Made by a program: the position numbers and the translations under genes. Below are positions 1-64,000 of a stretch of 64,000 bases of DNA, in pieces; position 1 is the first letter of the stretch, and each line of letters opens with the position of its first letter. Location of the stretch: positions 3,196,249-3,260,248 of the forward strand of contig NZ_CP156626.1 of assembly GCF_039852015.1 (NCBI RefSeq), in the 5' to 3' direction. Under the pieces are notes generated by a model that worked only from the letters and a program-made list of their open reading frames with translations, did no database searches and had not been told where the DNA came from. The stretch comes from Robbsia sp. KACC 23696. Its GTDB lineage: Bacteria; Pseudomonadota; Gammaproteobacteria; Burkholderiales; Burkholderiaceae.

Positions 1-1145
1 TCGGACATGATCAGCCATCCTTCGCCGCCCGGCGCCAAGCGTGCCGCCAGCCCATCGAGAAAACCCAGCAACATCCGGCTGCCCGGGTCGTACACGGCCG
101 CCTCGATCGGCGAGCTCGGCCGGGCGGGCAACCACGGCGGGTTGCAGACGATCAGCGCGGCGCGACCCGCCGCCTCGGGCGGAAACAGATCGTGCCGCAC
201 CAGATCGATCTGCGTCTCCAAGGCGTGCCGCGCGACATTCTCGGCGGCACAGGCCAGCGCGCGCGGATCGCTGTCGGTCGAGACGATCCGCGCCACGCCG
301 CGACGCGCCAGCACGATCGACAGCACCCCCGTCCCCACGCCGATATCGAATGCCACCGGCGTGTCACGCAGCGCTGCCGGCAACGGCGCCTGCGCGACCA
401 GATCGACATATTCGCCGCGAACCGGCGAAAACACGCCGTAGTGCGGATGGATTCGCCCGCCCGTTTGCGGGACCTCGACCCCTTTCTTGCGCCACTCGTA
501 GGCGCCGATCACGCCGAGCAGCTCACGCATGGAAACGACCGAACCATCGTTGACGGGCGCGGCAAGGTGCGATGCCGCTGCGCGGGGGGCATCGGCCGAA
601 TCGGTATCGAACGCGACAGCGTCGCTATCCGCCGCGACGTCCGCTGCCGAATTCGCCTGTGCCTCCACCGCCGGCGAGGCAACGGCCGCCGGCCCGTAGA
701 CCCATTCGCATGCGCCGCGCACGTCCGGGGCACGACGCAAGGGCAGCCGGTAATCGCTGCCCAGAGGCAGTAGCAAGGCCCCCAGCGTCCGGGCACGCTG
801 TGACTGTGCGAGCCGGTGCCGGTTGAATGCATCGGCGAGATGTCGGTCTGGTGCCTTCTCGGCGGCCGACGGCTTGCGCCCGGTCTTTTTTTCGATGCGA
901 CGCCCCAACGCCTGAAGCAGTTGCCGCGCATTCTGGAAATCGCCACGCCAGAGCAAGGCGGCGCCTTCGCACGCCAGCCGATAGGCTTGATCGGCCGGCA
1001 TCGTATCGTCGGCGACGATCACGCGCTTCGGCACCGGCACGCCCGCCTCGGAACGCCAAAGCGCCTGATGCGTCACGCCGTTTTCTTCCCAGACCATCAT
1101 CGGCACGTCGGCGGCCTGTCCCTTGCTGTCGTCACCGCTTGTCAT
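1..1145 (-). CDS. class I SAM-dependent methyltransferase (3' part outside the window)
   Basis: The reading frame begins at ATG 1145 and runs leftward off the window, so the C-terminus is missing. About 380 residues are visible. The N-terminal ~260 residues are poorly conserved in appearance. They are followed by a SAM-binding motif I (DIGVGTGVLSIVLA, starting near residue 266) and, further on, a VCNPPW motif. The NPP(Y/W) signature is known from methyltransferases that modify amide or exocyclic amino nitrogens, such as HemK/PrmC and adenine or guanine N-methyltransferases. The exact substrate cannot be told. The gene is divergent from the permease at 1409. The family is confident; the target is unassigned. 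Confidence 0.8.
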   Translation of the reverse strand, partial: MTSGDDSKGQAADVPMMVWEENGVTHQALWRSEAGVPVPKRVIVADDTMPADQAYRLACEGAALLWRGDFQNARQLLQALGRRIEKKTGRKPSAAEKAPDRHLADAFNRHRLAQSQRARTLGALLLPLGSDYRLPLRRAPDVRGACEWVYGPAAVASPAVEAQANSAADVAADSDAVAFDTDSADAPRAAASHLAAPVNDGSVVSMRELLGVIGAYEWRKKGVEVPQTGGRIHPHYGVFSPVRGEYVDLVAQAPLPAALRDTPVAFDIGVGTGVLSIVLARRGVARIVSTDSDPRALACAAENVARHALETQIDLVRHDLFPPEAAGRAALIVCNPPWLPARPSSPIEAAVYDPGSRMLLGFLDGLAARLAPGGEGWLIMS

Positions 1146-1408
1146 TCTCAACCCCTTTCATTCCCGTCCTACCCCGCGACACAGCCCCCTCGACAGTCGA
1201 TCTTTCGATCCCCTGCCCGGGACCCTGCGGGATAAATCATGTTCGCCGAAGGCAGGGTCTCACAACCGAGCGCTTCACGACAGCGTTGACCCGACTTATT
1301 GGTCAATTTCCGGTTTCATCGTTATGCTGGCGCCGAATCCGTGCAAATCCACGCAGCCAGGCAAGGACAGGGCGCGGCTCCTTTATTCCGAACGAGTGAC
1401 TTCGACTT

Positions 1409-2818
1409 ATGGCCAATACCTGGTTCCCGCAATGGCGTCGCGTTCCCGTCGATGCCCGCGACGGCGGCAGTCGCGTGATCGCCCCCGATGAGCGGCCGCC
1501 GCTCGGGCAATTGCTGCTGCTCGGCGCCCAGCATACCGTCGCGATGTTCGGCTCCACGGTACTCGCGCCGTTGCTGATGGGCTTCGATCCCAATCTCGCC
1601 ATCCTGATGTCGGGCATCGGCACCTTGCTGTTCTTCCTGATCGTCGGCGGCCGCGTGCCGAGCTATCTGGGCTCGAGTTTCGGCTTCATCGGCGTCGTGA
1701 TCGCCGTGAGCGGCTACAGCGGTCACGGCGTGAATGGCCAGATCGCCGACGCGCTCGGCGGTATCGTCGCCTGCGGCGCGGTATTCGCCTTGACGGGCTT
1801 AATTGTCATGGCAACTGGTTCGCGGTGGATCGAGGTGCTGATGCCACCGGTGGTGACCGGTGCCGTCGTGGCCGTCATCGGCCTGAATCTCGCCCCGGTG
1901 GCGATCCGCTCCGTATCGGGTTCGGGATTCGACAGCGCCATCGCCCTGATGACCATCGTCTGCATCGGCCTGGTCGCCGTCCTGGCACGCGGCGCCTGGT
2001 CGCGGCTGCTGATTCTGCTCGGCCTGCTATCGGCCTATCTACTGTATCTGCTGGTCGCCAATGGCTTCGGCTGGGGGCCAGCGGTCGACTTCGGCAAAGT
2101 CGCGGCGGCGCCGTGGTTCGGCCTTCCCGCCTTCCACTCGCCACGCTTCACGCCGCACGGCATGCTATTGATTGTGCCCGTGGCCATCATCCTGATCGCC
2201 GAAAACCTGGGGCACGTCAAAGCCGTCGGCGCCATGTGCGGCCGCAATCTGGATCGCTATCTCGGTCGCGCCTTCATCGGGGATGGGGTGGCGACGATCG
2301 TTTCCGCCGCCGTCGGCGGCACCGGCGTCACGACCTATGCCGAAAATATCGGCGTAATGGCCGTGACGCGGATCTATTCGACGCTGGTCTTCGTCGCCGC
2401 GGCAGGCTTCGCGATCCTGCTCGGTCTCTCGCCGAAATTCGGTGCCTTGGTACAGACGCTGCCGGGCCCGGTGTTGGGCGGTACATCGATCGTCGTGTTC
2501 GGCCTGATCGCCGTGTCGGGCGCCCGCATCTGGATTCAAAACCACGTCAACCTCAACGACACGCGCAATCTGCTGGTGGCGGCGGTCACGCTGGTGCTTG
2601 GCGCGGGCGATTTCACGATTCATCTGTGGGGCTTTCCGCTGGGCGGCATCGGGACGGCGACCTTCGGCGCGATTCTGCTGAATGCCCTCTTGTCGCTGCG
2701 CCCGACGCCTGGCGCCGCAGAAGGCGCCGCGCCCGGCGATGCCGGCACCGCGATCGGCGATGCCGGCACCGCGATCGGCGCGGAAACGTCCGCTCAAGAC
2801 AGTCCGAATAAGCTCTAA
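1409..2818 (+). CDS. rutG: RutG-like pyrimidine (uracil) permease, NCS2 family
   Basis: A 469-residue polytopic membrane protein of the nucleobase:cation symporter-2 family. The N-terminal segment (VIAPDERPPLGQ), the GGRVPSYLGSS stretch, AENLGHVKAV and the signature TTYAENIGVMAVT correspond well to the E. coli RutG sequence as recalled, rather than to xanthine permeases. It should import uracil or related pyrimidines across the inner membrane with protons. The rest of the rut pathway is not in the window. Near the C-terminus the stretch GDAGTAI is repeated in tandem, encoded by two 21-bp direct repeats around 2738-2779. This tail lies outside the conserved transport core. It stands alone between a divergent methyltransferase and the polyol operon. 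Confidence 0.88.
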   Translation: MANTWFPQWRRVPVDARDGGSRVIAPDERPPLGQLLLLGAQHTVAMFGSTVLAPLLMGFDPNLAILMSGIGTLLFFLIVGGRVPSYLGSSFGFIGVVIAVSGYSGHGVNGQIADALGGIVACGAVFALTGLIVMATGSRWIEVLMPPVVTGAVVAVIGLNLAPVAIRSVSGSGFDSAIALMTIVCIGLVAVLARGAWSRLLILLGLLSAYLLYLLVANGFGWGPAVDFGKVAAAPWFGLPAFHSPRFTPHGMLLIVPVAIILIAENLGHVKAVGAMCGRNLDRYLGRAFIGDGVATIVSAAVGGTGVTTYAENIGVMAVTRIYSTLVFVAAAGFAILLGLSPKFGALVQTLPGPVLGGTSIVVFGLIAVSGARIWIQNHVNLNDTRNLLVAAVTLVLGAGDFTIHLWGFPLGGIGTATFGAILLNALLSLRPTPGAAEGAAPGDAGTAIGDAGTAIGAETSAQDSPNKL

Positions 2819-2897
2819 AAACCAGTCGAGGGAAGAACTTTTGCCCTTGGAACCGATTTCGACGGGTTTACACCATGTTGACAGGGCAATAACGAAA

Positions 2898-2928
2898 AAC
2901 TGATCATTAGCCCACCCGGTGATCAGTT
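2898..2928. promoter_or_regulatory. inverted repeat, candidate operator of the polyol operon
   Basis: A perfect 9-bp inverted repeat, AACTGATCA-N13-TGATCAGTT, lies 120 bp upstream of the binding-protein start at 3048. Long palindromic operators are usual for SorC/DeoR-type sugar regulators. The regulator at 11758-12714 is the obvious candidate to bind here. The assignment is by position and symmetry only. Confidence 0.45.
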
Positions 2929-3047
2929 ATACAAAAAATCGCTCTGGAGCAGGAGGGTGCGGGCGTCGATATGACGCAAATCGCGGCATGTGTTCCGCGG
3001 CCCCCCTGGCATTCCGCGCCGGGAGGGCCGACCAGGAGACAAGCACG

Positions 3048-4490
3048 ATGTCGTCGTACTTCCCGCAGCATGCCGCAGCCGGACATTCGGCCGCAGCCCT
3101 TTCCCCCAACGCCCCCCTGCGCGCGACGCGGTCCGCCTCAGGCGCATTGCTCCGCCGGCGACCGCTCGCGCGTTTGCTTGGGACCTCGTTGCTGTCGCTC
3201 GGCACGGTCCTGGGCCTGGCATGGTCCGCCGGCGCGCATGCCGCAACCACGCTGACCATCGGCACGATCAACAATCCGGACATGGTCGAGCTGCGCAAGC
3301 TGGGCCCTGAATTCGAGAAAAGCCATCCCGATATCAAGCTGCGTTGGGTGACGCTCGAGGAAAACCTGCTGCGCCAGCGACTGACGACCGACATCACGAC
3401 CGGCAGCGGTCAATTCGACGTGATGACCATCGGCGCGTATGAAACGCCGCTGTGGGCGAAGCGCGGCTGGCTCAGCCCGTTGACGAATCTGCCCGCCAGC
3501 TACGACGTCGACGACATCGTCAAGACGGCCCGTGACAGCCTCAGCTATCAGAACAACCTGTACGCGCTGCCCTTCTACGTCGAAAGCTCGATGACCTTCT
3601 ATCGCAAAGATCTTTTCGAAGCGAAGAAGCTGACGATGCCGGCGCAGCCGACCTATGACCAGATCGCCGATCTCGCCGCCAAGCTGCACGACCCGGCGCA
3701 CGGCGTTTACGGCATCTGTCTGCGCGGCAAGGCCGGATGGGGCGAAAACATGGCCTTCGTCTCGACCTTGGTGAACAGCTATGGCGGTCAATGGTTCGAC
3801 GAAAAATGGCACGCGACGATCGATACGCCGGAGTGGAAGAAGGCGATCACCTACTACACCGATGTCCTGAAAAAATACGGCCCTCCCGGCGCCAGCTCCA
3901 ACGGCTTCAATGAAAACCTGACGCTGATGTCCTCGGGCAAGTGCGGGATCTGGATCGACGCGACGGTCGCCGCAGGCCTGCTTTCCAACCCGAAACAATC
4001 GCAGGTCTCGGACAAGATCGGCTATGCAGCGGCACCGGTTGCCGTCACGCCGAAGGGCAGCCATTGGTTGTGGATGTGGTCACTCGCCATTCCGAAGAGC
4101 TCGAAGTCCCAGGATGCCGCCAAGCAGTTCGTGACCTGGGCGACATCGAAGGACTATGTCGCCTTGGTCGCCAAGGATGAAGGCTGGGCCTCGGCACCGT
4201 CCGGCACGCGCCGCTCGACCTACGCCAATCCGGCATATCAAAAAGCCGCGCCGTTTTCGGACTTCGTGTTGAAGGCGATCGAATCGGCCAATCCGAACGA
4301 CGCGACGCTGAATAAGGCACCGTACACCGGTATTCAGTTCGTGACGATTCCGGAATTCCAGTCGTTCGGCACCGTCGTCGGTCAGAGCATCGCCGGTGCA
4401 CTCGCAGGCACGATGAGTATCGATCAGGCGCTGAAGGCCGCGCAGGCGAGCGCCGATCGCGCAGTGCGCTCGGGCGGGTATCAAAAGTGA
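3048..4490 (+). CDS. polyol ABC transporter substrate-binding protein
   Basis: First gene of the polyol operon. It encodes a periplasmic solute-binding protein of the type that captures sorbitol, mannitol or arabinitol (SmoE-like, extracellular solute-binding family 1). The ATG at 3048 is preceded by AGGAG (3034-3038). The frame is open upstream to 2919 but lacks a ribosome site there. The product is 480 residues with a long basic N-region, a hydrophobic stretch (LLGTSLLSLGTVLGLAW) and a likely signal-peptidase site after AGAHA, before TTLTIGTINN. The membrane and ATPase subunits follow in the same operon. Dehydrogenase context favours D-arabinitol as one substrate; other polyols are possible. 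Confidence 0.85.
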   Translation: MSSYFPQHAAAGHSAAALSPNAPLRATRSASGALLRRRPLARLLGTSLLSLGTVLGLAWSAGAHAATTLTIGTINNPDMVELRKLGPEFEKSHPDIKLRWVTLEENLLRQRLTTDITTGSGQFDVMTIGAYETPLWAKRGWLSPLTNLPASYDVDDIVKTARDSLSYQNNLYALPFYVESSMTFYRKDLFEAKKLTMPAQPTYDQIADLAAKLHDPAHGVYGICLRGKAGWGENMAFVSTLVNSYGGQWFDEKWHATIDTPEWKKAITYYTDVLKKYGPPGASSNGFNENLTLMSSGKCGIWIDATVAAGLLSNPKQSQVSDKIGYAAAPVAVTPKGSHWLWMWSLAIPKSSKSQDAAKQFVTWATSKDYVALVAKDEGWASAPSGTRRSTYANPAYQKAAPFSDFVLKAIESANPNDATLNKAPYTGIQFVTIPEFQSFGTVVGQSIAGALAGTMSIDQALKAAQASADRAVRSGGYQK

Positions 4491-4615
4491 CCGCAAAGAC
4501 CGGGCACGTGAGTCAGGGCGAACCGGGCGGGCACGTCTCGCACGGGGAGCGGACTGAGCCGATGAAAGACGGGTCCGGTCTGCAGTCTGCAAGCAGCAAC
4601 GAAAGAGACAAGGCG

Positions 4616-5563
4616 ATGGATCTCAAAAATACGGCAACCGCGGCCTCGCGCGCATCGGACGGCACCGGCAAGGCAGGTGCTGCACGCAGCAAGCGGGGTC
4701 ATCCGGCGCGGTGGCTGGCGCAGCCTTCGATCGTGCTGCTGTTCATCTGGATGGCGGTACCGCTGGCCATGACGGTCTGGTACTCGCTGATCCATTACAA
4801 CCTGCTGAACCCCGACAACACCGGTTTTGCTGGGCTGCAGAACTATCTCTTTTTGGCGACGGACCCTTCGTTCATACCGTCGATCGTAAATACCTTGATC
4901 CTGATCGGATCGGTGCTGGCGATCACCGTCGTCGGCGGCATTCTGCTCGCCGTGCTGTTCGACCGCACCTTCCCCGGGCAGGGTATCGCACGCCTGCTTG
5001 CGATCGCGCCGTTCTTCGTGATGCCGACGGTGGCCGCGTTGATCTGGAAGAACATGATTTTGCATCCGGTCTACGGCGTGCTGGCCAAGGTCTTCGTCTT
5101 CTTCGGCTTGCAACCGATCGATTGGTTCGCGACGTTCCCGATGACCGGCGTGATCATGATCGTCGCCTGGCAATGGCTCCCGTTCGCGTTCCTGATCCTT
5201 TTCACCGCGATCCAGTCGCTGGATCAGGAACAGAAGGAGGCGGCGCAACTGGATGGTGCAGGTGCCTTCGCGATGTTTTTCCATATCACGCTGCCCCACT
5301 TGCGGCGTGCGATCGCGGTCGTGGTGATGATCGAAACCATTTTTCTGCTGTCGATCTTCGCGGAAATCTATACGACGACCAGCGGGGGACCCGGCAACGC
5401 GACGACGAATCTGTCCTACCTGATCTACTCGCTCGGCCTGCAGCAATTCGATGTCGGCCTGGCATCGGCGGGCGGCATTCTGGCGGTGATTCTGGCTAAC
5501 GTGGTGTCGTTCTTCCTGGTGCGGATGTTGGCGAAGAACCTGAAGGGAGATTACGCATCATGA
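4616..5563 (+). CDS. polyol ABC transporter permease (SmoF/MalF-like)
   Basis: An inner-membrane permease of the binding-protein-dependent sugar family, 315 residues with about six membrane segments. The EAA-type loop that contacts the ATPase is visible as KEAAQLDGAGAFAMFFHITLP. The frame could also begin at GTG 4487 (overlapping the previous stop) or ATG 4562. ATG 4616 was chosen because the added sequence is low-complexity and a purine-rich stretch (GAAAGAGA) sits seven bases upstream. It pairs with the permease at 5560, whose start overlaps this stop codon (ATGA), so translation is coupled. Confidence 0.85.
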   Translation: MDLKNTATAASRASDGTGKAGAARSKRGHPARWLAQPSIVLLFIWMAVPLAMTVWYSLIHYNLLNPDNTGFAGLQNYLFLATDPSFIPSIVNTLILIGSVLAITVVGGILLAVLFDRTFPGQGIARLLAIAPFFVMPTVAALIWKNMILHPVYGVLAKVFVFFGLQPIDWFATFPMTGVIMIVAWQWLPFAFLILFTAIQSLDQEQKEAAQLDGAGAFAMFFHITLPHLRRAIAVVVMIETIFLLSIFAEIYTTTSGGPGNATTNLSYLIYSLGLQQFDVGLASAGGILAVILANVVSFFLVRMLAKNLKGDYAS

Positions 5564-6381
5564 GCGCACATAAAAACCGCCTGCGCGACTACAGCCTCGG
5601 TGCCCTGGCATGGGTGGTCGCCCTGCTGCTGTTCTTCCCGATCTTCTGGATGTTTCTGACGTCGATCAAAAGCGAACAACAGGCCTACTCGACCGCGTTC
5701 TCGTTCACGCCCACGTTGCAGAGTTTTCAGGACGTGCTGGCGCATAGCGACTACTTCCAGTTCGCCTGGCATTCGATCGCCGTCTCGTTCGGCGTGACGA
5801 TTCTGTGCCTGCTGCTGGCCGTGCCCGCCGCCTATGCGATGGCCTTCTTTCCGACCAAGCGTACGCAATCGGTGCTGTTGTGGATGCTGTCGACCAAGAT
5901 GATGCCGTCGGTGGGCGTCCTTATTCCCATCTACCTGCTCTGGAAGAACTGGGGCCTGCTGGATACGGTGACCGGGCTGATCATCGTCTATACCTTGATC
6001 AATCTGCCGATCGCCGTCTGGATGACCTATACCTACTTCTGCGAGATTCCACGGGACATCCTCGAAGCTGCGCGCGTCGATGGGGCTACCGTGTGGACGG
6101 AGATCGTGCATCTGGTGCTGCCGATGTCGATGCCCGGTATCGCCTCCACTGGTCTGCTGCTGGTGATCCTGTCATGGAACGAGGCTTTCTGGAGCATCAA
6201 TCTGTCCAGCTCCCAAGCCGCGCCGCTGACCGTGTTCATCGCCTCGTTCTCCAGCCCCGAAGGTCTGTTCTGGGCCAAGCTGTCGGCCGCATCGGTACTA
6301 GCCGTGGCGCCCGTGATGATTCTGGGATGGTTATCTCAGAAGCAGTTGGTGCGCGGACTGACGTTCGGCGCCGTGAAGTGA
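5560..6381 (+). CDS. polyol ABC transporter permease (SmoG/MalG-like)
   Basis: Second inner-membrane permease, 273 residues with about six hydrophobic segments. The ATPase-contact loop reads DILEAARVDGATVWTEIVHLVLP, the usual EAA motif of MalG-type subunits. Its ATG overlaps the stop of the upstream permease by four bases. Together the two permeases form the translocation channel for the substrate delivered by the 3048 gene product and energised by the ATPase at 7439. Confidence 0.87.
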   Translation: MSAHKNRLRDYSLGALAWVVALLLFFPIFWMFLTSIKSEQQAYSTAFSFTPTLQSFQDVLAHSDYFQFAWHSIAVSFGVTILCLLLAVPAAYAMAFFPTKRTQSVLLWMLSTKMMPSVGVLIPIYLLWKNWGLLDTVTGLIIVYTLINLPIAVWMTYTYFCEIPRDILEAARVDGATVWTEIVHLVLPMSMPGIASTGLLLVILSWNEAFWSINLSSSQAAPLTVFIASFSSPEGLFWAKLSAASVLAVAPVMILGWLSQKQLVRGLTFGAVK

Positions 6382-6426
6382 TGCCGCGTTAAAGTGAAGC
6401 ATCCATCACAGCCAACGAGCTCAGGC

Positions 6427-7356
6427 ATGAACGAAACGAATACGCGGACGCAGGACTTCACGTCGACACGGCAAGACACGCCGGGCGGCCCGGTTTCGCG
6501 GCCGGCCGCGGTCGGTGCGATCGCCGTCCCGCCACAGCCCGTCACGCACCTCGTCTGCGATTGCGACGGCGTGCTGGTCGACAGCGAAGCCGTGGCCGAC
6601 GAAGCGATGGTCAGCGCCTTGTTCGCGACCTTGACGGCGGCCGCGCGAACCACGCCCCGCGCCGCAGGCACGCCGCAAGGCGATCGTCTCCTCACGCATG
6701 CGGCGGTCGAGCACGAAGTGGGCGCACGCCTGGGGCGCACGATCGATCATGTCATCACGGCAGTGGCCGACTGCTTCGGCATGACGCTGGCGCCAGAAGC
6801 GGAACAGAGCGTGCGCATGGCCGTGGAAGCTGCCGTGCGGGCACGACAGACGGCCGTGCCGGGCGTCACCGCTGCCTTGCATGCGCTGTCGGCCAGCGGC
6901 CTGCCTTTGGCGGTGGCGAGCAATAGCATTCTGCCGCGCGTGCGCGAAGCGCTGGAAGTGGCAGGCATCACGGCACTGGTCGGCGAGCGCATTTACACCG
7001 GCGAGCGCGTGCCGCACCCGAAACCGGCGCCGGACGTTTATGTGGCCGCCTGCGCCGGTTTCGAGACGGCGCCGCAGCAATGCGCGGCGGTGGAGGACAG
7101 CGTCACCGGCGTGACGGCCGCCAGCGGCGCCGGCATGCAAGTCATCGGCTTTGCCGGCGGCACGCATCTCGACGATGCACGCGTACACGCGGGACGCCTG
7201 CATGCGGCAGGTGCTTCATGGGTCTTCGAACATATGCGTGACCTGGAAGCGATCCTGACCGCCTTGCGGTCCGGCGTCGCACCCGCCGCGCGCTATCTGC
7301 TGGTGCCGGAACCGGCCGTAGCGGCAGAGACGGCGCCGCATCGACACACCGAATAA
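6427..7356 (+). CDS. HAD-superfamily phosphatase/phosphomutase-like hydrolase
   Basis: A 309-residue protein with all four HAD motifs: [10 protein letters not shown] with nucleophile Asp45 and acid/base Asp47, SNS (motif II), HPKPAPD with the conserved Lys (motif III), and EDSVTG (motif IV). The cap placement is that of beta-phosphoglucomutase and small sugar-phosphate phosphatases. An N-terminal extension of about 40 residues precedes the domain; the ATG at 6427 has no strong ribosome site. Lying inside the polyol operon, it probably acts on a sugar phosphate or polyol phosphate from this pathway, but the substrate is inferred only from context. Confidence 0.82.
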
Positions 7357-7438
7357 AGAGACGTCGTACTCGGCGACTGGCGCCGAGCACGACGATCATC
7401 CGCCGCCGAGCGGACATCGATTGGAGAGGAGACACACC

Positions 7439-8629
7439 ATGGCCCGACTGCAAACCCGCGATCTGAGCAAGCGATACGGCGACACCGACATCATTCACGG
7501 GATCGACCTCGACATTCAGGACGGCGAGTTCGTCGTCTTCGTCGGGCCCAGCGGCTGCGGCAAATCGACACTGCTTCGCATGATCGCCGGCTTGGAGGAC
7601 ATCACCGGCGGCGACCTGATCATCGGCGAGCGACGCGTGAACGATATCCCGCCGGCCAAGCGCGGCATCGCGATGGTGTTCCAATCGTATGCGCTCTATC
7701 CGCACATGTCGCTTTACGACAATATGGCCTTCGGCCTCAAGTTGGCCGGCAAGTCGAAAACCGAAATCGATCAGGCGGTCCGCGATGCCGCGCGGATCCT
7801 GCACATCGATCATCTGCTGGACCGCAAACCACGCCAGCTGTCGGGCGGCCAACGGCAACGGGTGGCCATCGGTCGCGCGATCACGCGCCGTCCGGATGTG
7901 TTCCTTTTCGATGAACCGTTGTCGAATCTGGACGCGGAACTGCGCGTCAAGATGCGTCTCGAATTCGCCCGGCTTCACGATGAATTGAAGACGACGATGA
8001 TTTACGTGACGCACGACCAGGTCGAAGCGATGACGCTGGCCGACAAGATCGTCGTCCTGTCGGCGGGCCGCGTGGAACAGGTCGGCTCGCCCGATACGCT
8101 GTACCACGCGCCGGCGAACCGGTTCGTCGCCGGCTTCATCGGCTCGCCGAAGATGAATTTCCTCGACGGCCGCGTCGAGTCGATCGATGCGCACGGCATC
8201 ACCGTTACCCTCAACTCGGGCGCGCGACAACGGGCGGATGTGGCCGGGGGGACCTTGCGCATCGGCGATCAAGTGACCTTGGGCGTTCGTCCGGAGCATC
8301 TGTGGTTGCCGCAGTTGGCGCCGGCTCCGGCGGGGCAGTCGCTGTCCGCGATTGCGCCCGGCGCCGCCACGAGCGCCGACGCACGCGCGGACGCACGCGG
8401 CGCGATCGTGGCCAATGCCACCGTCGTCGAATCGCTGGGCGATGTCGCCTACCTGTATGCCGAGTCGCCCGATGCCGCCGATGGTTTGATCGTACGCGTG
8501 CCGCCGCGCACGCAAGTGACGCGCAATACGCCGATGACACTGCAGGCCGAGCCGCAACACGTCCATGTGTTCGATGCGCAAGGCACGGCGCTGACGCGAC
8601 TCGACGCGTCACAGCGCAGCGCTGCCTGA
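7439..8629 (+). CDS. polyol ABC transporter ATP-binding protein (SmoK/UgpC/MalK-like)
   Basis: ATPase subunit of the polyol importer, 396 residues. Walker [10 protein letters not shown] (residues 36-44), the signature LSGGQRQR, Walker [13 protein letters not shown] and switch His in YVTHDQ are all intact. A C-terminal regulatory domain of the MalK type follows (about residue 235 to the end, with GVRPEHL). The start was set at ATG 7439 behind the GGAGAGGAG ribosome site rather than at 7421. It energises the permeases at 4616 and 5560. Confidence 0.92.
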
Positions 8630-8713
8630 TCGGATTCCGCGCCGGTCCACTCCGGCGCGGCATGACTCGCTTCGCCCTTTATTCGCCGCTTTGCTTTGCT
8701 GATCATTCCTGCC

Positions 8714-10102
8714 ATGACGACTTCCGCTTCCCCTTATACGATCCTGCATCTTGGCACCGGCTCCTTCCATCGCGCGCATCAGGCGTGGTATCTCCACACG
8801 CTGCGGGAACAGGGCGATCGCGATTGGTCGCTGACTGTCGGCAATATTCGCGGCGACGGCAACGCGGTTCTCGATGCACTGGCCGCGCAGCAAGGCGCCT
8901 ACACACTGGAAACCGTCGATCCGAAAGGCCATCGTGAATACGAGACGATCCGATCGATCGCGCGCGTGCTGCCGTGGCAAGCCGATCTCGCGAACCTCGT
9001 GGCAGCGGGTGCCGACCCGCGCACGCGCATCATCTCCTTCACCGTTACCGAAGGCGGTTATTACCTCGACGAGCATCATCGACTCGATACCGCGAATGCC
9101 GATCTGCGCGCCGATATCGATGGCGCGCGCACAACCTTATATGGCGCGCTGCGCGCGATTCTGCAGGAACGGATGCGTGCCGATGCCGGCCCGGTCACGC
9201 TGCAGAATTGCGACAACCTGCGCAGCAACGGCGAGCGCTTTCACGCCGGCATGCGCGCGTTCCTGGATGCAGTCGGCGATACGACGCTACTCGCCTGGTT
9301 CGACGCGAACACGCGCTGCCCGGACGCGATGGTCGATCGGATCGTGCCGCGCCCCGGGCCCGATGTGCGCGAACGGGTCGCGGCCGCCGGCTTCGACGAC
9401 GACGTACCGGTGATGGGGGAGCGCTTTATTCAGTGGGTGATCGAAGACGATTTCATCGCCGGACGCCCGCGTTGGGAAAAGGTCGGCGTGCAACTCGTCG
9501 ATTCGGTCCTGCCTTACGAAGAGGCGAAGATCCGCATTCTGAACGCGACGCACAGCTGCATCGCCTGGGCCGGCACGCTGGCCGGTCTGCAGTTCATCCA
9601 CGAAGGCACGCATGACGCGGCAATCCGCAAGGCTGGCTTCGATTACGTCACCGAGGATGTGATCCCCTGCCTGTCGCCCAGCCCGATCGATCTGGCGACC
9701 TACCGCGACACCGTGCTCGATCGCTTCAGCAATCCGAATATCCGCGACACCAACCAGCGTGTCGCGGCGGACGGATTCTCGAAAATTCCCGGCTTTATCG
9801 CGCCGACCTTGCGCGAACAGATTGCCGCCGGGCGGCCGTTCGAGGCCACCGCGCGTCTGCCGGCCTTGTTCTTCGTATTTCTAGAGGCCTGGCACCAGGG
9901 CAAATTGCCCTATGATTATCAGGACGGTGTGATGGACCCGGCGGTCGCGCACGGATTTTTCGAAAGCGCCGATCCCCTGTCGGCATTCACCGAGAACACG
10001 CTGCTCTGGGGCTCGCTTGCCGGACGAAGCGATCTGCGCGAGGCCATCGGCCAGCAGGTCGACGACGTCCGATCCTGGCTGGCCGTTGTGCAGCGTCCGT
10101 AA
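8714..10102 (+). CDS. dalD: D-arabinitol 4-dehydrogenase (mannitol dehydrogenase family)
   Basis: A 462-residue polyol dehydrogenase. The N-terminal nucleotide-binding region starts ILHLGTGSFHRAHQAWYLH. The active-site region reads PYEEAKIRILNATHSCIAWAG, with the Lys, Asn and His expected for the long-chain polyol dehydrogenase family. Stretches such as FTVTEGGYYL, RITPRP-like and DTNQRVAADGFSKIP recall Klebsiella DalD rather than fructuronate or mannitol dehydrogenases. It should oxidise D-arabinitol to D-xylulose with NAD in the cytoplasm, feeding the kinase encoded next. The preceding transporter is in the same direction, 84 bp upstream. Confidence 0.85.
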   Translation: MTTSASPYTILHLGTGSFHRAHQAWYLHTLREQGDRDWSLTVGNIRGDGNAVLDALAAQQGAYTLETVDPKGHREYETIRSIARVLPWQADLANLVAAGADPRTRIISFTVTEGGYYLDEHHRLDTANADLRADIDGARTTLYGALRAILQERMRADAGPVTLQNCDNLRSNGERFHAGMRAFLDAVGDTTLLAWFDANTRCPDAMVDRIVPRPGPDVRERVAAAGFDDDVPVMGERFIQWVIEDDFIAGRPRWEKVGVQLVDSVLPYEEAKIRILNATHSCIAWAGTLAGLQFIHEGTHDAAIRKAGFDYVTEDVIPCLSPSPIDLATYRDTVLDRFSNPNIRDTNQRVAADGFSKIPGFIAPTLREQIAAGRPFEATARLPALFFVFLEAWHQGKLPYDYQDGVMDPAVAHGFFESADPLSAFTENTLLWGSLAGRSDLREAIGQQVDDVRSWLAVVQRP

Positions 10103-10204
10103 CGAGGGCGGCGGCGAGGGGCGATGGCGCCTTGCGGCGCCTAGCCGTTTGCCACGCAACGCGTCCCTCGCGGCCGTTGCCGACGAGAGGAGACACGTTT
10201 TTCC

Positions 10205-11674
10205 ATGTACCTAGGAATCGATCTCGGCACCTCCGAAGTGAAGGTGCTGCTGATGACCGGCGCAGGCCGCATCGTCGGCACGGCGCGCGCTGCGTATGCG
10301 GTGTCGCGTCCCCGCCCGCGCTTCTCCGAACAGGATCCGGCGCTGTGGTGGAACGGCACGCAAGAGGCACTGGCCGCCTTGCGTGCCGCGCACCCGGACG
10401 ACTATGCGCAAATCGCCGGCATCGGTCTGACAGGGCAAATGCACGGCGCCACGTTGCTGGATGCCGACGATACCGTCCTGCGCCCCGCCATTCTCTGGAA
10501 CGATATGCGCAGTGCGGACCAGTGCGCGCAACTGGAAAGCGCCGCGCCCGAGATGCGCGCCATCACAGGCAATATCGCGATGCCGGGTTTCACCGCACCG
10601 AAATTGCTCTGGGTCCGGGAACACGAACCCGAGCTGTTCGCGCGCATCGCCAAGGTCCTGCTGCCCAAGGACTATTTGCGTCTGCTGCTGACCGGCGATT
10701 ATGTATCGGATCCGTCCGATGCAGCGGGGACGCTATGGCTCGATGTCGGGAAACGAAGCTGGTCGGATACGATGTTGGCGGCCTGCGGGCTCACGCGCGA
10801 TCAGATGCCCCGGCTCGTCGAGGGCAGCGATTGCAGCGGCCGTCTGACCGACAAGGCCGCCACGGCACTCGGACTTCGCGCCGGCCTGCCGGTTGCCGGC
10901 GGTGGCGGCGATAACGCCGGCAGCGCGATCGGCATCGGCGCGGCCCGGCCCGGCGACGGCTTTATTTCGCTGGGAACGTCCGGCGTCCTGTTCGTCGTCA
11001 ACGGCCGCTTTCAGCCGAACCCGGACTCGGCGGTGCACGCCTTCTGCCACGCGCTTCCGGATCGCTGGCACCAGATGAGCGTCTTGTTGTCGGCCGCCAG
11101 TTGCCTACGCTGGGCCTGCAAACTGACCGGCGTCGATGAACTCGCGCTGTTGGCCGACGTCGCCACACTCGACACGGCGGCGCGCGATACGGCGCCGCTC
11201 TTCCTGCCCTATCTCTCCGGCGAACGCACACCGCATAACGATCCGTATGCGCAAGGCGTGCTGTTCGGCATCACCCACGAAACGGGGCGGGCGCAGCTCG
11301 GCTATGCCGTGCTCGAAGGGGTCGCGTTCGCGTTAGCGGACGGTCTCGACGCATTGCGTGCCGCCGGCACCGAGGTGCAGGCGCTATCGTTGGTGGGGGG
11401 CGGTTCACGCAGCAACGAATGGGCGCAATTGATCGCCGATACGCTGCAAGTCACGATCCACCAGCATGAAGGCGCCGAAGCCGGCGCGGCGCTGGGCGCG
11501 GCCATTCTGGGCGCACTGGCTGCCGGCGTGGACGAGAAAACGCTGCTGCAGCGGCCGCCGATCCGCGCCTCTTACCAACCAGAGCAATCGCGCCATGCCG
11601 CGTTGCAGCCGCGCTTGAAACGCTATCGCGCCTTGTATCGCGCAACCGCGCCGCTGTTCCGCGACGAGGCTTGA
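10205..11674 (+). CDS. xylB: xylulokinase
   Basis: A FGGY-family sugar kinase of 489 residues, the normal length for xylulokinase. It starts with the phosphate-binding MYLGIDLGTSEVKVLL and carries GLTGQMHGATLLD and PAILWNDMRS, both typical of XylB. The C-terminal FGGY nucleotide-binding motif appears as LVGGGSRSNEWAQLIADTL. It phosphorylates D-xylulose to xylulose 5-phosphate, the step after the dehydrogenase at 8714, and so delivers carbon to the pentose phosphate pathway. It is the last gene of the operon, ending 83 bp before the convergent regulator. Confidence 0.92.
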   Translation: MYLGIDLGTSEVKVLLMTGAGRIVGTARAAYAVSRPRPRFSEQDPALWWNGTQEALAALRAAHPDDYAQIAGIGLTGQMHGATLLDADDTVLRPAILWNDMRSADQCAQLESAAPEMRAITGNIAMPGFTAPKLLWVREHEPELFARIAKVLLPKDYLRLLLTGDYVSDPSDAAGTLWLDVGKRSWSDTMLAACGLTRDQMPRLVEGSDCSGRLTDKAATALGLRAGLPVAGGGGDNAGSAIGIGAARPGDGFISLGTSGVLFVVNGRFQPNPDSAVHAFCHALPDRWHQMSVLLSAASCLRWACKLTGVDELALLADVATLDTAARDTAPLFLPYLSGERTPHNDPYAQGVLFGITHETGRAQLGYAVLEGVAFALADGLDALRAAGTEVQALSLVGGGSRSNEWAQLIADTLQVTIHQHEGAEAGAALGAAILGALAAGVDEKTLLQRPPIRASYQPEQSRHAALQPRLKRYRALYRATAPLFRDEA

Positions 11675-11757
11675 TCGGCAGCGTTGCCGAACACGCGAGG
11701 TGATGAAAGGCTGCCGATGCCCCGTCGCCGCGCGGCGGCGGCGCCACCCGAGGCGCG

Positions 11758-12714
11758 TCAAGGCGCCGTCATCTCGAGCACCACTTGCGCACAGCGCTCG
11801 TCGGTAACCAGACCGGTAAGCCAGGCGCCCCGCAATGCGGCAGCCACCGCGGCGTGCTTGACGCTTCCGCCGGCAAAACCGATCGTCGGCACGCTCGGAG
11901 GAGACTGCAGCGTCAGGCTGGTCAAGCGGCGCTGCGCGGGGGCTTCGATGATGCGCCCCGCCGCATCGATCGAGCGGCCAAGCAACTCTCCCACGGCGCC
12001 ACGTGCCGTCAGGTCATGCACTTCATCGCGCGTGATGAAACCGTCCGCTTCCTGCGGACAATCGGGCCCGATATGGCCGATGCCGACGAAGGCGACATCG
12101 GCATTGGCGCTCAATTGCTCGACGACCTGATAGAGCCGATGGTTGCACCAATGCTGCGCCTCTTCCTCGGTATCGGCCATCAACGGCGCCGGCATCAGGA
12201 AACGCTTGCAACCCAGACGCTCGGAAATCAAGGTCGCGACATCATAGGGGTTCGACGAGCCATCGCGCGCGATCGTGCCGACCATGGACACGAGTCGATG
12301 ATCCGGCCGTGACAGGCCCGACAGTTCGGCTGCCGCGGCCTTCAACGTCCGTCCGCTACTGACGCTGACGACGATAGGCGCCTCGCTACTGAGATAACGC
12401 TCGAATACTGCCGCCGACGTAACGGCTAGTTTTTTCTTCAGATCCTCGTCGCTGTCGTCGTCGAACGGCACCACCTCGCACAGGCTCAAGCCGAAGCGTT
12501 CCGACAACTGCTCCGCGAGCGCCAGACAGGAGGCGGTCCGATGGGTCACCCTGACGCGCACCAGATTCTTGTCCGTCGCCAGGGCGATCAACCGTTGTGC
12601 CACCGGACGTGAGACACGAAGGGTGTCGGCTACCTCATGCTGCGTCTTGCCCGCGACGAAGTAGAGCCAGGCCGCGCGCGCGGCCAGATCGAGTTTTTCG
12701 AGAGATTTCGACAC
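11758..12714 (-). CDS. SorC/DeoR-type sugar-binding transcriptional regulator
   Basis: A 318-residue regulator with an N-terminal helix-turn-helix (residues about 20-45, KTQHEVADTLRVSRPVAQRLI) and a SorC-type sugar-binding effector domain filling the rest. Features include VSVSSGRTLKAAA (the phosphosugar-binding loop type), GIGHIGPD and a C-terminal TIGFAGGSVK...LVTDE. The start is GTG 12714. It converges on the polyol operon and is most likely its regulator, sensing arabinitol, xylulose or a phosphorylated derivative. The inverted repeat at 2898-2928 is its probable site. Target and ligand are inferred from position. Confidence 0.85.
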   Translation of the reverse strand: MSKSLEKLDLAARAAWLYFVAGKTQHEVADTLRVSRPVAQRLIALATDKNLVRVRVTHRTASCLALAEQLSERFGLSLCEVVPFDDDSDEDLKKKLAVTSAAVFERYLSSEAPIVVSVSSGRTLKAAAAELSGLSRPDHRLVSMVGTIARDGSSNPYDVATLISERLGCKRFLMPAPLMADTEEEAQHWCNHRLYQVVEQLSANADVAFVGIGHIGPDCPQEADGFITRDEVHDLTARGAVGELLGRSIDAAGRIIEAPAQRRLTSLTLQSPPSVPTIGFAGGSVKHAAVAAALRGAWLTGLVTDERCAQVVLEMTAP

Positions 12715-12996
12715 AGGCGATAGAGAAAGACAATGGGTGGCATTGCGGCATCACGCAGCGACGCGACGCGATGGCATCAGTGTATCAAGTCCTACACCGT
12801 CGCCCTATTCGGGCAGCTCCTATTACCGATACGAGAATCGCATCATCGGATGCGGATAGCGGGGTAGCGCACGCGCCGGCAGAGGGCCGCCCCCCACCTT
12901 CATGGGAACCGAAAAGCGTATTTCGATACAAATCGCGGTCCAAGGTCCATCCGCCATTACGAGGCGATGGATCTCGTCATCCTTATGGAGCGTGAC

Positions 12997-13485
12997 ATGA
13001 CTTATGCCGAAGTGCTGGCCTTGCTGCACTTGGAGGATCGCATGGATGTGCAGGCCGCCATACGATCCGGCAGTTGCAGCGTGACGTTCGACACCGATAT
13101 CGACGTGACGTTGGAAATGGCGCAGGCGCTTCCCGGCATGCCGGACCCGTCCGCACCGCAGTTATTGGTGTACACGACGCTGGGGACGCTGGCAAAGGCG
13201 CATCGCGAAATCGTCTTTGCGCGCCTGCTGCAGTTGCATTTGTTCGGTGTCGCGACGAGTCAGGGCGTGTTCGGCTTCGACGATGTCCGCGAACAGGTCC
13301 TTTTCTTTCGTCATATCGCCTTGAGCCAGACCGAACCGGAAGGCTGCGCCGCAGGCTTGCACCGTTTCCTCGAGCAGGCGCGCCGCTGGCGCGATGCATT
13401 GCCGGCGCTGCAACGCTGGGACAATGAAGATCGGCTCAGCCCGGAAACCGAGCGCGGTAGCATGAATACGTTTCCTGTCGCGTGA
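12997..13485 (+). CDS. CesT-like type III secretion chaperone candidate
   Basis: A small protein of 162 residues. The pattern is of the CesT/Tir chaperone fold: a helical N-terminus (YAEVLALLHLEDRMD), a beta region SCSVTFDTDIDVTLEM, then helix AHREIVFARLLQLHLFG, a glycine turn GVFGFDDVREQVLFFRHIAL and a last helix ending FLEQARRWRDAL. The FARLLQLHLFG and final helix patterns are the reasons for the call; no motif proves it. ATG 12997 has GGAG six bases upstream; ATG 12967 would add ten residues. No secretion apparatus gene is nearby, so its client is unknown. An effector-like protein lies at 22207. Confidence 0.5.
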   Translation: MTYAEVLALLHLEDRMDVQAAIRSGSCSVTFDTDIDVTLEMAQALPGMPDPSAPQLLVYTTLGTLAKAHREIVFARLLQLHLFGVATSQGVFGFDDVREQVLFFRHIALSQTEPEGCAAGLHRFLEQARRWRDALPALQRWDNEDRLSPETERGSMNTFPVA

Positions 13486-13551
13486 CACGGCAGCAGGCGC
13501 CGATCGATACGACGCCTTACCCACACGCCACGCGTTGCCCGGAATAAGACG

Positions 13552-13583
13552 AAAAAAAGCCCAGCACGAAGCTGGGCTTTTTT
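13552..13583 (+). terminator. rho-independent terminator
   Basis: A perfect stem AAGCCCAGC/GCTGGGCTT with a five-base loop (stem 13557-13579), followed by six T residues on the plus strand and preceded by A residues that would serve the minus strand. It ends the transcript of the chaperone-like gene and may also stop the porin transcript coming from the right. Confidence 0.88.
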
Positions 13584-13686
13584 CATGTTGACCCCGCGTC
13601 AGGTTTCCCTGAGCGCGTGTCGACACCATGGATTCTGCATCAAATATCCCGGAATCCAGCATTGAAGCCGGATTCGGAAAACTGAT

Positions 13687-14835
13687 TTAGAACTTGTTGT
13701 ACATGCCGATACGGACCAACGCTTGGCTGCGGCCGTTCGAACCCGAACCGTTCAGCGAATCGCCAACCGATGCCGTCGAGTTCACGACGTTGCCAGCTGC
13801 GTTGAGCGTTTGGCCGTAAGCGTGCTGGTAACCTGCGAACAGGTAGACGCCCGTGCGCTTGCTCAGCGAGTAGATTGCCTTACCGGCGATCTGTTGGTAA
13901 CGCGGAGCCGACGTTTGCGACGCTGCGTCAACCTTCTGACCGAACGTGTAGTTGTACGACAGACCCAGGATCAATGCCGGGTTCAGCTGGTACGTACCCA
14001 CTGCGCCAACCGAGTTGTAAGCAACCGAGTGACGGATGAACGACGTTGCCGACGGACGGTATTGCGTGTACGCATACACCAGGCCAACGTAGGCTTGCGA
14101 CAACTGAGCGCCTGCAACCGCGTTGATCACTTGTTGCGACTTCGCATTGCCGTAGCCAGCCGAGATCGCATTGCCGTTGGCGATCGCCGCAGCGTTCGTG
14201 CCGCCGTTCACTGCGCCGTTCGTCTTGTAATACGTCGCGCCAGCAACGATCGGGCCTTGGATGTAGCTCAGGCCTGCAGCGTACACCGAGCCGCCGTTCA
14301 CTTGGCCAGCGTTGTTGCCGAAGCCGTACAGCGCTTCGCCGGTCAGGCCGTTGTACGTCAACGACTTGTACTTGATCGAGTTGTTTACACGGATACCGTT
14401 ATCCATGTCCGAGATATCGCCCGGGAACGTACCGATGCCGCCGACCGCTGCCGGGCCGTACGCTTCGATCAAGTCCGTCGTCGGTGCGTATTGGCGACCG
14501 AACGTCAGCGTACCGTATTGCTTGCTTGCCAGACCGACGAATGCTTGACGGTTGAACTCGGTACCAGCGGCCGAGAAGTTACCCGTACCGATGTTGAACC
14601 CGTTTTCCAGGTTGAAGATCGCGGACAGACCGCCGCCCAGATCTTCCGTACCCTTCAGGCCCCAACGGTCGCCGAAGTCGCCGCCGCTTTGGAAGCCGAA
14701 CTTGGATGTGCCAACGCTGTTGGAAACGTATTGCACGCCCGCGTCAACGATACCGTACAGCGTCACGCTCGATTGCGCGTGGGCGGACATTACACCGGCG
14801 CCCAGCAGCGCTGCCAGCAACAAAGATTTTTTCAA
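13687..14835 (-). CDS. Gram-negative general porin, OmpC-like Burkholderia type
   Basis: An outer-membrane trimeric porin of 382 residues. It has a clear signal peptide (MKKSLLLAALLGAGVMSAHA, cleaved before QSSVTLYG). The mature N-terminus SSVTLYGIVDAGV and the internal GLKGTEDLGGGLSAIFNLE and FNRQAFVGL...TLTFGRQY blocks are the hallmarks of beta-proteobacterial porins. The C-terminal residue is Phe (GMYNKF), as required for BAM-assisted insertion. Translation begins at TTG 14835 behind a GGGGGAT stretch. Base composition is milder than in neighbouring genes, consistent with high expression. It allows diffusion of small hydrophilic solutes. Confidence 0.93.
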   Translation of the reverse strand: MKKSLLLAALLGAGVMSAHAQSSVTLYGIVDAGVQYVSNSVGTSKFGFQSGGDFGDRWGLKGTEDLGGGLSAIFNLENGFNIGTGNFSAAGTEFNRQAFVGLASKQYGTLTFGRQYAPTTDLIEAYGPAAVGGIGTFPGDISDMDNGIRVNNSIKYKSLTYNGLTGEALYGFGNNAGQVNGGSVYAAGLSYIQGPIVAGATYYKTNGAVNGGTNAAAIANGNAISAGYGNAKSQQVINAVAGAQLSQAYVGLVYAYTQYRPSATSFIRHSVAYNSVGAVGTYQLNPALILGLSYNYTFGQKVDAASQTSAPRYQQIAGKAIYSLSKRTGVYLFAGYQHAYGQTLNAAGNVVNSTASVGDSLNGSGSNGRSQALVRIGMYNKF

Positions 14836-14988
14836 GACATCCCCCGTTAGAAAAAAGAAGAAAAACGGTTTTACTGCGTCAAATCGCTCGCCAAGCCTGG
14901 AGGCCCAATCGGCATTACGAAATTTCTGCTCGTACGCTTCGTACGCAATCCGTACAGTTTTGCCGTCCGGTGCCGCCCCGGATGGCGT

Positions 14989-15015
14989 CTATTATTTTTT
15001 GGTCAAGCCGCTCAA
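14989..15015 (-). promoter_or_regulatory. possible porin promoter
   Basis: On the minus strand TTGAGC (15015-15010) is followed after 15 bp by TAATAG (14994-14989). The spacing is short for sigma-70, but this is the only promoter-like pair seen in the AT-rich region upstream of the porin. It would give a leader of about 150 bases. Confidence 0.25.
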
Positions 15016-15510
15016 GTTTTATCGAGATGCGCCGTGATCCTGAATAGATCTGGGTTCCATTCAATTGCCCTGACAAGACCTTGTTGCCCGGCAGGCTTTC
15101 GAACGTCTGCGTGGAACAATAAGGGCGGGTGCATTGACCAATCAAGTAAAAAAAATCTTAGCTTTCGGTTTCGTTGCACCATTGCGACGAAAAAGAGACA
15201 GAGTGCGGGGATTCCCTGATCTTTTTCGATAAATCAGACAAAGATCGTGCGAGTCAGCAGGCGATTGCCCGACGTTCGCACCGAGATGGCGGCGAATATG
15301 ATTTTCATATATTTGCTTACACATATTTATTTGTTCGCGGCGAGGCGTTTTGTCCCATAGGCCGCTTTCCGAGCGCGTCGCATGACAGCATGTCGCAAGC
15401 TCCAATTTTGCCGACGCGGAGGGATGCGTCCTTACAACATTGACCAGTCAATCATGCTGAAAAGACGCCGAGGCGAGAATCAGTAACCATCGCGCGCCGG
15501 GCGTGCCCGC

Positions 15511-15541
15511 CTTGGGGCGCTTTTCGAAAGGTCGCCCCAGG
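15511..15541. repeat. intergenic hairpin
   Basis: CTTGGGGCG (15511-15519) pairs with CGCCCCAGG (15533-15541), allowing one G-T pair. The inner CTTTTCGAAAG can extend the stem. No T-tract follows on either side, so this is an RNA or DNA structure of unknown role rather than a typical terminator. Confidence 0.4.
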
Positions 15542-16131
15542 ACTATCGAATGACGGTGATCCGGAATCCGCTACCCCGCCACCTAGGCGATAAGGGGAAT
15601 CGTCTCTCAACAGCCTATAAATTGGGCGCATCCGCTCTCAACACATCTGCTATCCCGCCGATTTTCGCTCGCGAAATGCCATCCGAGGCGATGCGTCGTC
15701 CATTCCGCCAGCATGCGGCGCGTCCGCCCTCGGGCGCGCTCATTTGACGAGTCATTTCCGCTCTTAAACGCGTCATTTCAGACCGTTCACCAGGGTAAAA
15801 ACGCCGTCTCATCCCTGCCGGATCAACCGTTCTTTTCTGAGCCTTCCAGGCAACGAGCAAATTTTACGAACCACCGCAAAAGCACGATAAGATGCGTGAA
15901 AAGTCACATCTGGCACCGCAGGCCCGTACGTGCGGCCATCCGGTAGACCTGGCTTCGGCATGGCGGCGTAATCGCCTTTCGGAAACGTCCGATCGGTCTG
16001 GCCCGCCCATCGCCCTGCGTCGGCATCGCAAGACGCCTCAAACCGGTGCGCCGCATTGCATAACAGATTGCTGGTGGTACACGACGCCATGCCTGCCTCG
16101 GGCGCAGGCGTGGTTCGGACAATGAGAGTTC

Positions 16132-16866
16132 ATGGACAATATCGTCGAAATCGATGAAATCGCGGGGTCGCAATTCAATTTGCAACGTCGCAAGGTATCG
16201 CCATCGTTGATGGAGCAGGCCTACGCGCGCTTGCGCGGGGAAATCCTGTCGTGTCGCTTGGCGCCGGGCGCCGAAGTGTCGGAAGCGGATATCGCGGAAC
16301 GCCTGCAGATGAGCAAGAGTCCCGTGCGCGAGGCGCTCGGTCGGCTGCGCAGCGAAGGCTTCGTCAAAGCGTATCCGCGGCGCGGCTATCAAGTCGTGCC
16401 GCTGACGATCAGCGACCTGAACGAACTGCTCGATTTGCGCAACATCATCGAGACCGGCGCAGTCGGCCTGGCCGCCGAGCGGATCACCGATGGCGAGCTC
16501 GATGAGTTGAGTCGCCTGGCGGACGCGAGCTATGACACGAAGATCATGAGCAGCCTCGACCAGTTCGTCGCGGCGAACCGTGAGTTTCACGCGGCCATCG
16601 CGCGTGCCTGCGGCAACCGTCGTCTATACGAGCAGGTCGTGAATTGCCTCGATGGCCTCGAACGATTCTTTTATGTGGGCGCCCGCACGCGGGACATCAA
16701 CCCGGAAGTGAAGGACGATCACCATCGGCTGGTCAATGTGCTCCGTGAGCACAATGCCAAGGCCGCGCGCGATATGATCATCGAACATAACGACGGCACC
16801 CGCGAGGGACTGGTCAAGGTGATCAGTCACGGCTGGGGCAGTGCCGGCGGTCTGTGGGTCGAGTGA
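16132..16866 (+). CDS. GntR-family regulator, FadR/FCD subfamily
   Basis: A 244-residue DNA-binding protein. Residues about 22-90 form the GntR winged helix (LMEQAYARLRGEILSCRLAPGAEVS and MSKSPVREALGRLRSEGFV). Residues 100-230 form the all-helical FCD ligand domain, with FVAANREFHAAIARACGNRR and the metal-ligand type His residues. It is closely related to the regulator at 26812-27606: the DNA-binding regions are nearly identical in wording, for example MSKSPVREALGRLR and YPRRGYQ. They probably recognise similar operators. Adjacent targets are likely the 17-22 kb enzymes or the catabolic island. It is convergent with the aminotransferase. Confidence 0.88.
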   Translation: MDNIVEIDEIAGSQFNLQRRKVSPSLMEQAYARLRGEILSCRLAPGAEVSEADIAERLQMSKSPVREALGRLRSEGFVKAYPRRGYQVVPLTISDLNELLDLRNIIETGAVGLAAERITDGELDELSRLADASYDTKIMSSLDQFVAANREFHAAIARACGNRRLYEQVVNCLDGLERFFYVGARTRDINPEVKDDHHRLVNVLREHNAKAARDMIIEHNDGTREGLVKVISHGWGSAGGLWVE

Positions 16867-16966
16867 GCCGATAGTCGCCCTACGGAATGGACCGCGCGTG
16901 AAATGACCGGCAAACAGGTCTCCACGCGCCGCACGGGGCACGTGGAACGCTGGCGTCAGTCAGACG

Positions 16967-18184
<1,218 letters not shown>

Positions 18185-18238
18185 TCAGAGGAAAAAAACA
18201 AAGCGCAGCACGGGATGATACGCGCCCAAAAAGCAAAT

Positions 18239-18276
18239 GGCCCCCGCTGCCGCGCGAGAAGCGCGCAGCGGGGGCC
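18239..18276 (-). terminator. rho-independent terminator after the SDR gene
   Basis: A 12-bp stem GGCCCCCGCTGC/GCAGCGGGGGCC extended by GCGC/GCGC after one bulged C. On the minus strand it is followed by TTTGCTTTTT. It terminates the DapA-like/SDR operon. Confidence 0.82.
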
Positions 18277-18314
18277 GCTGGTGTTGCGTCGGCGCCGAGG
18301 CGGAAACGCAGGCG

Positions 18315-19100
18315 TCAGACGCCCTTGATCGCGCCACCGTCGACGCGAATCTTGCTGCCGGTCACGTACGAGGCGCGTTCGCTGGCGAGGAAGGCCACGA
18401 CCGAGGCGAACTCGTCCGGACGGCCGTAGCGGCCTGCCGGAATCGTAGCAGCGGACGCCTTCGCCACTTCCTCGACATCCTGGCCGGAGCGTTGCGCCGC
18501 GTTGCTGTCCAGTTGCACGACGCGGTCGGTATGAATCCGGCCCGGCATGACGACGTTGACGGTGATGCCGTCCGACGCCACTTCATTGGCCAGCGTCTTA
18601 GACCAGCCCACCACCGCGGCACGGATGCCGTTCGACAGCGCCAGACGCGGGATCGGTTGTTCGACGCCGGACGAGGAGATCGTGATGACCCGGCCCCATT
18701 GCTTGGCCTGCATCGACGGCAGCAGCTTTTGCGTCAGCTCGAACAGGTTGGCCGCCATCGTCTCGAATTGCGCGAGCCAGTCGCTGCGCTTGGCCTCGAC
18801 GGCCGTCGCCGGCGGCGGGCCACCCGCATTGTTCACCAGGACATCGATGCCGCCTTCGGCGATCAACCGGGCCGTCAACGCCTCGACCTGTGCCAGATCG
18901 GATACATCGAAACGCTCGCTGCGAACATGCTGCTGCTGATCCGCCGGCAAGGCCGCGATCCAGGCATCGATCATGTCGGTACGGCGCGCTGCCGCAATCA
19001 CGGTGGCGCCTTCGGCGATCAGCGCTTGTGCGCTGGCGGCACCCAAGCCGCTGCTCGCGCCAATCACCAGTGCCCGCTTGCCTTTCAGTCCCAGATCCAT
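18315..19100 (-). CDS. short-chain dehydrogenase/reductase family protein with altered active site
   Basis: A 261-residue Rossmann protein. The cofactor motif is intact (GASSGLGAASAQA, then NNAG in VLVNNAGGPPP), and so is the region ending SYVTGSKIRVDGG. The catalytic Ser is plausible in TISSSGVEQP. At the place of the usual Tyr-x-x-x-Lys, however, the sequence reads LALSNGIRAAVVGW, so both Tyr and Lys are replaced (Ser and Arg). Some SDR subgroups are known with this LSNxxR form, and their chemistry is less clear. Start codon ATG 19100 overlaps the upstream gene's stop (TGATG), so the two are translationally coupled. Confidence 0.82.
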   Translation of the reverse strand: MDLGLKGKRALVIGASSGLGAASAQALIAEGATVIAAARRTDMIDAWIAALPADQQQHVRSERFDVSDLAQVEALTARLIAEGGIDVLVNNAGGPPPATAVEAKRSDWLAQFETMAANLFELTQKLLPSMQAKQWGRVITISSSGVEQPIPRLALSNGIRAAVVGWSKTLANEVASDGITVNVVMPGRIHTDRVVQLDSNAAQRSGQDVEEVAKASAATIPAGRYGRPDEFASVVAFLASERASYVTGSKIRVDGGAIKGV

Positions 19101-20026
19101 CAAACACTCTCCTTCAGACGGCGCGCCAGACGCGCGCTCAACATGTCGATATCGGCGATATCGCCCGCGGACAGTTTCGGCCCCGGACGACGCAGCGTCG
19201 GCGTGGCGATCGCGCCACGCTTGGCCAGCGTGTATTTACGCACGGCCAGGCCCAGGCCCGGCTGCTGTTCATAGCGCGCGAGCGGCAAATAGGCATCGAA
19301 GATATCCTGCGCACGCTCGTGCTCGCCGGCATGATGCGCGGCCACGATCTGACTCATCATTTCAGGATACGCGAAACCGGTCATCGCTCCGTCGGCACCG
19401 CGACGCATTTCTTCCGGCAGGAACATGCCGCCGTTACCGGTCAGGATCGAGATACGACGGCTGCCCTTCTTTTCCGCGGCGCGCAATGCCTCGATCTTTG
19501 CCAGGCCCGGCCAGTCCTCGTGCTTCAACATCACGCACGAAGGCACGGCTTCGACGATCTTCAAAATGATCGACGCCGACATCTGCACCGATGTCGCCAA
19601 CGGGAAGTCCTGCAGCACCCAAGGCGTACCGCCCAGCGTTTCCGCAACGCCGGTGAAATAGCCGAATAGCTGGTCGTCGGTCCGCAACGTGGACGGTGCC
19701 GTCACCATCACGCCCGACACGCCGAGGTCCATCACCCGCCCCGACAGCTCTTTCATCGACGCGAAACCGGGCGCGGACACGCCGACGACAACCGGAAACT
19801 GCGGACCGACGCGCGCCATCACGCGCTTGACGAACTGCTCGGACTCGTCGGTGGTCAACTTGGGCGCTTCACCCATCATGCCCAGGACCGTCAAGCCGGT
19901 GGCACCCTTTTCAAGATAGAAATCCACCATCTTGTCGGTGCTGGCGAGATCCAGACTGCCGTCTTCGGCAAAGGGCGTTACTGCGATGACAAAGACGCCA
20001 GATGCGCTTTCGTCGAGCCGGGCCAT
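19100..20026 (-). CDS. dihydrodipicolinate synthase family aldolase/hydro-lyase, not canonical DapA
   Basis: A 308-residue TIM-barrel protein of the DapA/NAL family. The Schiff-base lysine is seen in VMLKHEDWPG. The pyruvate-binding loop is GMMGEAPKL instead of the usual GTTGE, and the position of the catalytic Tyr (YNxP in DapA) reads LQDFPLA, so the Tyr is missing. It is therefore unlikely to be the lysine-biosynthesis enzyme and more likely acts in a catabolic aldol or dehydration step. The start is ATG 20026 with GGAGGAAG upstream. It shares an operon with the SDR and is divergent from the racemase at 20121. Confidence 0.82.
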   Translation of the reverse strand: MARLDESASGVFVIAVTPFAEDGSLDLASTDKMVDFYLEKGATGLTVLGMMGEAPKLTTDESEQFVKRVMARVGPQFPVVVGVSAPGFASMKELSGRVMDLGVSGVMVTAPSTLRTDDQLFGYFTGVAETLGGTPWVLQDFPLATSVQMSASIILKIVEAVPSCVMLKHEDWPGLAKIEALRAAEKKGSRRISILTGNGGMFLPEEMRRGADGAMTGFAYPEMMSQIVAAHHAGEHERAQDIFDAYLPLARYEQQPGLGLAVRKYTLAKRGAIATPTLRRPGPKLSAGDIADIDMLSARLARRLKESV

Positions 20027-20120
20027 TTTGCTTCCTCCTGTAGCTTGCTGCACTTTAATATGCGACGTAGAATATCATCGTAGATTTCATAAACGCTGTC
20101 CACTTTCGGAGCGATTTGCC

Positions 20121-20861
20121 GTGGATTCCGCCGCTTCTTCTTGTGTGTCGGCCGCCAGCGCCTCCACCGCCTCGTCTTCCACCGCAACGACGTCGTATAC
20201 GCCGCCGCGCATTCTCGTGATCAATCCGAACAGCTCGGAAACGATGACGCGGGCCATGGACGCGCCGCTCGATATTTTGCGCCGTAGCGGCGCGTATCGG
20301 GTCGATTCGATCCGCCTGCCCGGCGCGCCGGCCGGCATCGAATCGCAAGCGGACATCGAAACGGTGGTGCCGATGATCGCCGCGCGCCTGCGCGAGGACG
20401 ATGCGGATGCGTATGTGATCGCTTGCTACTCCGACCCGGGTCTCGCGCTCGCGCGCGAGATCTGCAAGAAGCCGGTGGTCGGCATCGCCGAATCGTCGAT
20501 GATCGTCGCAACGGATCTGGGGCGCAAGTTCGGCATCGTATCGATCCTCGACAAATCGATTCCGCGTCATATGCGCTATGTCCGTTCGATGGGCCTGGAA
20601 CATCGGCTGGCGAACGACCGGGCGATCAATTCGGGCGTTGCCGGGCTGGAAGCACACGGCGCGTTGGATAAAGTGATCGAGGTGGGTCGCATGCTGCGCG
20701 ACCAGGACGGCGCCGACGTGCTGATCCTGGGCTGCGCGGGCATGGGCCATTTCCGCACGCAAATCGAGACGGCGCTGGGTATCCCGGTCGTCGATCCGAC
20801 GCAAGCCGCCGTCAGCCGTGCGATGAATCTGCTGGCCTTGGGTTACCGCCCGGGTCACTGA
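20121..20861 (+). CDS. Asp/Glu/hydantoin racemase family protein
   Basis: A 246-residue protein. After a Ser/Ala-rich N-terminal segment it has the family start RILVINPNSSETMTRAM. Both catalytic cysteines are present, in VIACYSDPG and LILGCAGMG. It should be a cofactor-independent racemase acting on a hydantoin, amino acid or similar chiral acid. GTG 20121 was chosen as start because GGAG lies nine bases upstream; other starts would only change the disordered N-terminus. It is divergent from the DapA-like gene by 94 bp and 28 bp upstream of the M14-like gene, with which it probably forms an operon. Confidence 0.8.
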   Translation: MDSAASSCVSAASASTASSSTATTSYTPPRILVINPNSSETMTRAMDAPLDILRRSGAYRVDSIRLPGAPAGIESQADIETVVPMIAARLREDDADAYVIACYSDPGLALAREICKKPVVGIAESSMIVATDLGRKFGIVSILDKSIPRHMRYVRSMGLEHRLANDRAINSGVAGLEAHGALDKVIEVGRMLRDQDGADVLILGCAGMGHFRTQIETALGIPVVDPTQAAVSRAMNLLALGYRPGH

Positions 20862-20889
20862 CCCTTTCCGATTTGCCGAAGCTGCCGCG

Positions 20890-22005
20890 ATGACCGATCT
20901 GAACGACTATCTGAACCGTTGCTTCTCGAAAGACTACGCCACCGCACGTGAACGTTTTCTGGCGCTGGTGGCGCGCCACGGGGCACCGGTCCGCAGCTAC
21001 GCCAATCCGCGCCGCGGTCCACGCGGCGAAACGCTGGCGACCGACGTGGCCTGGTTCGGCGCAAAAAATGCGAGCCGCGTCGCGGTGCTGACGTCGGCGA
21101 CGCACGGCGTCGAAGGGTTTTGCGGCTCGGGCGCGCAGATCGACTGGCTGCTGCAAGGCGGCGCCGCGCAATTGCCTGACGACGTGGCCGTCATGCTGGT
21201 GCACGCCTTGAATCCCTTCGGCTTCGCCTGGCAACGACGCGTGACCGAGGAAGGCGTCGATCTGAATCGCAATGGCATCGATTTTTCCATGCCGCCGCCG
21301 GCCAATGTGCATTTCGAGACCTTGCGCCAAGCCTTTTTGCCTACCGCCTTGTCCGGGCCCGTCTTCGATGCGGCACAGGAAACCTTGCGGGCGTTTGCGC
21401 GGGAACACGGCGACGCGACATTGCGTGGCTGTCGCGCGGTGGGTCAATATACGGATCCGCACAACATCTACTACGGCGGCACCGGCCCGACGTGGTCGCG
21501 CGATACCCTGGAAACGGTGATCCGCGACTTCTCCCTGGGCACCCGCCAGCAAGTGGCGGTGATCGATTACCACACGGGCCTCGGACGCTTTGGATACGGC
21601 GAGCCGATCTGCGGCGCCAAGCCCGGCGAGCCGGGTCAGGCGCGGGCGCGAGCGTGGTATGGCGAAAGCCTGGCGGAACCGATGCTCGGCACGTCTTCGT
21701 CCGAAGTCATTCCTGGCCTGACGCAATACATCTGGGCGCGTGAGGTGGGGCTGGCGCCGTTGACCTTCATCGCACTGGAATACGGTACCTTCTCCGAGAA
21801 GGAAGTCGACGATGCGATGGTCGAGGAGTGCTGGCTGTATGCACACAGCGGCCTCGATCCGGCATCGGCCGCCGGCCAGAAAATCGTTTCGCGCATGCGG
21901 CGCGCCTATGATCCGGGGACGCCGGACTGGCAGGAAATGGTGCTGATGCGCAGCCGCCAGATCGTTCGGCAGACCTTGCACGGCTTGCAACACTGGCTAC
22001 CGTAA
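20890..22005 (+). CDS. M14-like zinc carboxypeptidase family protein (DUF2817)
   Basis: A 371-residue protein with the metal-binding pattern of M14 peptidase relatives: ATHGVEGF (His and Glu ligands), HALNPFGFAWQRRVTEEGVDLNRNG, VIDYHTGLG (third ligand) and ALEYGTF, where Glu may be the catalytic base. This arrangement is that of the DUF2817 group. No signal peptide is visible, so it is probably cytoplasmic. It may hydrolyse an amide or peptide bond of a small substrate. The racemase just upstream suggests a joint role in processing an N-acyl or cyclic amino acid, an inference from neighbourhood only. Confidence 0.78.
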   Translation: MTDLNDYLNRCFSKDYATARERFLALVARHGAPVRSYANPRRGPRGETLATDVAWFGAKNASRVAVLTSATHGVEGFCGSGAQIDWLLQGGAAQLPDDVAVMLVHALNPFGFAWQRRVTEEGVDLNRNGIDFSMPPPANVHFETLRQAFLPTALSGPVFDAAQETLRAFAREHGDATLRGCRAVGQYTDPHNIYYGGTGPTWSRDTLETVIRDFSLGTRQQVAVIDYHTGLGRFGYGEPICGAKPGEPGQARARAWYGESLAEPMLGTSSSEVIPGLTQYIWAREVGLAPLTFIALEYGTFSEKEVDDAMVEECWLYAHSGLDPASAAGQKIVSRMRRAYDPGTPDWQEMVLMRSRQIVRQTLHGLQHWLP

Positions 22006-22206
22006 TTCAGGCGATGCGACCCGCGCGCACGTAGGCCGAGCCTAACCCTAGGCCGAACGGTCAATAATCGGGCCGGGCGACCTAAACGATGCCGTCAACC
22101 GTTACTCTGGAGGCCGATCAACCGAAGGCGGCCAGAATGGCGGCACGGGAACGGACGCGTGGCATGCCGCGTGCACCGTCCGTGATGCGCACATCGCCGG
22201 ATATCC

Positions 22207-22938
22207 ATGCGTCATGCGACCCAATCGATGCACCGCTGCGCCCCGCGCCGGCATTCCATGCCGATGGCGTTCGCGCCGCAGGGGGACACTGACTTATTCG
22301 CCGATGACGGGGCCGGTGCGACTGCCGCGCCCCACGTCATGACGTCTTCGACGACGCGCGTCGAGAACACCTTGCGCAGCATGGCGCAGGAAGGGAGCGC
22401 GGCGCTGACACGCCGTCGGCTGTCGCTGCCGTCCGCGCTTGTCGATAACGCGAGCGCGCCGTCCGCATCCGACGGCCGCGAGACGCCACCGCCCGCCTAT
22501 CATCACGCGATGGCCTTTCTCGTGCCGATCCCGGCGAGCGCGGCATCGACGTGGATGCCGACGCCCGAACAGGCAGCACCGGGTACGCAAGGGCGCCGCA
22601 TACAGGATCGCCGTAATATGATCCTGGCCGCGGCCGCACGCCGAGGACACGATCTGAACGAACTGGATCCGCCGCCAAGTTACGCGCACTGCATCGGTGA
22701 AGCCGGTAGCGTTGGCGAGACCGACGCCTTCGCGGCGTTTGCGCGCGGCGCGCGCGCGCTGAACGGACGCGGGGGGGATTCGGACATCGAAGGCCTGATA
22801 GCGCGCTCGCGACCGGAGAGTCGCGCATGCTGCCTGTGCAGCTGGTTGCCGTTCGGCATCGTCTGCATCATCGTTTTTTCGCTCACCGCCCTGTCGGTCT
22901 TCTCATCGTATGTGGCACGAAACAATGCCCCGCGATGA
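22207..22938 (+). CDS. PPxY-motif, tail-anchored protein; candidate secreted effector
   Basis: A 243-residue protein of no recognised family. The first ~205 residues are polar, Ala/Ser/Pro/Arg-rich and probably disordered. They carry two proline motifs, PPPAY at residues 94-98 and PPPSY at 155-159, each followed by a His within a few residues. Such PPxY motifs bind WW domains, which are essentially eukaryotic. Residues about 208-211 are CCLC, then a hydrophobic segment (about 212-234) and a short basic tail, a tail-anchor layout. No signal peptide is present. Together this suggests a host-directed effector inserted in a host membrane. ATG 22207 lacks a strong ribosome site; later Met codons (22228, 22258, 22264) are possible starts. 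Confidence 0.6.
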   Translation: MRHATQSMHRCAPRRHSMPMAFAPQGDTDLFADDGAGATAAPHVMTSSTTRVENTLRSMAQEGSAALTRRRLSLPSALVDNASAPSASDGRETPPPAYHHAMAFLVPIPASAASTWMPTPEQAAPGTQGRRIQDRRNMILAAAARRGHDLNELDPPPSYAHCIGEAGSVGETDAFAAFARGARALNGRGGDSDIEGLIARSRPESRACCLCSWLPFGIVCIIVFSLTALSVFSSYVARNNAPR

Positions 22939-22999
22939 GGCGCCCGGATAGCGCAAAAAGGGGGGCCTTGGCGCCGTTCTTGGCCGCCTCGTGGCGATC

Positions 23000-23461
23000 T
23001 TACTGACGCGGCGGCGTGGCGGCGACGGCAACGACCAAGCCATTCGGGCCGATGATATGCCGATAGCGATAGATCTTCGGCAGATACAAGGCCATGCCCG
23101 GCACGAAGTGCACTTCCTCGCCGGTCTCTTCGATGATCTGTCGCGAGTCGCCGGCCAGGCAGAACAGCACGACTTCATCGACGCCCCGTCCTTGGACGAT
23201 CGTATCGAAGCCTGCCTTGTACGTGGTGACGTGGAAGGACAATCCGGCGCCCTGACGCTTGTTCGTCACCAGCCGATGACTGAATTCATTGCCTTCGTGG
23301 ATCCAGACCTTCTCCACATCGGCCTGCGTCGTCCACTGCATCTGCTGCTGCACGGCGCCATAGCCGTCGCGACTGGTGTCGTGCTGCTTCACGACGTCGG
23401 TGTCGCGCACCGTCCATTCCGTGTCCGGCACGGGGAATACATTCGGTGATTTCGTCGTCAT
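23000..23461 (-). CDS. cupin-domain protein
   Basis: A 153-residue single-domain protein with beta-rich sequence: VWIHEGNEFSHRLVT, LSFHVTTYKAGF, VDEVVLFCLAGDSRQIIEETGEEVHFVPGMALYLPKIYRYRHII. This is the double-stranded beta-helix pattern with possible metal-ligand His and Glu residues. The start is ATG 23461 after GGAG (23471-23474). It is the last gene of the long minus-strand catabolic island, 108 bp after the oxidoreductase at 23570. It may be a dioxygenase, isomerase or ligand-binding cupin; nothing in the sequence decides. Confidence 0.72.
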   Translation of the reverse strand: MTTKSPNVFPVPDTEWTVRDTDVVKQHDTSRDGYGAVQQQMQWTTQADVEKVWIHEGNEFSHRLVTNKRQGAGLSFHVTTYKAGFDTIVQGRGVDEVVLFCLAGDSRQIIEETGEEVHFVPGMALYLPKIYRYRHIIGPNGLVVAVAATPPRQ

Positions 23462-23569
23462 GTTGTTTGCTCCTGTCGAAAAATGCATCGTTGCTTACGG
23501 ATCGCCACACACCGTTTTCGGCTATTCGTGCGGCAGCGTGTACGGGTGAAGCAGTGCGTCTGTCTCGCG

Positions 23570-25675
23570 TCATAGCGCACGTCCGACGCGATGTCCTTCG
23601 AGAATCGCCGCTTCGATATCGCGCGGCAGACGGCAGTCGCCGATCAGATGCAGCGGCACATCGGGCAATGCCGCGCGCAATGACGGCACCCATTCCTGTC
23701 GCGGGATGCCGGGCTCGACGGTCACGATGCGATCCGCCGCATCGAGGCGCACCGTGTCGCGCGAGAAGACATCGCGGCAAAGTAACTGATGCCCAATAAT
23801 TCGCAGTGCTTGCAGATCGACCTTCTGCGTCACGCCGCAGGCACGCATGCGTTGCTGCGCCAGCGTGAAGTTGGCGTGATCGAGGCGCCAACCCACGCGC
23901 GTGCCGGCCGACACGATCGTCACGTCCATGCCGCGCTCGGCCAGAAAGCAGGCGACGGCGATACCTTGTTGATGATGGTTTCGGTCGATGACGATCGCAT
24001 GCGGCCGGCGCGCGGCGCGCTCGTTGTCCACGGTGCCGGAGCGGGACGCGGCGCTTTCCGATTGCCCTGACACGATTCGCAATGCCGGATCGGTCAACGC
24101 CGCCACGTGCGATTGCACGATCACGGGCGCGCGCGCGCTGCCGGTGCGATCGCCCCCGCCGGAAGGCGCCTCGGCAACGTAGGCGGCGACGTCCTCGGCA
24201 ACGGCGGTGAAGATGCCGGTGTGCGGCTCGGCACCGCAGGCCATCACGACGACGTCCGGTGCCAGCGCAACAACGGTGTCCACATCGGCGGCGACGCCGA
24301 GCTTCAATGCGATCCGATCCGACATCGCGGACAAGCGTCGGGCGCGGTGCGCGATCAGCGCGCGCCAGCCATCACGCCCTGGTGCGCTCGCCGCCACGTG
24401 CAGCTGCCCGCCCACCTCAGCGTTCCGTTCGATCAAGGTCACACGATGGCCGCGACGCGCCGCGACCCATGCCGCTTCCATCCCCGCCGGTCCCGCACCG
24501 ACGACGACGATATGTTTCATCGCGGCCGCTTGCGCAAACGCGCGCCATTCGGTTTCGCGGCCGGTAATCGGATTGCCGACGCAGCTGATCGGCTGGCCTT
24601 GATGCAAATGACCGATGCAGGCCTGTTCGCAGGCAACACACGGGTTGGCGAGATCGGCCTGGGCATCGCGAATCCGATTGGGCAGGTGGGGGTCGGCGAT
24701 CAAGGCGCGACACATGCCGGCAAAATCAGCGGTGCCCGACGCGAGCAGATTTTCCGCCGTGTCCTGACTGTCGATCCGCGTCCCGTGGATAACGGGAATC
24801 GTCAACACCGTGCGGAGTCGATGCGCCACCGCGGCGTAGGGCGCGACCGCCAAGCCCATCGGCGGGTGGTGACGCATATTGCTGACACGGTCGCGATCGT
24901 TCCCGGCACTGACGTCCACGTAATCGAGCGCGCCGGCATCCACGAGGCGCGGCACGATGATCGCCATGTCCTCGACGGTCAGGCCGCCCGGCACATCCTC
25001 GGTGCCACTGAGCCGGATACCGAGCGGCACCTCGGCACCGATCCGTCGACGCACCGCGGCCAGGACCTCGCACGGAAAACGCAGGCGCCCCTCCAGCGTG
25101 CCGCCATAACGATCGGTCCGATGATTGGTCCACGGCGACAGGAACTGATGCAACAACAGACCGTGGCCGCAATGCACTTCGATCCCGTCCATGCCGGCAC
25201 GCAGATTACGCTCGGCCGCATCGGCATGCGCGGCGACGACATCGGCGATTTCGCTCGCCGACATCGCATGCGTGGTGCGCCCCTGCAGTTCGTCCCAGAA
25301 AGCGGTGGCGGTCCATGGCGCATCGGTGGCGCCGGGTGCCTGGGCGCCGAAGTGACCGAGATAGCCGAAAATGCGCGCCCCCTGCGCATGCACCGCATCG
25401 GCAATCCGTCGCAGCCCAGGGATGGCGCTGTCGTCGTAATTGACGAGCAGATGCCCGAGCCCTGGCGACGATGGATGCACTTGCTGCGTGCCGAGCATGA
25501 TCAGCCCGACACCGCCGCGCGCCCTTTCGGCGTAATAGTCGATCAGTTGACGCCCGGCTTGCGCATCGCTCGCCCCTTCGCCCACGACCATGCCCGTGCC
25601 ATGCCCCGTCAGCACGATCCGATTGCGCAACGTCAAGGCGCCGATACGACCCGGCATCCACAGCGGACTCGACAT
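23570..25675 (-). CDS. FMN/4Fe-4S/FAD oxidoreductase, N-methyl amine demethylase type
   Basis: A 701-residue multidomain flavoprotein. Residues 1-~350 are an old-yellow-enzyme-like FMN barrel (NRIVLTGHGTGM, GMDGIEVHCGHG). A 4Fe-4S cluster motif follows (CVACEQACIG...ISC). The C-terminal half is a dinucleotide-binding FAD/NAD module (HIVVVGAGPAGMEAAWVAA). The layout is that of 2,4-dienoyl-CoA reductase, trimethylamine dehydrogenase and the dimethylglycine or N-methylproline demethylases. It starts 2 bp after the stop of the binding-protein gene, so they are coupled. The transporter context favours oxidative N-demethylation of an imported amine or betaine, which is inference. Confidence 0.85.
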   Translation of the reverse strand: MSSPLWMPGRIGALTLRNRIVLTGHGTGMVVGEGASDAQAGRQLIDYYAERARGGVGLIMLGTQQVHPSSPGLGHLLVNYDDSAIPGLRRIADAVHAQGARIFGYLGHFGAQAPGATDAPWTATAFWDELQGRTTHAMSASEIADVVAAHADAAERNLRAGMDGIEVHCGHGLLLHQFLSPWTNHRTDRYGGTLEGRLRFPCEVLAAVRRRIGAEVPLGIRLSGTEDVPGGLTVEDMAIIVPRLVDAGALDYVDVSAGNDRDRVSNMRHHPPMGLAVAPYAAVAHRLRTVLTIPVIHGTRIDSQDTAENLLASGTADFAGMCRALIADPHLPNRIRDAQADLANPCVACEQACIGHLHQGQPISCVGNPITGRETEWRAFAQAAAMKHIVVVGAGPAGMEAAWVAARRGHRVTLIERNAEVGGQLHVAASAPGRDGWRALIAHRARRLSAMSDRIALKLGVAADVDTVVALAPDVVVMACGAEPHTGIFTAVAEDVAAYVAEAPSGGGDRTGSARAPVIVQSHVAALTDPALRIVSGQSESAASRSGTVDNERAARRPHAIVIDRNHHQQGIAVACFLAERGMDVTIVSAGTRVGWRLDHANFTLAQQRMRACGVTQKVDLQALRIIGHQLLCRDVFSRDTVRLDAADRIVTVEPGIPRQEWVPSLRAALPDVPLHLIGDCRLPRDIEAAILEGHRVGRAL

Positions 25676-25677
25676 CG

Positions 25678-26661
25678 TCAGTATCCGAGCGACTTCAGCA
25701 GATCGACCTGATCGCTGGTTTTCGCCGCGTCCAGCGTCCACTGCCGCAATTGCCCGGTCGCACGGTAGTTGCCCATCATGACGTTGATCGCCACCAGCAA
25801 ATCCGGCTCACGCGGGTTGATGCACATCCCTTCCGGAAACGCCGTCAAGGTCGGCGAGATCATTTTCAACTTAGCGGCCTGCGGCGATTTCGACAAGGCG
25901 TACTGCACGCCCGCCAGATTGAACATGACGAAATCGACCTGCTTGTTGACCAGCGCCATGATCGCTTCGTTATTGCCCGGGAAAGCCAGCTTGTCCGGCG
26001 CGGTGTTCGGCAGCTTCGTCTTGGCATCCTCGAAATAGATTTCGCCGCGGATGCCGCCCATCTTCTTGCCGTTCGTATCGGTCCATGTGGCGATACCGCT
26101 ATCCTTCAACGTCAAGCCCGCGCTGGCCGTGACATCGGTCGGATCCGACATCAGAAAATCCGGGCTCGACAGGCGTGCCTTCGTCCAGGCCGCGCCCGCG
26201 CAACCGAGGTCATAGCGGTTGGCGGCCAGACCGGGCAAGGTGCTGGCCCAATCGGTCACGACGAAGTCGATCGGTACACCGATGTCCTTGGAAAATTGTC
26301 GCAACATCGTCGGGACCCAGCCGTCGATCTCGCCAGTGGTGGGATTGCGGAAACTCGCCGGCGGCGAGTCCGGCGTGACCGCGACGGTGATCTTGCCGCC
26401 CTTCACCAGATGCCGCAGAGGCCAGGGATTTGGATAATCGTTGAAGGTCAGCAACGGCTTCGACTCGGCACCGGCAGCAGGCGCGGCGCTCGCCGGTACT
26501 TTCGTATCGGCAGCCAAAGCCGTGACGGCGCTCATCATGCTCGCCACCGCGAGGCCGACACCCAACGTGGTCGTAAACAGCATTTTGGAAACGCCCGTCG
26601 CGATACGCGTACGAGGACCGGACAGATTCGACTTGGACCACGGCTTCAGTAGGCGATGCAT
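25678..26661 (-). CDS. polar-amino-acid-type ABC transporter substrate-binding protein
   Basis: A 327-residue periplasmic binding protein (SBP family 3). The N-terminus is long, with a hydrophobic stretch around residues 27-46 and a cleavage site near ALAADTK. The mature part opens FNDYPNPWPLRHLVKGGKITVAVTPDSPPASF. It resembles the binding protein at 32590 along its full length: both contain PWPL.HL, W..LPGLAANR.DL and end in SLGY or TIGY. The ATG at 26661 has AAAAGGAGT upstream. No permease or ATPase lies directly beside it. It probably uses the permeases at 31223-32583 or 40162-41597. Confidence 0.85.
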   Translation of the reverse strand: MHRLLKPWSKSNLSGPRTRIATGVSKMLFTTTLGVGLAVASMMSAVTALAADTKVPASAAPAAGAESKPLLTFNDYPNPWPLRHLVKGGKITVAVTPDSPPASFRNPTTGEIDGWVPTMLRQFSKDIGVPIDFVVTDWASTLPGLAANRYDLGCAGAAWTKARLSSPDFLMSDPTDVTASAGLTLKDSGIATWTDTNGKKMGGIRGEIYFEDAKTKLPNTAPDKLAFPGNNEAIMALVNKQVDFVMFNLAGVQYALSKSPQAAKLKMISPTLTAFPEGMCINPREPDLLVAINVMMGNYRATGQLRQWTLDAAKTSDQVDLLKSLGY

Positions 26662-26811
26662 GACACTCCTTTTGCGAAATTCGACACGTGCACCTGGCGT
26701 GCACGCGTCCTGGTTGGCGACCCTGTTACAGCCCTGCTTGCGACGAATGTGCCGCGACGAAACCGATGCGTTTCGACGTTCGACGTTCAACGTTCAACGT
26801 CCTTGTCCGAC

Positions 26812-27606
26812 TCAGCGCAACGACCAGGGCGAGGCGCCGGCGCTGATCACTTCGATCAAGCCGTCGCGCGTGCTGTCGTTATGCGCAATGACCAATTGGC
26901 GCGCGCGTGCGCCATCGCGCGCACGCAATGCCTCGATCAATTCGGCATGTTCGGCACGGGTTTGCGGACTGATATCGCGTGAACGGGCACCGACGTAGAA
27001 GAAGCGCTCCAGCCCGTCGAGGCAGAGAATGACCTGTTCGACCACGCGTCGATTTCCCGATGCCCGTGCCACTGCCGCGTGAAATGCCCGATTGACGTCG
27101 ACGAACGCGTCGAGATCCGCACGGCGATCGGCTGGCGCGAGATCCTCGGCGTCGGCAAGCTGCGTCAATTGCGCCAATTCCTCCGGCGAGATCCGCGCCG
27201 CAGCCAAGGTGACCGCCCCCGTTTCCAAGATCGTGCGCAGTTCGAGCAACTCCTTCAGATCGCTCAAGGTCAGCGGCGCGATCTGATAACCGCGACGCGG
27301 ATAAGCACGTACGAAGCCCTCCATGCGCAGTCGTCCGAGCGCTTCGCGCACCGGGCTCTTGCTCATCTGCAAATGCTCGGCGATATCGGTCTCCGAGATT
27401 TCGGCGCCGGGCGGCAGGCGGCATGACAGGATCTCGCGCCGCAAGCGTGCGTAGGCCTGCTCCATCAGCGACAGGCCGCTTCGACGCCCCGGTCCCAGCA
27501 GCGCACTGCGCGGATGCCGACCCACGCCGCTCATGTCGACTTCGTCGACATCGCCGTCGTCAAGCGTGTGTCCCGTGGCATCGCTTCCCTTCCGTGCGGC
27601 ATTCAT
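26812..27606 (-). CDS. GntR-family regulator, FadR/FCD subfamily (paralog of the 16132 gene)
   Basis: A 264-residue regulator with an N-terminal extension of about 45 residues, then the winged helix (LMEQAYARLRREILSCRLPPGAEIS and MSKSPVREALGRLRMEGFV) and an FCD helical domain (FVDVNRAFHAAVARASGNRR, LERFFYVGARSRDIS). It shares long stretches with the protein at 16132-16866. Its ATG overlaps the stop of the upstream flavin oxidase (ATGA). It sits inside the catabolic gene run and is most likely the local regulator. An effector derived from the pathway substrate is expected. Confidence 0.88.
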   Translation of the reverse strand: MNAARKGSDATGHTLDDGDVDEVDMSGVGRHPRSALLGPGRRSGLSLMEQAYARLRREILSCRLPPGAEISETDIAEHLQMSKSPVREALGRLRMEGFVRAYPRRGYQIAPLTLSDLKELLELRTILETGAVTLAAARISPEELAQLTQLADAEDLAPADRRADLDAFVDVNRAFHAAVARASGNRRVVEQVILCLDGLERFFYVGARSRDISPQTRAEHAELIEALRARDGARARQLVIAHNDSTRDGLIEVISAGASPWSLR

Positions 27607-28982
27607 CGGGCGCTCCGTGCATCGCGCCAACGCGCCTGCGCCAACCACAATGACGGGCCGAAGCGGGTAAGCGCGTGCATCGGAAAGGGCTTGGGCGCCT
27701 GCAACGGCACTGGCAAGGCGCGCGCATCGCCATCGTTCAGATAGGCGGCGAAGACGCGTCCGAGCGCCGTGGTCAGCGCAACGCCCCGGCCATTGCAGCC
27801 GATCGGCGCATACAGGCCCGGCGCCGACTGCCACAGGCGCGGCAGGAAATCACCGGTTCCCGCGATGACGCCACGCCACTGGAATTCGGCGCGAATCGCC
27901 GGCAATCCCGGCACTGCTTCGTTGAACTTGCCCGCGAAATATTCGGCCATGCGAGGGAGGGCACCAGCGGTCGGGAAGATCGACGCACCACCGCCCACCA
28001 GGCGGCCATCCCGACTCCAGCGCAGCGCGAACGGGCTGTTGCGCATATCGGCCATCGGCTGGTGCTGCGGCAGCAACGTCGCGCGGATCGCCTCCGGCAT
28101 CACCTGGCTCGCAATCTGGAAGCCGGCGAAGGGAAACAGACTGCGGGCCACGTCGCCACGCAATTGCCCGACCAATGCGTTCGTCGTCAACACGACACGG
28201 GCGGCACGGACGAACGCCGTCCGAGGGCTCGAATCGTCGGACCGCCTATCGCCGCCCTCCCCGACGGCGACGGAAAGCCGCCAGCCGCCACTGCCAGGCG
28301 CGCTACCCGCCTGCAAACGGTCCGCCTCGATCTGCGTGACGCGTCCTTGTCGCAACGTGACACCGGCGGCCTGCGCGGCACGCGCCAAGCCGCGCACATA
28401 GGCCAGCGGATTGATCTGTCCGCCGCTGGGCACCAACAAGGCCCCGCGATACGCGCCGAAGCCGAGTTGGGCGCGCGTCTGCGCCGCATCGAGCGCGACC
28501 AAGGGCTGACCCAGCGCATTGCCTTCCCGCACTTGCTTTTCGACGCTGCGCAGCGTCGCGTCGCTCGGTGCCGGCGCGAGGAAACCATTCTGTTCGGCGT
28601 CACAAGCGATGCCGAGCCGCTTGACGAGATCGAACACGCCGTCGCCGGCCTCGCCGACCAGACGCAATAGGCGCTGCGCGTAGTCGGCGCCGATCAGTCG
28701 CGTGACGGCTTCCTGTCCCAAGCTGCCTTTCAGGCGTGGAACGACGAATCCGGTATTGCGCCCCGATGCGCCAAAACCCACTTCATCGGCTTCCAGCAGC
28801 ACGACGCGCGCGCCCTGCTCCGCCAGATGCAGCGCCAGCGACAGTCCTAGGAATCCGGCGCCGACGACGGCGACATCGCAGGTCTCAGTGCCTTGCAGCG
28901 GTTGCGCCGGGACCGTCTCCGGGGTCAATGCCGACCAGAGCGATGCGGAAAATGTCTCGTGCATGGTGTGGCGGTTATTCAT
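27603..28982 (-). CDS. FAD-dependent amine/amino-acid oxidoreductase (DAO family)
   Basis: A 459-residue flavoprotein. The Rossmann motif VAVVGAGFLGLSLALHLAEQGARVVLLEAD is followed by FGASGRNTGFVVPRLKG. The C-terminal FAD contact is GCNGRGVALTTALGR. The architecture fits glycine oxidase, gamma-glutamylputrescine oxidase and sarcosine or N-methyl amino-acid oxidases. Start and stop overlap both neighbours by four bases (28979-28982 and 27603-27606), so it is in one coupled run with the FMN oxidoreductase and the GntR gene. It likely removes an amino or N-methyl group from the imported substrate. Confidence 0.82.
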   Translation of the reverse strand: MNNRHTMHETFSASLWSALTPETVPAQPLQGTETCDVAVVGAGFLGLSLALHLAEQGARVVLLEADEVGFGASGRNTGFVVPRLKGSLGQEAVTRLIGADYAQRLLRLVGEAGDGVFDLVKRLGIACDAEQNGFLAPAPSDATLRSVEKQVREGNALGQPLVALDAAQTRAQLGFGAYRGALLVPSGGQINPLAYVRGLARAAQAAGVTLRQGRVTQIEADRLQAGSAPGSGGWRLSVAVGEGGDRRSDDSSPRTAFVRAARVVLTTNALVGQLRGDVARSLFPFAGFQIASQVMPEAIRATLLPQHQPMADMRNSPFALRWSRDGRLVGGGASIFPTAGALPRMAEYFAGKFNEAVPGLPAIRAEFQWRGVIAGTGDFLPRLWQSAPGLYAPIGCNGRGVALTTALGRVFAAYLNDGDARALPVPLQAPKPFPMHALTRFGPSLWLAQARWRDARSAR

Positions 28983-31171
28983 CGTGCATTCACTCCCGCG
29001 ACATGCGGCGCCGATGCGCGCGTGACGGATGGACGATCGACCTCGACCTTCGCATCGGCACCCAGCGCCTGGCCGATCGTGAAGCCATCGAGGATCGCCG
29101 CTTCGACGTCGCGCGGCGTCACGCAGTTGCCGATGAAGTGCGTCGGCACGCCGGCGGCGGCGGCGACCGCCGCCAAGGCATGACGGGTCGGATCGGCGCG
29201 GCCCGGTGCCGCGATGACCACCGCCTCGAAGCCGTCGAGCCGGGCGCTCAGTCGGGTATAGCTATCTCGTGTCACAACGCCATCCGCATCGATGGCGCTG
29301 ATCTGCGTATGCGGCAAAATCGTCACGCCACGCGTCAGTGCCAGCCGGTGGAAGTGCACGTAGTTCTGCACCTCCATCTTCGCGCCGGCAAACGGCGCCT
29401 CGTTGACTAAAGTGACCTGGCAGCCGGCATCGGCGAGATGCACGGCCGTGGCAAAGCCCGGTTGCCGATCCAGCAGATCGATCACCAGCACGCGGGGGGC
29501 ACCCTGCCCCTCGGCACGCTCGCCGTTCAACAGGCGCGCTTCCAATGCGGCTGGCAGCGTGCGGGCCAGCACGGATTCGATACTGAGCACATGCGGCAGT
29601 TCCACGCCCGGCAACAGCGCGCGATCCGGCAAGGACGGCTGCGCGCCGGTGGCGACGACGATGGCATCGTCGGCACCAAAACCTTCCCGTTCGAGATAGG
29701 CTTGCAAGCCCTCGGGCGTCACGTCCGCGTCCAGTTGGACTTGCACGCCGGCCTGGGCCAGGCGTGTCGTGCGCTGCGCGACGAGGCGCAGCCATTCGCC
29801 GCGCGTGGCGGGCACGCTGGCCAGATGCAAGGCGCCGCCCAGACGCGTGGCGCGATCGAACAAGGTCACCCGGCAACCGCGCTCGGCCGCCGTCGCGGCC
29901 GCCTCCATGCCCGCAGGGCCGCCGCCGATGACGAGGACCTTGCGTGGCGACGCGGCGGCCGGTGACTGCGCTGTCGAAGCCGATCGCGTCGGCGCGATCT
30001 CGTTACGCACATGGCGCGAGCGCGTCGGATAGTCGATCTCCCGGCCCGTGCGGGGATTGCCGACACAGCTGATGTGGCGGCCGCGATGCAGCCGGCCCAG
30101 GCAGGCCTGCTCGCACGCCACGCAGGGCGTGATGTCGTCGAGCCGACCGTCCATTGCCTTGTTCGGCAACGCCGGATCGGCAATCAGCGCACGGCACATG
30201 CCGACGATATCGGCCTGCCCCGTTGCCAGCACTTGCTCCGCGCCCGCCGGTGTATGAATGCGCGTACCGTGAATGATCGGTACGCCGGCCACGCGTCGCA
30301 GCGCGGCGGCCACCTGCGCATACGGTGCCTCCGGCGAACCCATCGGCGGCTCGTGCAGCATATTGCTGACGAGATCGCCATCGGTCCCGGCGCTGACGTC
30401 GATGAAGTCCAATGCGCCCGCGGCCACCAGGATCGGGATGACCGCGGCTACATCGTCGACCGTCATCCCATCGTGAACCAGCTCGTCGCCGCTGATGCGG
30501 ATACCCAACGGCACGTCGGGCCCGATAGCGGCACGTACCGCTTGCAGGACTTCGGCGGGAAAGCGCGCACGGTTTTCCGGGCTGCCGCCATAGCCGTCGA
30601 GGCGATGATTGGTGCGTGGCGAGAGGAACTGCGCCAGCAGCAGGCCATGCCCGCAGTGGACCTCGATGCCGTCCATGCCGGCCTGCAGATTGCGACGCGC
30701 CGCGGCGGCATAGGCCTCGCATAACACCGCCATGTCGTCCTGCGTCATCGCATACGGCGTATCGCCGTATTTGCGCTCATACGTTTCCGAGGCGGACCAG
30801 ACCACGCCCGGGCGCGCCGACGTGGCGGATCCCATATGGCTCAGATAACCGAAGATCTTCGCACCATGGGCATGCACCGCAGCGGCAATCTCGGACAGTC
30901 CCGGAATGATGCTGTCGTCGTAATTGCAGAGCAGACCGGTGACGCCGGGCGACGACGGGTGAATCTGCTGCGAACCCAGCATGATCAAGCCGACCCCGCC
31001 TTGTGCCCGCGCCGCGTAGTAAGCGATCTGACGCGCATCGGGCTTGTTGTCGCGCCCCATGCCGGTACCATGGCCGGTCAGGCAGATTCGGTTGCGCAAC
31101 GTGACGCCGTTCAATGTAAACGGCGCGAACAACAAGGGAAAGGCGGCATGGGCCGATGCGGTATCAGTCAC
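28979..31171 (-). CDS. FMN/4Fe-4S/FAD oxidoreductase, second paralog
   Basis: A 730-residue protein with the same three-part architecture as the 23570 gene: FMN barrel with NRICLTGHGTGM and GMDGIEVHCGHG, cluster motif CVACEQACLG...ISC, and FAD/NAD module with VLVIGGGPAGMEAAATAA. The two share many identical blocks and are clearly paralogs. GTG 31171 is used as start, with AGAGGA upstream. It probably acts on a related N-methyl substrate, or the two act on successive methyl groups. No residue visible here distinguishes their specificities. Confidence 0.85.
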   Translation of the reverse strand: MTDTASAHAAFPLLFAPFTLNGVTLRNRICLTGHGTGMGRDNKPDARQIAYYAARAQGGVGLIMLGSQQIHPSSPGVTGLLCNYDDSIIPGLSEIAAAVHAHGAKIFGYLSHMGSATSARPGVVWSASETYERKYGDTPYAMTQDDMAVLCEAYAAAARRNLQAGMDGIEVHCGHGLLLAQFLSPRTNHRLDGYGGSPENRARFPAEVLQAVRAAIGPDVPLGIRISGDELVHDGMTVDDVAAVIPILVAAGALDFIDVSAGTDGDLVSNMLHEPPMGSPEAPYAQVAAALRRVAGVPIIHGTRIHTPAGAEQVLATGQADIVGMCRALIADPALPNKAMDGRLDDITPCVACEQACLGRLHRGRHISCVGNPRTGREIDYPTRSRHVRNEIAPTRSASTAQSPAAASPRKVLVIGGGPAGMEAAATAAERGCRVTLFDRATRLGGALHLASVPATRGEWLRLVAQRTTRLAQAGVQVQLDADVTPEGLQAYLEREGFGADDAIVVATGAQPSLPDRALLPGVELPHVLSIESVLARTLPAALEARLLNGERAEGQGAPRVLVIDLLDRQPGFATAVHLADAGCQVTLVNEAPFAGAKMEVQNYVHFHRLALTRGVTILPHTQISAIDADGVVTRDSYTRLSARLDGFEAVVIAAPGRADPTRHALAAVAAAAGVPTHFIGNCVTPRDVEAAILDGFTIGQALGADAKVEVDRPSVTRASAPHVAGVNAR

Positions 31172-31222
31172 GAAATTCCTCTTCTCAACGGTCCATCGCC
31201 GCAGCGACGGACCTCTAAAAAA

Positions 31223-31888
31223 TCACCGACGCTGCCGATGCCGCCGCAGGCGTCCTTCGACGACTTCCTGCAGCAAGGCGAGCAGGCCATTGACGACCAG
31301 ATACAGCACCGCCGCCACCGTCAGAAATTCGATCGAGTGATAGGTGGTCGAGATGTCGGCGTAGGTCTGCCCCGTCAGCTCGTTGACGGCCACCAGGCCG
31401 GCGATCGATGTCGACTTGACGATGATGATTGCACGCGACATATACGGCGGCAGCATGGCTGGCGCCGCCTGCGGCAGGATCACGCGACGCATCATCAGCC
31501 AGAACGGCATCCCCAATGCGCGGGCCGCCTGCCACTGCCCCATCGGTACCGCGGCAAAGCCGCCGCGTAGGTCCTCGCTGAGATAGGCGGTGCCGGCCAC
31601 GATCAGGCCGAACAGCGCGGCCTCGAACGGTGTCAACGACGGTCCGAACTGCGGCAATCCATAAAACACGAAATAGAGGATCAGCAGCACCGGCAATATC
31701 CGCACGAGATTGACGAAGCACGCCGCGGGCAGGCGCACCCAGGCCGGACCGGTACGACGCGCGACGGCGATCAGGATTGCTAACGGCGTACTGACGGCCA
31801 GCGTGATCGCCGACAGCAGCAAGGTCATCAGAAAGCTTTGCCAGAGCGCCGGCCAATAGCCGATCAGCAGGTGGAAATCGAAATGCAT
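31223..31888 (-). CDS. amino-acid ABC transporter permease (HisM/GlnP type)
   Basis: A 221-residue inner-membrane subunit with about five hydrophobic segments. The ATPase-contact loop is MGQWQAARALGMPFWLMMRRVILPQA. The ATG overlaps the stop of the upstream permease by one base (TGATG). It forms a pair with the 31888-32583 product and takes substrate from the adjacent binding protein (32590). Its ATPase is not encoded in this run. Confidence 0.87.
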   Translation of the reverse strand: MHFDFHLLIGYWPALWQSFLMTLLLSAITLAVSTPLAILIAVARRTGPAWVRLPAACFVNLVRILPVLLILYFVFYGLPQFGPSLTPFEAALFGLIVAGTAYLSEDLRGGFAAVPMGQWQAARALGMPFWLMMRRVILPQAAPAMLPPYMSRAIIIVKSTSIAGLVAVNELTGQTYADISTTYHSIEFLTVAAVLYLVVNGLLALLQEVVEGRLRRHRQRR

Positions 31889-32583
31889 CAGCGTGTCCCC
31901 AATCCGGTACCCCGCGCGGCATGTCCGACATTCCCGCCATGAAAGCGCTTGGCGGCGAAGGCCTGCAACAGCAACAACGCGATATCGATCACCGCATACA
32001 GCACGGCCACGACGCTGAGAATTTCGAAGGCGCGGCCGGTGCTCGATACCATCTGCTGCGCATTACCCATCAGCTCGGCCACCGAGATCGACGAGGCCAG
32101 CGCCGAGTTCTTCACGACTTCGGTGGCATGGCCGATATAGGAGGGCAGCGCGGCCGGCACAGCCTGCGGCAGGATGATGCGGGTAAAGCCGGCGAAGCGC
32201 GGAATGCCGAGGGCATCCATCGCTTCGTATTGGCCGTCCGACACGGCGACCAAGCCGGCACGCACGGCCTCGGCGAAGTAGAAGATCGTATAGAGGGACA
32301 TGCCCGCGACCGCGGCCGGGAACGCATCGATATTGATGCCGAGGCCCGGCAGCATGAAAAAGACCGCGAACAGAATGATCAGCGGCGGCACGCCGCGCAT
32401 GAAGGCACTCGCCGCACCGCACAGGAAGGACAAGCCGCGAAACCGACTCTCGCGCGCCAGGGCGACGAGGATCGACAGCGGCGTGCTGATCACGATCACG
32501 CTGACGACCAGTTCGACCGTCGTCAGCGCGCCTTTCAACAGGAAAGGCCAGACGGTGGCGATGATGCCGAAGTCGAGTGCCAT
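31888..32583 (-). CDS. amino-acid ABC transporter permease (HisQ/GlnP type)
   Basis: A 231-residue inner-membrane permease. The contact loop with the ATPase reads DGQYEAMDALGIPRFAGFTRIILPQA. Its start lies 7 bp from the stop of the binding-protein gene, and its stop overlaps the next permease start, so the three are one transcription unit. It makes the heterodimeric channel with the 31223 product. Confidence 0.87.
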   Translation of the reverse strand: MALDFGIIATVWPFLLKGALTTVELVVSVIVISTPLSILVALARESRFRGLSFLCGAASAFMRGVPPLIILFAVFFMLPGLGINIDAFPAAVAGMSLYTIFYFAEAVRAGLVAVSDGQYEAMDALGIPRFAGFTRIILPQAVPAALPSYIGHATEVVKNSALASSISVAELMGNAQQMVSSTGRAFEILSVVAVLYAVIDIALLLLQAFAAKRFHGGNVGHAARGTGLGTR

Positions 32584-32589
32584 CGTCGA

Positions 32590-33567
32590 TCAATAGCCGA
32601 TGGTGGACATCAACGTCACCGGCTTATCGGTGCCCGTGTACTGCTTCTCGATGGCCGCCAACGTGCCGTTGACGCGGTAGTTGGTGAGCAGCACATTGAC
32701 CGCTTGCGCCAGATCACCCTCGTTCTTGTTCACGCAGACGCTGGCCGGCTGCATATTGATGGCCGGCTCGACCATGCGCAGCTCGGCCTTGCGCGGCGAC
32801 GTGTCGATCAGGCGCTGCGCGGTGGACGCATCGGCGGCAAAGCCGTCGATTTGCTTGTTCAACACCGCCATCAGACCTTCCGGTCGGCCTGGCAGACCGA
32901 TGCCGTCTGTCGCGCCGATGGCCTTCTCCGCGGTGTCGAATTCCACCTCACCCTTTACGCCACCCAGCTTGCGCCCTTTCATCGTCGCCCAACTGGTGAT
33001 GCCGCTGTCCGCGCGTACCAGGAGCACGGTCCCGGCCACCGCGACCGGCCGCGTCAGCAAATAGTCGGCCGAGGTCAGTCGATCGGCATTCCAGCTGACG
33101 TTCTCGCCGGCCAGGTCGAAGCGGTTGGCCGCCAAGCCAGGCAACAAACCCGGCCAATCCAGTCGCACGAACTTGATCTTCAAACCGAGATCCGCCGCCA
33201 GCTTCTTGAACAAGGCGATGCGCGTGCCGTCGTATTCGCCGGCCGGCGTCGTATAGGACTTCGGCGGCGACTTCGCCGTGATGCCCACCGTCAACGTCCC
33301 GGCCTCGATCAAATGATGCAAGGGCCAGGGTGACGGCACCGGCACCGTCGCCGTACCCGGGATCGCCAGCGTTGCCGGATCGATCGGCGCACCCGGCATG
33401 CCCGGCGCGCCATCCGCCGCATGCGCCACCGGCATCAACGACATCGCGCCGAGCACTGCCGCACACGCGAGGCGCAAGCTTCCCGTGCGCGACAAAGCCA
33501 CTGCCGAGCCTCGGCCATTGCGCGTGGGGGCAGGCATACCGGAGAAAAAGCGTTGGAACAGCGTCAT
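32590..33567 (-). CDS. polar-amino-acid-type ABC transporter substrate-binding protein
   Basis: A 325-residue periplasmic protein with an export signal (hydrophobic LRLACAAVLGAMSLMPVAHA before ADGAPG). The mature domain opens PSPWPLHHLIEAGTLTVGITAKSPP. It is a paralog of the binding protein at 25678. ATG 33567 has an AGGT-containing ribosome site. The permease pair follows directly. A palindrome at 33699-33719 in the upstream gap may be an operator. Confidence 0.87.
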   Translation of the reverse strand: MTLFQRFFSGMPAPTRNGRGSAVALSRTGSLRLACAAVLGAMSLMPVAHAADGAPGMPGAPIDPATLAIPGTATVPVPSPWPLHHLIEAGTLTVGITAKSPPKSYTTPAGEYDGTRIALFKKLAADLGLKIKFVRLDWPGLLPGLAANRFDLAGENVSWNADRLTSADYLLTRPVAVAGTVLLVRADSGITSWATMKGRKLGGVKGEVEFDTAEKAIGATDGIGLPGRPEGLMAVLNKQIDGFAADASTAQRLIDTSPRKAELRMVEPAINMQPASVCVNKNEGDLAQAVNVLLTNYRVNGTLAAIEKQYTGTDKPVTLMSTIGY

Positions 33568-33698
33568 GAAACGAACCTCCCGTTGTGCCGCCAGCCCGTG
33601 CGGGTGGCGTGCCGATGGTGTGCCTGCGGAGGCCGATCCGCGAAGATGCAAAAAACCTCGGCACCGTCCGGTCGCTGCAGGTCGAACTGAAATTTCAC

Positions 33699-33719
33699 TG
33701 ATATCTTTCTAGGATATCA
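33699..33719. promoter_or_regulatory. palindromic candidate operator
   Basis: A perfect inverted repeat TGATATC-N7-GATATCA with CTAG in the centre, 132 bp upstream of the binding-protein start. A partial match with the same TGATAT-N4-CTAG spacing is found at 39183-39201 upstream of the ABC ATPase. It could be the site of the GntR regulator at 26812; this is a positional guess. Confidence 0.4.
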
Positions 33720-33847
33720 ATGATCATAACGACGCCAGAATCGGAAAAAAATAAATTTGTCGCGGCGTGGCGGATGCGCGGGAGCGCGGATGGGTCGAGG
33801 CGGGGAAAAGGTGCCGCGCGCCGATCGCAAGGATTGGCGCGGGGAGA

Positions 33848-35656
33848 TCAGCCTGCCGCGAGGATCATCGCGGCCGCACGTTCGCCGATCATCAAGGCGG
33901 GCGCGTGCAATGGCGCATTCGGGATCTGTGGCATCACCGATGTATCGGCGACGCGTAAGCCCGCCACGCCGTGCACGCGCAAGGTCGGATCGACGACGGA
34001 CTGGGCATCGCTACCGAAGGCGCAGGTACCGCATTGGTGATACGCGGTACCGGACTCGCTGCGGATCAAGGCGGCAAGTCGGGCACGTGCGGCGGCATCG
34101 CGATGCAGGACGCTCGCGAGATCCCGCGCGCCGAACAACGCCGTCAGCGCATCGGGCGCGCCGTCCGGTTGCCAGCGTTGCGCGATGGCGGGCTGGCGCA
34201 TCACCGTGTCGGCGACGGCCACGGCGTCACACATCACCGCGATATCGCGCGGATCGGAGAAGGCGCCGGTGCGAGTACGGGGAGCGGAAAACGGGTTGGC
34301 ATCGGCCAGCGACACGCTGCCCCGACTGAAAGGCTGACCCTGCTGCACCGCCAGCGTCAGGCCATGATCCCGGGGCAATACCCCCAAGCCGGTGGCATTG
34401 CCGGGCGGGAACAATACCGGGCTCATGACGATCTGCGCATCCGGTGCGGGTAACGACGGATCCGTGCGAATGAAGCCCGCCGCATTGAAAATACCTTCGC
34501 CGAACGCACCACCCCGCGCACCCAGATAGCGCCACCCTTGCGCCGCCGCTTCCATCGGATGCATCAAGTGTTTCAGCGACAGCGGTGCGCGAATCCGATA
34601 GCGCATCGGAAACGACGGATGGTTTTGCAGATTGCGCCCCACGCCGGGCAGATCCACTTGCACCGGCACACCGTGCGCCTGCAATTGCGCCGCCGGTCCA
34701 ATACCGGACAGCAGCAATAGATGGGGCGATTTGATCCCGCCCGCGCTGAGCACGACTTCGCGTCGTGCACGCAGCAACGCGGTCGCGCCCGACAGCGCGC
34801 CCCGCTCGATCTTGTACACCACGCCGACGGCGCGGCCGCCCTGGATCGCCACGCGCAAGACCTGCGCCGACGTGATCACATGCAGATTCGGCCGACGCAT
34901 CGCCGGCGTCAGATACGACGCCATCACCCCGCCCCGCTGTCCGCGGGCAATCGTGACATCGGTCAGACCGAAAACATCGACACCATCGGTATTGAGATCA
35001 TCGGTGCGCGTATAGCCGGCCTGCTGCGCCGCCAGTAAAAAATCGTCGACGAGCGCGCCGGCACGCGAGGTCGCGGGCCGCGAAGGGCGCACTTGCACGG
35101 GCCCGGCATCGCCGTGATAGGGACCCGCGCCGCGCGCATTCGATTCGGCATCCTTATAGGCTTTCAGGATCGTCTCGAAGGTCCAGGCAGCGCCTCCGGC
35201 ACGTTCCCAGGCAGCGTAATCGGCGCGATGCCCGCGGCCATAGACCAGGCCGTTGATCTGGCTCGAACCGCCCAGCAGACGCCCCTGCAACAAGGGCAGG
35301 GAGCGCCCGGAGACGCCGGCTTCCGCTTCCGTCGCATGCCGCCAATTGACGGCACTGGCGCGCGCGGCGAACGGGCTCATTGCCGGCACCTCGAATCGCG
35401 ACAGACCGGACAAGCGGGACGCGAGCGATGCCAGCAGCGGCACGGACGCCAACGCAGCAAGCGGCCGCGCCGGAACGCCGCCGCCCGGCCCCGCCTCCAG
35501 CAGCGCCACCGAACAGGAGGGATCCTCGCTCAGGCGCGCGGCCAGAACGCCGCCCGCCGCGCCGCCGCCGACGACGATGTAGTCGACTTCGAGCGGCAAT
35601 GCGGCGTCGCGGCCCGAGGACCGGTCCGCTCGCCGGTCAAACGCAGCGCGCGTCAC
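33848..35656 (-). CDS. GMC-family FAD oxidoreductase (choline/alcohol dehydrogenase type)
   Basis: A 602-residue flavoprotein. The ADP-binding motif is YIVVGGGAAGGVLAARLSEDP. The GMC signature regions are visible as GRLLGGSSQINGLVYGRGHRADYAAWE and AGGIKSPHLLLLSGIG. Near the C-terminus the catalytic His lies in SGTAYHQCGTCAFG, with a second conserved polar residue (Asn) in QIPNAPLHAPALMIGERAA. It would oxidise an alcohol such as choline or a hydroxylated amine. The GTG start at 35656 lies four bases after the stop of the binding-protein gene at 35661, so the two are coupled. Its substrate may be what that binding protein imports. Confidence 0.87.
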   Translation of the reverse strand: MTRAAFDRRADRSSGRDAALPLEVDYIVVGGGAAGGVLAARLSEDPSCSVALLEAGPGGGVPARPLAALASVPLLASLASRLSGLSRFEVPAMSPFAARASAVNWRHATEAEAGVSGRSLPLLQGRLLGGSSQINGLVYGRGHRADYAAWERAGGAAWTFETILKAYKDAESNARGAGPYHGDAGPVQVRPSRPATSRAGALVDDFLLAAQQAGYTRTDDLNTDGVDVFGLTDVTIARGQRGGVMASYLTPAMRRPNLHVITSAQVLRVAIQGGRAVGVVYKIERGALSGATALLRARREVVLSAGGIKSPHLLLLSGIGPAAQLQAHGVPVQVDLPGVGRNLQNHPSFPMRYRIRAPLSLKHLMHPMEAAAQGWRYLGARGGAFGEGIFNAAGFIRTDPSLPAPDAQIVMSPVLFPPGNATGLGVLPRDHGLTLAVQQGQPFSRGSVSLADANPFSAPRTRTGAFSDPRDIAVMCDAVAVADTVMRQPAIAQRWQPDGAPDALTALFGARDLASVLHRDAAARARLAALIRSESGTAYHQCGTCAFGSDAQSVVDPTLRVHGVAGLRVADTSVMPQIPNAPLHAPALMIGERAAAMILAAG

Positions 35657-35660
35657 CCGC

Positions 35661-36482
35661 TCAGTCCTTCACTTCGCTCCAGGGCAGGCTCTTGCCCACC
35701 CACTTGTCGGTGATCTTTTCCAAGCGACCATCGGCGCGGTACTTGGCGATCAAGGTATTGATCTGCTGCTGCAGCGCCGGTTCTTCCTTGCGGATCACGA
35801 CGGCCGACGTCGACACCTGCAGCGAATCGCCCAGCATCGCCAGCGGCCGATGCGCGGAATTGATCATATACGCCGGTGTCAGGTAATTGCCGACGAGCAG
35901 ATCGATACGTCCGTTCTGCAGGTCCAGCAGCAGCTCGGACCAGCCCGGATATTCGCGAATGTCGCTGAGGCAACCCGCCGGAAGCTTGGCCTGGGCGGCC
36001 TTGATTTCATTGGCGCCCTTGATCACGCCCACTTTTTTGCCGCACACGTCCTTCCAGCCATGGATACTGTTGTCGCTGGCGCGCTTCGCACCGGCCACGC
36101 CATTCACCACATACGGATCCGACAGCAGGAAGTCCGCGCTCTTGACCCGGTCGGGTGTGCGCCCGACCGACGAGATCACGATATCGAAGCGCCCGGCCTG
36201 AATGCCCGCCATCATCGTCGACCACCCCAGCGTGACGAACTTCACCTTCAGGCCGAGGTCCTTGCCGAGTTGCGTCGCCAGATCGATGTCGTAGCCGGCC
36301 AACTCGGCCTGATCGTTGTACATCGTTGCCGGCGGCGACGCGCCGGTGGTTCCCACGACCAAGGTGCCCGGCTCGAGCAGATTGGTTTTGTAATCGGCGG
36401 CATGGGCAGCCGTCGGCGCCACGGCACTGGCGAGCCCCAGGGCCGCGCTCAAGCAGGCAGCCATAAACGTGCGTTTCAACAT
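35661..36482 (-). CDS. polar-amino-acid-type ABC transporter substrate-binding protein
   Basis: A 273-residue periplasmic binding protein (family 3) with a standard signal peptide (MLKRTFMAACLSAALGLASA, cleaved near AAHAADYK). Typical blocks: TTGASPPATMYNDQAELAGYDIDLATQLGKDLGLKVKFV and GRFDIVISSVGRTPDR. It is the third binding protein of the island, more distant from those at 25678 and 32590. It is first in the minus-strand run and followed closely by the GMC enzyme. The divergent enolase-superfamily gene starts 170 bp away. Confidence 0.88.
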   Translation of the reverse strand: MLKRTFMAACLSAALGLASAVAPTAAHAADYKTNLLEPGTLVVGTTGASPPATMYNDQAELAGYDIDLATQLGKDLGLKVKFVTLGWSTMMAGIQAGRFDIVISSVGRTPDRVKSADFLLSDPYVVNGVAGAKRASDNSIHGWKDVCGKKVGVIKGANEIKAAQAKLPAGCLSDIREYPGWSELLLDLQNGRIDLLVGNYLTPAYMINSAHRPLAMLGDSLQVSTSAVVIRKEEPALQQQINTLIAKYRADGRLEKITDKWVGKSLPWSEVKD

Positions 36483-36652
36483 CCCGATATTCTCCGATGA
36501 CGCGATATGCCGCCGAGCCGATCAGCCCTGACGCACCCGAAACATACTACGAAATATTTTAGTTGGACAATCGAACAAAATTGCGCGGTATCATCATCTT
36601 CACGTAATGCGTCTGACGCGTCCACTTTCTTTCATATCGCTTGACGCCCCCC

Positions 36653-37789
36653 ATGAAGATCGTTTCTGTCCTTGCTCATCTGGTCCGCATTCCCCTTGCC
36701 AGTCCCTATGTGATTTCGCGCGGGATGCTGGATGCCTTCACCAATGTCGTCACCGAAATGCGGACCGACGAGGGCCTGATCGGCTATGGCGAGGCGGTTC
36801 CGGTTTCGTTGATCGGCGACCCGGTGCAGTTCAAGTCCGTGATCGACACGCGCCTGGCGCCGCGCGTCATCGGCCGCGATCCCGCCGATATCGAATCCAT
36901 CGTGGATGACTGCCTCGTGGCCTGCGACGGCGTGGTGGCGGCGGTGGCGGGCATCGACCTCGCGCTCTGGGATCTGGTCGGGCAGGCGTTACGCGTGCCG
37001 GTTTCCACCTTGCTGGGCGGCGGCGGTCTGGACAGCAGTGCAGCACGCCCGGGCGTGCTGGTCGACTACACGATGAGCGTCGACACGCCCGAGGCGATGG
37101 CGCATCGCGCCCGCGAGGTCAGCGCGTTCGGCTTCCCCGGGGTGGTGGTCAAGGTCGATTGCAAATCGATCGACGTCGATGTCGCGCGCGTGCGCGCCGT
37201 GCGCGATGCGCTCCCGCAAACCTCGACGATGCGGGTGGACTGCAACGGCGGCTATACGCCCGAACAGGCTTTCGCGTTTATCGATCGCATCGCAGGGATG
37301 CAGGTCGAATTCATCGAGCAGCCGGTGCACGCCAGTGATCTGGCGGGTCTGAAGGCGTGCCGCGGTCGTGGCCTGCGCGTGGCCGCCGACGAAAGTCTAA
37401 GCACGCCGCTGGACGCGCTGCGCCTGGTGTCGGCCGATGCCTGCGACGTGCTCAACGTCAAGGTGCCGAAGGCGGGAGGCTTGCTGCAATCGAAGCGCAT
37501 CGCGGCGATCGCGTCGGCGGCCAGCTTGCCGCTGGTGGTCGGCGGCGGACTGACATTCGGCATCTCGCGCTTTGCAAGCCAGCATCTGGCGGCCAGCTGC
37601 ACGAGCACGGTCGGACATTGCCATGAAGGACCGGGCCCGGCATCGCAGGCGCTAATCGACGATCTGACGACACCGCGCGTCACGCGCCAGCAGGTCGGCG
37701 ATCACGCCGGCCGTGTGCCGGTCTCGACGCTACCCGGCCTGGGATGCGCTGTCGATCCGCAGAAGATCGCGCACTATCGCATCGCCTGA
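36653..37789 (+). CDS. enolase-superfamily (mandelate racemase/muconate lactonizing type) enzyme
   Basis: A 378-residue protein with capping domain and TIM barrel. Metal ligands are visible: Asp in MRVDCNGGY, Glu in VEFIEQPVHA and the acidic pair in RVAADESLS. The second-half lysine is in VLNVKVPKAGG. The first-half KxK motif is reduced: the sequence reads GVVVKVDCKS, so only the second Lys of the pair is in place. This suits racemases or epimerases acting on amino-acid derivatives, such as betaine epimerases and dipeptide epimerases, rather than mandelate racemase itself. ATG 36653 was preferred to the TTG at 36641. It is divergent from the 35661 gene and ends 17 bp from the convergent oxidase. 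Confidence 0.83.
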   Translation: MKIVSVLAHLVRIPLASPYVISRGMLDAFTNVVTEMRTDEGLIGYGEAVPVSLIGDPVQFKSVIDTRLAPRVIGRDPADIESIVDDCLVACDGVVAAVAGIDLALWDLVGQALRVPVSTLLGGGGLDSSAARPGVLVDYTMSVDTPEAMAHRAREVSAFGFPGVVVKVDCKSIDVDVARVRAVRDALPQTSTMRVDCNGGYTPEQAFAFIDRIAGMQVEFIEQPVHASDLAGLKACRGRGLRVAADESLSTPLDALRLVSADACDVLNVKVPKAGGLLQSKRIAAIASAASLPLVVGGGLTFGISRFASQHLAASCTSTVGHCHEGPGPASQALIDDLTTPRVTRQQVGDHAGRVPVSTLPGLGCAVDPQKIAHYRIA

Positions 37790-37806
37790 CAGGCTCGCGC
37801 GACGCC

Positions 37807-39072
37807 TTATCCGCCACGACTGAAACGCTCCGGACGGTAGGGCAGCAGCGGCACCGGCGCGGTTTCGTCGTGAATCAAGGCATCGACGACGCGTGCGGTC
37901 ATCGGCGCGCTGGTGACGCCGATATGCCCATGACCGAATGCCAGGATCGCATTCGACGCGGCGGCGGCGCGCCCGAGGACCGGCAAGCCATCCGGCGTGC
38001 TGGGTCGAAGGCCCATCCAACGGCTGACGGTCTGCCCGTTCTGGGCAAGGCGCGGAAACAACGACTTCCCGAGGGACAGCAGCCCGTCGGCACGACGCCA
38101 GTCGGGCGCGGCGTTCGCACCGGCGAACTCCGCCGTGCCCGCAAAACGCAGACCGTCCACCATCGATGCCGCAAAGACTTTCGCCTCGGTAGAGAAAACC
38201 GGCCGCTGCAATACGACATCACAGTCGGTGATCTGCGCGTGATAGCCCCGCTCCGGCTCCAAGGCGACGCGATTGCCCAGTTGCCGCGCGAGCGGTGCCG
38301 AATGCGCACCGGCGCACAGCACGACATGGCTCGCCGCAATGACGCCGGCATCGGTCCGCACGCCCCGCACCTGTCCGTCGACGAGGTCGAAGCCCGTCGC
38401 GGCAACGCGACTGACGATGCCGCCGTCGCGTTGCAATGCCTGCACGAAATGCCCGGCGAGGCGCAGCGGATCCGTGCAATGCGCATTGCCGGGAACATAT
38501 CGCCCGCAGACAAAGGCGGGATCGAGTTCCGGCTCCATCTGCCGCAAGGTGTCGGCGTCCAAGGTGTCGAACGCGATCCCCAAGGCAGCGCGTTTCTTCC
38601 ACGCGCCATCTTCCTGCGCCATCACAGCCGCCGAGCGATACACCATCAAATGGCCATCGGCCCGGATCAACGCCGACGCCTGCGCGCGCGCCGCCAGCGC
38701 GGTATAACCCTCCACCGCGCCACCGGTCAGTGCGAACAACCCCGCCACACCGCGTGCCACCTGCTCGGGATTCGCCGCCTGCAGGAAACGGATCATCCAC
38801 GGCGCCAGCGCCGGCAGATGCGACCACCGGATCGCCAGCGGCCCAAGCGGATCCAGCAGCCAGCCCGGCACTTTCTTATGAATGCCCGGCACCGCCATCG
38901 GGAAGATCGATGTCACGCTCAAGCCGCCCGGGTTGCCCTGACTGGCCCCGCTCCCCGGCTGGCCCGGATCGATCAGATGCACCTGGCGTCCGCGCGTCTG
39001 CAGTGTCAATGCCGTGCACAGGCCCACGAGACCGGCACCGATGACGACGATAGGAGGGGAAGACTGTGACAT
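37807..39072 (-). CDS. FAD-dependent D-amino-acid dehydrogenase/oxidase (DadA-like)
   Basis: A 421-residue flavoprotein. The N-terminal nucleotide-binding motif IVVIGAGLVGLCTALTLQTRGRQVHLIDP is followed by ASQGNPGGLSVTSIFPMAVPG, typical of DadA-like dehydrogenases. The C-terminal GHGHIGVTSAPMTARVV contacts FAD. The start was placed at ATG 39072, just before the flavin motif; the open frame extends further without a ribosome site. It fits a step after the neighbouring epimerase-type enzyme: convert L to D configuration, then oxidise. Confidence 0.85.
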   Translation of the reverse strand: MSQSSPPIVVIGAGLVGLCTALTLQTRGRQVHLIDPGQPGSGASQGNPGGLSVTSIFPMAVPGIHKKVPGWLLDPLGPLAIRWSHLPALAPWMIRFLQAANPEQVARGVAGLFALTGGAVEGYTALAARAQASALIRADGHLMVYRSAAVMAQEDGAWKKRAALGIAFDTLDADTLRQMEPELDPAFVCGRYVPGNAHCTDPLRLAGHFVQALQRDGGIVSRVAATGFDLVDGQVRGVRTDAGVIAASHVVLCAGAHSAPLARQLGNRVALEPERGYHAQITDCDVVLQRPVFSTEAKVFAASMVDGLRFAGTAEFAGANAAPDWRRADGLLSLGKSLFPRLAQNGQTVSRWMGLRPSTPDGLPVLGRAAAASNAILAFGHGHIGVTSAPMTARVVDALIHDETAPVPLLPYRPERFSRGG

Positions 39073-39388
39073 GCGGACATCCAGGGCGACGGCGATGGTG
39101 GAGGGATACGCGACGATGAAAAACACACCAGGATCGCCCGGCGCACCTTAACGCGTGCATTGTATCCGTTCAAATATTTTCGTGATATATCTCTAGTATT
39201 CTTGACTGATCCGCATCGGGGTTAGGCCGTGACAGAAAGCGGCAGCGTTGCATTTTCGTCGCCTGCCGCATGCGTTACCATCGGCGGATTCGTTATTTGA
39301 CACGACAATTGAGCGCCTGCCTGTAAACGCGGCGCGGTCGTCGTTCCCGTTACCTGCCATTCCTCACCGATTTCTCTGGAATCCGCTC
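39073..39388. promoter_or_regulatory. divergent regulatory region of the oxidase and ABC ATPase genes
   Basis: A 316-bp gap between divergent genes. Around 39165-39215 it is AT-rich and contains TGATATATCTCTAG (39183-39196), which matches the TGATAT-N4-CTAG half of the palindrome at 33699. No convincing protein frame is present. Both promoters should lie here, but no clear -35/-10 pair stands out. Confidence 0.45.
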
Positions 39389-40156
39389 ATGTGCTTGCTG
39401 GAAGTTCAATCGCTGTCGAAGCGCTTCGGCGATACGCCGATCCTGAAAGACGTGTCGTTTTCCATCAACAAAGGCGAGGTGATCGGCATCATCGGTGCGT
39501 CGGGTAGCGGCAAGAGCACCCTGCTGCGCTGCTTGAACCTGCTGGAGCGGCCCGATGGCGGCAGTATTCTGATGAATGGCACCTTGGTCGGCCAGCACGC
39601 GCGCGGCGACAAGCGCGTCGCGATGCGCGAAAGCGAGATCCTCGGCTATCGCGCCAAGGTGGGCATGGTGTTCCAGAGCTTCAATCTGTTTCCGCACATG
39701 ACCGCATTGCAGAATGTGATGGAAGCGCCGGTCACGGTCCTGGGGCTGTCCAAAGCGCAGGCGCGCGAGCGCGCACGGGATCTCTTGGCGCGCGTGAAAC
39801 TCGAAGAACGCGCCGATCATTATCCGCATCAACTCTCCGGCGGCCAGCAGCAACGGGTCGCCATCGCGCGGGCTTTGGCGATGGAGCCGCAGCTAATGCT
39901 GTTCGACGAACCGACGTCGGCACTGGATCCGGAATTGGTCGGCGAAGTGTTGCAGGTCATGAAGGATCTCGCGAAGAATGGCATGACGATGGTGCTCGTG
40001 TCGCATGAAATGCACTTCATTCGCGACGTGGCCGACCGGGTGATCTTCATGGGCGGTGGCCATATCCTCGAAAACGAACGCCCTGAGGTCTTCTTCACCA
40101 CGCCGCGTACCGACGAAGCGAAGCGCTTCCTGAGCCACCTGCAGATGGCGGCCTGA
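39389..40156 (+). CDS. amino-acid ABC transporter ATP-binding protein (GlnQ/HisP type)
   Basis: A 255-residue ATPase with Walker [10 protein letters not shown], signature LSGGQQQR, Walker [13 protein letters not shown] and switch His in VSHEM. All are intact. ATG 39389 begins the conserved domain; the frame is open upstream but lacks protein-like sequence. The ATP-binding start region [13 protein letters not shown] and ending [14 protein letters not shown] are typical of polar-amino-acid importers. It is the only ATPase of this type for the island, so it may serve both permease pairs and all three binding proteins. Confidence 0.9.
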
Positions 40157-40161
40157 ACGCC

Positions 40162-40887
40162 ATGATGCAATACGCATTCGATTGGCCTTTCATCTTCCGC
40201 GTGCTGCCGCGATTCAGCAGCGCCGTCGGCGTCACGCTGGCGCTATTCGTCACGTCCTTGCTGATCTCGTCGACGGGCGCCATCGTGCTGGCCTTGCTGT
40301 CACGCACAAAGGGACGCGTGATTCACTTCTGCCTCGGGACCTTCTCCTGGCTGTTTCGCGGCCTGCCGGAACTGATCGTGCTGCTATTCGCCTATCTGGC
40401 GTTGCCGCGAATGGGCCTGCCGCTGCCGTCGTTCTGGGCTGCGGTACTGGGTCTCGCGCTGATCGGCATGGCCTACGAATACGAGATCTTTCGCGGCGCG
40501 TTGGAATCCGTTCCGAGCGGGCAGTTCGAAGCGGCCCGGGCGCTGGGCATGAGCCGGGCCCGCATGGCGCAGCGCATCGTCATGCCCCAGGTCTTTCGCA
40601 TCGCCATCGCCCCCTACATCACGTTTGCCTGCAGTGCGCTGAAACGCACCTCGATCGCCTCGGCTATCTCGGTCCCGGAAATCATGGGGCTGTCCGAGCG
40701 CTTCAATGAAGCCTTCCAAAAACCATTCGAACTGATGCTGGTGGCGATGGTCTTCTACGTTGCCCTGTCGAGCATGCTGATGTGCGCCGAATGGTGCGTG
40801 GAGCGTTGGCTGAACCACGACCGGGCCCTGGCACCGCACCGCCCGGCGCCGGTGACGCCGGCGGCACCCACCGGAGTGCCGGAATGA
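40162..40887 (+). CDS. amino-acid ABC transporter permease
   Basis: A 241-residue membrane subunit with about five hydrophobic segments and the ATPase-contact loop SGQFEAARALGMSRARMAQRIVMPQV. It begins 5 bp after the ATPase gene and its stop overlaps the next permease start (ATGA). The C-terminal tail is Pro/Ala-rich. It forms the channel with the 40884 product. Confidence 0.87.
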   Translation: MMQYAFDWPFIFRVLPRFSSAVGVTLALFVTSLLISSTGAIVLALLSRTKGRVIHFCLGTFSWLFRGLPELIVLLFAYLALPRMGLPLPSFWAAVLGLALIGMAYEYEIFRGALESVPSGQFEAARALGMSRARMAQRIVMPQVFRIAIAPYITFACSALKRTSIASAISVPEIMGLSERFNEAFQKPFELMLVAMVFYVALSSMLMCAEWCVERWLNHDRALAPHRPAPVTPAAPTGVPE

Positions 40888-41597
40888 ACTTCGCGATCGT
40901 CTTCCAGCATTGGCATCTGCTGCTGACCGGCACCCTGACGACCATTGGCCTGATGCTGGTGGTCGGGACCGTCGCGCCGCTGTTGTCGATCCCGCTGGCG
41001 CTGGCACGGCTCAGCCCGCGCCGCTGGCTGTCCTGGCCGGTGGCCGTGCTGAGCTGGTTCACGCGTGCCGTGCCCACGCTGGTGCTATTGTTCTTCGCGT
41101 ATTACGGCCTGCCTGTATTCGGTATCTATCTGAATCCGTTGCCGTCGGCGCTCGCGGCCCTGATCTTCTCGGCGCTTGGATACAACATCGAATTTTTCCG
41201 TGCCGGATTTCGGGCGGTACCCACGGGGCAATACGAGGCGGCGCGTGCGCTGGGGATGTCACGTTGGCATATGCTGAAACGCGTCGTTTTTCCGCAAGCA
41301 TTGCGGGTGGCCACGCCCTCGCTGTTTTCCAACCTGACGCTGAATCTGAAGGGCACGGCATTGGCCAGCCTGGTATCGGTGGCGGAGCTCAGCAGCAATG
41401 CGCAGGCGCTGTTGTCCGATACCTACCGCCCCGTCGAGTTTCTCGTCGCGGCGGCCGTCATCTACCTGCTGCTCAATTCGACGTTGATCTGGTTGCAGCG
41501 CCGCGTCGAACGTCATCTCGATCCCGCTGCCAGGAACGCGCGATCATCGAAACCGGCAGTCATCAAGCCCAAGGCGTGCAACGCCGCCACGCGATGA
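40884..41597 (+). CDS. amino-acid ABC transporter permease
   Basis: A 237-residue inner-membrane permease with the contact loop TGQYEAARALGMSRWHMLKRVVFPQA. ATG 40884 overlaps the upstream stop by four bases. The last 85 bp run antisense to the end of the AroM-like gene at 41513, so the two genes overlap tail to tail. The last ~25 residues (after VERHLDP) are not conserved-looking. Confidence 0.87.
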   Translation: MNFAIVFQHWHLLLTGTLTTIGLMLVVGTVAPLLSIPLALARLSPRRWLSWPVAVLSWFTRAVPTLVLLFFAYYGLPVFGIYLNPLPSALAALIFSALGYNIEFFRAGFRAVPTGQYEAARALGMSRWHMLKRVVFPQALRVATPSLFSNLTLNLKGTALASLVSVAELSSNAQALLSDTYRPVEFLVAAAVIYLLLNSTLIWLQRRVERHLDPAARNARSSKPAVIKPKACNAATR

Positions 41598-42313
41598 GGC
41601 ATCAGCACGGGGCAGCGGACCAGCTGTTCCAGTCGTGCCGATAAGGCCAGCCCGTCGCTGGCCGCCATGCCCAGACCATAGCTCCAGACTACGACGAGAT
41701 CGTGGTCTCGCATCGCCAGCTTCTCGGCGGCCGGCAGGATGTTGCCTTCGAAGGGCTCGTAATCGATGGCCAGTTGCGCGGCAAACGGCTGGTCACGCCA
41801 GAGTTGCACGTCCTGGCGGCCATGTCCGACCGAACTCATCAAGCCGAAGCGCACCGGCTGCGTGCCGCTGCGCGTGGCAGGCCCTGCCGTGTTGATGCGA
41901 TCGGTGACGGCCGCCAACATCAGGCTGGCCGGTTTGATCAGCGGTACCGGACAGGTAAACGCGTCGTCGGGAAAACGCGTCGCGCAACAGAACAGGACCA
42001 TATCGGCGCCGCGGGCGACCAGTCGGTCGATCGCCGCCTGAAAATACGGCAAGGCCCACGACAAGGTCACATACACGTGATCCCAGCCCTCCCCAAGCCG
42101 ATTACCCGTCGCGCCCGGCACGTGCACGTGTGCGCCCAGTCGATCTTCGTCGTCCGCGCCCAGATGCGGCTTGATCTCGTCCCACGACAATCCGTCCAGG
42201 ATATGGTCGTCGATCACATCGATATGCATTCCCAACGCGGCAGCCAGGCCACGATGATAGGCCGCGTATTCGTTGCGCGGGCCTTGCCCTGTGGTAATCA
42301 CACCAAGACGCAT
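41513..42313 (-). CDS. AroM-like family protein
   Basis: A 266-residue cytoplasmic protein that starts MRLGVITTGQGPRNEY. The TTGQGPR start, GADMVLFCC, and DHDLVVVWSYGLG followed by VRCPVLMPHRVAALHALGL give the pattern of AroM and the related Asp/Glu-racemase-like fold, with a Cys-containing strand. AroM has no firmly established biochemical role. It overlaps the permease gene tail to tail by 85 bp. Its neighbours suggest a link to the amino-acid-derivative pathway, perhaps racemase-like chemistry, but this is only a guess. Confidence 0.7.
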   Translation of the reverse strand: MRLGVITTGQGPRNEYAAYHRGLAAALGMHIDVIDDHILDGLSWDEIKPHLGADDEDRLGAHVHVPGATGNRLGEGWDHVYVTLSWALPYFQAAIDRLVARGADMVLFCCATRFPDDAFTCPVPLIKPASLMLAAVTDRINTAGPATRSGTQPVRFGLMSSVGHGRQDVQLWRDQPFAAQLAIDYEPFEGNILPAAEKLAMRDHDLVVVWSYGLGMAASDGLALSARLEQLVRCPVLMPHRVAALHALGLMTAGFDDRAFLAAGSR

Positions 42314-42425
42314 GATCCGGTATTTCCCATTAAAAAGTGAATGACAAAGCGCCGCACGGCCGCAGTGCCGATGCCGTCATGATACCGCGTTCATTATGCG
42401 TTTCCTGTATAAATCAAAGGCCTAT

Positions 42426-42453
42426 TTGACGAAAATGTTGCAGTCGATAAGAT
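42426..42453 (+). promoter_or_regulatory. candidate promoter of the lasso-peptide operon
   Basis: TTGACG (42426-42431) and TAAGAT (42448-42453) are separated by 16 bp, close to a sigma-70 promoter. It lies 33 bp upstream of the B gene start at 42486, whose ribosome site GAGGAA is at 42477-42482. Confidence 0.5.
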
Positions 42454-42485
42454 GATTCGCACACCCAATCAGTGGCGAGGAATTC

Positions 42486-43475
42486 ATGTACCGACATTTG
42501 CAGGCAGGCGTATACATCGCCCCCTTGTGCGAGGGGATGGCGCTGTTGACGATGCACGACGACCAATATTTCCTGCTGAACGAGACGCAGGCGCGCGCGC
42601 TGATGACATTGCTCGGCGGCGTCCCCGCCGATGCGGCCGGCGATCACGCGGCGCTTACCCAATGGACGACCGCCTTCGAAAAGCAGGGGTTGCTGCGGCC
42701 CGGCACCTACGAGCGGGCCGATCCGATGGCCCTCGACGCCGCGTCGCGTAGCGTCACCCCGCTGACCGGCTTCACGGGCTGGCGCCTCAACCCCGAGGAT
42801 CTGGGACCGGGCCTGCCGCTTTGGCTTATCGCACGCGCCTGGTGGGCCATACGGCAATCGCATCGCATCACCGCACGCACGCGGATGCCGGGCTTGCTGC
42901 GCTGGCTCTACGGCGCGACGCGTGCGCGACGCCCGCTTGCGAGACCCTCGCCTTCCGCAACGCCTACCGGCGCGGCCTTGGCGACGGCGGGCGAGGCCGC
43001 GTTCGAGGACGCCGCGCGCTCCACCACGTCGCCTGCCGCGAGCGCCTCATTGCGCGACAGGGCGGCCGTCGGCGCATCGAGCGAATTCAGCGCGCGCCTT
43101 GCCGAACGCGCACGGATCGCGCAGTCGATCAGCGCCTTGAACCGGGCCTGCCTGTTCTATCCGCGGCGCACCAAATGCCTCGAATGGTCCGCGGCGCTCG
43201 TCCACCTATGCCAGCGGCGCGGCGTGGAAGTCGATCTCGTGATCGGTGTGTCAGGCGGTCCCTTCTCCGCACACGCCTGGGTCGAACATGACGGCGCGGT
43301 GGTCGGCGACGACCTCGATCGACGCCGCCAATTCGCCGTCATCGTCGATGGCCAAAGCTGGCGTTGCAGCCCCCGCGACGCCGGGCCGGCGCGTCGTACC
43401 GCTTACCGGCAGCGCAGCGCGAAAGCAATGCCGGGCGCCGCTCGCGCCGCAACGCCGCCCGGTGTCAGCGCTTGA
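42486..43475 (+). CDS. lasso peptide B protein: fused RiPP recognition element and leader peptidase
   Basis: A 329-residue protein. Residues 1-~85 are a PqqD-like RRE (LQAGVYIAPLCEGMALLTMHDDQYFLLNETQARAL), which binds the precursor leader. After a low-complexity Arg/Ala/Ser/Thr-rich insertion (about 140-195), a transglutaminase-like cysteine protease follows: Cys231 in RRTKCLEWSAAL, His263 in GPFSAHAWVE and an Asp about fourteen residues later (VVGDDLD). This fusion is the usual B protein of proteobacterial lasso clusters and removes the leader to free the N-terminal Gly. GAGGAA precedes ATG 42486. The cyclase gene begins 97 bp after the stop. The insertion is larger than in the B proteins I can recall. 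Confidence 0.88.
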   Translation: MYRHLQAGVYIAPLCEGMALLTMHDDQYFLLNETQARALMTLLGGVPADAAGDHAALTQWTTAFEKQGLLRPGTYERADPMALDAASRSVTPLTGFTGWRLNPEDLGPGLPLWLIARAWWAIRQSHRITARTRMPGLLRWLYGATRARRPLARPSPSATPTGAALATAGEAAFEDAARSTTSPAASASLRDRAAVGASSEFSARLAERARIAQSISALNRACLFYPRRTKCLEWSAALVHLCQRRGVEVDLVIGVSGGPFSAHAWVEHDGAVVGDDLDRRRQFAVIVDGQSWRCSPRDAGPARRTAYRQRSAKAMPGAARAATPPGVSA

Positions 43476-43572
43476 ACGCTTGAACGATGCATCCGCCCCG
43501 TCGACCGCCACCGTCGATCGCGCGTCCTTCACGCGCGCTGTCCCTTCTTCCTCGCTTCCCTCAGGAGCCGTC

Positions 43573-45513
43573 ATGCTCGCAATCCGCTTGGGTCCGCCGA
43601 CATCCCCGCCCGCCGATGAAACGGCTGCTACATCGGCAGCCGCCGCGTCGCACGCACTGCAGTGGGGCGGCGATCACGACCGCATCACATTGACGCTGCA
43701 CATCGCGGGAGACGATGCCGACCCGCCACGGCTGGCACAAGGCACACACCGCGGTCATCGCTGGATCTGCGTGGGCGCGCTGTTCGACGTCGTCACGCAC
43801 GCGCGGGTTCGCCCCGAAACGGTCGTGCCATGGGTGGTGGACGATCCGGAATGGCTGGCCGCTCATTGCTGGGGGCTGTATCGATTGGTGGTCTTCCGGG
43901 AGGAGGATGCAATGCTGCGCCTGTATATCGATCCATGCGGCCAGCGACCGATGTATTTTCAGCAAGTCGGCAGCGAGACGCCCGACACGACGCGGCGCCC
44001 CGCCGTCTACCTCGCATCGGACGTGCCGACCTTGATACGCATCACGCCCCAGGCTGCCGCCACCCCGGACATGCACTTTCTGCACAGCATGCTGTTGCAT
44101 GGCAACGGCACCGAAGGACGCACTGCCTTGCTCGGTATCGACAGCGTTCCACTCGGCGGCATGCTCGAAGCCCGTCCGGGACAGCCGGTGCAATGCAGCG
44201 AAGTATGGCGACCGTTGCGCGCGGACAGCCCCTACGCGGCACTGCGTCGAATCGATCCGACGAAGGCCGCGACCTTGCCGCAACGTATCGACATGGCGCA
44301 ATCCCCGCGCCTGTCGGATCGTCTGGCGGCGCGCGACGATGCGCTGTCACTCGATGCGTTTCGTCTGCTGCAAACCGTGACCGATGCCTATCTGTCGAGC
44401 GTGCCCGCGGATCCGACGGTACTGGAACTGTCGGGCGGCCTTGAGTCCAGCGCACTCGCGTTGGCACTTCACGAGGCCGGCCGCACGCAGGATCTGACCG
44501 GCATCAATCACTTCGATCACGCGTCGCCCGCCTCCAATGAAATCGTCTATGCACAGGCCGTCAGCGATCATTGCGGCTTTGCGCTACGAACGATGCCGAT
44601 GGACATGGCGCCCTATGCGCCACCGCAGGCGTTGGCGACGACGGCATCGATGCCGCGACACCCCCGACCCTCGCAGGGCAGCATCATGCTGAACTGGTCC
44701 CAACAACTGCGCGAACGCACGGCGGATCTGAGCGGGGCGACCCACCTCAACGGCTATGGCGGCGATGCCGGATTTCTTGCGCCGCCCTACTTCAGCACCT
44801 GGCTCGACGCGGTGCATGACGGCGCCTGGCGACGCGCGCCGATGGCGATCCATGACATGGCGCTGCTCCGGCGCACGCCGTATTGGCAGGTCATCCGGCA
44901 AGGTTGGAAGGAGAGCCGGTCGCGCAATCTCGACGACATGATTCAGTCGGCGCCGCCCGCCACGATTCGGATCGATACGCCCTGCCCGTCCCCGGATCGG
45001 CTCGGACAACTGCCCGCCTTGCGTGCCTTGCTGCGACGACAACCGGGCAAGCATATGCAATTGCTCGGCCTGATGGGAAACCTCGCCGAGATCGAGATGT
45101 ATCCGGATCTGGGTTTCAAGCGCAGTTTCTTTCCTTATCTGACGCAGCCGATGATCGAATACGTCTTGAATTACCCGAGTTATGCGTTGTACAGCCGTTT
45201 CCACAACCGCGTACCGATGCGACGCGCCGCCTTCGCGGCGTCTGGCATGCCGCATCTATGGCGCCGAGACAAGGGCGAAACGTCGGGGCCGTTTACGCGG
45301 GGCTGGCGCGAGAACGCAGACCATATTCGACAGGTCGTCATGGAGGGCTGGTGCGCCCAAGCCGGCCTCGTCGATCGCGACGCCTGCGATCGCGCGACCC
45401 GACTCGCTATCAGCGGTTTTCGACCGCCCGATCTGTCACTCGACCGGATCTATGCCTGCGAGATGTTCATGCAGGCCTGGCAGTCCCGTTCGCTCGCACC
45501 GGCGAGCCGTTGA
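43573..45513 (+). CDS. lasso peptide C protein: asparagine-synthetase-like macrolactam cyclase
   Basis: A 646-residue protein. The N-terminal ~220 residues resemble the glutaminase half of asparagine synthetase but lack the N-terminal catalytic Cys (WGLYRLVVF...DPCGQRPMYF). The C-terminal ATP-pyrophosphatase domain has the PP-loop LELSGGLESSALAL around residue 287, with Glu at the usual Asp, and HLNGYGGDAGF near residue 394, plus a late Lys in RRDKGETSG. It adenylates the Glu8 side chain of the core and closes the ring with the freed N-terminal amine. ATG 43573 with AGGAG upstream is the start; the frame to 43246 overlaps B and is not used. The precursors follow. Confidence 0.88.
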   Translation: MLAIRLGPPTSPPADETAATSAAAASHALQWGGDHDRITLTLHIAGDDADPPRLAQGTHRGHRWICVGALFDVVTHARVRPETVVPWVVDDPEWLAAHCWGLYRLVVFREEDAMLRLYIDPCGQRPMYFQQVGSETPDTTRRPAVYLASDVPTLIRITPQAAATPDMHFLHSMLLHGNGTEGRTALLGIDSVPLGGMLEARPGQPVQCSEVWRPLRADSPYAALRRIDPTKAATLPQRIDMAQSPRLSDRLAARDDALSLDAFRLLQTVTDAYLSSVPADPTVLELSGGLESSALALALHEAGRTQDLTGINHFDHASPASNEIVYAQAVSDHCGFALRTMPMDMAPYAPPQALATTASMPRHPRPSQGSIMLNWSQQLRERTADLSGATHLNGYGGDAGFLAPPYFSTWLDAVHDGAWRRAPMAIHDMALLRRTPYWQVIRQGWKESRSRNLDDMIQSAPPATIRIDTPCPSPDRLGQLPALRALLRRQPGKHMQLLGLMGNLAEIEMYPDLGFKRSFFPYLTQPMIEYVLNYPSYALYSRFHNRVPMRRAAFAASGMPHLWRRDKGETSGPFTRGWRENADHIRQVVMEGWCAQAGLVDRDACDRATRLAISGFRPPDLSLDRIYACEMFMQAWQSRSLAPASR

Positions 45514-45813
45514 GCAGGCATCAAGGATGGACGCACGGCATGCGCGGGGTGCAGTATCCGCCCCATACATCCCCTTGAAAAATAGCGCACTTCGATCTCG
45601 AAACAAGCCAGTCTCAAAAACGATTCCGCCGCTTGCTTCGTGATGCGAATCGAATGCGCCGCCTCCGGACGGATGATTCAGCATTTTGTTCTTCACCCCG
45701 CAGTTGCGCTTGCCCCTGGCGCTTTTAAAATGGGCCTTGTCAGACAGGCATGCGTGAGCAGGCGCTGAAGGACAGCAAGGCATCCATCGTCATCGGCAGC
45801 AACAGGAGGCGTC
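45514..45813. promoter_or_regulatory. gap between the cyclase and the precursor genes
   Basis: Exactly 300 bp with no convincing gene. TTGCGC (45704-45709) and TAAAAT (45726-45731), 16 bp apart, may form a promoter giving the precursors extra transcription apart from B and C. The -35 element matches poorly. No terminator was seen between the cyclase and the precursors, so read-through is also possible. Confidence 0.35.
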
Positions 45814-45969
45814 ATGCAGGATCAATTGCGCAAAGGAAGGATCGAGGACCGGCGCACGGATGACACCGAGCAGATGCTGTTTGGTGACGCCTTCACGAGC
45901 CATTTTCAACGGAAAACAGACGATGACAAGGAACCCCTCGTCCGCGCGTATCCGCCTGACGGGCATTAA
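45814..45969 (+). CDS. small charged ORF ahead of the lasso precursors, unknown
   Basis: A 51-codon frame with an almost perfect ribosome site (AGGAGG at 45804-45809, four bases before ATG 45814). The product is hydrophilic and rich in Asp, Arg and Lys, starts MQDQLRKGRIEDRR and ends VRAYPPDGH. It has no signal peptide and no similarity to the precursor peptides. It overlaps the start of the first precursor (45923) in another frame. Since that precursor has a weak ribosome site, translation may be coupled. It could be a real small protein, such as immunity or a partner, or only a translated leader. No family is recognised. Confidence 0.4.
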   Translation: MQDQLRKGRIEDRRTDDTEQMLFGDAFTSHFQRKTDDDKEPLVRAYPPDGH

Positions 45970-46039
45970 CGCCACCGAGGCGACGCAGGGCATGAACGGC
46001 GTCGTCCTCGAAGGCGTGCAAGGCCGCTTCAGCGTCTGA
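45923..46039 (+). CDS. lasso peptide precursor A1
   Basis: A 38-residue precursor. The leader is about 22 residues, ending RLTGINATEATQ, with Thr at -2 of the predicted cleavage site. The predicted core is GMNGVVLEGVQGRFSV (16 residues). Gly1 and Glu8 give an eight-residue macrolactam ring; the tail has Arg13/Phe14 as possible plugs. It diverges most from A2 and A3 in the tail. The local ribosome site is weak (GGAAAA), and the frame is open upstream to a GTG at 45884, so the exact start is uncertain. Assignment rests on B and C being adjacent and on the leader shared with A2 and A3. Confidence 0.78.
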   Translation: MTRNPSSARIRLTGINATEATQGMNGVVLEGVQGRFSV

Positions 46040-46073
46040 TCGATGCGGAAGTGTGATCCAACGCCAAAGACCC

Positions 46074-46079
46074 AAGGAG
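46074..46079 (+). promoter_or_regulatory. strong ribosome binding site of precursor A2
   Basis: AAGGAG at 46074-46079 lies five bases before ATG 46085 and eight before ATG 46088, so either Met codon can be used. It marks A2 as efficiently translated and supports reading this tiny frame as a gene. Confidence 0.75.
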
Positions 46080-46084
46080 TGAGA

Positions 46085-46192
46085 ATGATGATCGAACTAC
46101 ACGGCATTACGGCTACGCGCGCAACCCAAGGCTTGATCGGTCTCGTACCGGAAAGCACCACCGGCTATTTCCTGTTCGAGGGGGCGCAATAA
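46085..46192 (+). CDS. lasso peptide precursor A2
   Basis: A 35-residue precursor (34 if ATG 46088 is used). The leader is only 14-15 residues, ELHGITATRATQ at its end, with Thr at -2. The predicted core is GLIGLVPESTTGYFLFEGAQ (20 residues): Gly1 to Glu8 ring, then a 12-residue tail in which Tyr13 and Phe14 could lock the thread. No Cys is in the core, so it would be a class II lasso peptide. The stop codon overlaps the A3 start (TAATG), giving coupled translation. It is very similar to A3, so the pair looks like a tandem duplication. Confidence 0.88.
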   Translation: MMIELHGITATRATQGLIGLVPESTTGYFLFEGAQ

Positions 46193-46302
46193 TGACGACA
46201 TGCGCACTGCAAGGCGTGGTTGCCACACAGGCGACGCAAGGCTTACTCGGTTTGGTTCCGGAAAGCGGCACCGGTTACTTCCTGATCGAAGGTAGTCACT
46301 AA
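46192..46302 (+). CDS. lasso peptide precursor A3
   Basis: A 36-residue precursor. The leader is 16 residues, ending ALQGVVATQATQ, with Thr at -2; it contains one Cys, which the core lacks. The predicted core is GLLGLVPESGTGYFLIEGSH (20 residues), with the Gly1 to Glu8 ring identical in plan to A2 (ring GLLGLVPE against GLIGLVPE). GAGGGGG seven bases upstream, inside the A2 coding end, serves as ribosome site. A strong GC hairpin 18 bp after the stop ends the operon. Confidence 0.88.
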   Translation: MTTCALQGVVATQATQGLLGLVPESGTGYFLIEGSH

Positions 46303-46320
46303 GCGGTATTGACAGCAGTC

Positions 46321-46354
46321 CGGCGCCGCGCCGTTCTTCTGCGGCGCGGCGCCG
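46321..46354. terminator. strong hairpin ending the lasso operon
   Basis: A perfect 13-bp GC stem CGGCGCCGCGCCG/CGGCGCGGCGCCG with an eight-base loop, between A3 and the convergent helicase gene. There is no T-tract, so it may work as a bidirectional structural stop or protect the 3' end of the precursor mRNA. Confidence 0.7.
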
Positions 46355-46426
46355 AATCGCACAGTGAGAAGTCGCGCCGGGACGAAGGCCGTCCTCCCCC
46401 GTTTGGCCTTTCGGTCCGCGTGCTTT

Positions 46427-49400
46427 TCACGAAGGTCGCGTCTGCACCAGCAGACTTCGCGCGCGTTCCCGCGCCTCTGGCAAGGCTGCCGAGGCGAAAT
46501 GGAACGTGCCGGCTTCAAGCCATCCCATTGGGATACCATCGCAATAGGCGATACGATTCGCCAACGTCGATGCGATCCGATTGCCGGCGATGACGATGCC
46601 GACGAGATTCAAAGGATCCGCGGCCGAGATCACCGTCCATATCTCACCGTTCGGACGGCGCCGTATATCACGCAACAACGGCAACGCTTCCGGCAAGGCG
46701 AACTGCTCGCCACTCAGCCCTTCGACAAAACGCCCTCCCCGTATTTCGCCACGCGCTTCCAGTCGCCGATAGACCATCAACAGGTCGCGCCACGGCGGCA
46801 CGCCATCCGCCTCGCGCTCGAGCAACCGCCAGCAGATCACGCCATAGCGCCGCAACAGGGTCCAGGCCACGTGCTCACGTATCTCATCGTCGGAGACGTG
46901 CGCCACTTCGTCCGCGCCCGATGTCGGCATGCGCGCCCAACGCCCGGCGTCGTCCATGCCGCCGCTGACGCGGACATGCTGGCGACGGCCGCGTGGCCCT
47001 GCCCCCTGGCCACCCCACGGGTTGCGACGCGCGACGGGCGCCAGCAAGGCGCGCAGCCCGGCAAAACTGTCGGCATGCACCAAGCCGTGCGCGACCAGCT
47101 CGCCCAACGCCGTTTCCAGCTCCGTCGGCAATAGCCGCAGGGCATCGGACAAGGTATCGAAAAAGGACGGCCCGCGCGTATCGATATGCGTGTAGACGGC
47201 CTGCGCGCGCGAGGAAAGCGATGACAGCAGCGAAGGTGCCGGCCCGGCGGGATCACCGATGTCGGCGATGACGTTGCTGTCGCGCGCGGCGGCACGGCGC
47301 CATACGCCCAGATCCTGACGCGGTACGAGGACGATCGCACTCGCGCGCACCAACCCCGCGGGACCGCCGGCGTTCGCGCGACTGGCCGTACTCGCGAGCC
47401 TTGCCCATGTCACGCGTCCGGAACGGCTCAGTGTGTCCAACCAGCCGCGCTCGTAGTCGGCACATCGGGCGGGCAGAATCTGCTCCTCCCACGCCGACGC
47501 GGACGCCGCATACCCTTCGAGCTGCGTCACCACGTCTTCGAGCGCGGCCGGTCCGCGTCCACGCGTGCTCTCGGCAACCCGCTGCCACTCGAACAGAAAG
47601 CGCATGAAATCGCGCGGCGCCACCGGCTCTATTTCACGCCGCAGACGCTGTACCGTATAGCGATGAATCCGTGCCAGCAGGCTTCGCTCGCACCACTCCT
47701 CTCTTTCGCTGACCGGGAGATCGACCGCTGCCGCATCCGATGGATGCGGCGAGAAATGGCCGCGCACGACCGTGCCGCGCCCTTCGAGGGCGATCAAAGC
47801 GGCGGCCACCACGGACGCCGGCAACGCGAGTGGACGCGCGAGATGGCCCACGGTCACGGGACCGAAACCGCTGAGGCGGGCCTGGATCAGTTCGATCAAT
47901 GCGGCGTCGGCATCCGCCGGAACGCGTGTCGCCGGCGTCGCATGCACGACCGCCAGCGCCGCCTTCGACCAGCGAAGATCGGGATAGACCGTGTGGATCA
48001 GCGCCGCTCGCTCTCGCGCAAACCACACCGTTTCCGCCTGCCCCTGATCGCGGGCCACCACCACGTGGAAGGCATGACCAGAGCGCGCCAGCTTCTGCAG
48101 CAATGCCAGCCAGTCGATCTCGGCGTCCCCGTCCTGTTGTGCGTGACCCGATCCGCGGCTAGCCTCGTTTTCGGTGATGCAGCCCAGCCGCATCAACGCC
48201 TCCTGCATCTCGTCGACATCGCGCACCCGCGGCCAGGCCTCCGCCCGCACGGCGGCGATGGCCTCGCTATCCAGCGCGCCCAGATCGTCGGCCGACTCCG
48301 GGTCGGTCCATTGCCGGCGCATCACCGCTTGCGTGCGTCGCTCTTCGAGCGGCGCATCGTCGAGAAAAGCATAGGGCCGTGCGTGCAGAATTTCCGCTGC
48401 CATCGGCGACGGTGCCGGCAGATCGCGCGCGATCAACTGGATGTCGCCGGCCTCCATGCGCCGCAGCAGCGCCAGCCAGCCGTCGCAGTCCATCGCTTCG
48501 TGCAGGCAGTCGTCCAGCGTCTGGTCCACGAGCGGATGATCGGGCAGTTCCCTTTCGCCGACGATGTTTTCAAGACAGGCCGCCTGATCCGGAAAGACCG
48601 TCGCGAGCAGATCCTCGCTTTTCATCCGCTGCAGTTGCGGGGCCACCTTGCGACCGCCAACCTGTCGCGGCAACGCCAACGCCGTCGTTGCATTCCAGCG
48701 CCAGCGCACACCGAACAACGGCGCATCGAGCAAGGCCTGAATCAGGACACGTTCCGCGCTCGCGCTATGCAGATAACGCCATACCTCGTCGAGCGGGAAA
48801 CTGTGACTGGTCGACAAGGACAGGACGATGGCATCCTCGGTGGCGGCCGCCTGCAGTTCGACATTGAAATGTCGGCAAAAGCGTTTGCGCAGCGCCAGAC
48901 CCCAGGCACGGTTCACGCGACTGCCGTACGGTGCGTGCAGGACCAGTTGCATGCCGCCGGACGCATCGAAAAAGCGCTCCATGACGAGCGTATCGCGCGT
49001 CGGAAGGGCGGACAGGGCCGCATAGCTTCGCGCGAGATAATCGGCGATCTGGCGGGCGGCGATGTCTCCCACGCCCGGGATTCGTCCCACCACCGACACC
49101 ACGGCATCGACCAGGCCGGGATTAGAAACCGGGAGATCGATCGCGGCGTCGCGGGCGATGTCGGCGGCGCTGCGATACGCGGCGATCGCCTGCGCGACGG
49201 ACGCGCGCAGCCGCGCGACGCCTTCGGACAACGCGTCGCTGCGGCCGGGCGCTTCGCCGAGCCAGAACGGGATGTTCGGCGGCTGGCCCTGGGCGTCGGC
49301 GACGCGCACCTTGCCCGCCTCGATCTTCATGATGCGATAGGACGTATTGCCCAACTGGAAGACATCGCCGGCCAGGCTCTCGACGGCAAAGTCCTCATGC

Positions 49401-51052
49401 ACGGTGCCGATGGGAAGCGCCTGCGGTTCCAACACCACGGTGTAATCGGCATTGTCCGGAATCGTCCCGCCCGCCGTCACCGCCGTCAAACGCGCGTTAC
49501 GACGGGCACGCACCGTGCCCTCGACACTGTCGCGATGCAAATAAGCGGCGCGCGGGCCCTGACGCGTCGTGAAACCCTCCGCCAGCATCTGCAGCACCGC
49601 GTCGAAGCGTTCGCGCGCCAACGCGGCGAAGGGCGTCGCGCGGCGCACCATCTCGAAAAGGGCCGTCTCGTCCCATTGCTGCTGCGCCACCTCGGCGACG
49701 ATCTGCTGCGCGAGCACGTCGAGCGGTGCCGACGGTATCTGCAGCGTGTCCAGCTCGCTGCGCGCGACGCAGTCGAGCAGCGCGGCGCATTCGATCAAAT
49801 CGTCGCGCGACGTCGGAAACAGGCGACCTTTCGGCGTGCCGCCCACCTGATGCCCGGCCCGTCCGACCCGCTGCAGAAAGGCGCCGATACTGCGCGGCGA
49901 GCCCAGTTGGCAGACCAGATCGACATCGCCGATGTCGATGCCGAGTTCGAGCGACGCCGTGGCGATCAGGACGCGCAAGGCACCCGACTTCAAGCGCTGC
50001 TCGGCGTCCAGGCGATGCGCGCGGGACATGCTGCCGTGATGCGCCGCCACGGCGCCCGTGCCCAATCGATCCGCGAGATGCCGCGCCGCGCGCTCCGCCA
50101 TCCGGCGCGTGTTGACGAAGACGAGCGTCGTCTTATGGTCGGCCGCCAGCATGGCGATGCGATCGTAGACGGTCTCCCAGCTTTCGTTCGACATCACCGC
50201 GTCCAACGGCGTCGGCGGCAATTCGAGCGCCAGGTCGCGGGCGCGGAAATGCCCCGTGTCGACGATGTCGACCTTGGACAACACGGCCTGATCGACGCCC
50301 TCGCGCAAAGGCGCGCCCGCCAGAAAGGCCGCCATCCGCGTGATCGGCTTCTGCGTGGCCGACAGCCCCACCCTGACCGGATGCACCGGCGCACCCCGAT
50401 ACCGCGCACAGAGCGCATCCAGGCGCGCCAGACTGAGCGCCAGATGCGCGCCCCGCTTGCTTGGCGCCACCGCATGGATTTCATCGATGATGACGGTGCG
50501 CACCGTTTCCATCATGCGGCGGCCGGACTCGGAGCCCAGGAGCACATACAAGGACTCCGGCGTGGTCACGAGGATATGCGGCGGCCGGCGCGCCATCGCT
50601 GTGCGTGCAGATTGGGGCGTGTCGCCGGTCCGCACGGCGGTGCGGATATCGGGCACCGGGAGCCCCTGCCGCGCCAGCGCGGCGCCGATGCCGGCCAGCG
50701 GCGCGCTGAGATTCTTTTGGATATCGTTCGACAGCGCTTTCAATGGCGAGACATACAGCACCGATGTTTCATCGGGCAATGTCTTACCCGTGGCAAGACA
50801 GGCGCACCCGCGCACGACGAGATCGTCGAGGGCCGCCAGAAAGGCCGTCAACGTCTTCCCGGATCCGGTGGGTGCCGACACCAGCGTCGTGCGTCCCGCG
50901 TGCAACAACGGCCAGGCGGCAGCCTGGGCCGGCGTCGGCGCGGCAAACGTCGCGCGAAACCAGTCCCGGACCGCCGGGTGGAAGTCTTGCAAAGGGTCGA
51001 CGGAAACGACGGATTCCGCCGGTGTAGTGGGACCGATGTCGGGAGAGGTCAT
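46427..51052 (-). CDS. lhr: Lhr-family DEAD/DEAH ATP-dependent helicase
   Basis: A very large helicase of 1541 residues, matching the length of full E. coli Lhr. Walker A is SAPTGSGKT (residues 59-67) and the DEAH-like box is IIDEIHAV. QLGSPRSIGAFLQRVGRAGHQVGG contains the motif VI arginines. Long winged-helix and Lhr-core regions follow, with a C-terminal extension. Known Lhr proteins are 3'-5' ssDNA translocases, some tied to DNA repair and deglycosylation. The start was set at ATG 51052; the open frame continues upstream without similarity. It stands alone, convergent with the lasso genes and downstream of the pirin in the same direction. Confidence 0.9.
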   Translation of the reverse strand: MTSPDIGPTTPAESVVSVDPLQDFHPAVRDWFRATFAAPTPAQAAAWPLLHAGRTTLVSAPTGSGKTLTAFLAALDDLVVRGCACLATGKTLPDETSVLYVSPLKALSNDIQKNLSAPLAGIGAALARQGLPVPDIRTAVRTGDTPQSARTAMARRPPHILVTTPESLYVLLGSESGRRMMETVRTVIIDEIHAVAPSKRGAHLALSLARLDALCARYRGAPVHPVRVGLSATQKPITRMAAFLAGAPLREGVDQAVLSKVDIVDTGHFRARDLALELPPTPLDAVMSNESWETVYDRIAMLAADHKTTLVFVNTRRMAERAARHLADRLGTGAVAAHHGSMSRAHRLDAEQRLKSGALRVLIATASLELGIDIGDVDLVCQLGSPRSIGAFLQRVGRAGHQVGGTPKGRLFPTSRDDLIECAALLDCVARSELDTLQIPSAPLDVLAQQIVAEVAQQQWDETALFEMVRRATPFAALARERFDAVLQMLAEGFTTRQGPRAAYLHRDSVEGTVRARRNARLTAVTAGGTIPDNADYTVVLEPQALPIGTVHEDFAVESLAGDVFQLGNTSYRIMKIEAGKVRVADAQGQPPNIPFWLGEAPGRSDALSEGVARLRASVAQAIAAYRSAADIARDAAIDLPVSNPGLVDAVVSVVGRIPGVGDIAARQIADYLARSYAALSALPTRDTLVMERFFDASGGMQLVLHAPYGSRVNRAWGLALRKRFCRHFNVELQAAATEDAIVLSLSTSHSFPLDEVWRYLHSASAERVLIQALLDAPLFGVRWRWNATTALALPRQVGGRKVAPQLQRMKSEDLLATVFPDQAACLENIVGERELPDHPLVDQTLDDCLHEAMDCDGWLALLRRMEAGDIQLIARDLPAPSPMAAEILHARPYAFLDDAPLEERRTQAVMRRQWTDPESADDLGALDSEAIAAVRAEAWPRVRDVDEMQEALMRLGCITENEASRGSGHAQQDGDAEIDWLALLQKLARSGHAFHVVVARDQGQAETVWFARERAALIHTVYPDLRWSKAALAVVHATPATRVPADADAALIELIQARLSGFGPVTVGHLARPLALPASVVAAALIALEGRGTVVRGHFSPHPSDAAAVDLPVSEREEWCERSLLARIHRYTVQRLRREIEPVAPRDFMRFLFEWQRVAESTRGRGPAALEDVVTQLEGYAASASAWEEQILPARCADYERGWLDTLSRSGRVTWARLASTASRANAGGPAGLVRASAIVLVPRQDLGVWRRAAARDSNVIADIGDPAGPAPSLLSSLSSRAQAVYTHIDTRGPSFFDTLSDALRLLPTELETALGELVAHGLVHADSFAGLRALLAPVARRNPWGGQGAGPRGRRQHVRVSGGMDDAGRWARMPTSGADEVAHVSDDEIREHVAWTLLRRYGVICWRLLEREADGVPPWRDLLMVYRRLEARGEIRGGRFVEGLSGEQFALPEALPLLRDIRRRPNGEIWTVISAADPLNLVGIVIAGNRIASTLANRIAYCDGIPMGWLEAGTFHFASAALPEARERARSLLVQTRPS

Positions 51053-51113
51053 GACGCTAATATGCGGGGTCTTATCGCCCCGTTCAAGCCCCCCCCCGAT
51101 GGCGGCCCGTGCC

Positions 51114-51833
51114 TCAGAAGTCCGGCAATTCGTTCGGACGCAGGTCGAACACCAGCACTTCCGCATCCTTGCCATCGGCAAACGACAGCAGTTCCTCGTC
51201 GCGCACGCGGACGCCATCGCCTTCCCCAAGCGCCGTGCCATTCAGCGTAACGCTGCCGCGGGCGACGTGGACATAGGCAAAGCGGCCCGGTGCAAGGCGG
51301 ACCGACGCGGTTTCCGCGCCATCCAGCAAGCCGGCATACACGCTGGCGTCCTGATGCACCGACAACGATCCTTGCGCGCCATCCGGCGAGATGATCAGGC
51401 GAAAATTACCGCGCTTTTCCGCATCGCCGACGTGGATCTGCTGATACCGCGGCGGCACACCTTTCTCTCCCGGCACGATCCAGATCTGCAGGAAGTGCAC
51501 GCTTGCTTCCGCCGAATGGTTGTACTCGCTATGGCGAACGCCGGTGCCGGCACTCATCATCTGCACGTCACCGGGACGGATCACCGAGCCGGTGCCCATC
51601 GAATCCTTGTGTTCGAGCGCACCTTCCAGCACATAGGAGAAGATTTCCATATCCCGGTGCGGGTGCGTGCCGAAGCCTTGGCGCGGCAGAACGCGGTCGT
51701 CATTGATCACGAGCAGGTCGGAAAAACCTTGCTGCGCCGGGTCATGATAATGGCCAAAGGAAAACGTGTGGCGCGATTGCAACCAACCCAGATTTGCCAC
51801 ACCCCGATCATTTGCTGCACGACGTTCGAGCAT
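51114..51833 (-). CDS. pirin-family protein
   Basis: A 239-residue bicupin. The metal-binding histidines are in FGTHPHRDMEIFSYVLEGALEHKDSMG, followed by AGTGVRHSEYNHS and FLQIWIVP, the pirin/YhhW hallmark blocks. Bacterial members include quercetin dioxygenases and redox-responsive proteins. The ATG start at 51833 is preceded by GAAGAGGAGGGC, a good ribosome site. It is divergent from the LysR gene at 52087, whose product likely regulates it, an arrangement often seen with pirins. Confidence 0.9.
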   Translation of the reverse strand: MLERRAANDRGVANLGWLQSRHTFSFGHYHDPAQQGFSDLLVINDDRVLPRQGFGTHPHRDMEIFSYVLEGALEHKDSMGTGSVIRPGDVQMMSAGTGVRHSEYNHSAEASVHFLQIWIVPGEKGVPPRYQQIHVGDAEKRGNFRLIISPDGAQGSLSVHQDASVYAGLLDGAETASVRLAPGRFAYVHVARGSVTLNGTALGEGDGVRVRDEELLSFADGKDAEVLVFDLRPNELPDF

Positions 51834-52086
51834 GATGCCCTCCTCTTCGATTATATTCACGGTCAGGCGGAGTCGAATGGCCAATCCGGGTTTCCGGCGC
51901 CGATTCACCCCTTTCCTGCTTCTCTGCACGCACGCGATCGATACGCTGTCGCGGTTTGCCTGAAACCCTTACTGATTAGGCTTCGACGTGCGCTTTCCTT
52001 GAATAGAAGTATGCGACGGCGCGAAGGGAGGGATCGTGAAATCGTCCCCCCTCGATGTTCGAAAATTTCGATGATGGAGATTCTTG

Positions 52087-53076
52087 ATGGCAGATTCCGA
52101 CCGTAACGGCGCCAGCGCCTTGCCGCGCCTTGGTGCGGGCGTACATCGGCGCATCACGCTGGAAGCCATCGAACTGGTGGAAGCGATCGACCGGCACGGC
52201 TCGTTCGCCGCGGCGGCGGAGCGGCTCTACCGCGTGCCCTCTACCGTGTCCTATGCGATCGGCAAACTGGAGCAGGACCTCGGCATCGCCTTGTTCATCC
52301 GCAAGGGACCGCGCGTGACGCTGACGCCGGCGGGTCGGCAATTGATCGAAGACGGCCGCTGGTTGCTTCGCGCCGCGGCCGACCTGGAATCGCGGATGCG
52401 CCAGGTCGCCACCGGCTTCGAATCCGAACTACGCCTGATCGTCGACTCTCTCATTCCGATCGACAGCCTGCTCGATGACATTCGTGCATTCGAGGCGCTG
52501 CAATGCGGCACACAGCTACGGCTCGGCAGCGGCGTGATGACCGGCGTCTGGGAAGCGTTACGCGAAGGACGCGCCGACGTGGTGGTCGCGAGTGGGGATA
52601 ACCCCGCGGGCAATGGCTTTCGCACGGTACCGGTCGGATCGACGGACTTCGTCTTTTGTACGGCGCCTGGTCACCCGCTTGTCGACCGCGCGCAACAACG
52701 GCAACCGGACGGTGCGCCCCGACCGCTGACCCGGGACGATCTGCTCGATCACACGGCGATCGTGATCGCCGACAGCGCGCGGGACGTCGGCGCGCGGACC
52801 GCCGGTCTGCTGAACGGGCAAAAACGTATCACCGTGGGATCGCTGGCCGACAAGCTCCGTTGCATGCGCGCAGGACTCGGCCACGGCTATGTTCCCCGTC
52901 CAAGCGTCGAAGACCTCTTGCGGCGCGGCGCCTTATGCGAACTGCCTACCGAAGACGGCCGCCCCGGCGAGCACTTCTGGCTGGCATGGCGGGCAGGACA
53001 GGGGGGCGAGGCGCTGAAGTGGTGGCGTACCCGCCTTTCACGCGCGCTGGTCCCGGATGGGCTGGCCGGAATGTGA
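52087..53076 (+). CDS. LysR-family transcriptional regulator
   Basis: A 329-residue LysR-type regulator. The winged helix (about residues 15-80) shows EAIDRHGSFAAAAERLYRVPSTVSYAIGKLEQDLGIALFIRKG, followed by LTPAGRQLIEDGRWLL. The remainder is a periplasmic-binding-type effector domain. A GGAG-like site precedes ATG 52087. The 253-bp gap to the divergent pirin gene should hold the shared operator, and the pirin is the likely target. Its inducer is unknown. Confidence 0.9.
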   Translation: MADSDRNGASALPRLGAGVHRRITLEAIELVEAIDRHGSFAAAAERLYRVPSTVSYAIGKLEQDLGIALFIRKGPRVTLTPAGRQLIEDGRWLLRAAADLESRMRQVATGFESELRLIVDSLIPIDSLLDDIRAFEALQCGTQLRLGSGVMTGVWEALREGRADVVVASGDNPAGNGFRTVPVGSTDFVFCTAPGHPLVDRAQQRQPDGAPRPLTRDDLLDHTAIVIADSARDVGARTAGLLNGQKRITVGSLADKLRCMRAGLGHGYVPRPSVEDLLRRGALCELPTEDGRPGEHFWLAWRAGQGGEALKWWRTRLSRALVPDGLAGM

Positions 53077-53283
53077 TCGGAAAGCGCGCCAGGAAGCGCT
53101 ACGGTAACGGCTGGTAAAAATAATGTAATCGCCTATACCGTCCAGGTCGGTATATTGCTTTGTGTATGGAATATTCGTTGCGCATCGCGGTGCCGGAAAA
53201 GAAGGCCGCATCGCGCGACGACGACCATGAGCCGGCCCGGGCAGGCGGTGATCGATGATGAGATGTGCTTTTCGAGACGCGTG

Positions 53284-53934
53284 ATGATGATGCTAAGCAA
53301 GGGTTCGACGACGCCGGAATCGCGCAATGCGCGCGCATGCGATGCTGATGGCGGACGTCATGACGACAATGCCGGCCGCCGCGCCGGCGCGGCGCGTTGG
53401 AGCGCCCTGGCCGCCACCGTCGGTGCCTTGGCCGCCGTGACGCTATCGGGTTGCGCGGTGGTCACGCCGACCGGCCCCAGCGTGGTGGCCCTGCCAACGC
53501 GCGGCGAGCCGTTGGCGAAATTCCAGAACGACGACTACGAGTGCCGAAGCTATGCTTACCGCACCGTCGATCCGAATGCCGCGCAGCAGAATGCCAACAA
53601 CCATGCCGTCAACGGTGCGGCGCTCGGTACGTTGGGTGGTGCGGCCGCCGGCGCGCTGATCGGCGCCGCCGGCGGCAATGCCGCCGCGGGCGCGGCGATC
53701 GGTGCCGGTTCGGGCCTGCTGCTCGGCAGCGCCGTCGGCGCCGGCAATGCGCAGAACGACTCGGCAGGCCTGCAAGCCCGTTACGACGCGTCCTATGCGC
53801 AATGCATGACGGCGAAAGGCAACACGATTCAGCAACAGGCCGCGCCGGTGTACTACGCACCGCCGCCGGCGTACTACGCCCCGCCTCCGGGCCCGGTCTA
53901 CTACTATGGTCGGCCGCGGCCGATGTGGTGGTAA
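53284..53934 (+). CDS. glycine-zipper outer-membrane lipoprotein
   Basis: About 216 residues with a long basic N-region, a hydrophobic stretch (WSALAATVGALAAVTLSGC) and a lipobox LSGC, so the Cys should be lipidated. The centre is a glycine zipper of alternating Gly/Ala (GAALGTLGGAAAGALIGAAGG), like that of SlyB- or OmpA-linked lipoproteins. The C-terminus is Tyr/Pro-rich (YYAPPPAYY and YYAPPPGPVYYY). Start is uncertain: ATG 53284, 53287 or 53290 give an unusually long n-region, but no nearer start exists in frame. Its role is probably envelope stability. Confidence 0.75.
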   Translation: MMMLSKGSTTPESRNARACDADGGRHDDNAGRRAGAARWSALAATVGALAAVTLSGCAVVTPTGPSVVALPTRGEPLAKFQNDDYECRSYAYRTVDPNAAQQNANNHAVNGAALGTLGGAAAGALIGAAGGNAAAGAAIGAGSGLLLGSAVGAGNAQNDSAGLQARYDASYAQCMTAKGNTIQQQAAPVYYAPPPAYYAPPPGPVYYYGRPRPMWW

Positions 53935-54279
53935 GCAGTCACGCCACACCCTGAACCGGGCACGCGATCCCGTCGCCCCGACGGATCGCGTGCCCCGCGT
54001 CACTCGCCCCCTCCCCGCAAGTCCGCTCGGCCGCCACGACCGCCGCAGTGCCCCTCGGCGCATGCCGCGTCAACATCCCCTTCGCCTCGCCCCCTGATGG
54101 CCTCTCGGCTGGCCAAACTGTCACCAATTTGACTACTTTATCGCGTCGTCTGACAATAAAACGCGGTACCGTATGTCTGTCGCATGGTTTAGCCTAAGCG
54201 CGGCCATCGCCCGCCCGCCGCATATCGCGGCTCGGCTAAACATCAACACGACGACCGGAAAGCGAAAAAGGAGATCGCG
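53935..54279. other. 345-bp intergenic region with a strong hairpin
   Basis: The first part holds the hairpin at 53958-53995; the remainder is non-coding leader of the thioredoxin-like gene. No promoter pair with good spacing was identified. Confidence 0.55.
53958..53995 (+). terminator. hairpin, probable terminator of the lipoprotein gene
   Basis: A perfect 13-bp stem GGGCACGCGATCC/GGATCGCGTGCCC, extended by GTCG/CGAC after one bulged C, 24 bp after the lipoprotein stop. It lacks a T-tract. Confidence 0.6.
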
Positions 54280-54618
54280 ATGACCCTGGCCCCCGTTTAT
54301 AGCGCCATCGAACCGCCGCGCGCGGAAATCGACGCGCAAGCCGGCCCCGCCTTGCTGGAGTTCGGCGCCCCCTGGTGCCCGCACTGCCAGGCGGCCCAAG
54401 CGCCCCTCTCGCAGGCCCTCGCCGCGCACGCCGAGACACCGCTACCGCATTGGAAAGTCGAGGATGGCAAAGGCCGTCCGCTCGGGCGAAGTTTCCGCGT
54501 GACCCTATGGCCGACGTTCATCTTTTTGCGTGACGGCAAGGAAGTGTCTCGACTGGTCCGTCCAACGGCCGCCGCGCCGATACACGAAGCACTAACCCAA
54601 ATATTGGCTAACGCCTGA
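54280..54618 (+). CDS. thioredoxin-like protein
   Basis: A 112-residue single-domain thioredoxin-fold protein. The redox motif is WCPHC (Cys33 and Cys36) in LLEFGAPWCPHCQAAQAPL, and the cis-Pro is in LWPTFIFLRDGKEV. The WCPHC dipeptide (PH) resembles DsbA-type motifs more than thioredoxin's GP, but the length and lack of signal peptide speak for a cytoplasmic thiol protein. A ribosome site AAAGGAG precedes ATG 54280. It appears monocistronic. Confidence 0.88.
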   Translation: MTLAPVYSAIEPPRAEIDAQAGPALLEFGAPWCPHCQAAQAPLSQALAAHAETPLPHWKVEDGKGRPLGRSFRVTLWPTFIFLRDGKEVSRLVRPTAAAPIHEALTQILANA

Positions 54619-54737
54619 GACGGTATCGAAAAGGGGTGATGAGACAACCCGATGGTCGTATGATTCGCGGCCGCGCGGCGCGGGTACGGCAACACGCCGC
54701 ATCGATGCATCGCTAAACGATGAAAAAAGAGACAGTC

Positions 54738-54775
54738 GGGTTTTCCCTTGGATTTCATCGAACAAGGGAAAACCC
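54738..54775. repeat. 13-bp perfect inverted repeat
   Basis: GGGTTTTCCCTTG (54738-54750) and CAAGGGAAAACCC (54763-54775), with a 12-bp spacer, lie between the thioredoxin-like gene and the GntR/HutC gene. It could be a terminator of the former or an operator of the regulator that starts 57 bp further on. The sequence after the repeat is AT-rich and promoter-like (54786-54815). Confidence 0.6.
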
Positions 54776-54831
54776 TAGTCGTCGAATAGATTTATTTAAC
54801 TAATCATATAAATGAATGGAGATCAGACGTG

Positions 54832-55563
54832 ATGGATGACCGGTTACCTCGTTACCTGAAGCTGCGGGACGAGATTGCCGCACGCATCGCGGCGTTGGAG
54901 TGGCTGCCGGATCAGCCGTTGCCGACAGAATTGGACTTGTCGCAGGCATACGGCGTAGCCATTGGGACAGTCCGGAAAGCGATCGATGTGCTGGAGCAAG
55001 AAGGGCATGTCGAGCGATTTCAAGGTCGCGGGACGTTCATACGGCGCGCCAGTTTCGACCAGTCGCTATTTCGATTTTTTCGATTTCAACGCGCCGATGG
55101 TCAACGCCGGCCGCCGCAGAGTCGCATTCTGGCGCGCGACGTCCTGCCGCCGCCTACCGCGATCGCGATGTCGTTGAAGATGTCGATCGAGCAGATTGCT
55201 GCCGGTGCGCCGACAATCCGCCTCTCGCGGCTGCGCATCGTCGGCGAGCAGCCGTTGGTGCGCGAACAGATCTGGTTGCCTCATGCGCCTTTCTCGGCGT
55301 TGGCGGACTTGCCGTTGCCGGAGTTTGCCGATTTGCTTTATCCGATGTACGAGGCGCGATGCGGTCAAGTCGTCGCCCGCGCCAGTGAAAGGCTGACCAT
55401 CGGCGAAGCCGATGAGGACGATGTAGAGAAGCTGCAACTCGCACCGGGGGCACCGGTCGTCGTGATAGAGCGCACTGCGTTCGCGCACGACAATCGCGTG
55501 CTCGAGTGGCGGGTGTCGCGCGGGGCAGCCGCGCACTTTAGTTATGAGATAGAAATCCGCTGA
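54832..55563 (+). CDS. GntR-family regulator, HutC/UTRA subfamily
   Basis: A 243-residue regulator with an N-terminal winged helix (residues about 5-70, LPRYLKLRDEIAARIAALEWLPDQPLPTE... and GTVRKAIDVLEQEGHVERFQGRGTFI) and a C-terminal UTRA ligand domain (EQIWLPHAPFSALADLPL and SERLTIGEADEDDVEKLQL). ATG 54832 follows GGAGATCA. It is immediately upstream of an MFS carrier and an amidohydrolase in the same direction and probably controls them. Its own palindrome may be the repeat at 54738. Confidence 0.88.
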   Translation: MDDRLPRYLKLRDEIAARIAALEWLPDQPLPTELDLSQAYGVAIGTVRKAIDVLEQEGHVERFQGRGTFIRRASFDQSLFRFFRFQRADGQRRPPQSRILARDVLPPPTAIAMSLKMSIEQIAAGAPTIRLSRLRIVGEQPLVREQIWLPHAPFSALADLPLPEFADLLYPMYEARCGQVVARASERLTIGEADEDDVEKLQLAPGAPVVVIERTAFAHDNRVLEWRVSRGAAAHFSYEIEIR

Positions 55564-55636
55564 TCGGATCGACACCGCGCGTAGGGATCGCATAGCTGCC
55601 TCCCGGCAGCGCGGTCCACGCACGTACGGAGTCGCA

Positions 55637-56899
55637 ATGTTTTCCTGGTACCGAGACGTTTCACCCACTGAGAAACGCACGTTTTGGGCATGTTTTGGCG
55701 GTTGGGCGCTCGACGCCCTCGATCTGCAGATGTTCAGTCTTGTGATACCGGCGATCATCGCCGAGTGGGCCATCACAAAAACCCAGGCCGGTGCCGTCGG
55801 CGGCATCACCTTGATCGCTTCCGCGCTGGGCGGTTGGATCTGCGGTGCGGCGGCAGACCGTTACGGTCGCGTCCGCGTGCTGCAATGGACGGTGATCTGG
55901 TTCTCCCTGTTCACGTTGCTCTCCGCGTTCTCCCAAAATTACACGCAATTCCTTGTGCTCAAGGCGCTGCAAGGCTTCGGCTTCGGTGGCGAGTGGGCCG
56001 CCGGTGCCGTGCTGATGGCGGAAACGATCCGCAATGAGCACCGCGGCAAGGCCATGGGCGCGGTGCAAAGCGCCTGGGCCTTCGGTTGGGCCGCCGCGGT
56101 CATTCTCTATACGATCGTGTTCTCGGTCATGGCGCCGCAGATCGGTTGGCGTTTCATGTTCGGCCTCGGCATCGTGCCGGGACTGCTGATCATCTATATC
56201 CGTCGCAATGTACCGGAACCGGTGCGGCAGCCTGCGCCTCAGGCGGCAAGCGGCGGCCAAGGCACCTCCGCGCTCGCGCGTACGCCGTTACTGGCCATCT
56301 TCGCGCCGGACGTCTTGCGGATGACGTTGATCGGCGGCTTGCTCGGCGTCGGCGCGCATGGCGGCTATTCGGCGCTGACCACCTGGCTTCCGACCTATCT
56401 GAAGACGGAACGACATCTGTCGGTGATGGGCACCGGCGGCTATCTCATCGTCATCATCGCGGCCTTCTTTTTCGGCTGCATCGCCGCTTCGCAACTGCTG
56501 GACCGCATCGGCCGACGCGGCACGATCCTGCTCTTCGCGATCTGCTGCGTCATCACGGTCTTGGCGTATGTCTTTCTGCCGCTCCCCAATATCGTGATGC
56601 TGATACTGGGCTTCCCGCTGGGATTCTTTGCCGCTGGTATTCCGGCCAGCATGGGCGCCTTGTTCAATGAGCTGTATCCGCAAGGCTCGCGGGGTACCGG
56701 TGTCGGGTTCTGCTACAACTTCGGCCGCGTCGTCTCCGCCGGTTTCCCGGTCATGGTCGGGCATCTGAGCAGCAATCACTCACTCGGATTCGCGATCGGC
56801 GTGGACGCCGCTTTCGCCTATGCGATCGTCGTACTGGCCGTCCTGATGCTCCCCGAGACGCGCGGCCGCAGCTTGACGACCGATCAAGCCGCAGCCTAA
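55637..56899 (+). CDS. MFS transporter of the aromatic acid/sugar-acid type
   Basis: A 420-residue, 12-segment carrier. The start WALDALDLQMFSLVIPAII is close to the D-x-x-D pattern of the aromatic-acid:H+ and sialate-type MFS families, and the loop-2 motif is GWICGAAADRYGRVR. A second loop motif is LLDRIGRRGTIL, and the C-terminus ends with LPETRGRSL. It probably imports an organic acid that the following amidohydrolase degrades. It lies 73 bp after the regulator gene. Confidence 0.82.
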   Translation: MFSWYRDVSPTEKRTFWACFGGWALDALDLQMFSLVIPAIIAEWAITKTQAGAVGGITLIASALGGWICGAAADRYGRVRVLQWTVIWFSLFTLLSAFSQNYTQFLVLKALQGFGFGGEWAAGAVLMAETIRNEHRGKAMGAVQSAWAFGWAAAVILYTIVFSVMAPQIGWRFMFGLGIVPGLLIIYIRRNVPEPVRQPAPQAASGGQGTSALARTPLLAIFAPDVLRMTLIGGLLGVGAHGGYSALTTWLPTYLKTERHLSVMGTGGYLIVIIAAFFFGCIAASQLLDRIGRRGTILLFAICCVITVLAYVFLPLPNIVMLILGFPLGFFAAGIPASMGALFNELYPQGSRGTGVGFCYNFGRVVSAGFPVMVGHLSSNHSLGFAIGVDAAFAYAIVVLAVLMLPETRGRSLTTDQAAA

Positions 56900-56941
56900 T
56901 GCCGCCACGAACGGTCCTGTTGCTCCGCCTCATCTTCTGTC

Positions 56942-57871
56942 ATGTCTGATTCGTTTCCACCAGCCGCCACGAGCGGCTCCCCGCCGGCCGCCGCCGACAT
57001 CCTCGGTATCGACGGCCATGCGCATGTTTTCACGCGTGACCTGCCCCTGACGGCCGAGCGCCGCTACGCGCCGTCCTACGATGCAACGCCGTACGACTAT
57101 CTCGCGATGCTCGACGGCGCGGGCTTGTCGCACGGCGTCCTGGTGCAGCCGAGTTTTCTCGGCACCGACAATCGATACCTGCTCGACAGCCTGGCGGTCG
57201 CGCCGCAGCGGCTGCGCGGCATCGTCCAGGCCGACCCTGTCGCCGATCTCGCCGCGTTGCCCGGGTGGCATGCGGCCGGCATCGTCGGCGTCCGGGCCAA
57301 CCTCATCGGCAAAGCGACGCCCGCGTTCGATTCGCCGCATTGGCGTGCGTTTCTCGATGCGATGGCGGAACGCGACTGGCATCTCGAAGTACAGGTCGAA
57401 GCGGAGCGTTTGGCGTCGGTCGGGCCGCTGGTGTTGGCACGCGGCGTGAGATTGGTCGTCGATCATTTCGGCCGCTTCGATCCGCTGCGCGGCACGTCGG
57501 ACCCGGGCTTTGCCGCGTTGCTCGCCGCGGCGCGTGCGCAGTTCAATCGCGAGAACCGGATCTGGGTCAAGATCTCCGCAGCCTATCGCGTCGTCCCCGT
57601 CGGCACGCCCGCGGAGGCCATGGTGAACGTTGCCCGCACGGCCTACCGCGCCTTGTTGCAAGCGTTCGGCCCGGAAAGGCTGCTCTGGGGCAGCGACTGG
57701 CCGCACACGCAGTTCGAATCGACGGAGAATCCGCGCACCGTGGTGGCGCTGCGCGACGCGATCGTCGACGATGCGGCACTGCGCCGCGCCCTGCTGATCG
57801 ACACACCGACTGAATTATTCGGTTTCGACCGTCAGCCAGCGGGCACAAGCGGCGCGGATTTGTTAAATTAG
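56942..57871 (+). CDS. amidohydrolase-2 family metal-dependent hydrolase (lactonase type)
   Basis: A 309-residue TIM-barrel hydrolase. The metal-binding HxH is GIDGHAHVF, a further His lies in LVVDHFGRFDP, and the catalytic Asp and His occur in LLWGSDWPHTQFE. This is the profile of 2-pyrone-4,6-dicarboxylate lactonase-like and related organic-acid hydrolases. It follows the MFS carrier by 42 bp and likely opens a lactone or similar ring of the imported compound. Substrate unknown. Confidence 0.83.
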   Translation: MSDSFPPAATSGSPPAAADILGIDGHAHVFTRDLPLTAERRYAPSYDATPYDYLAMLDGAGLSHGVLVQPSFLGTDNRYLLDSLAVAPQRLRGIVQADPVADLAALPGWHAAGIVGVRANLIGKATPAFDSPHWRAFLDAMAERDWHLEVQVEAERLASVGPLVLARGVRLVVDHFGRFDPLRGTSDPGFAALLAAARAQFNRENRIWVKISAAYRVVPVGTPAEAMVNVARTAYRALLQAFGPERLLWGSDWPHTQFESTENPRTVVALRDAIVDDAALRRALLIDTPTELFGFDRQPAGTSGADLLN

Positions 57872-57946
57872 TGCCCTTCGCGCCGTCCCATCGTCGATGG
57901 ACCGGCGCCGATCGATATTTCGACGGGTTTTGAAGGGAGAAAGACT

Positions 57947-58396
57947 GTGGCAGCACGATTGACTCGCACGCGCCGCGCCGGTGCGCTGCTGCTGGCCCTC
58001 GCCGGCGCCAGCGTCGGTGTGACCGCCGCGATCGCTGCGCCCGGCGCCGATGCGGCCGTCCGGCACAGCAGCCATCCGCGCGAGCGTCGTCCCGCGCCGA
58101 AAGCGCTCACGGTCCCGCAGATCCAGGTCTGGACCCAGAACACGATTCGCTATGTCTGCGATGGTCGCAAATCGCTGACCGTGCATTATTCCAATACAAA
58201 GAACGAGCAGAGCTTCGCCTTGCTCAATGTAAAGGATCGCGACATGCTTCTCGTCAACGTCTCGGCCGCGTCCGGCAGCAAATACGTCGCGGGACAGTAC
58301 AGCTGGTGGACCAAAGGGCCACAGGGCACCTTGCGAGATGATTTTTCCGGCGAAAACGGCACGGACCTGCTGACGAACTGCAAGGCGCAGCAATAA
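57947..58396 (+). CDS. MliC-like C-type lysozyme inhibitor, secreted
   Basis: A 149-residue secreted protein with a signal peptide (LLLALAGASVGVTAAIAA). The C-terminal domain matches the MliC plan: YVCDGRKSLTVHYSNTKNEQSFALLNVKDRDMLLV, with the first Cys, then SGSKYVAGQYSWWTKGPQGTLRD and a last Cys in LTNCKA for the disulfide. The GTG start at 57947 has GGGAG upstream. MliC proteins block host lysozyme in the periplasm or at the surface and so protect peptidoglycan; no lipobox is visible here, so this one is probably soluble. Confidence 0.75.
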   Translation: MAARLTRTRRAGALLLALAGASVGVTAAIAAPGADAAVRHSSHPRERRPAPKALTVPQIQVWTQNTIRYVCDGRKSLTVHYSNTKNEQSFALLNVKDRDMLLVNVSAASGSKYVAGQYSWWTKGPQGTLRDDFSGENGTDLLTNCKAQQ

Positions 58397-58510
58397 GTTC
58401 TCGCCGCCGAGCCCGAGTCTGGAACGACACGCATCGCGCGTCGTCGCCGCGCTCCTGAACCGCGTCCGACCATCAGGGGCGCGACCGCCGCACCCGACGG
58501 AACTGCCGAC

Positions 58511-60016
58511 ATGCGCACCGTGAGCACCGCTGAGTCACCCCCGCAGGACGGATTACAGGGCGCCATATTGCACATGGCCAGCGCGTCGATCTTCATCGCG
58601 ATGGTCTGCGCGAATCTCGATATGGCCATCGTGCAGAATGCCTTGCCGGCGTTGACGCATGACATGGCGATTTCTTCGTCGGACTCCGTCTCGATCGTCA
58701 CCATTTACATGTTGGTGACGCTGACCTTGCTACTGCCCTTCGCGCCGCTCTCCGACCGAATTGGTTATCGGCGCTTCTTTCTAGGCGGTTTTCTGCTATT
58801 CACGCTGGCATCACTCGGCTGCGGCCTGTCGCGCACGCTTTGGGAATTGCAACTGACCCGCCTGTTACAGGGGGTCGGCAGCGCGGCGATGATGTGCACC
58901 ACGACCTCCTTGATACGGATCGTCTATCCCAAGGCACGCATCGCGCGCGCGATCGGCGCCAACTCGACCGTCGTCGCCGTGTCGCTGGCATCGGCGCCGA
59001 GTCTTTCCGCCGCCATCCTGCTGCATCTCAGTTGGCATTGGCTGTTCTGGATCAATGTGCCGCTGGGCGTGATCGCCATGGGCTTCGGGTTGCGCAGCCT
59101 GCCGCATAGCGACGGCCAGATGCCGGCGCCCTTCACGCCCGCTGCCCGCACCCAATGGCAACGGACATTCCTGTCCATCGACTGGGCCGCGGTCGTACTG
59201 AATATCGCCTTCTTCACGCTGCTGCTGTTCGGCACCGACGCCGTCGTCCAGCGCCCGGCCGAGGCCGCGGCAATGCTGGCCGTTGCGGCCCTGCTCGGTT
59301 ATTTGTTCGTTCGACGCCAGATACACGTCGCAGAACCGATGTTGCCGTTCGACTTGCTGCGCGAACGCCGCTACGCATTCACGATCGCGACGTCCTTCGG
59401 TTCGTTCGCGGCCCAAGGCGCGGCCTTCGTATCGTTACCGTTCTATTTGCAGCGCGGCGTCGGCTTCGATGCGGTCCATACCGCGCTGATCATGACCGCC
59501 TGGCCGCTCGCGCTGGCCTGCAGTTCGCAGGTCGCCTCCCGCCTGACGGCGCGCGTGCCCATCGCCTATCTGTGTGCCATCGGTCAGGGGATGATGACCA
59601 TCGGACTGGGTCTGGTTGCGGCGCGCGTCCTCCCGGCCAGCCTGCCCTGCCTGATGGCGCTGTTGGCATTGAGCGGCGCGGGGTTCGGTTTTTTTCAGTC
59701 GCCGAACAATTACGTCATTGTCGCGTCCGCGCCGCCGGGCCGCAGCGGCAGCGTCGGCGCCTTACGCGCGGCGACCCGCGTCTCCGGGCAATTGATCGGC
59801 TCGGCCCTTTGCGGCCTGGCGCTGCTGCTGGGCCGATTGCTCGACGCACCCGCGTCGACCGCTCAGTCAGTATTGCCGCTGACGGCAACGCACGCCGCGG
59901 GCATGCACGCGATCAGTGCGGGCGGCGACAGTGCCGGCGCCTTGCTCGGCATCTGGATTGCCACCGGCATGGCGCTCCTCGCCGGCCTCTGCAGTCTGAG
60001 CCGCGCCCAGCGCTAG
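58511..60016 (+). CDS. MFS drug efflux transporter, DHA2 (EmrB) family
   Basis: A 501-residue protein with about 14 hydrophobic segments, as expected for DHA2. Motif A is FAPLSDRIGYRRF and the early segment reads FIAMVCANLDMAIVQNALPAL, with the Asp and Asn/Ala pattern of EmrB-type pumps. No periplasmic adaptor gene is adjacent, so it may work alone. The ATG at 58511 lacks a strong ribosome site; an earlier start is not in frame. Possible substrates are lipophilic toxins or antibiotics. Confidence 0.85.
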   Translation: MRTVSTAESPPQDGLQGAILHMASASIFIAMVCANLDMAIVQNALPALTHDMAISSSDSVSIVTIYMLVTLTLLLPFAPLSDRIGYRRFFLGGFLLFTLASLGCGLSRTLWELQLTRLLQGVGSAAMMCTTTSLIRIVYPKARIARAIGANSTVVAVSLASAPSLSAAILLHLSWHWLFWINVPLGVIAMGFGLRSLPHSDGQMPAPFTPAARTQWQRTFLSIDWAAVVLNIAFFTLLLFGTDAVVQRPAEAAAMLAVAALLGYLFVRRQIHVAEPMLPFDLLRERRYAFTIATSFGSFAAQGAAFVSLPFYLQRGVGFDAVHTALIMTAWPLALACSSQVASRLTARVPIAYLCAIGQGMMTIGLGLVAARVLPASLPCLMALLALSGAGFGFFQSPNNYVIVASAPPGRSGSVGALRAATRVSGQLIGSALCGLALLLGRLLDAPASTAQSVLPLTATHAAGMHAISAGGDSAGALLGIWIATGMALLAGLCSLSRAQR

Positions 60017-60228
60017 CATGTTCGCGATCTCATGCAACATCTTGTTACTAAACGATATCGCGCCGTCGCTGCCGCTTTTTTGACAGAATAAGGCGGCGCG
60101 GCACGAATCTTGAAGCTCGGGTAAATTGAAAGGGTCAGGGTCCGTGCCTAGGCGCGGAACATCGTCCTTGAACTGTACAAGCGACGATTGTTTTCCTATC
60201 CCATTCACCGTTATAAGAGCTCGTTCCC

Positions 60229-61059
60229 GTGCCCGCGCAGCAACGTTCATCCATCGATTCCAGCGCCTTATCCGACACGTCGGTGTCTCATCCGCCGCAG
60301 CCTGACAGCGCGGCAGCATCGCGCCCGAACGCCGCCGCACACGCGCAGCCTCGCCTGTCGCTGGCGCCCGAAGCCTTGGCACGTGTGCGCGACCTTCTGG
60401 CCAAGCGCGCGGGACAACGCACCGTCATCGGCCTGGTCGGCGAACCGGGCGCCGGAAAATCCACCGTGGCAGCCGCCTTATCCGCAGCGCTCGCCAACGA
60501 GGTCACGTTGGCTGTCGTGCCGATGGATGGCTTTCATCTGGCCAATGCCGAGCTGGCACGTCTCGGCCGTGCCGGGCGCAAGGGGGCACCGGACACCTTC
60601 GACAGCGCCGGCTATCTGGCCCTGTTGCACCGACTCAGAGAGGCGCCTTTAACGGCACGCCAAGAAGGCGAGCCGCTCGAGGAGCCTGGGACGACGATCT
60701 ACGCGCCGGCGTTTCATCGCGAGATCGAAGAAGCCGTTGCCGGCGAGATCGCCGTGCCCTCGACGACGCAGCTCGTCATCACCGAGGGCAATTATCTGCT
60801 GCTAGAGGGTCCGAACTGGCGCGATGTACGAGGCTTGCTCGACGACGTATGGTTTGTCGCCACCCCCGCGGAGCAACGTCACGCACAGCTTCTTGCACGA
60901 CACATCGCCCACGGCCGCACGCGCGAAGCGGCGTTGGATTGGATCGCCAATACCGATGAACCGAACGCGCGACGCATTGCTGCCAGCGTGAAGGAAGCGC
61001 GGGCAGCGGGAGTTGATGTCTTCGAATTGCCGGTGTCCGCAGCGTCCAGCGGACCTTAA
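60229..61059 (+). CDS. P-loop nucleoside/nucleotide kinase family protein (uridine kinase/PanK-like)
   Basis: A 276-residue kinase. After a disordered ~45-residue N-terminus comes Walker A GLVGEPGAGKST, then VVPMDGFHLANAELARLGRAGRKGAPDTFD, which is typical of the phosphoribulokinase/uridine kinase/type I pantothenate kinase fold (DGFH). EGNYLLLEGPNWRDV is the substrate-lid region. It likely phosphorylates a sugar or nucleoside. The GTG start at 60229 is chosen; no ATG is in frame near it. The next gene, a sugar porter, suggests a sugar or nucleoside kinase role. Confidence 0.83.
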   Translation: MPAQQRSSIDSSALSDTSVSHPPQPDSAAASRPNAAAHAQPRLSLAPEALARVRDLLAKRAGQRTVIGLVGEPGAGKSTVAAALSAALANEVTLAVVPMDGFHLANAELARLGRAGRKGAPDTFDSAGYLALLHRLREAPLTARQEGEPLEEPGTTIYAPAFHREIEEAVAGEIAVPSTTQLVITEGNYLLLEGPNWRDVRGLLDDVWFVATPAEQRHAQLLARHIAHGRTREAALDWIANTDEPNARRIAASVKEARAAGVDVFELPVSAASSGP

Positions 61060-61231
61060 ATCATGGCATCGCCCACGCTCTGACGCGTCGAGGCGGTATC
61101 CACGAATAGTGCTGCACCGACTTGCAAGCGATTTCAGATCGTTGAACCGAGCAGATCATCACAGCCGATTCCCGCCGACATAAAAACAGCAATGGAATCG
61201 GTTTCGAATTTAGAACACATGGAGGACTTCG

Positions 61232-62647
61232 ATGCATACGCCTACCACCGCACCCTACACGGGTCAACGCGCCGCGCCGCACACCGGCCGACTGGTCGGT
61301 TGGATCGCACTGATTGCCGCACTGGGCGGCTTGCTCTTCGGGTATGACACCGGGATCATCGGCGTGGCCCTGCTGGGATTAGGCCGGCAATTTTCATTGG
61401 ACGATACGGCGAAGCAATTCGTCACCGCGTCGCTGATTTTTGGGGCCCTTGTGGGCTGCCTGGGTACCGGCCCTATTTCCGACCGCATCGGACGCCGACG
61501 CGCCGTCATGGGAGTCGGCGTGATCTTCGCGATCGGCTCCGTGTTATCGGCGATGTCGCCGAGCGTCATGGTGCTGGTGTGCGCGCGCTTTCTGCTCGGC
61601 TTGTCCGCGGGCAGCGCGACGCAGATCGTCCCGATCTACATTGCCGAGGTGGCACCGCCGCAGCATCGCGGCAAGATGGTGACCTTGTTCCAGTTGATGG
61701 TGGTGTCCGGCATTACCGTGGCCTACTGCACCGGCTTCATTCTCGGCGAGCACTGGCGCATCATGTTCGGCCTCGGTGTCGTGCCGGCGATCATCCTGCT
61801 GATCGGCATGATCTTCCTCCCGGAAAGCCCGCGATGGTTGTGGATGTCGGGGCGGGACCAGGAAGCGCTGGCCGTACTGAAAAAAGTACGGGGCGATGCC
61901 GCGCTCGCACAGCAGGAGCTCGACGATATCCGAGGCGTCGCGGAGCAGAAGCAAGGCACGTGGCGCGATCTGGCGAGCCCTTGGATTCGACCGGCGGTGA
62001 TCGTCGGCACGGCGATCGCCATGTTCTCGCAGATCACCGGGAACAACGCATTGATTTACTATGCGCCGACCATCCTGACGCAGGCCGGCTTCAGCGACTC
62101 GGCGGCCGTGTTGGGCGCCGGCTTCAGCACCTTGTTGGTCGTGATCATGACTGTCATCGGCAGCTTCCTCGTCGATAAGATTGGACGTCGCCGCTATTTG
62201 CTGTGGACGATTCCCGGCTCGATCGTGGCCTTGATTCTGATGGGCTATCTGTTCCAAGGCGCCGGTCCGACAGATTCTGTCAGTCGTTGGCTGTCGGTGC
62301 TGTGTCTCGGTATTTATCTGATGCTGAACTGCGGCGGTTTCGGCGTGTGTATCTGGACCATCAACTCCGAGGTCTACCCGCTGTTCGTGCGCGGCAAGGG
62401 CGCCTCACTGGGTGCATTCAGTCATTGGATCTTCGACTTGGCCGTGACGCTAAGCACCTTGTCGCTGGTGCATTCGCTCGGGCCGGCGCACACCTTCTGG
62501 CTGTACGCGCTGATCTCGGTGGGCGCGCTGGTCTTTATCGTGTTCCTGGTTCCGGAAACGCGCGGCAAATCGCTGGAAGAGATCGAACACGCATTGCGCG
62601 AGCGGCGCTTCTTCCCGTATCAGCAGCGCAAGGCGGAACGGGGCTAA
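61232..62647 (+). CDS. MFS sugar porter (GalP/XylE/AraE family)
   Basis: A 471-residue, 12-segment sugar:H+ symporter. Sugar-porter signatures are intact: GGLLFGYDTGIIGVAL at the start, DRIGRRR in loop 2, PESPRWL after segment 6, the second-half DKIGRRR motif and PETRGKSLEEIE at the C-terminus. It moves a pentose or hexose into the cell. ATG 61232 has a GGAGGA ribosome site upstream (acatggaggacttcg). Confidence 0.9.
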   Translation: MHTPTTAPYTGQRAAPHTGRLVGWIALIAALGGLLFGYDTGIIGVALLGLGRQFSLDDTAKQFVTASLIFGALVGCLGTGPISDRIGRRRAVMGVGVIFAIGSVLSAMSPSVMVLVCARFLLGLSAGSATQIVPIYIAEVAPPQHRGKMVTLFQLMVVSGITVAYCTGFILGEHWRIMFGLGVVPAIILLIGMIFLPESPRWLWMSGRDQEALAVLKKVRGDAALAQQELDDIRGVAEQKQGTWRDLASPWIRPAVIVGTAIAMFSQITGNNALIYYAPTILTQAGFSDSAAVLGAGFSTLLVVIMTVIGSFLVDKIGRRRYLLWTIPGSIVALILMGYLFQGAGPTDSVSRWLSVLCLGIYLMLNCGGFGVCIWTINSEVYPLFVRGKGASLGAFSHWIFDLAVTLSTLSLVHSLGPAHTFWLYALISVGALVFIVFLVPETRGKSLEEIEHALRERRFFPYQQRKAERG

Positions 62648-62749
62648 AGACAATCGTCGTAGGCCTGCGTAAGCCGATATGTATTTTGCTCTGAAGCGCC
62701 GCGTGAACGGCGTTGCCGTGTGCGGCTCCGGGTGGATAGGCGCTAGCCT

Positions 62750-63235
62750 ATGGGGACCGTTCTGCTTCGGAGTGGCATCGACATGCGCCCGCCCCTTTTG
62801 TCTAACGGCCGTCGCCGCAGTTTGACGGCACGGCAGCGCCAGATCATCGAGCTGATCGGCCGGCAACTCAGCACCGCCGACATCGCGGCAACGCTTGGCA
62901 TTGCTGCGTTGACCGTCAACAAGCATCGCAATCACATCACGCAGAAGCTTCAATTGTCGACCACGGCGCGGTTGACGGCGTACTGCGTGCAGACGGTGCT
63001 CCCCGCTCGGGGAGCCGCCCCTTATGACGGCGGCCTGTCCCTCGCAGTGCGGGAATGGCAAATCCTGCAAATGCTGGCAACCGGCATGACCAGCAAGGAA
63101 ATGGCGAGGCATTTGGCCCTGAGCCCACGCACCATCAGCGAACACCGACATCGATTGATGCGTCGACTCGACCTCCACAACATGGCAGCGTTGATGGCGC
63201 TTTATTCTCGCATCGCGACGGTCCCGGGCCACTGA
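62750..63235 (+). CDS. regulator with two LuxR-type helix-turn-helix domains in tandem
   Basis: A 161-residue protein made almost only of two LuxR/GerE-type HTH domains. The first (about residues 24-78) reads SLTARQRQIIELIGRQLSTA, then DIAATLGIAALTVNKHRNHI. The second (about 98-150) reads LSLAVREWQILQMLATGMTS, then KEMARHLALSPRTISEHRHRL. The two align residue for residue in pattern, with the recognition helices TVNKHR and TISEHR. There is no receiver or ligand domain. Start may be ATG 62750 or ATG 62783 (with GGAG 11 bases upstream). It likely binds DNA as a pseudo-dimer; the target is unknown. Confidence 0.8.
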   Translation: MGTVLLRSGIDMRPPLLSNGRRRSLTARQRQIIELIGRQLSTADIAATLGIAALTVNKHRNHITQKLQLSTTARLTAYCVQTVLPARGAAPYDGGLSLAVREWQILQMLATGMTSKEMARHLALSPRTISEHRHRLMRRLDLHNMAALMALYSRIATVPGH

Positions 63236-63403
63236 AAGACATATTTGCGGCGGCACTGTCTTAACTGCCTACTTAGGCCTCCGCGATTTCCCAATGGATA
63301 AGGCCTACGTAATCGGCGGTATTTTCCTGCCTGCCGTAATAGGCGAAGGTGGTCGAGCCCGTTCGCGGGATCACCTGTATTCGCCACGATACGCGAGGAA
63401 GCC

Positions 63404-64000
63404 ATGAGCCTGAACGATCCGCAACACCATCAACAACTGGAGCAGCAACTCGATCAAGCGCGCCTGTTTTTCAGCCCTTCCGGTGCCACGTCAAGATCGG
63501 CAGTTGGTCAGTTATATGCGGCGCCGGAACCCACCTTGCCCAAGATCGAGGAAAACAAAAACGGCGTCTTCAGCGTCATGCATCTAAAGAAGAAAGTGGC
63601 GGCGTCGATCCAGGACGATCTGGACCGTGCCAGCGAGTGCATGATCAATCTGGCCTATCTGGGCACGCAGCATTGTCAGCGCCTTGCGAATAAGAAGAAC
63701 GATCCGGACCTGCTTTTCGACACGAAGTCGTGGAAGGATGTACTGACGCATTACCCGATGTTGGGGCCGTTCCAGTTCGAGAGGAGTAAGTTCAACCAGA
63801 AGATACGCGGCGTGGATTTCTCATCCGAAGTACTGACGCGCATTCTAGGCGCCGCCGTTGGCGGGCCCGTCGTGGAAGCGTTCCTAAAGTTCCTCGGCGG
63901 ATTTGGCACGCAGATCAAGGCCGGGGTCGATCGATCGAGCAAGCCGTTTCACTTCGTCGCCAACACGGTTTTCATCGATGCCAAGCAGAGTGGTAATACC
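63404..64000 (+). CDS. unknown protein, 3' part outside the window
   Basis: The frame begins at ATG 63404 behind GAGGAAG and stays open for 199 codons to the end of the window, so the C-terminus is missing. The N-terminal ~50 residues are Gln/Pro/Ser-rich. From about residue 50 the sequence looks folded: VFSVMHLKKKVAASIQDDLD, then INLAYLGTQHCQRLANKKND, FQFERSKFNQKIRGVDFSSE and GGPVVEAFLKFLGGFG. No export signal is seen. I cannot assign a family. The composition and lack of neighbours of known function give no role. Confidence 0.6.
   Translation, partial: MSLNDPQHHQQLEQQLDQARLFFSPSGATSRSAVGQLYAAPEPTLPKIEENKNGVFSVMHLKKKVAASIQDDLDRASECMINLAYLGTQHCQRLANKKNDPDLLFDTKSWKDVLTHYPMLGPFQFERSKFNQKIRGVDFSSEVLTRILGAAVGGPVVEAFLKFLGGFGTQIKAGVDRSSKPFHFVANTVFIDAKQSGNT

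Follow-up and report, generated by a model that had tools for sequence, protein, structure and literature searches.

The window, that is, the whole 64,000-nucleotide stretch of Robbsia sp. KACC 23696 analyzed here, very probably carries a working class II lasso-peptide cluster belonging to a divergent lineage of the Burkholderiaceae, in which B and C would process three precursors of two core kinds. The genes follow the order B, C, and then three small precursor genes, A1, A2, and A3, whose predicted cores each have Gly1, Glu8, and Thr(-2), and all reading frames of the cluster are intact (Table 1). The lasso reading, already proposed in the initial annotation, is well supported since B and C match their families, the catalytic motifs are kept, the precursor motif exceeds the background, and the whole set is conserved in R. 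andropogonis. The type of natural-product pathway is known; the unusual order of its parts, the very short leaders, and an extra conserved mini-gene set this variant apart.

Genes and candidate signals of the cluster

Table 1. Features of the cluster, with positions counted from the first nucleotide of the window
Feature	Position	Strand	Description
Candidate sigma-70 promoter of the B-C operon	42426..42453	+	TTGACG-16-TAAGAT
B	42486..43475	+	329 aa; fused RRE (residues 8-52) and cysteine protease (residues 166-287); predicted leader peptidase
C	43573..45513	+	646 aa; asparagine-synthetase-like lasso cyclase
Candidate second promoter ahead of the precursor block	45704..45731	+	TTGCGC-16-TAAAAT; in R. 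andropogonis TTGCGC-16-TAATAT
ORF1	45814..45969	+	Conserved 51-codon gene, strong AGGAGG site; overlaps A1 in another frame
A1	45923..46039	+	22-aa leader from ATG 45923; predicted core GMNGVVLEGVQGRFSV
A2	46085..46192	+	14- or 15-aa leader (start 46088 or 46085); predicted core GLIGLVPESTTGYFLFEGAQ
A3	46192..46302	+	16-aa leader; predicted core GLLGLVPESGTGYFLIEGSH
Strong GC hairpin past A3	46321..46354	+	Possible transcript end; no U tract

The open reading frames were as initially described, as seen in an ORF listing with translations. B combines an RRE with a transglutaminase-like cysteine protease: residues 166-287 matched the NCBIfam model lasso_biosyn_B2 over its cut-off (E 2e-25), and residues 8-52 matched a PqqD-like (RRE) model with E 4.6e-5, under that model's cut-off. 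Of the 35 B rows aligned, 32 keep residues Cys231, His263, and Asp275, while L038, L054, and L060 are short or broken there; short B frames in L040, L062, and L050 (a second one in that locus) are not part of the alignment. According to an excerpt of PMC5067487, a fused B is nothing unusual in proteobacteria. C, asparagine-synthetase-like and with an ATP-binding motif, matched Pfam Asn_synthase over the cut-off (E 5.7e-8), and lasso cyclase models under cut-off only, with E 9.3e-27 for the NCBIfam macrolactam-cyclase subfamily. Its motif SGGLESS is identical in the 10 burhizin-type rows (g8 and g18). By sequence, neither protein matches a lasso enzyme in the PDB, where nothing relevant came up for B and nothing for C. 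In a search for relatives of C outside the family at E 1e-40, covering 369 genomes of the class, the single genome with a match was that of the window; among plasmids, two Sphingopyxis records aligned with 46% of C at 27% identity.

The core traits Gly1, Glu8, and Thr(-2), recorded in the initial annotation, are indeed present in the three small genes. Among short ORFs preceded by a Shine-Dalgarno-like site, 3 of the 7 in 45514-46430 carry the motif T-x-G-x6-E with a tail of 13-25 residues, versus 0 of 774 in a background sample of 380 kb from this genome; in the whole window, A1-A3 were the only ones among 114 such ORFs. The broader pattern of Thr(-2), Gly/Ala/Ser/Cys at position 1, and Asp/Glu at positions 7-9 also holds for the three precursors, and with the leader motif added and Asp/Glu allowed at 7-9 there were 0 background matches in 760,000 strand-bases. 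Cysteine is absent from all three core sequences, which upholds the assignment to class II. Their description as a triplicate stands for A2 and A3, which are near copies, and not for A1, which has a different core. The start of A3 shares one base with the stop of A2 (TAATG). Calculated [M+2H]2+ values of the dehydrated cores are 815.92 (A1), 1041.03 (A2), and 1014.53 (A3), so the prediction is specific.

The leaders of A2 and A3 have just 14-16 residues, where relatives have at least 26, and recognition by the RRE is therefore not assured; this shortness had been missed initially. A hydrophobic residue at -8, Ala at -6, and Thr at -2 are also found in capistruin-type and burhizin-type precursors, the -8 and -6 positions having been seen in a search not requiring them, whereas the locus-order count given below did require them. 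Searches at E 0.001 gave one B and one C for the whole genome, and a profile built on A2/A3 matched this locus only, precursors of other sequence being outside its reach; the earlier proviso that B and C might serve a precursor elsewhere is unsupported by these searches.

The hexamers and spacing of the candidate B-C promoter are identical in R. andropogonis (L003, 233-260), and this conservation is the evidence for it, because the count of sigma-70-like sites was near chance (2 found versus a shuffle mean of 1.0). The second promoter, read from the R. andropogonis alignment and the sequence, is a weak candidate since a consensus scan did not detect it. The hairpin past A3, which like ORF1 was omitted from the initial annotation, occupies the place of a fourth precursor of R. 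andropogonis; the region 46300-46365 had an MFE of -40.4 kcal/mol (z -5.68), and the consensus scan called just a short terminator-like stem within the hairpin. The next gene downstream lies on the minus strand with its 3' end at 46427. The cluster had been called complete, which is true of A, B, and C; beyond these, no transporter D, immunity, or lasso isopeptidase gene was recognized adjoining it, by eye among the ORFs at 40-50 kb. The ABC genes at 39-41.6 kb resemble an amino-acid importer and are situated beyond an aroM-like gene.

Conservation in Robbsia and gene order across the family

A scan of named genomes gave one locus, in R. andropogonis, where the same cluster lies in the same place with the same neighbors (B 67% and C 75% identical). 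Between the two species, dN was well under dS for B (dN 0.263, dS 1.236), C (0.174 and 1.367), A2 (0.114 and 0.487, on just 34 codons), and A3 (0.237 and 1.56, on just 36 codons), and in A1 (0.149 and 0.27) the signal of selection was weak because of the overlap with ORF1. Selection is thus indicated by codon-position divergence for B, C, ORF1, A2, and A3, and weakly for A1. In a third Robbsia genome, neither B nor C was found. No clean empty site could be read in the G001 stretch, as the Lhr gene alone was matched there, and aroM, B, and C were not.

R. andropogonis has a fourth precursor, A4, which is absent from the window and had escaped the initial annotation. Loci L052, L057, and L059 from two other genera encode exactly the same 15-residue core, although the R. 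andropogonis cyclase is on a branch distant from the cyclases of these loci. Since 10-13 of the 15 codons differ between R. andropogonis and these loci, the identity suggests long selection on the exact peptide and so an undiscovered function.

Precursors lie downstream in both Robbsia loci. Among 40 further loci of the family whose C is related, none has a matching precursor downstream, 31 have one upstream of B, and 9 have no match on either side; the order flagged as unusual in the initial annotation thus proved to be so, and the proteobacterial A-B-C(-D) order with the precursor upstream of B is not that of Robbsia. The 40 loci come from 42 non-Robbsia places, one each in G019 and G145 being left out. 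Among the nine unmatched loci, L044 and L046 have upstream candidates under looser rules, no credible precursor was found at L038, L039, L040, L045, L056, L060, and L063, and some are without a full-length B or near a contig end (L060). Lacking the leader motif, chance-like strings on the downstream side of L046, L054, and L063 and on the upstream side of L048, L063, and L068 were rejected. A classical proteobacterial ABC architecture is mentioned in an excerpt of PMC12670498; in excerpts of PMC13352647, PMC8498205, and PMC7533575, nothing was found on the gene order of such clusters.

ORF1, A1, and alternative readings

ORF1 is 57% identical in R. andropogonis without gaps, with codon-position differences of 9/4/17 ahead of the A1 overlap and dN 0.229 and dS 1.185 in its first 36 codons. 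No convincing homologue was found outside Robbsia in 398 family genomes: 36 were hit at E 0.1, of which two are Robbsia (E 1e-34), and the other 34 (E 0.003-0.1) were rejected as chance, 29 of the 36 rows from these 34 genomes lying inside open frames of at least 100 aa. ORF1 was dropped as a precursor since it lacks the T-x-G...E motif; its likeliest role is that of a small accessory protein or of a lead-in translated ahead of A1. It is improbable that leader recognition is split, with A1-A3 retaining only the cleavage-proximal part and ORF1 supplying the RRE-binding part in trans. If it were, one enzyme pair could process cores of different families, including the R. andropogonis core identical to one beside a distant synthetase elsewhere.

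With B and C real, A2 and A3 might be the only substrates and A1 a former precursor on its way to being lost within ORF1. This is rather unlikely. In its favor are the overlap of 47 bases between ORF1 and A1, the lack of a clear Shine-Dalgarno site for A1 itself, and the poor conservation of the N-terminal half of the A1 leader, but past ORF1 the codon-position differences of A1 are 1/1/5, its leader end NATEATQ is common to the L049 precursor of another lineage, and both species retain Gly1, Glu8, and Thr(-2). Joining ORF1 and A1 into one gene by a programmed +1 frameshift, with ORF1 as the true leader of A1, would fit the frame of A1 and the fact that the sole strong ribosome site just ahead of A1 is that of ORF1; it is quite improbable, as the in-frame ATG of A1 is conserved in both species, no slippery site was noticed by eye, and A2 and A3 do with their short leaders. 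Very improbable is a decaying cluster whose enzymes are there and whose product is no longer made. The third Robbsia genome without B and C, the missing fourth precursor, and the unrecognized transporter are in line with decay, but all frames are intact and dN is well under dS for B and C.

Proposed mechanism, significance, and known systems

A working cluster with three precursors is thus the preferred reading. The division of labor between B and C is established for the lasso peptide family. The RRE of B would bind the short leader of each precursor and the protease would cleave after the conserved Thr-x, whereupon C would activate Glu8 with ATP and join it to the new N-terminal Gly1, the 8-residue ring closing around the tail. 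One B-C pair would serve three precursors of two core kinds, and the precursors, as a block of their own behind B and C, may have their own promoter, which would allow them to be made in excess over the enzymes.

With this locus, a genus for which one survey scored no lasso clusters (PMC8506256) gains a divergent lineage of lasso synthetases. Natural leaders of 14-18 residues (A2, A3, and R. andropogonis A4) would offer a test of the minimal leader for a lasso enzyme, and unlike cores adjoining one B-C pair would offer a natural test of core tolerance.

Capistruin-type clusters of Burkholderia share with Robbsia the fused B, the cyclase C, and the leader residues Leu(-8), Ala(-6), and Thr(-2). 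They differ in the A-B-C order (4/4 loci), a distant C, and Asp9 as ring residue, unlike Glu8 in Robbsia. Burhizin/mycetohabin clusters (g8 and g18, inferred Mycetohabitans and Mycoavidus) share the C motifs SGGLESS and KGETSG (KGETTG in L068), the B motif TKCLEW, and, with R. andropogonis though not with the window, the A4 core found in L052, L057, and L059. In contrast to Robbsia, their precursors are upstream (10/10 loci) with leaders of at least 26 aa, and their C is on a branch apart. Pandonodin-type clusters (g11, inferred Pandoraea) have the precursor upstream in 12 of 17 loci, a 27-aa leader, and a 33-aa core with Cys, compared to the three downstream precursors, short leaders, and cysteine-free cores of Robbsia. 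Their C is nearest to Robbsia C on the tree (SH-aLRT 93, with a long-branch warning), and leader ends such as VDATHATR resemble VVATQATQ of the Robbsia cluster.

Lasso-peptide genes of the Robbsia cluster

The assignment of the genes listed below to a lasso-peptide cluster, as proposed in the initial annotation, was upheld and is firm as a prediction. The B protein matched the lasso B2 family above the cut-off and its N-terminus was PqqD-like, with a match below that model's cut-off. Among 35 aligned B rows, 32 retained Cys231, His263, and Asp275, the exceptions (loci L038, L054, and L060) being short or broken there; the spacing of the three residues is that of the McjB triad. The C protein matched Asn_synthase above the cut-off, whereas its hits to models of lasso or related cyclases fell short of the respective cut-offs. 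Three other genera of the family, g8, g11, and g18, which we take to be Mycetohabitans, Pandoraea, and Mycoavidus, partly from the known burhizin, capistruin, and pandonodin cores, were used for comparison. The SGGLESS motif of C was identical across 10 aligned rows of g8 and g18, and its Glu, replaced by Asp in capistruin-type rows, was also found in 16 of 17 g11 rows; this residue is therefore not a defect of C.

Features of the cluster, with dN/dS pairs for the window versus R. andropogonis
Feature	Position	Strand	Basis or remark	dN/dS
B	42486-43475	+	ORF reading	0.263/1.236
C	43573-45513	+	ORF reading	0.174/1.367
ORF1	45814-45969	+	ORF reading	0.247/0.786; first 36 codons 0.229/1.185 (rough, small gene)
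A1	45923-46039	+	ORF reading	0.149/0.27 (rough, small gene)
A2	46085-46192	+	ORF reading	0.114/0.487 (rough, small gene)
A3	46192-46302	+	ORF reading	0.237/1.56 (rough, small gene)
A4, fourth precursor	L003 (R. andropogonis) 4132-4233		overlaps A3 stop; core GGSGQYREAGVGRFL	

The annotated Gly1, Glu8, and Thr at -2 were confirmed in all three precursors, A1 to A3. Their leaders have a hydrophobic residue at -8 and Ala at -6 like the other Burkholderiaceae precursors examined, a likeness that appeared both in the strict motif search, which requires these positions, and in the loose one, which does not. The precursor motif was present in 3 of the 7 ORFs behind C, versus none of the 774 comparable ORFs from 380 kb sampled elsewhere in this genome. 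A profile of A2 and A3 run over 359 family genomes matched only at the two Robbsia loci, at three places in each. The A1 core is of another kind, and its leader ends in NATEATQ, as does that of the locus L049 precursor.

Conservation within the genus

The KACC 23696 genome holds one B and one C homologue at E 0.001. The cluster was also present in the same-genus genome G002, the named copy being that of Robbsia andropogonis ICMP2807 (L007), with 75% identity for C and 67% for B; neither gene was found in the third Robbsia genome, G001. Both clusters have the same two neighbors, each on the minus strand; judging from sequence reading, the upstream one is aroM-like and the downstream one encodes an Lhr-type helicase. 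The alignment of ORF1, a 51-codon gene overlapping A1, was gap-free. Of the 35 residues ahead of the overlap, 22 were identical when read in the ORF1 frame, compared to 15 and 13 in the remaining forward frames, each of which is interrupted by stops in at least one of the two species.

Gene order and leader length

Among the 398 family genomes, 39 (counting Robbsia) had C homologues at E 1e-20, at 44 places in total. Of the 42 places outside Robbsia, 40 were retrieved, and one motif was applied to both sides. A matching precursor lay upstream in 31 of these 40 loci, downstream in none, and was absent from 9, whereas both Robbsia loci had precursors downstream only, which bears out the unusual order noted initially. 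Leader lengths vary with the start codon chosen. The non-Robbsia leaders comprised 26 to 46 residues under the strict rule and mostly 26 to 31 under the loose one, and those of A2, A3, and A4 in both Robbsia 15 to 18 under both rules (possibly 14 for A2 of the window if it starts at 46088). The A1 leader has 22 residues from ATG 45923; the motif rules gave 43 and 45, from upstream starts in a non-conserved frame.

Some g11 loci appeared degraded, with the B frame not found in L041 and L045 and short in L038 and L040; L038, L040, and L045 had no precursor motif match. In L044, also g11, one ORF upstream of B and C (10975-11319, minus strand) reads leader-core-leader-core (SIDATHATQ/GGGGQENE..., then STDATQATK/GYDGNWFE...), giving two predicted lasso cores per polypeptide; no title on such a precursor was among the literature matches listed for multiple or two core peptides.

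A core common to distant clusters

The two Robbsia C proteins formed a long branch (1.45) beside g11 (SH-aLRT 93), away from the g8/g18 clade, in a tree built by a quick method whose program warns that long branches meeting there could be falsely joined. The same 15 residues of the A4 core were present in L057 (g8) and in L052 and L059 (g18), with 10, 11, and 13 codons out of 15 in these three loci differing from R. andropogonis, and the 18-residue A4 leader is quite different although the core is identical. At the place of A4 the window has a hairpin, within a 66-base stretch that folds at -40.4 kcal/mol; as the hairpin lacks a U tract, it is not a textbook terminator. Judged by length and genus, the A4-type core is probably mycetohabin-15, a name occurring in the available text of PMC12696581 and PMC7549694.

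According to the available part of a survey (PMC8506256), lassopeptide clusters are completely absent from Robbsia (0/1 species). No description of this cluster was found in the accessible portions of open-access literature on Robbsia or andropogonis and lasso peptides, and one may be in print elsewhere. The novel features are the arrangement of the genes, the shortness of the leaders, the presence of ORF1, dissimilar cores next to a single enzyme pair, and a core also encoded in distant clusters.
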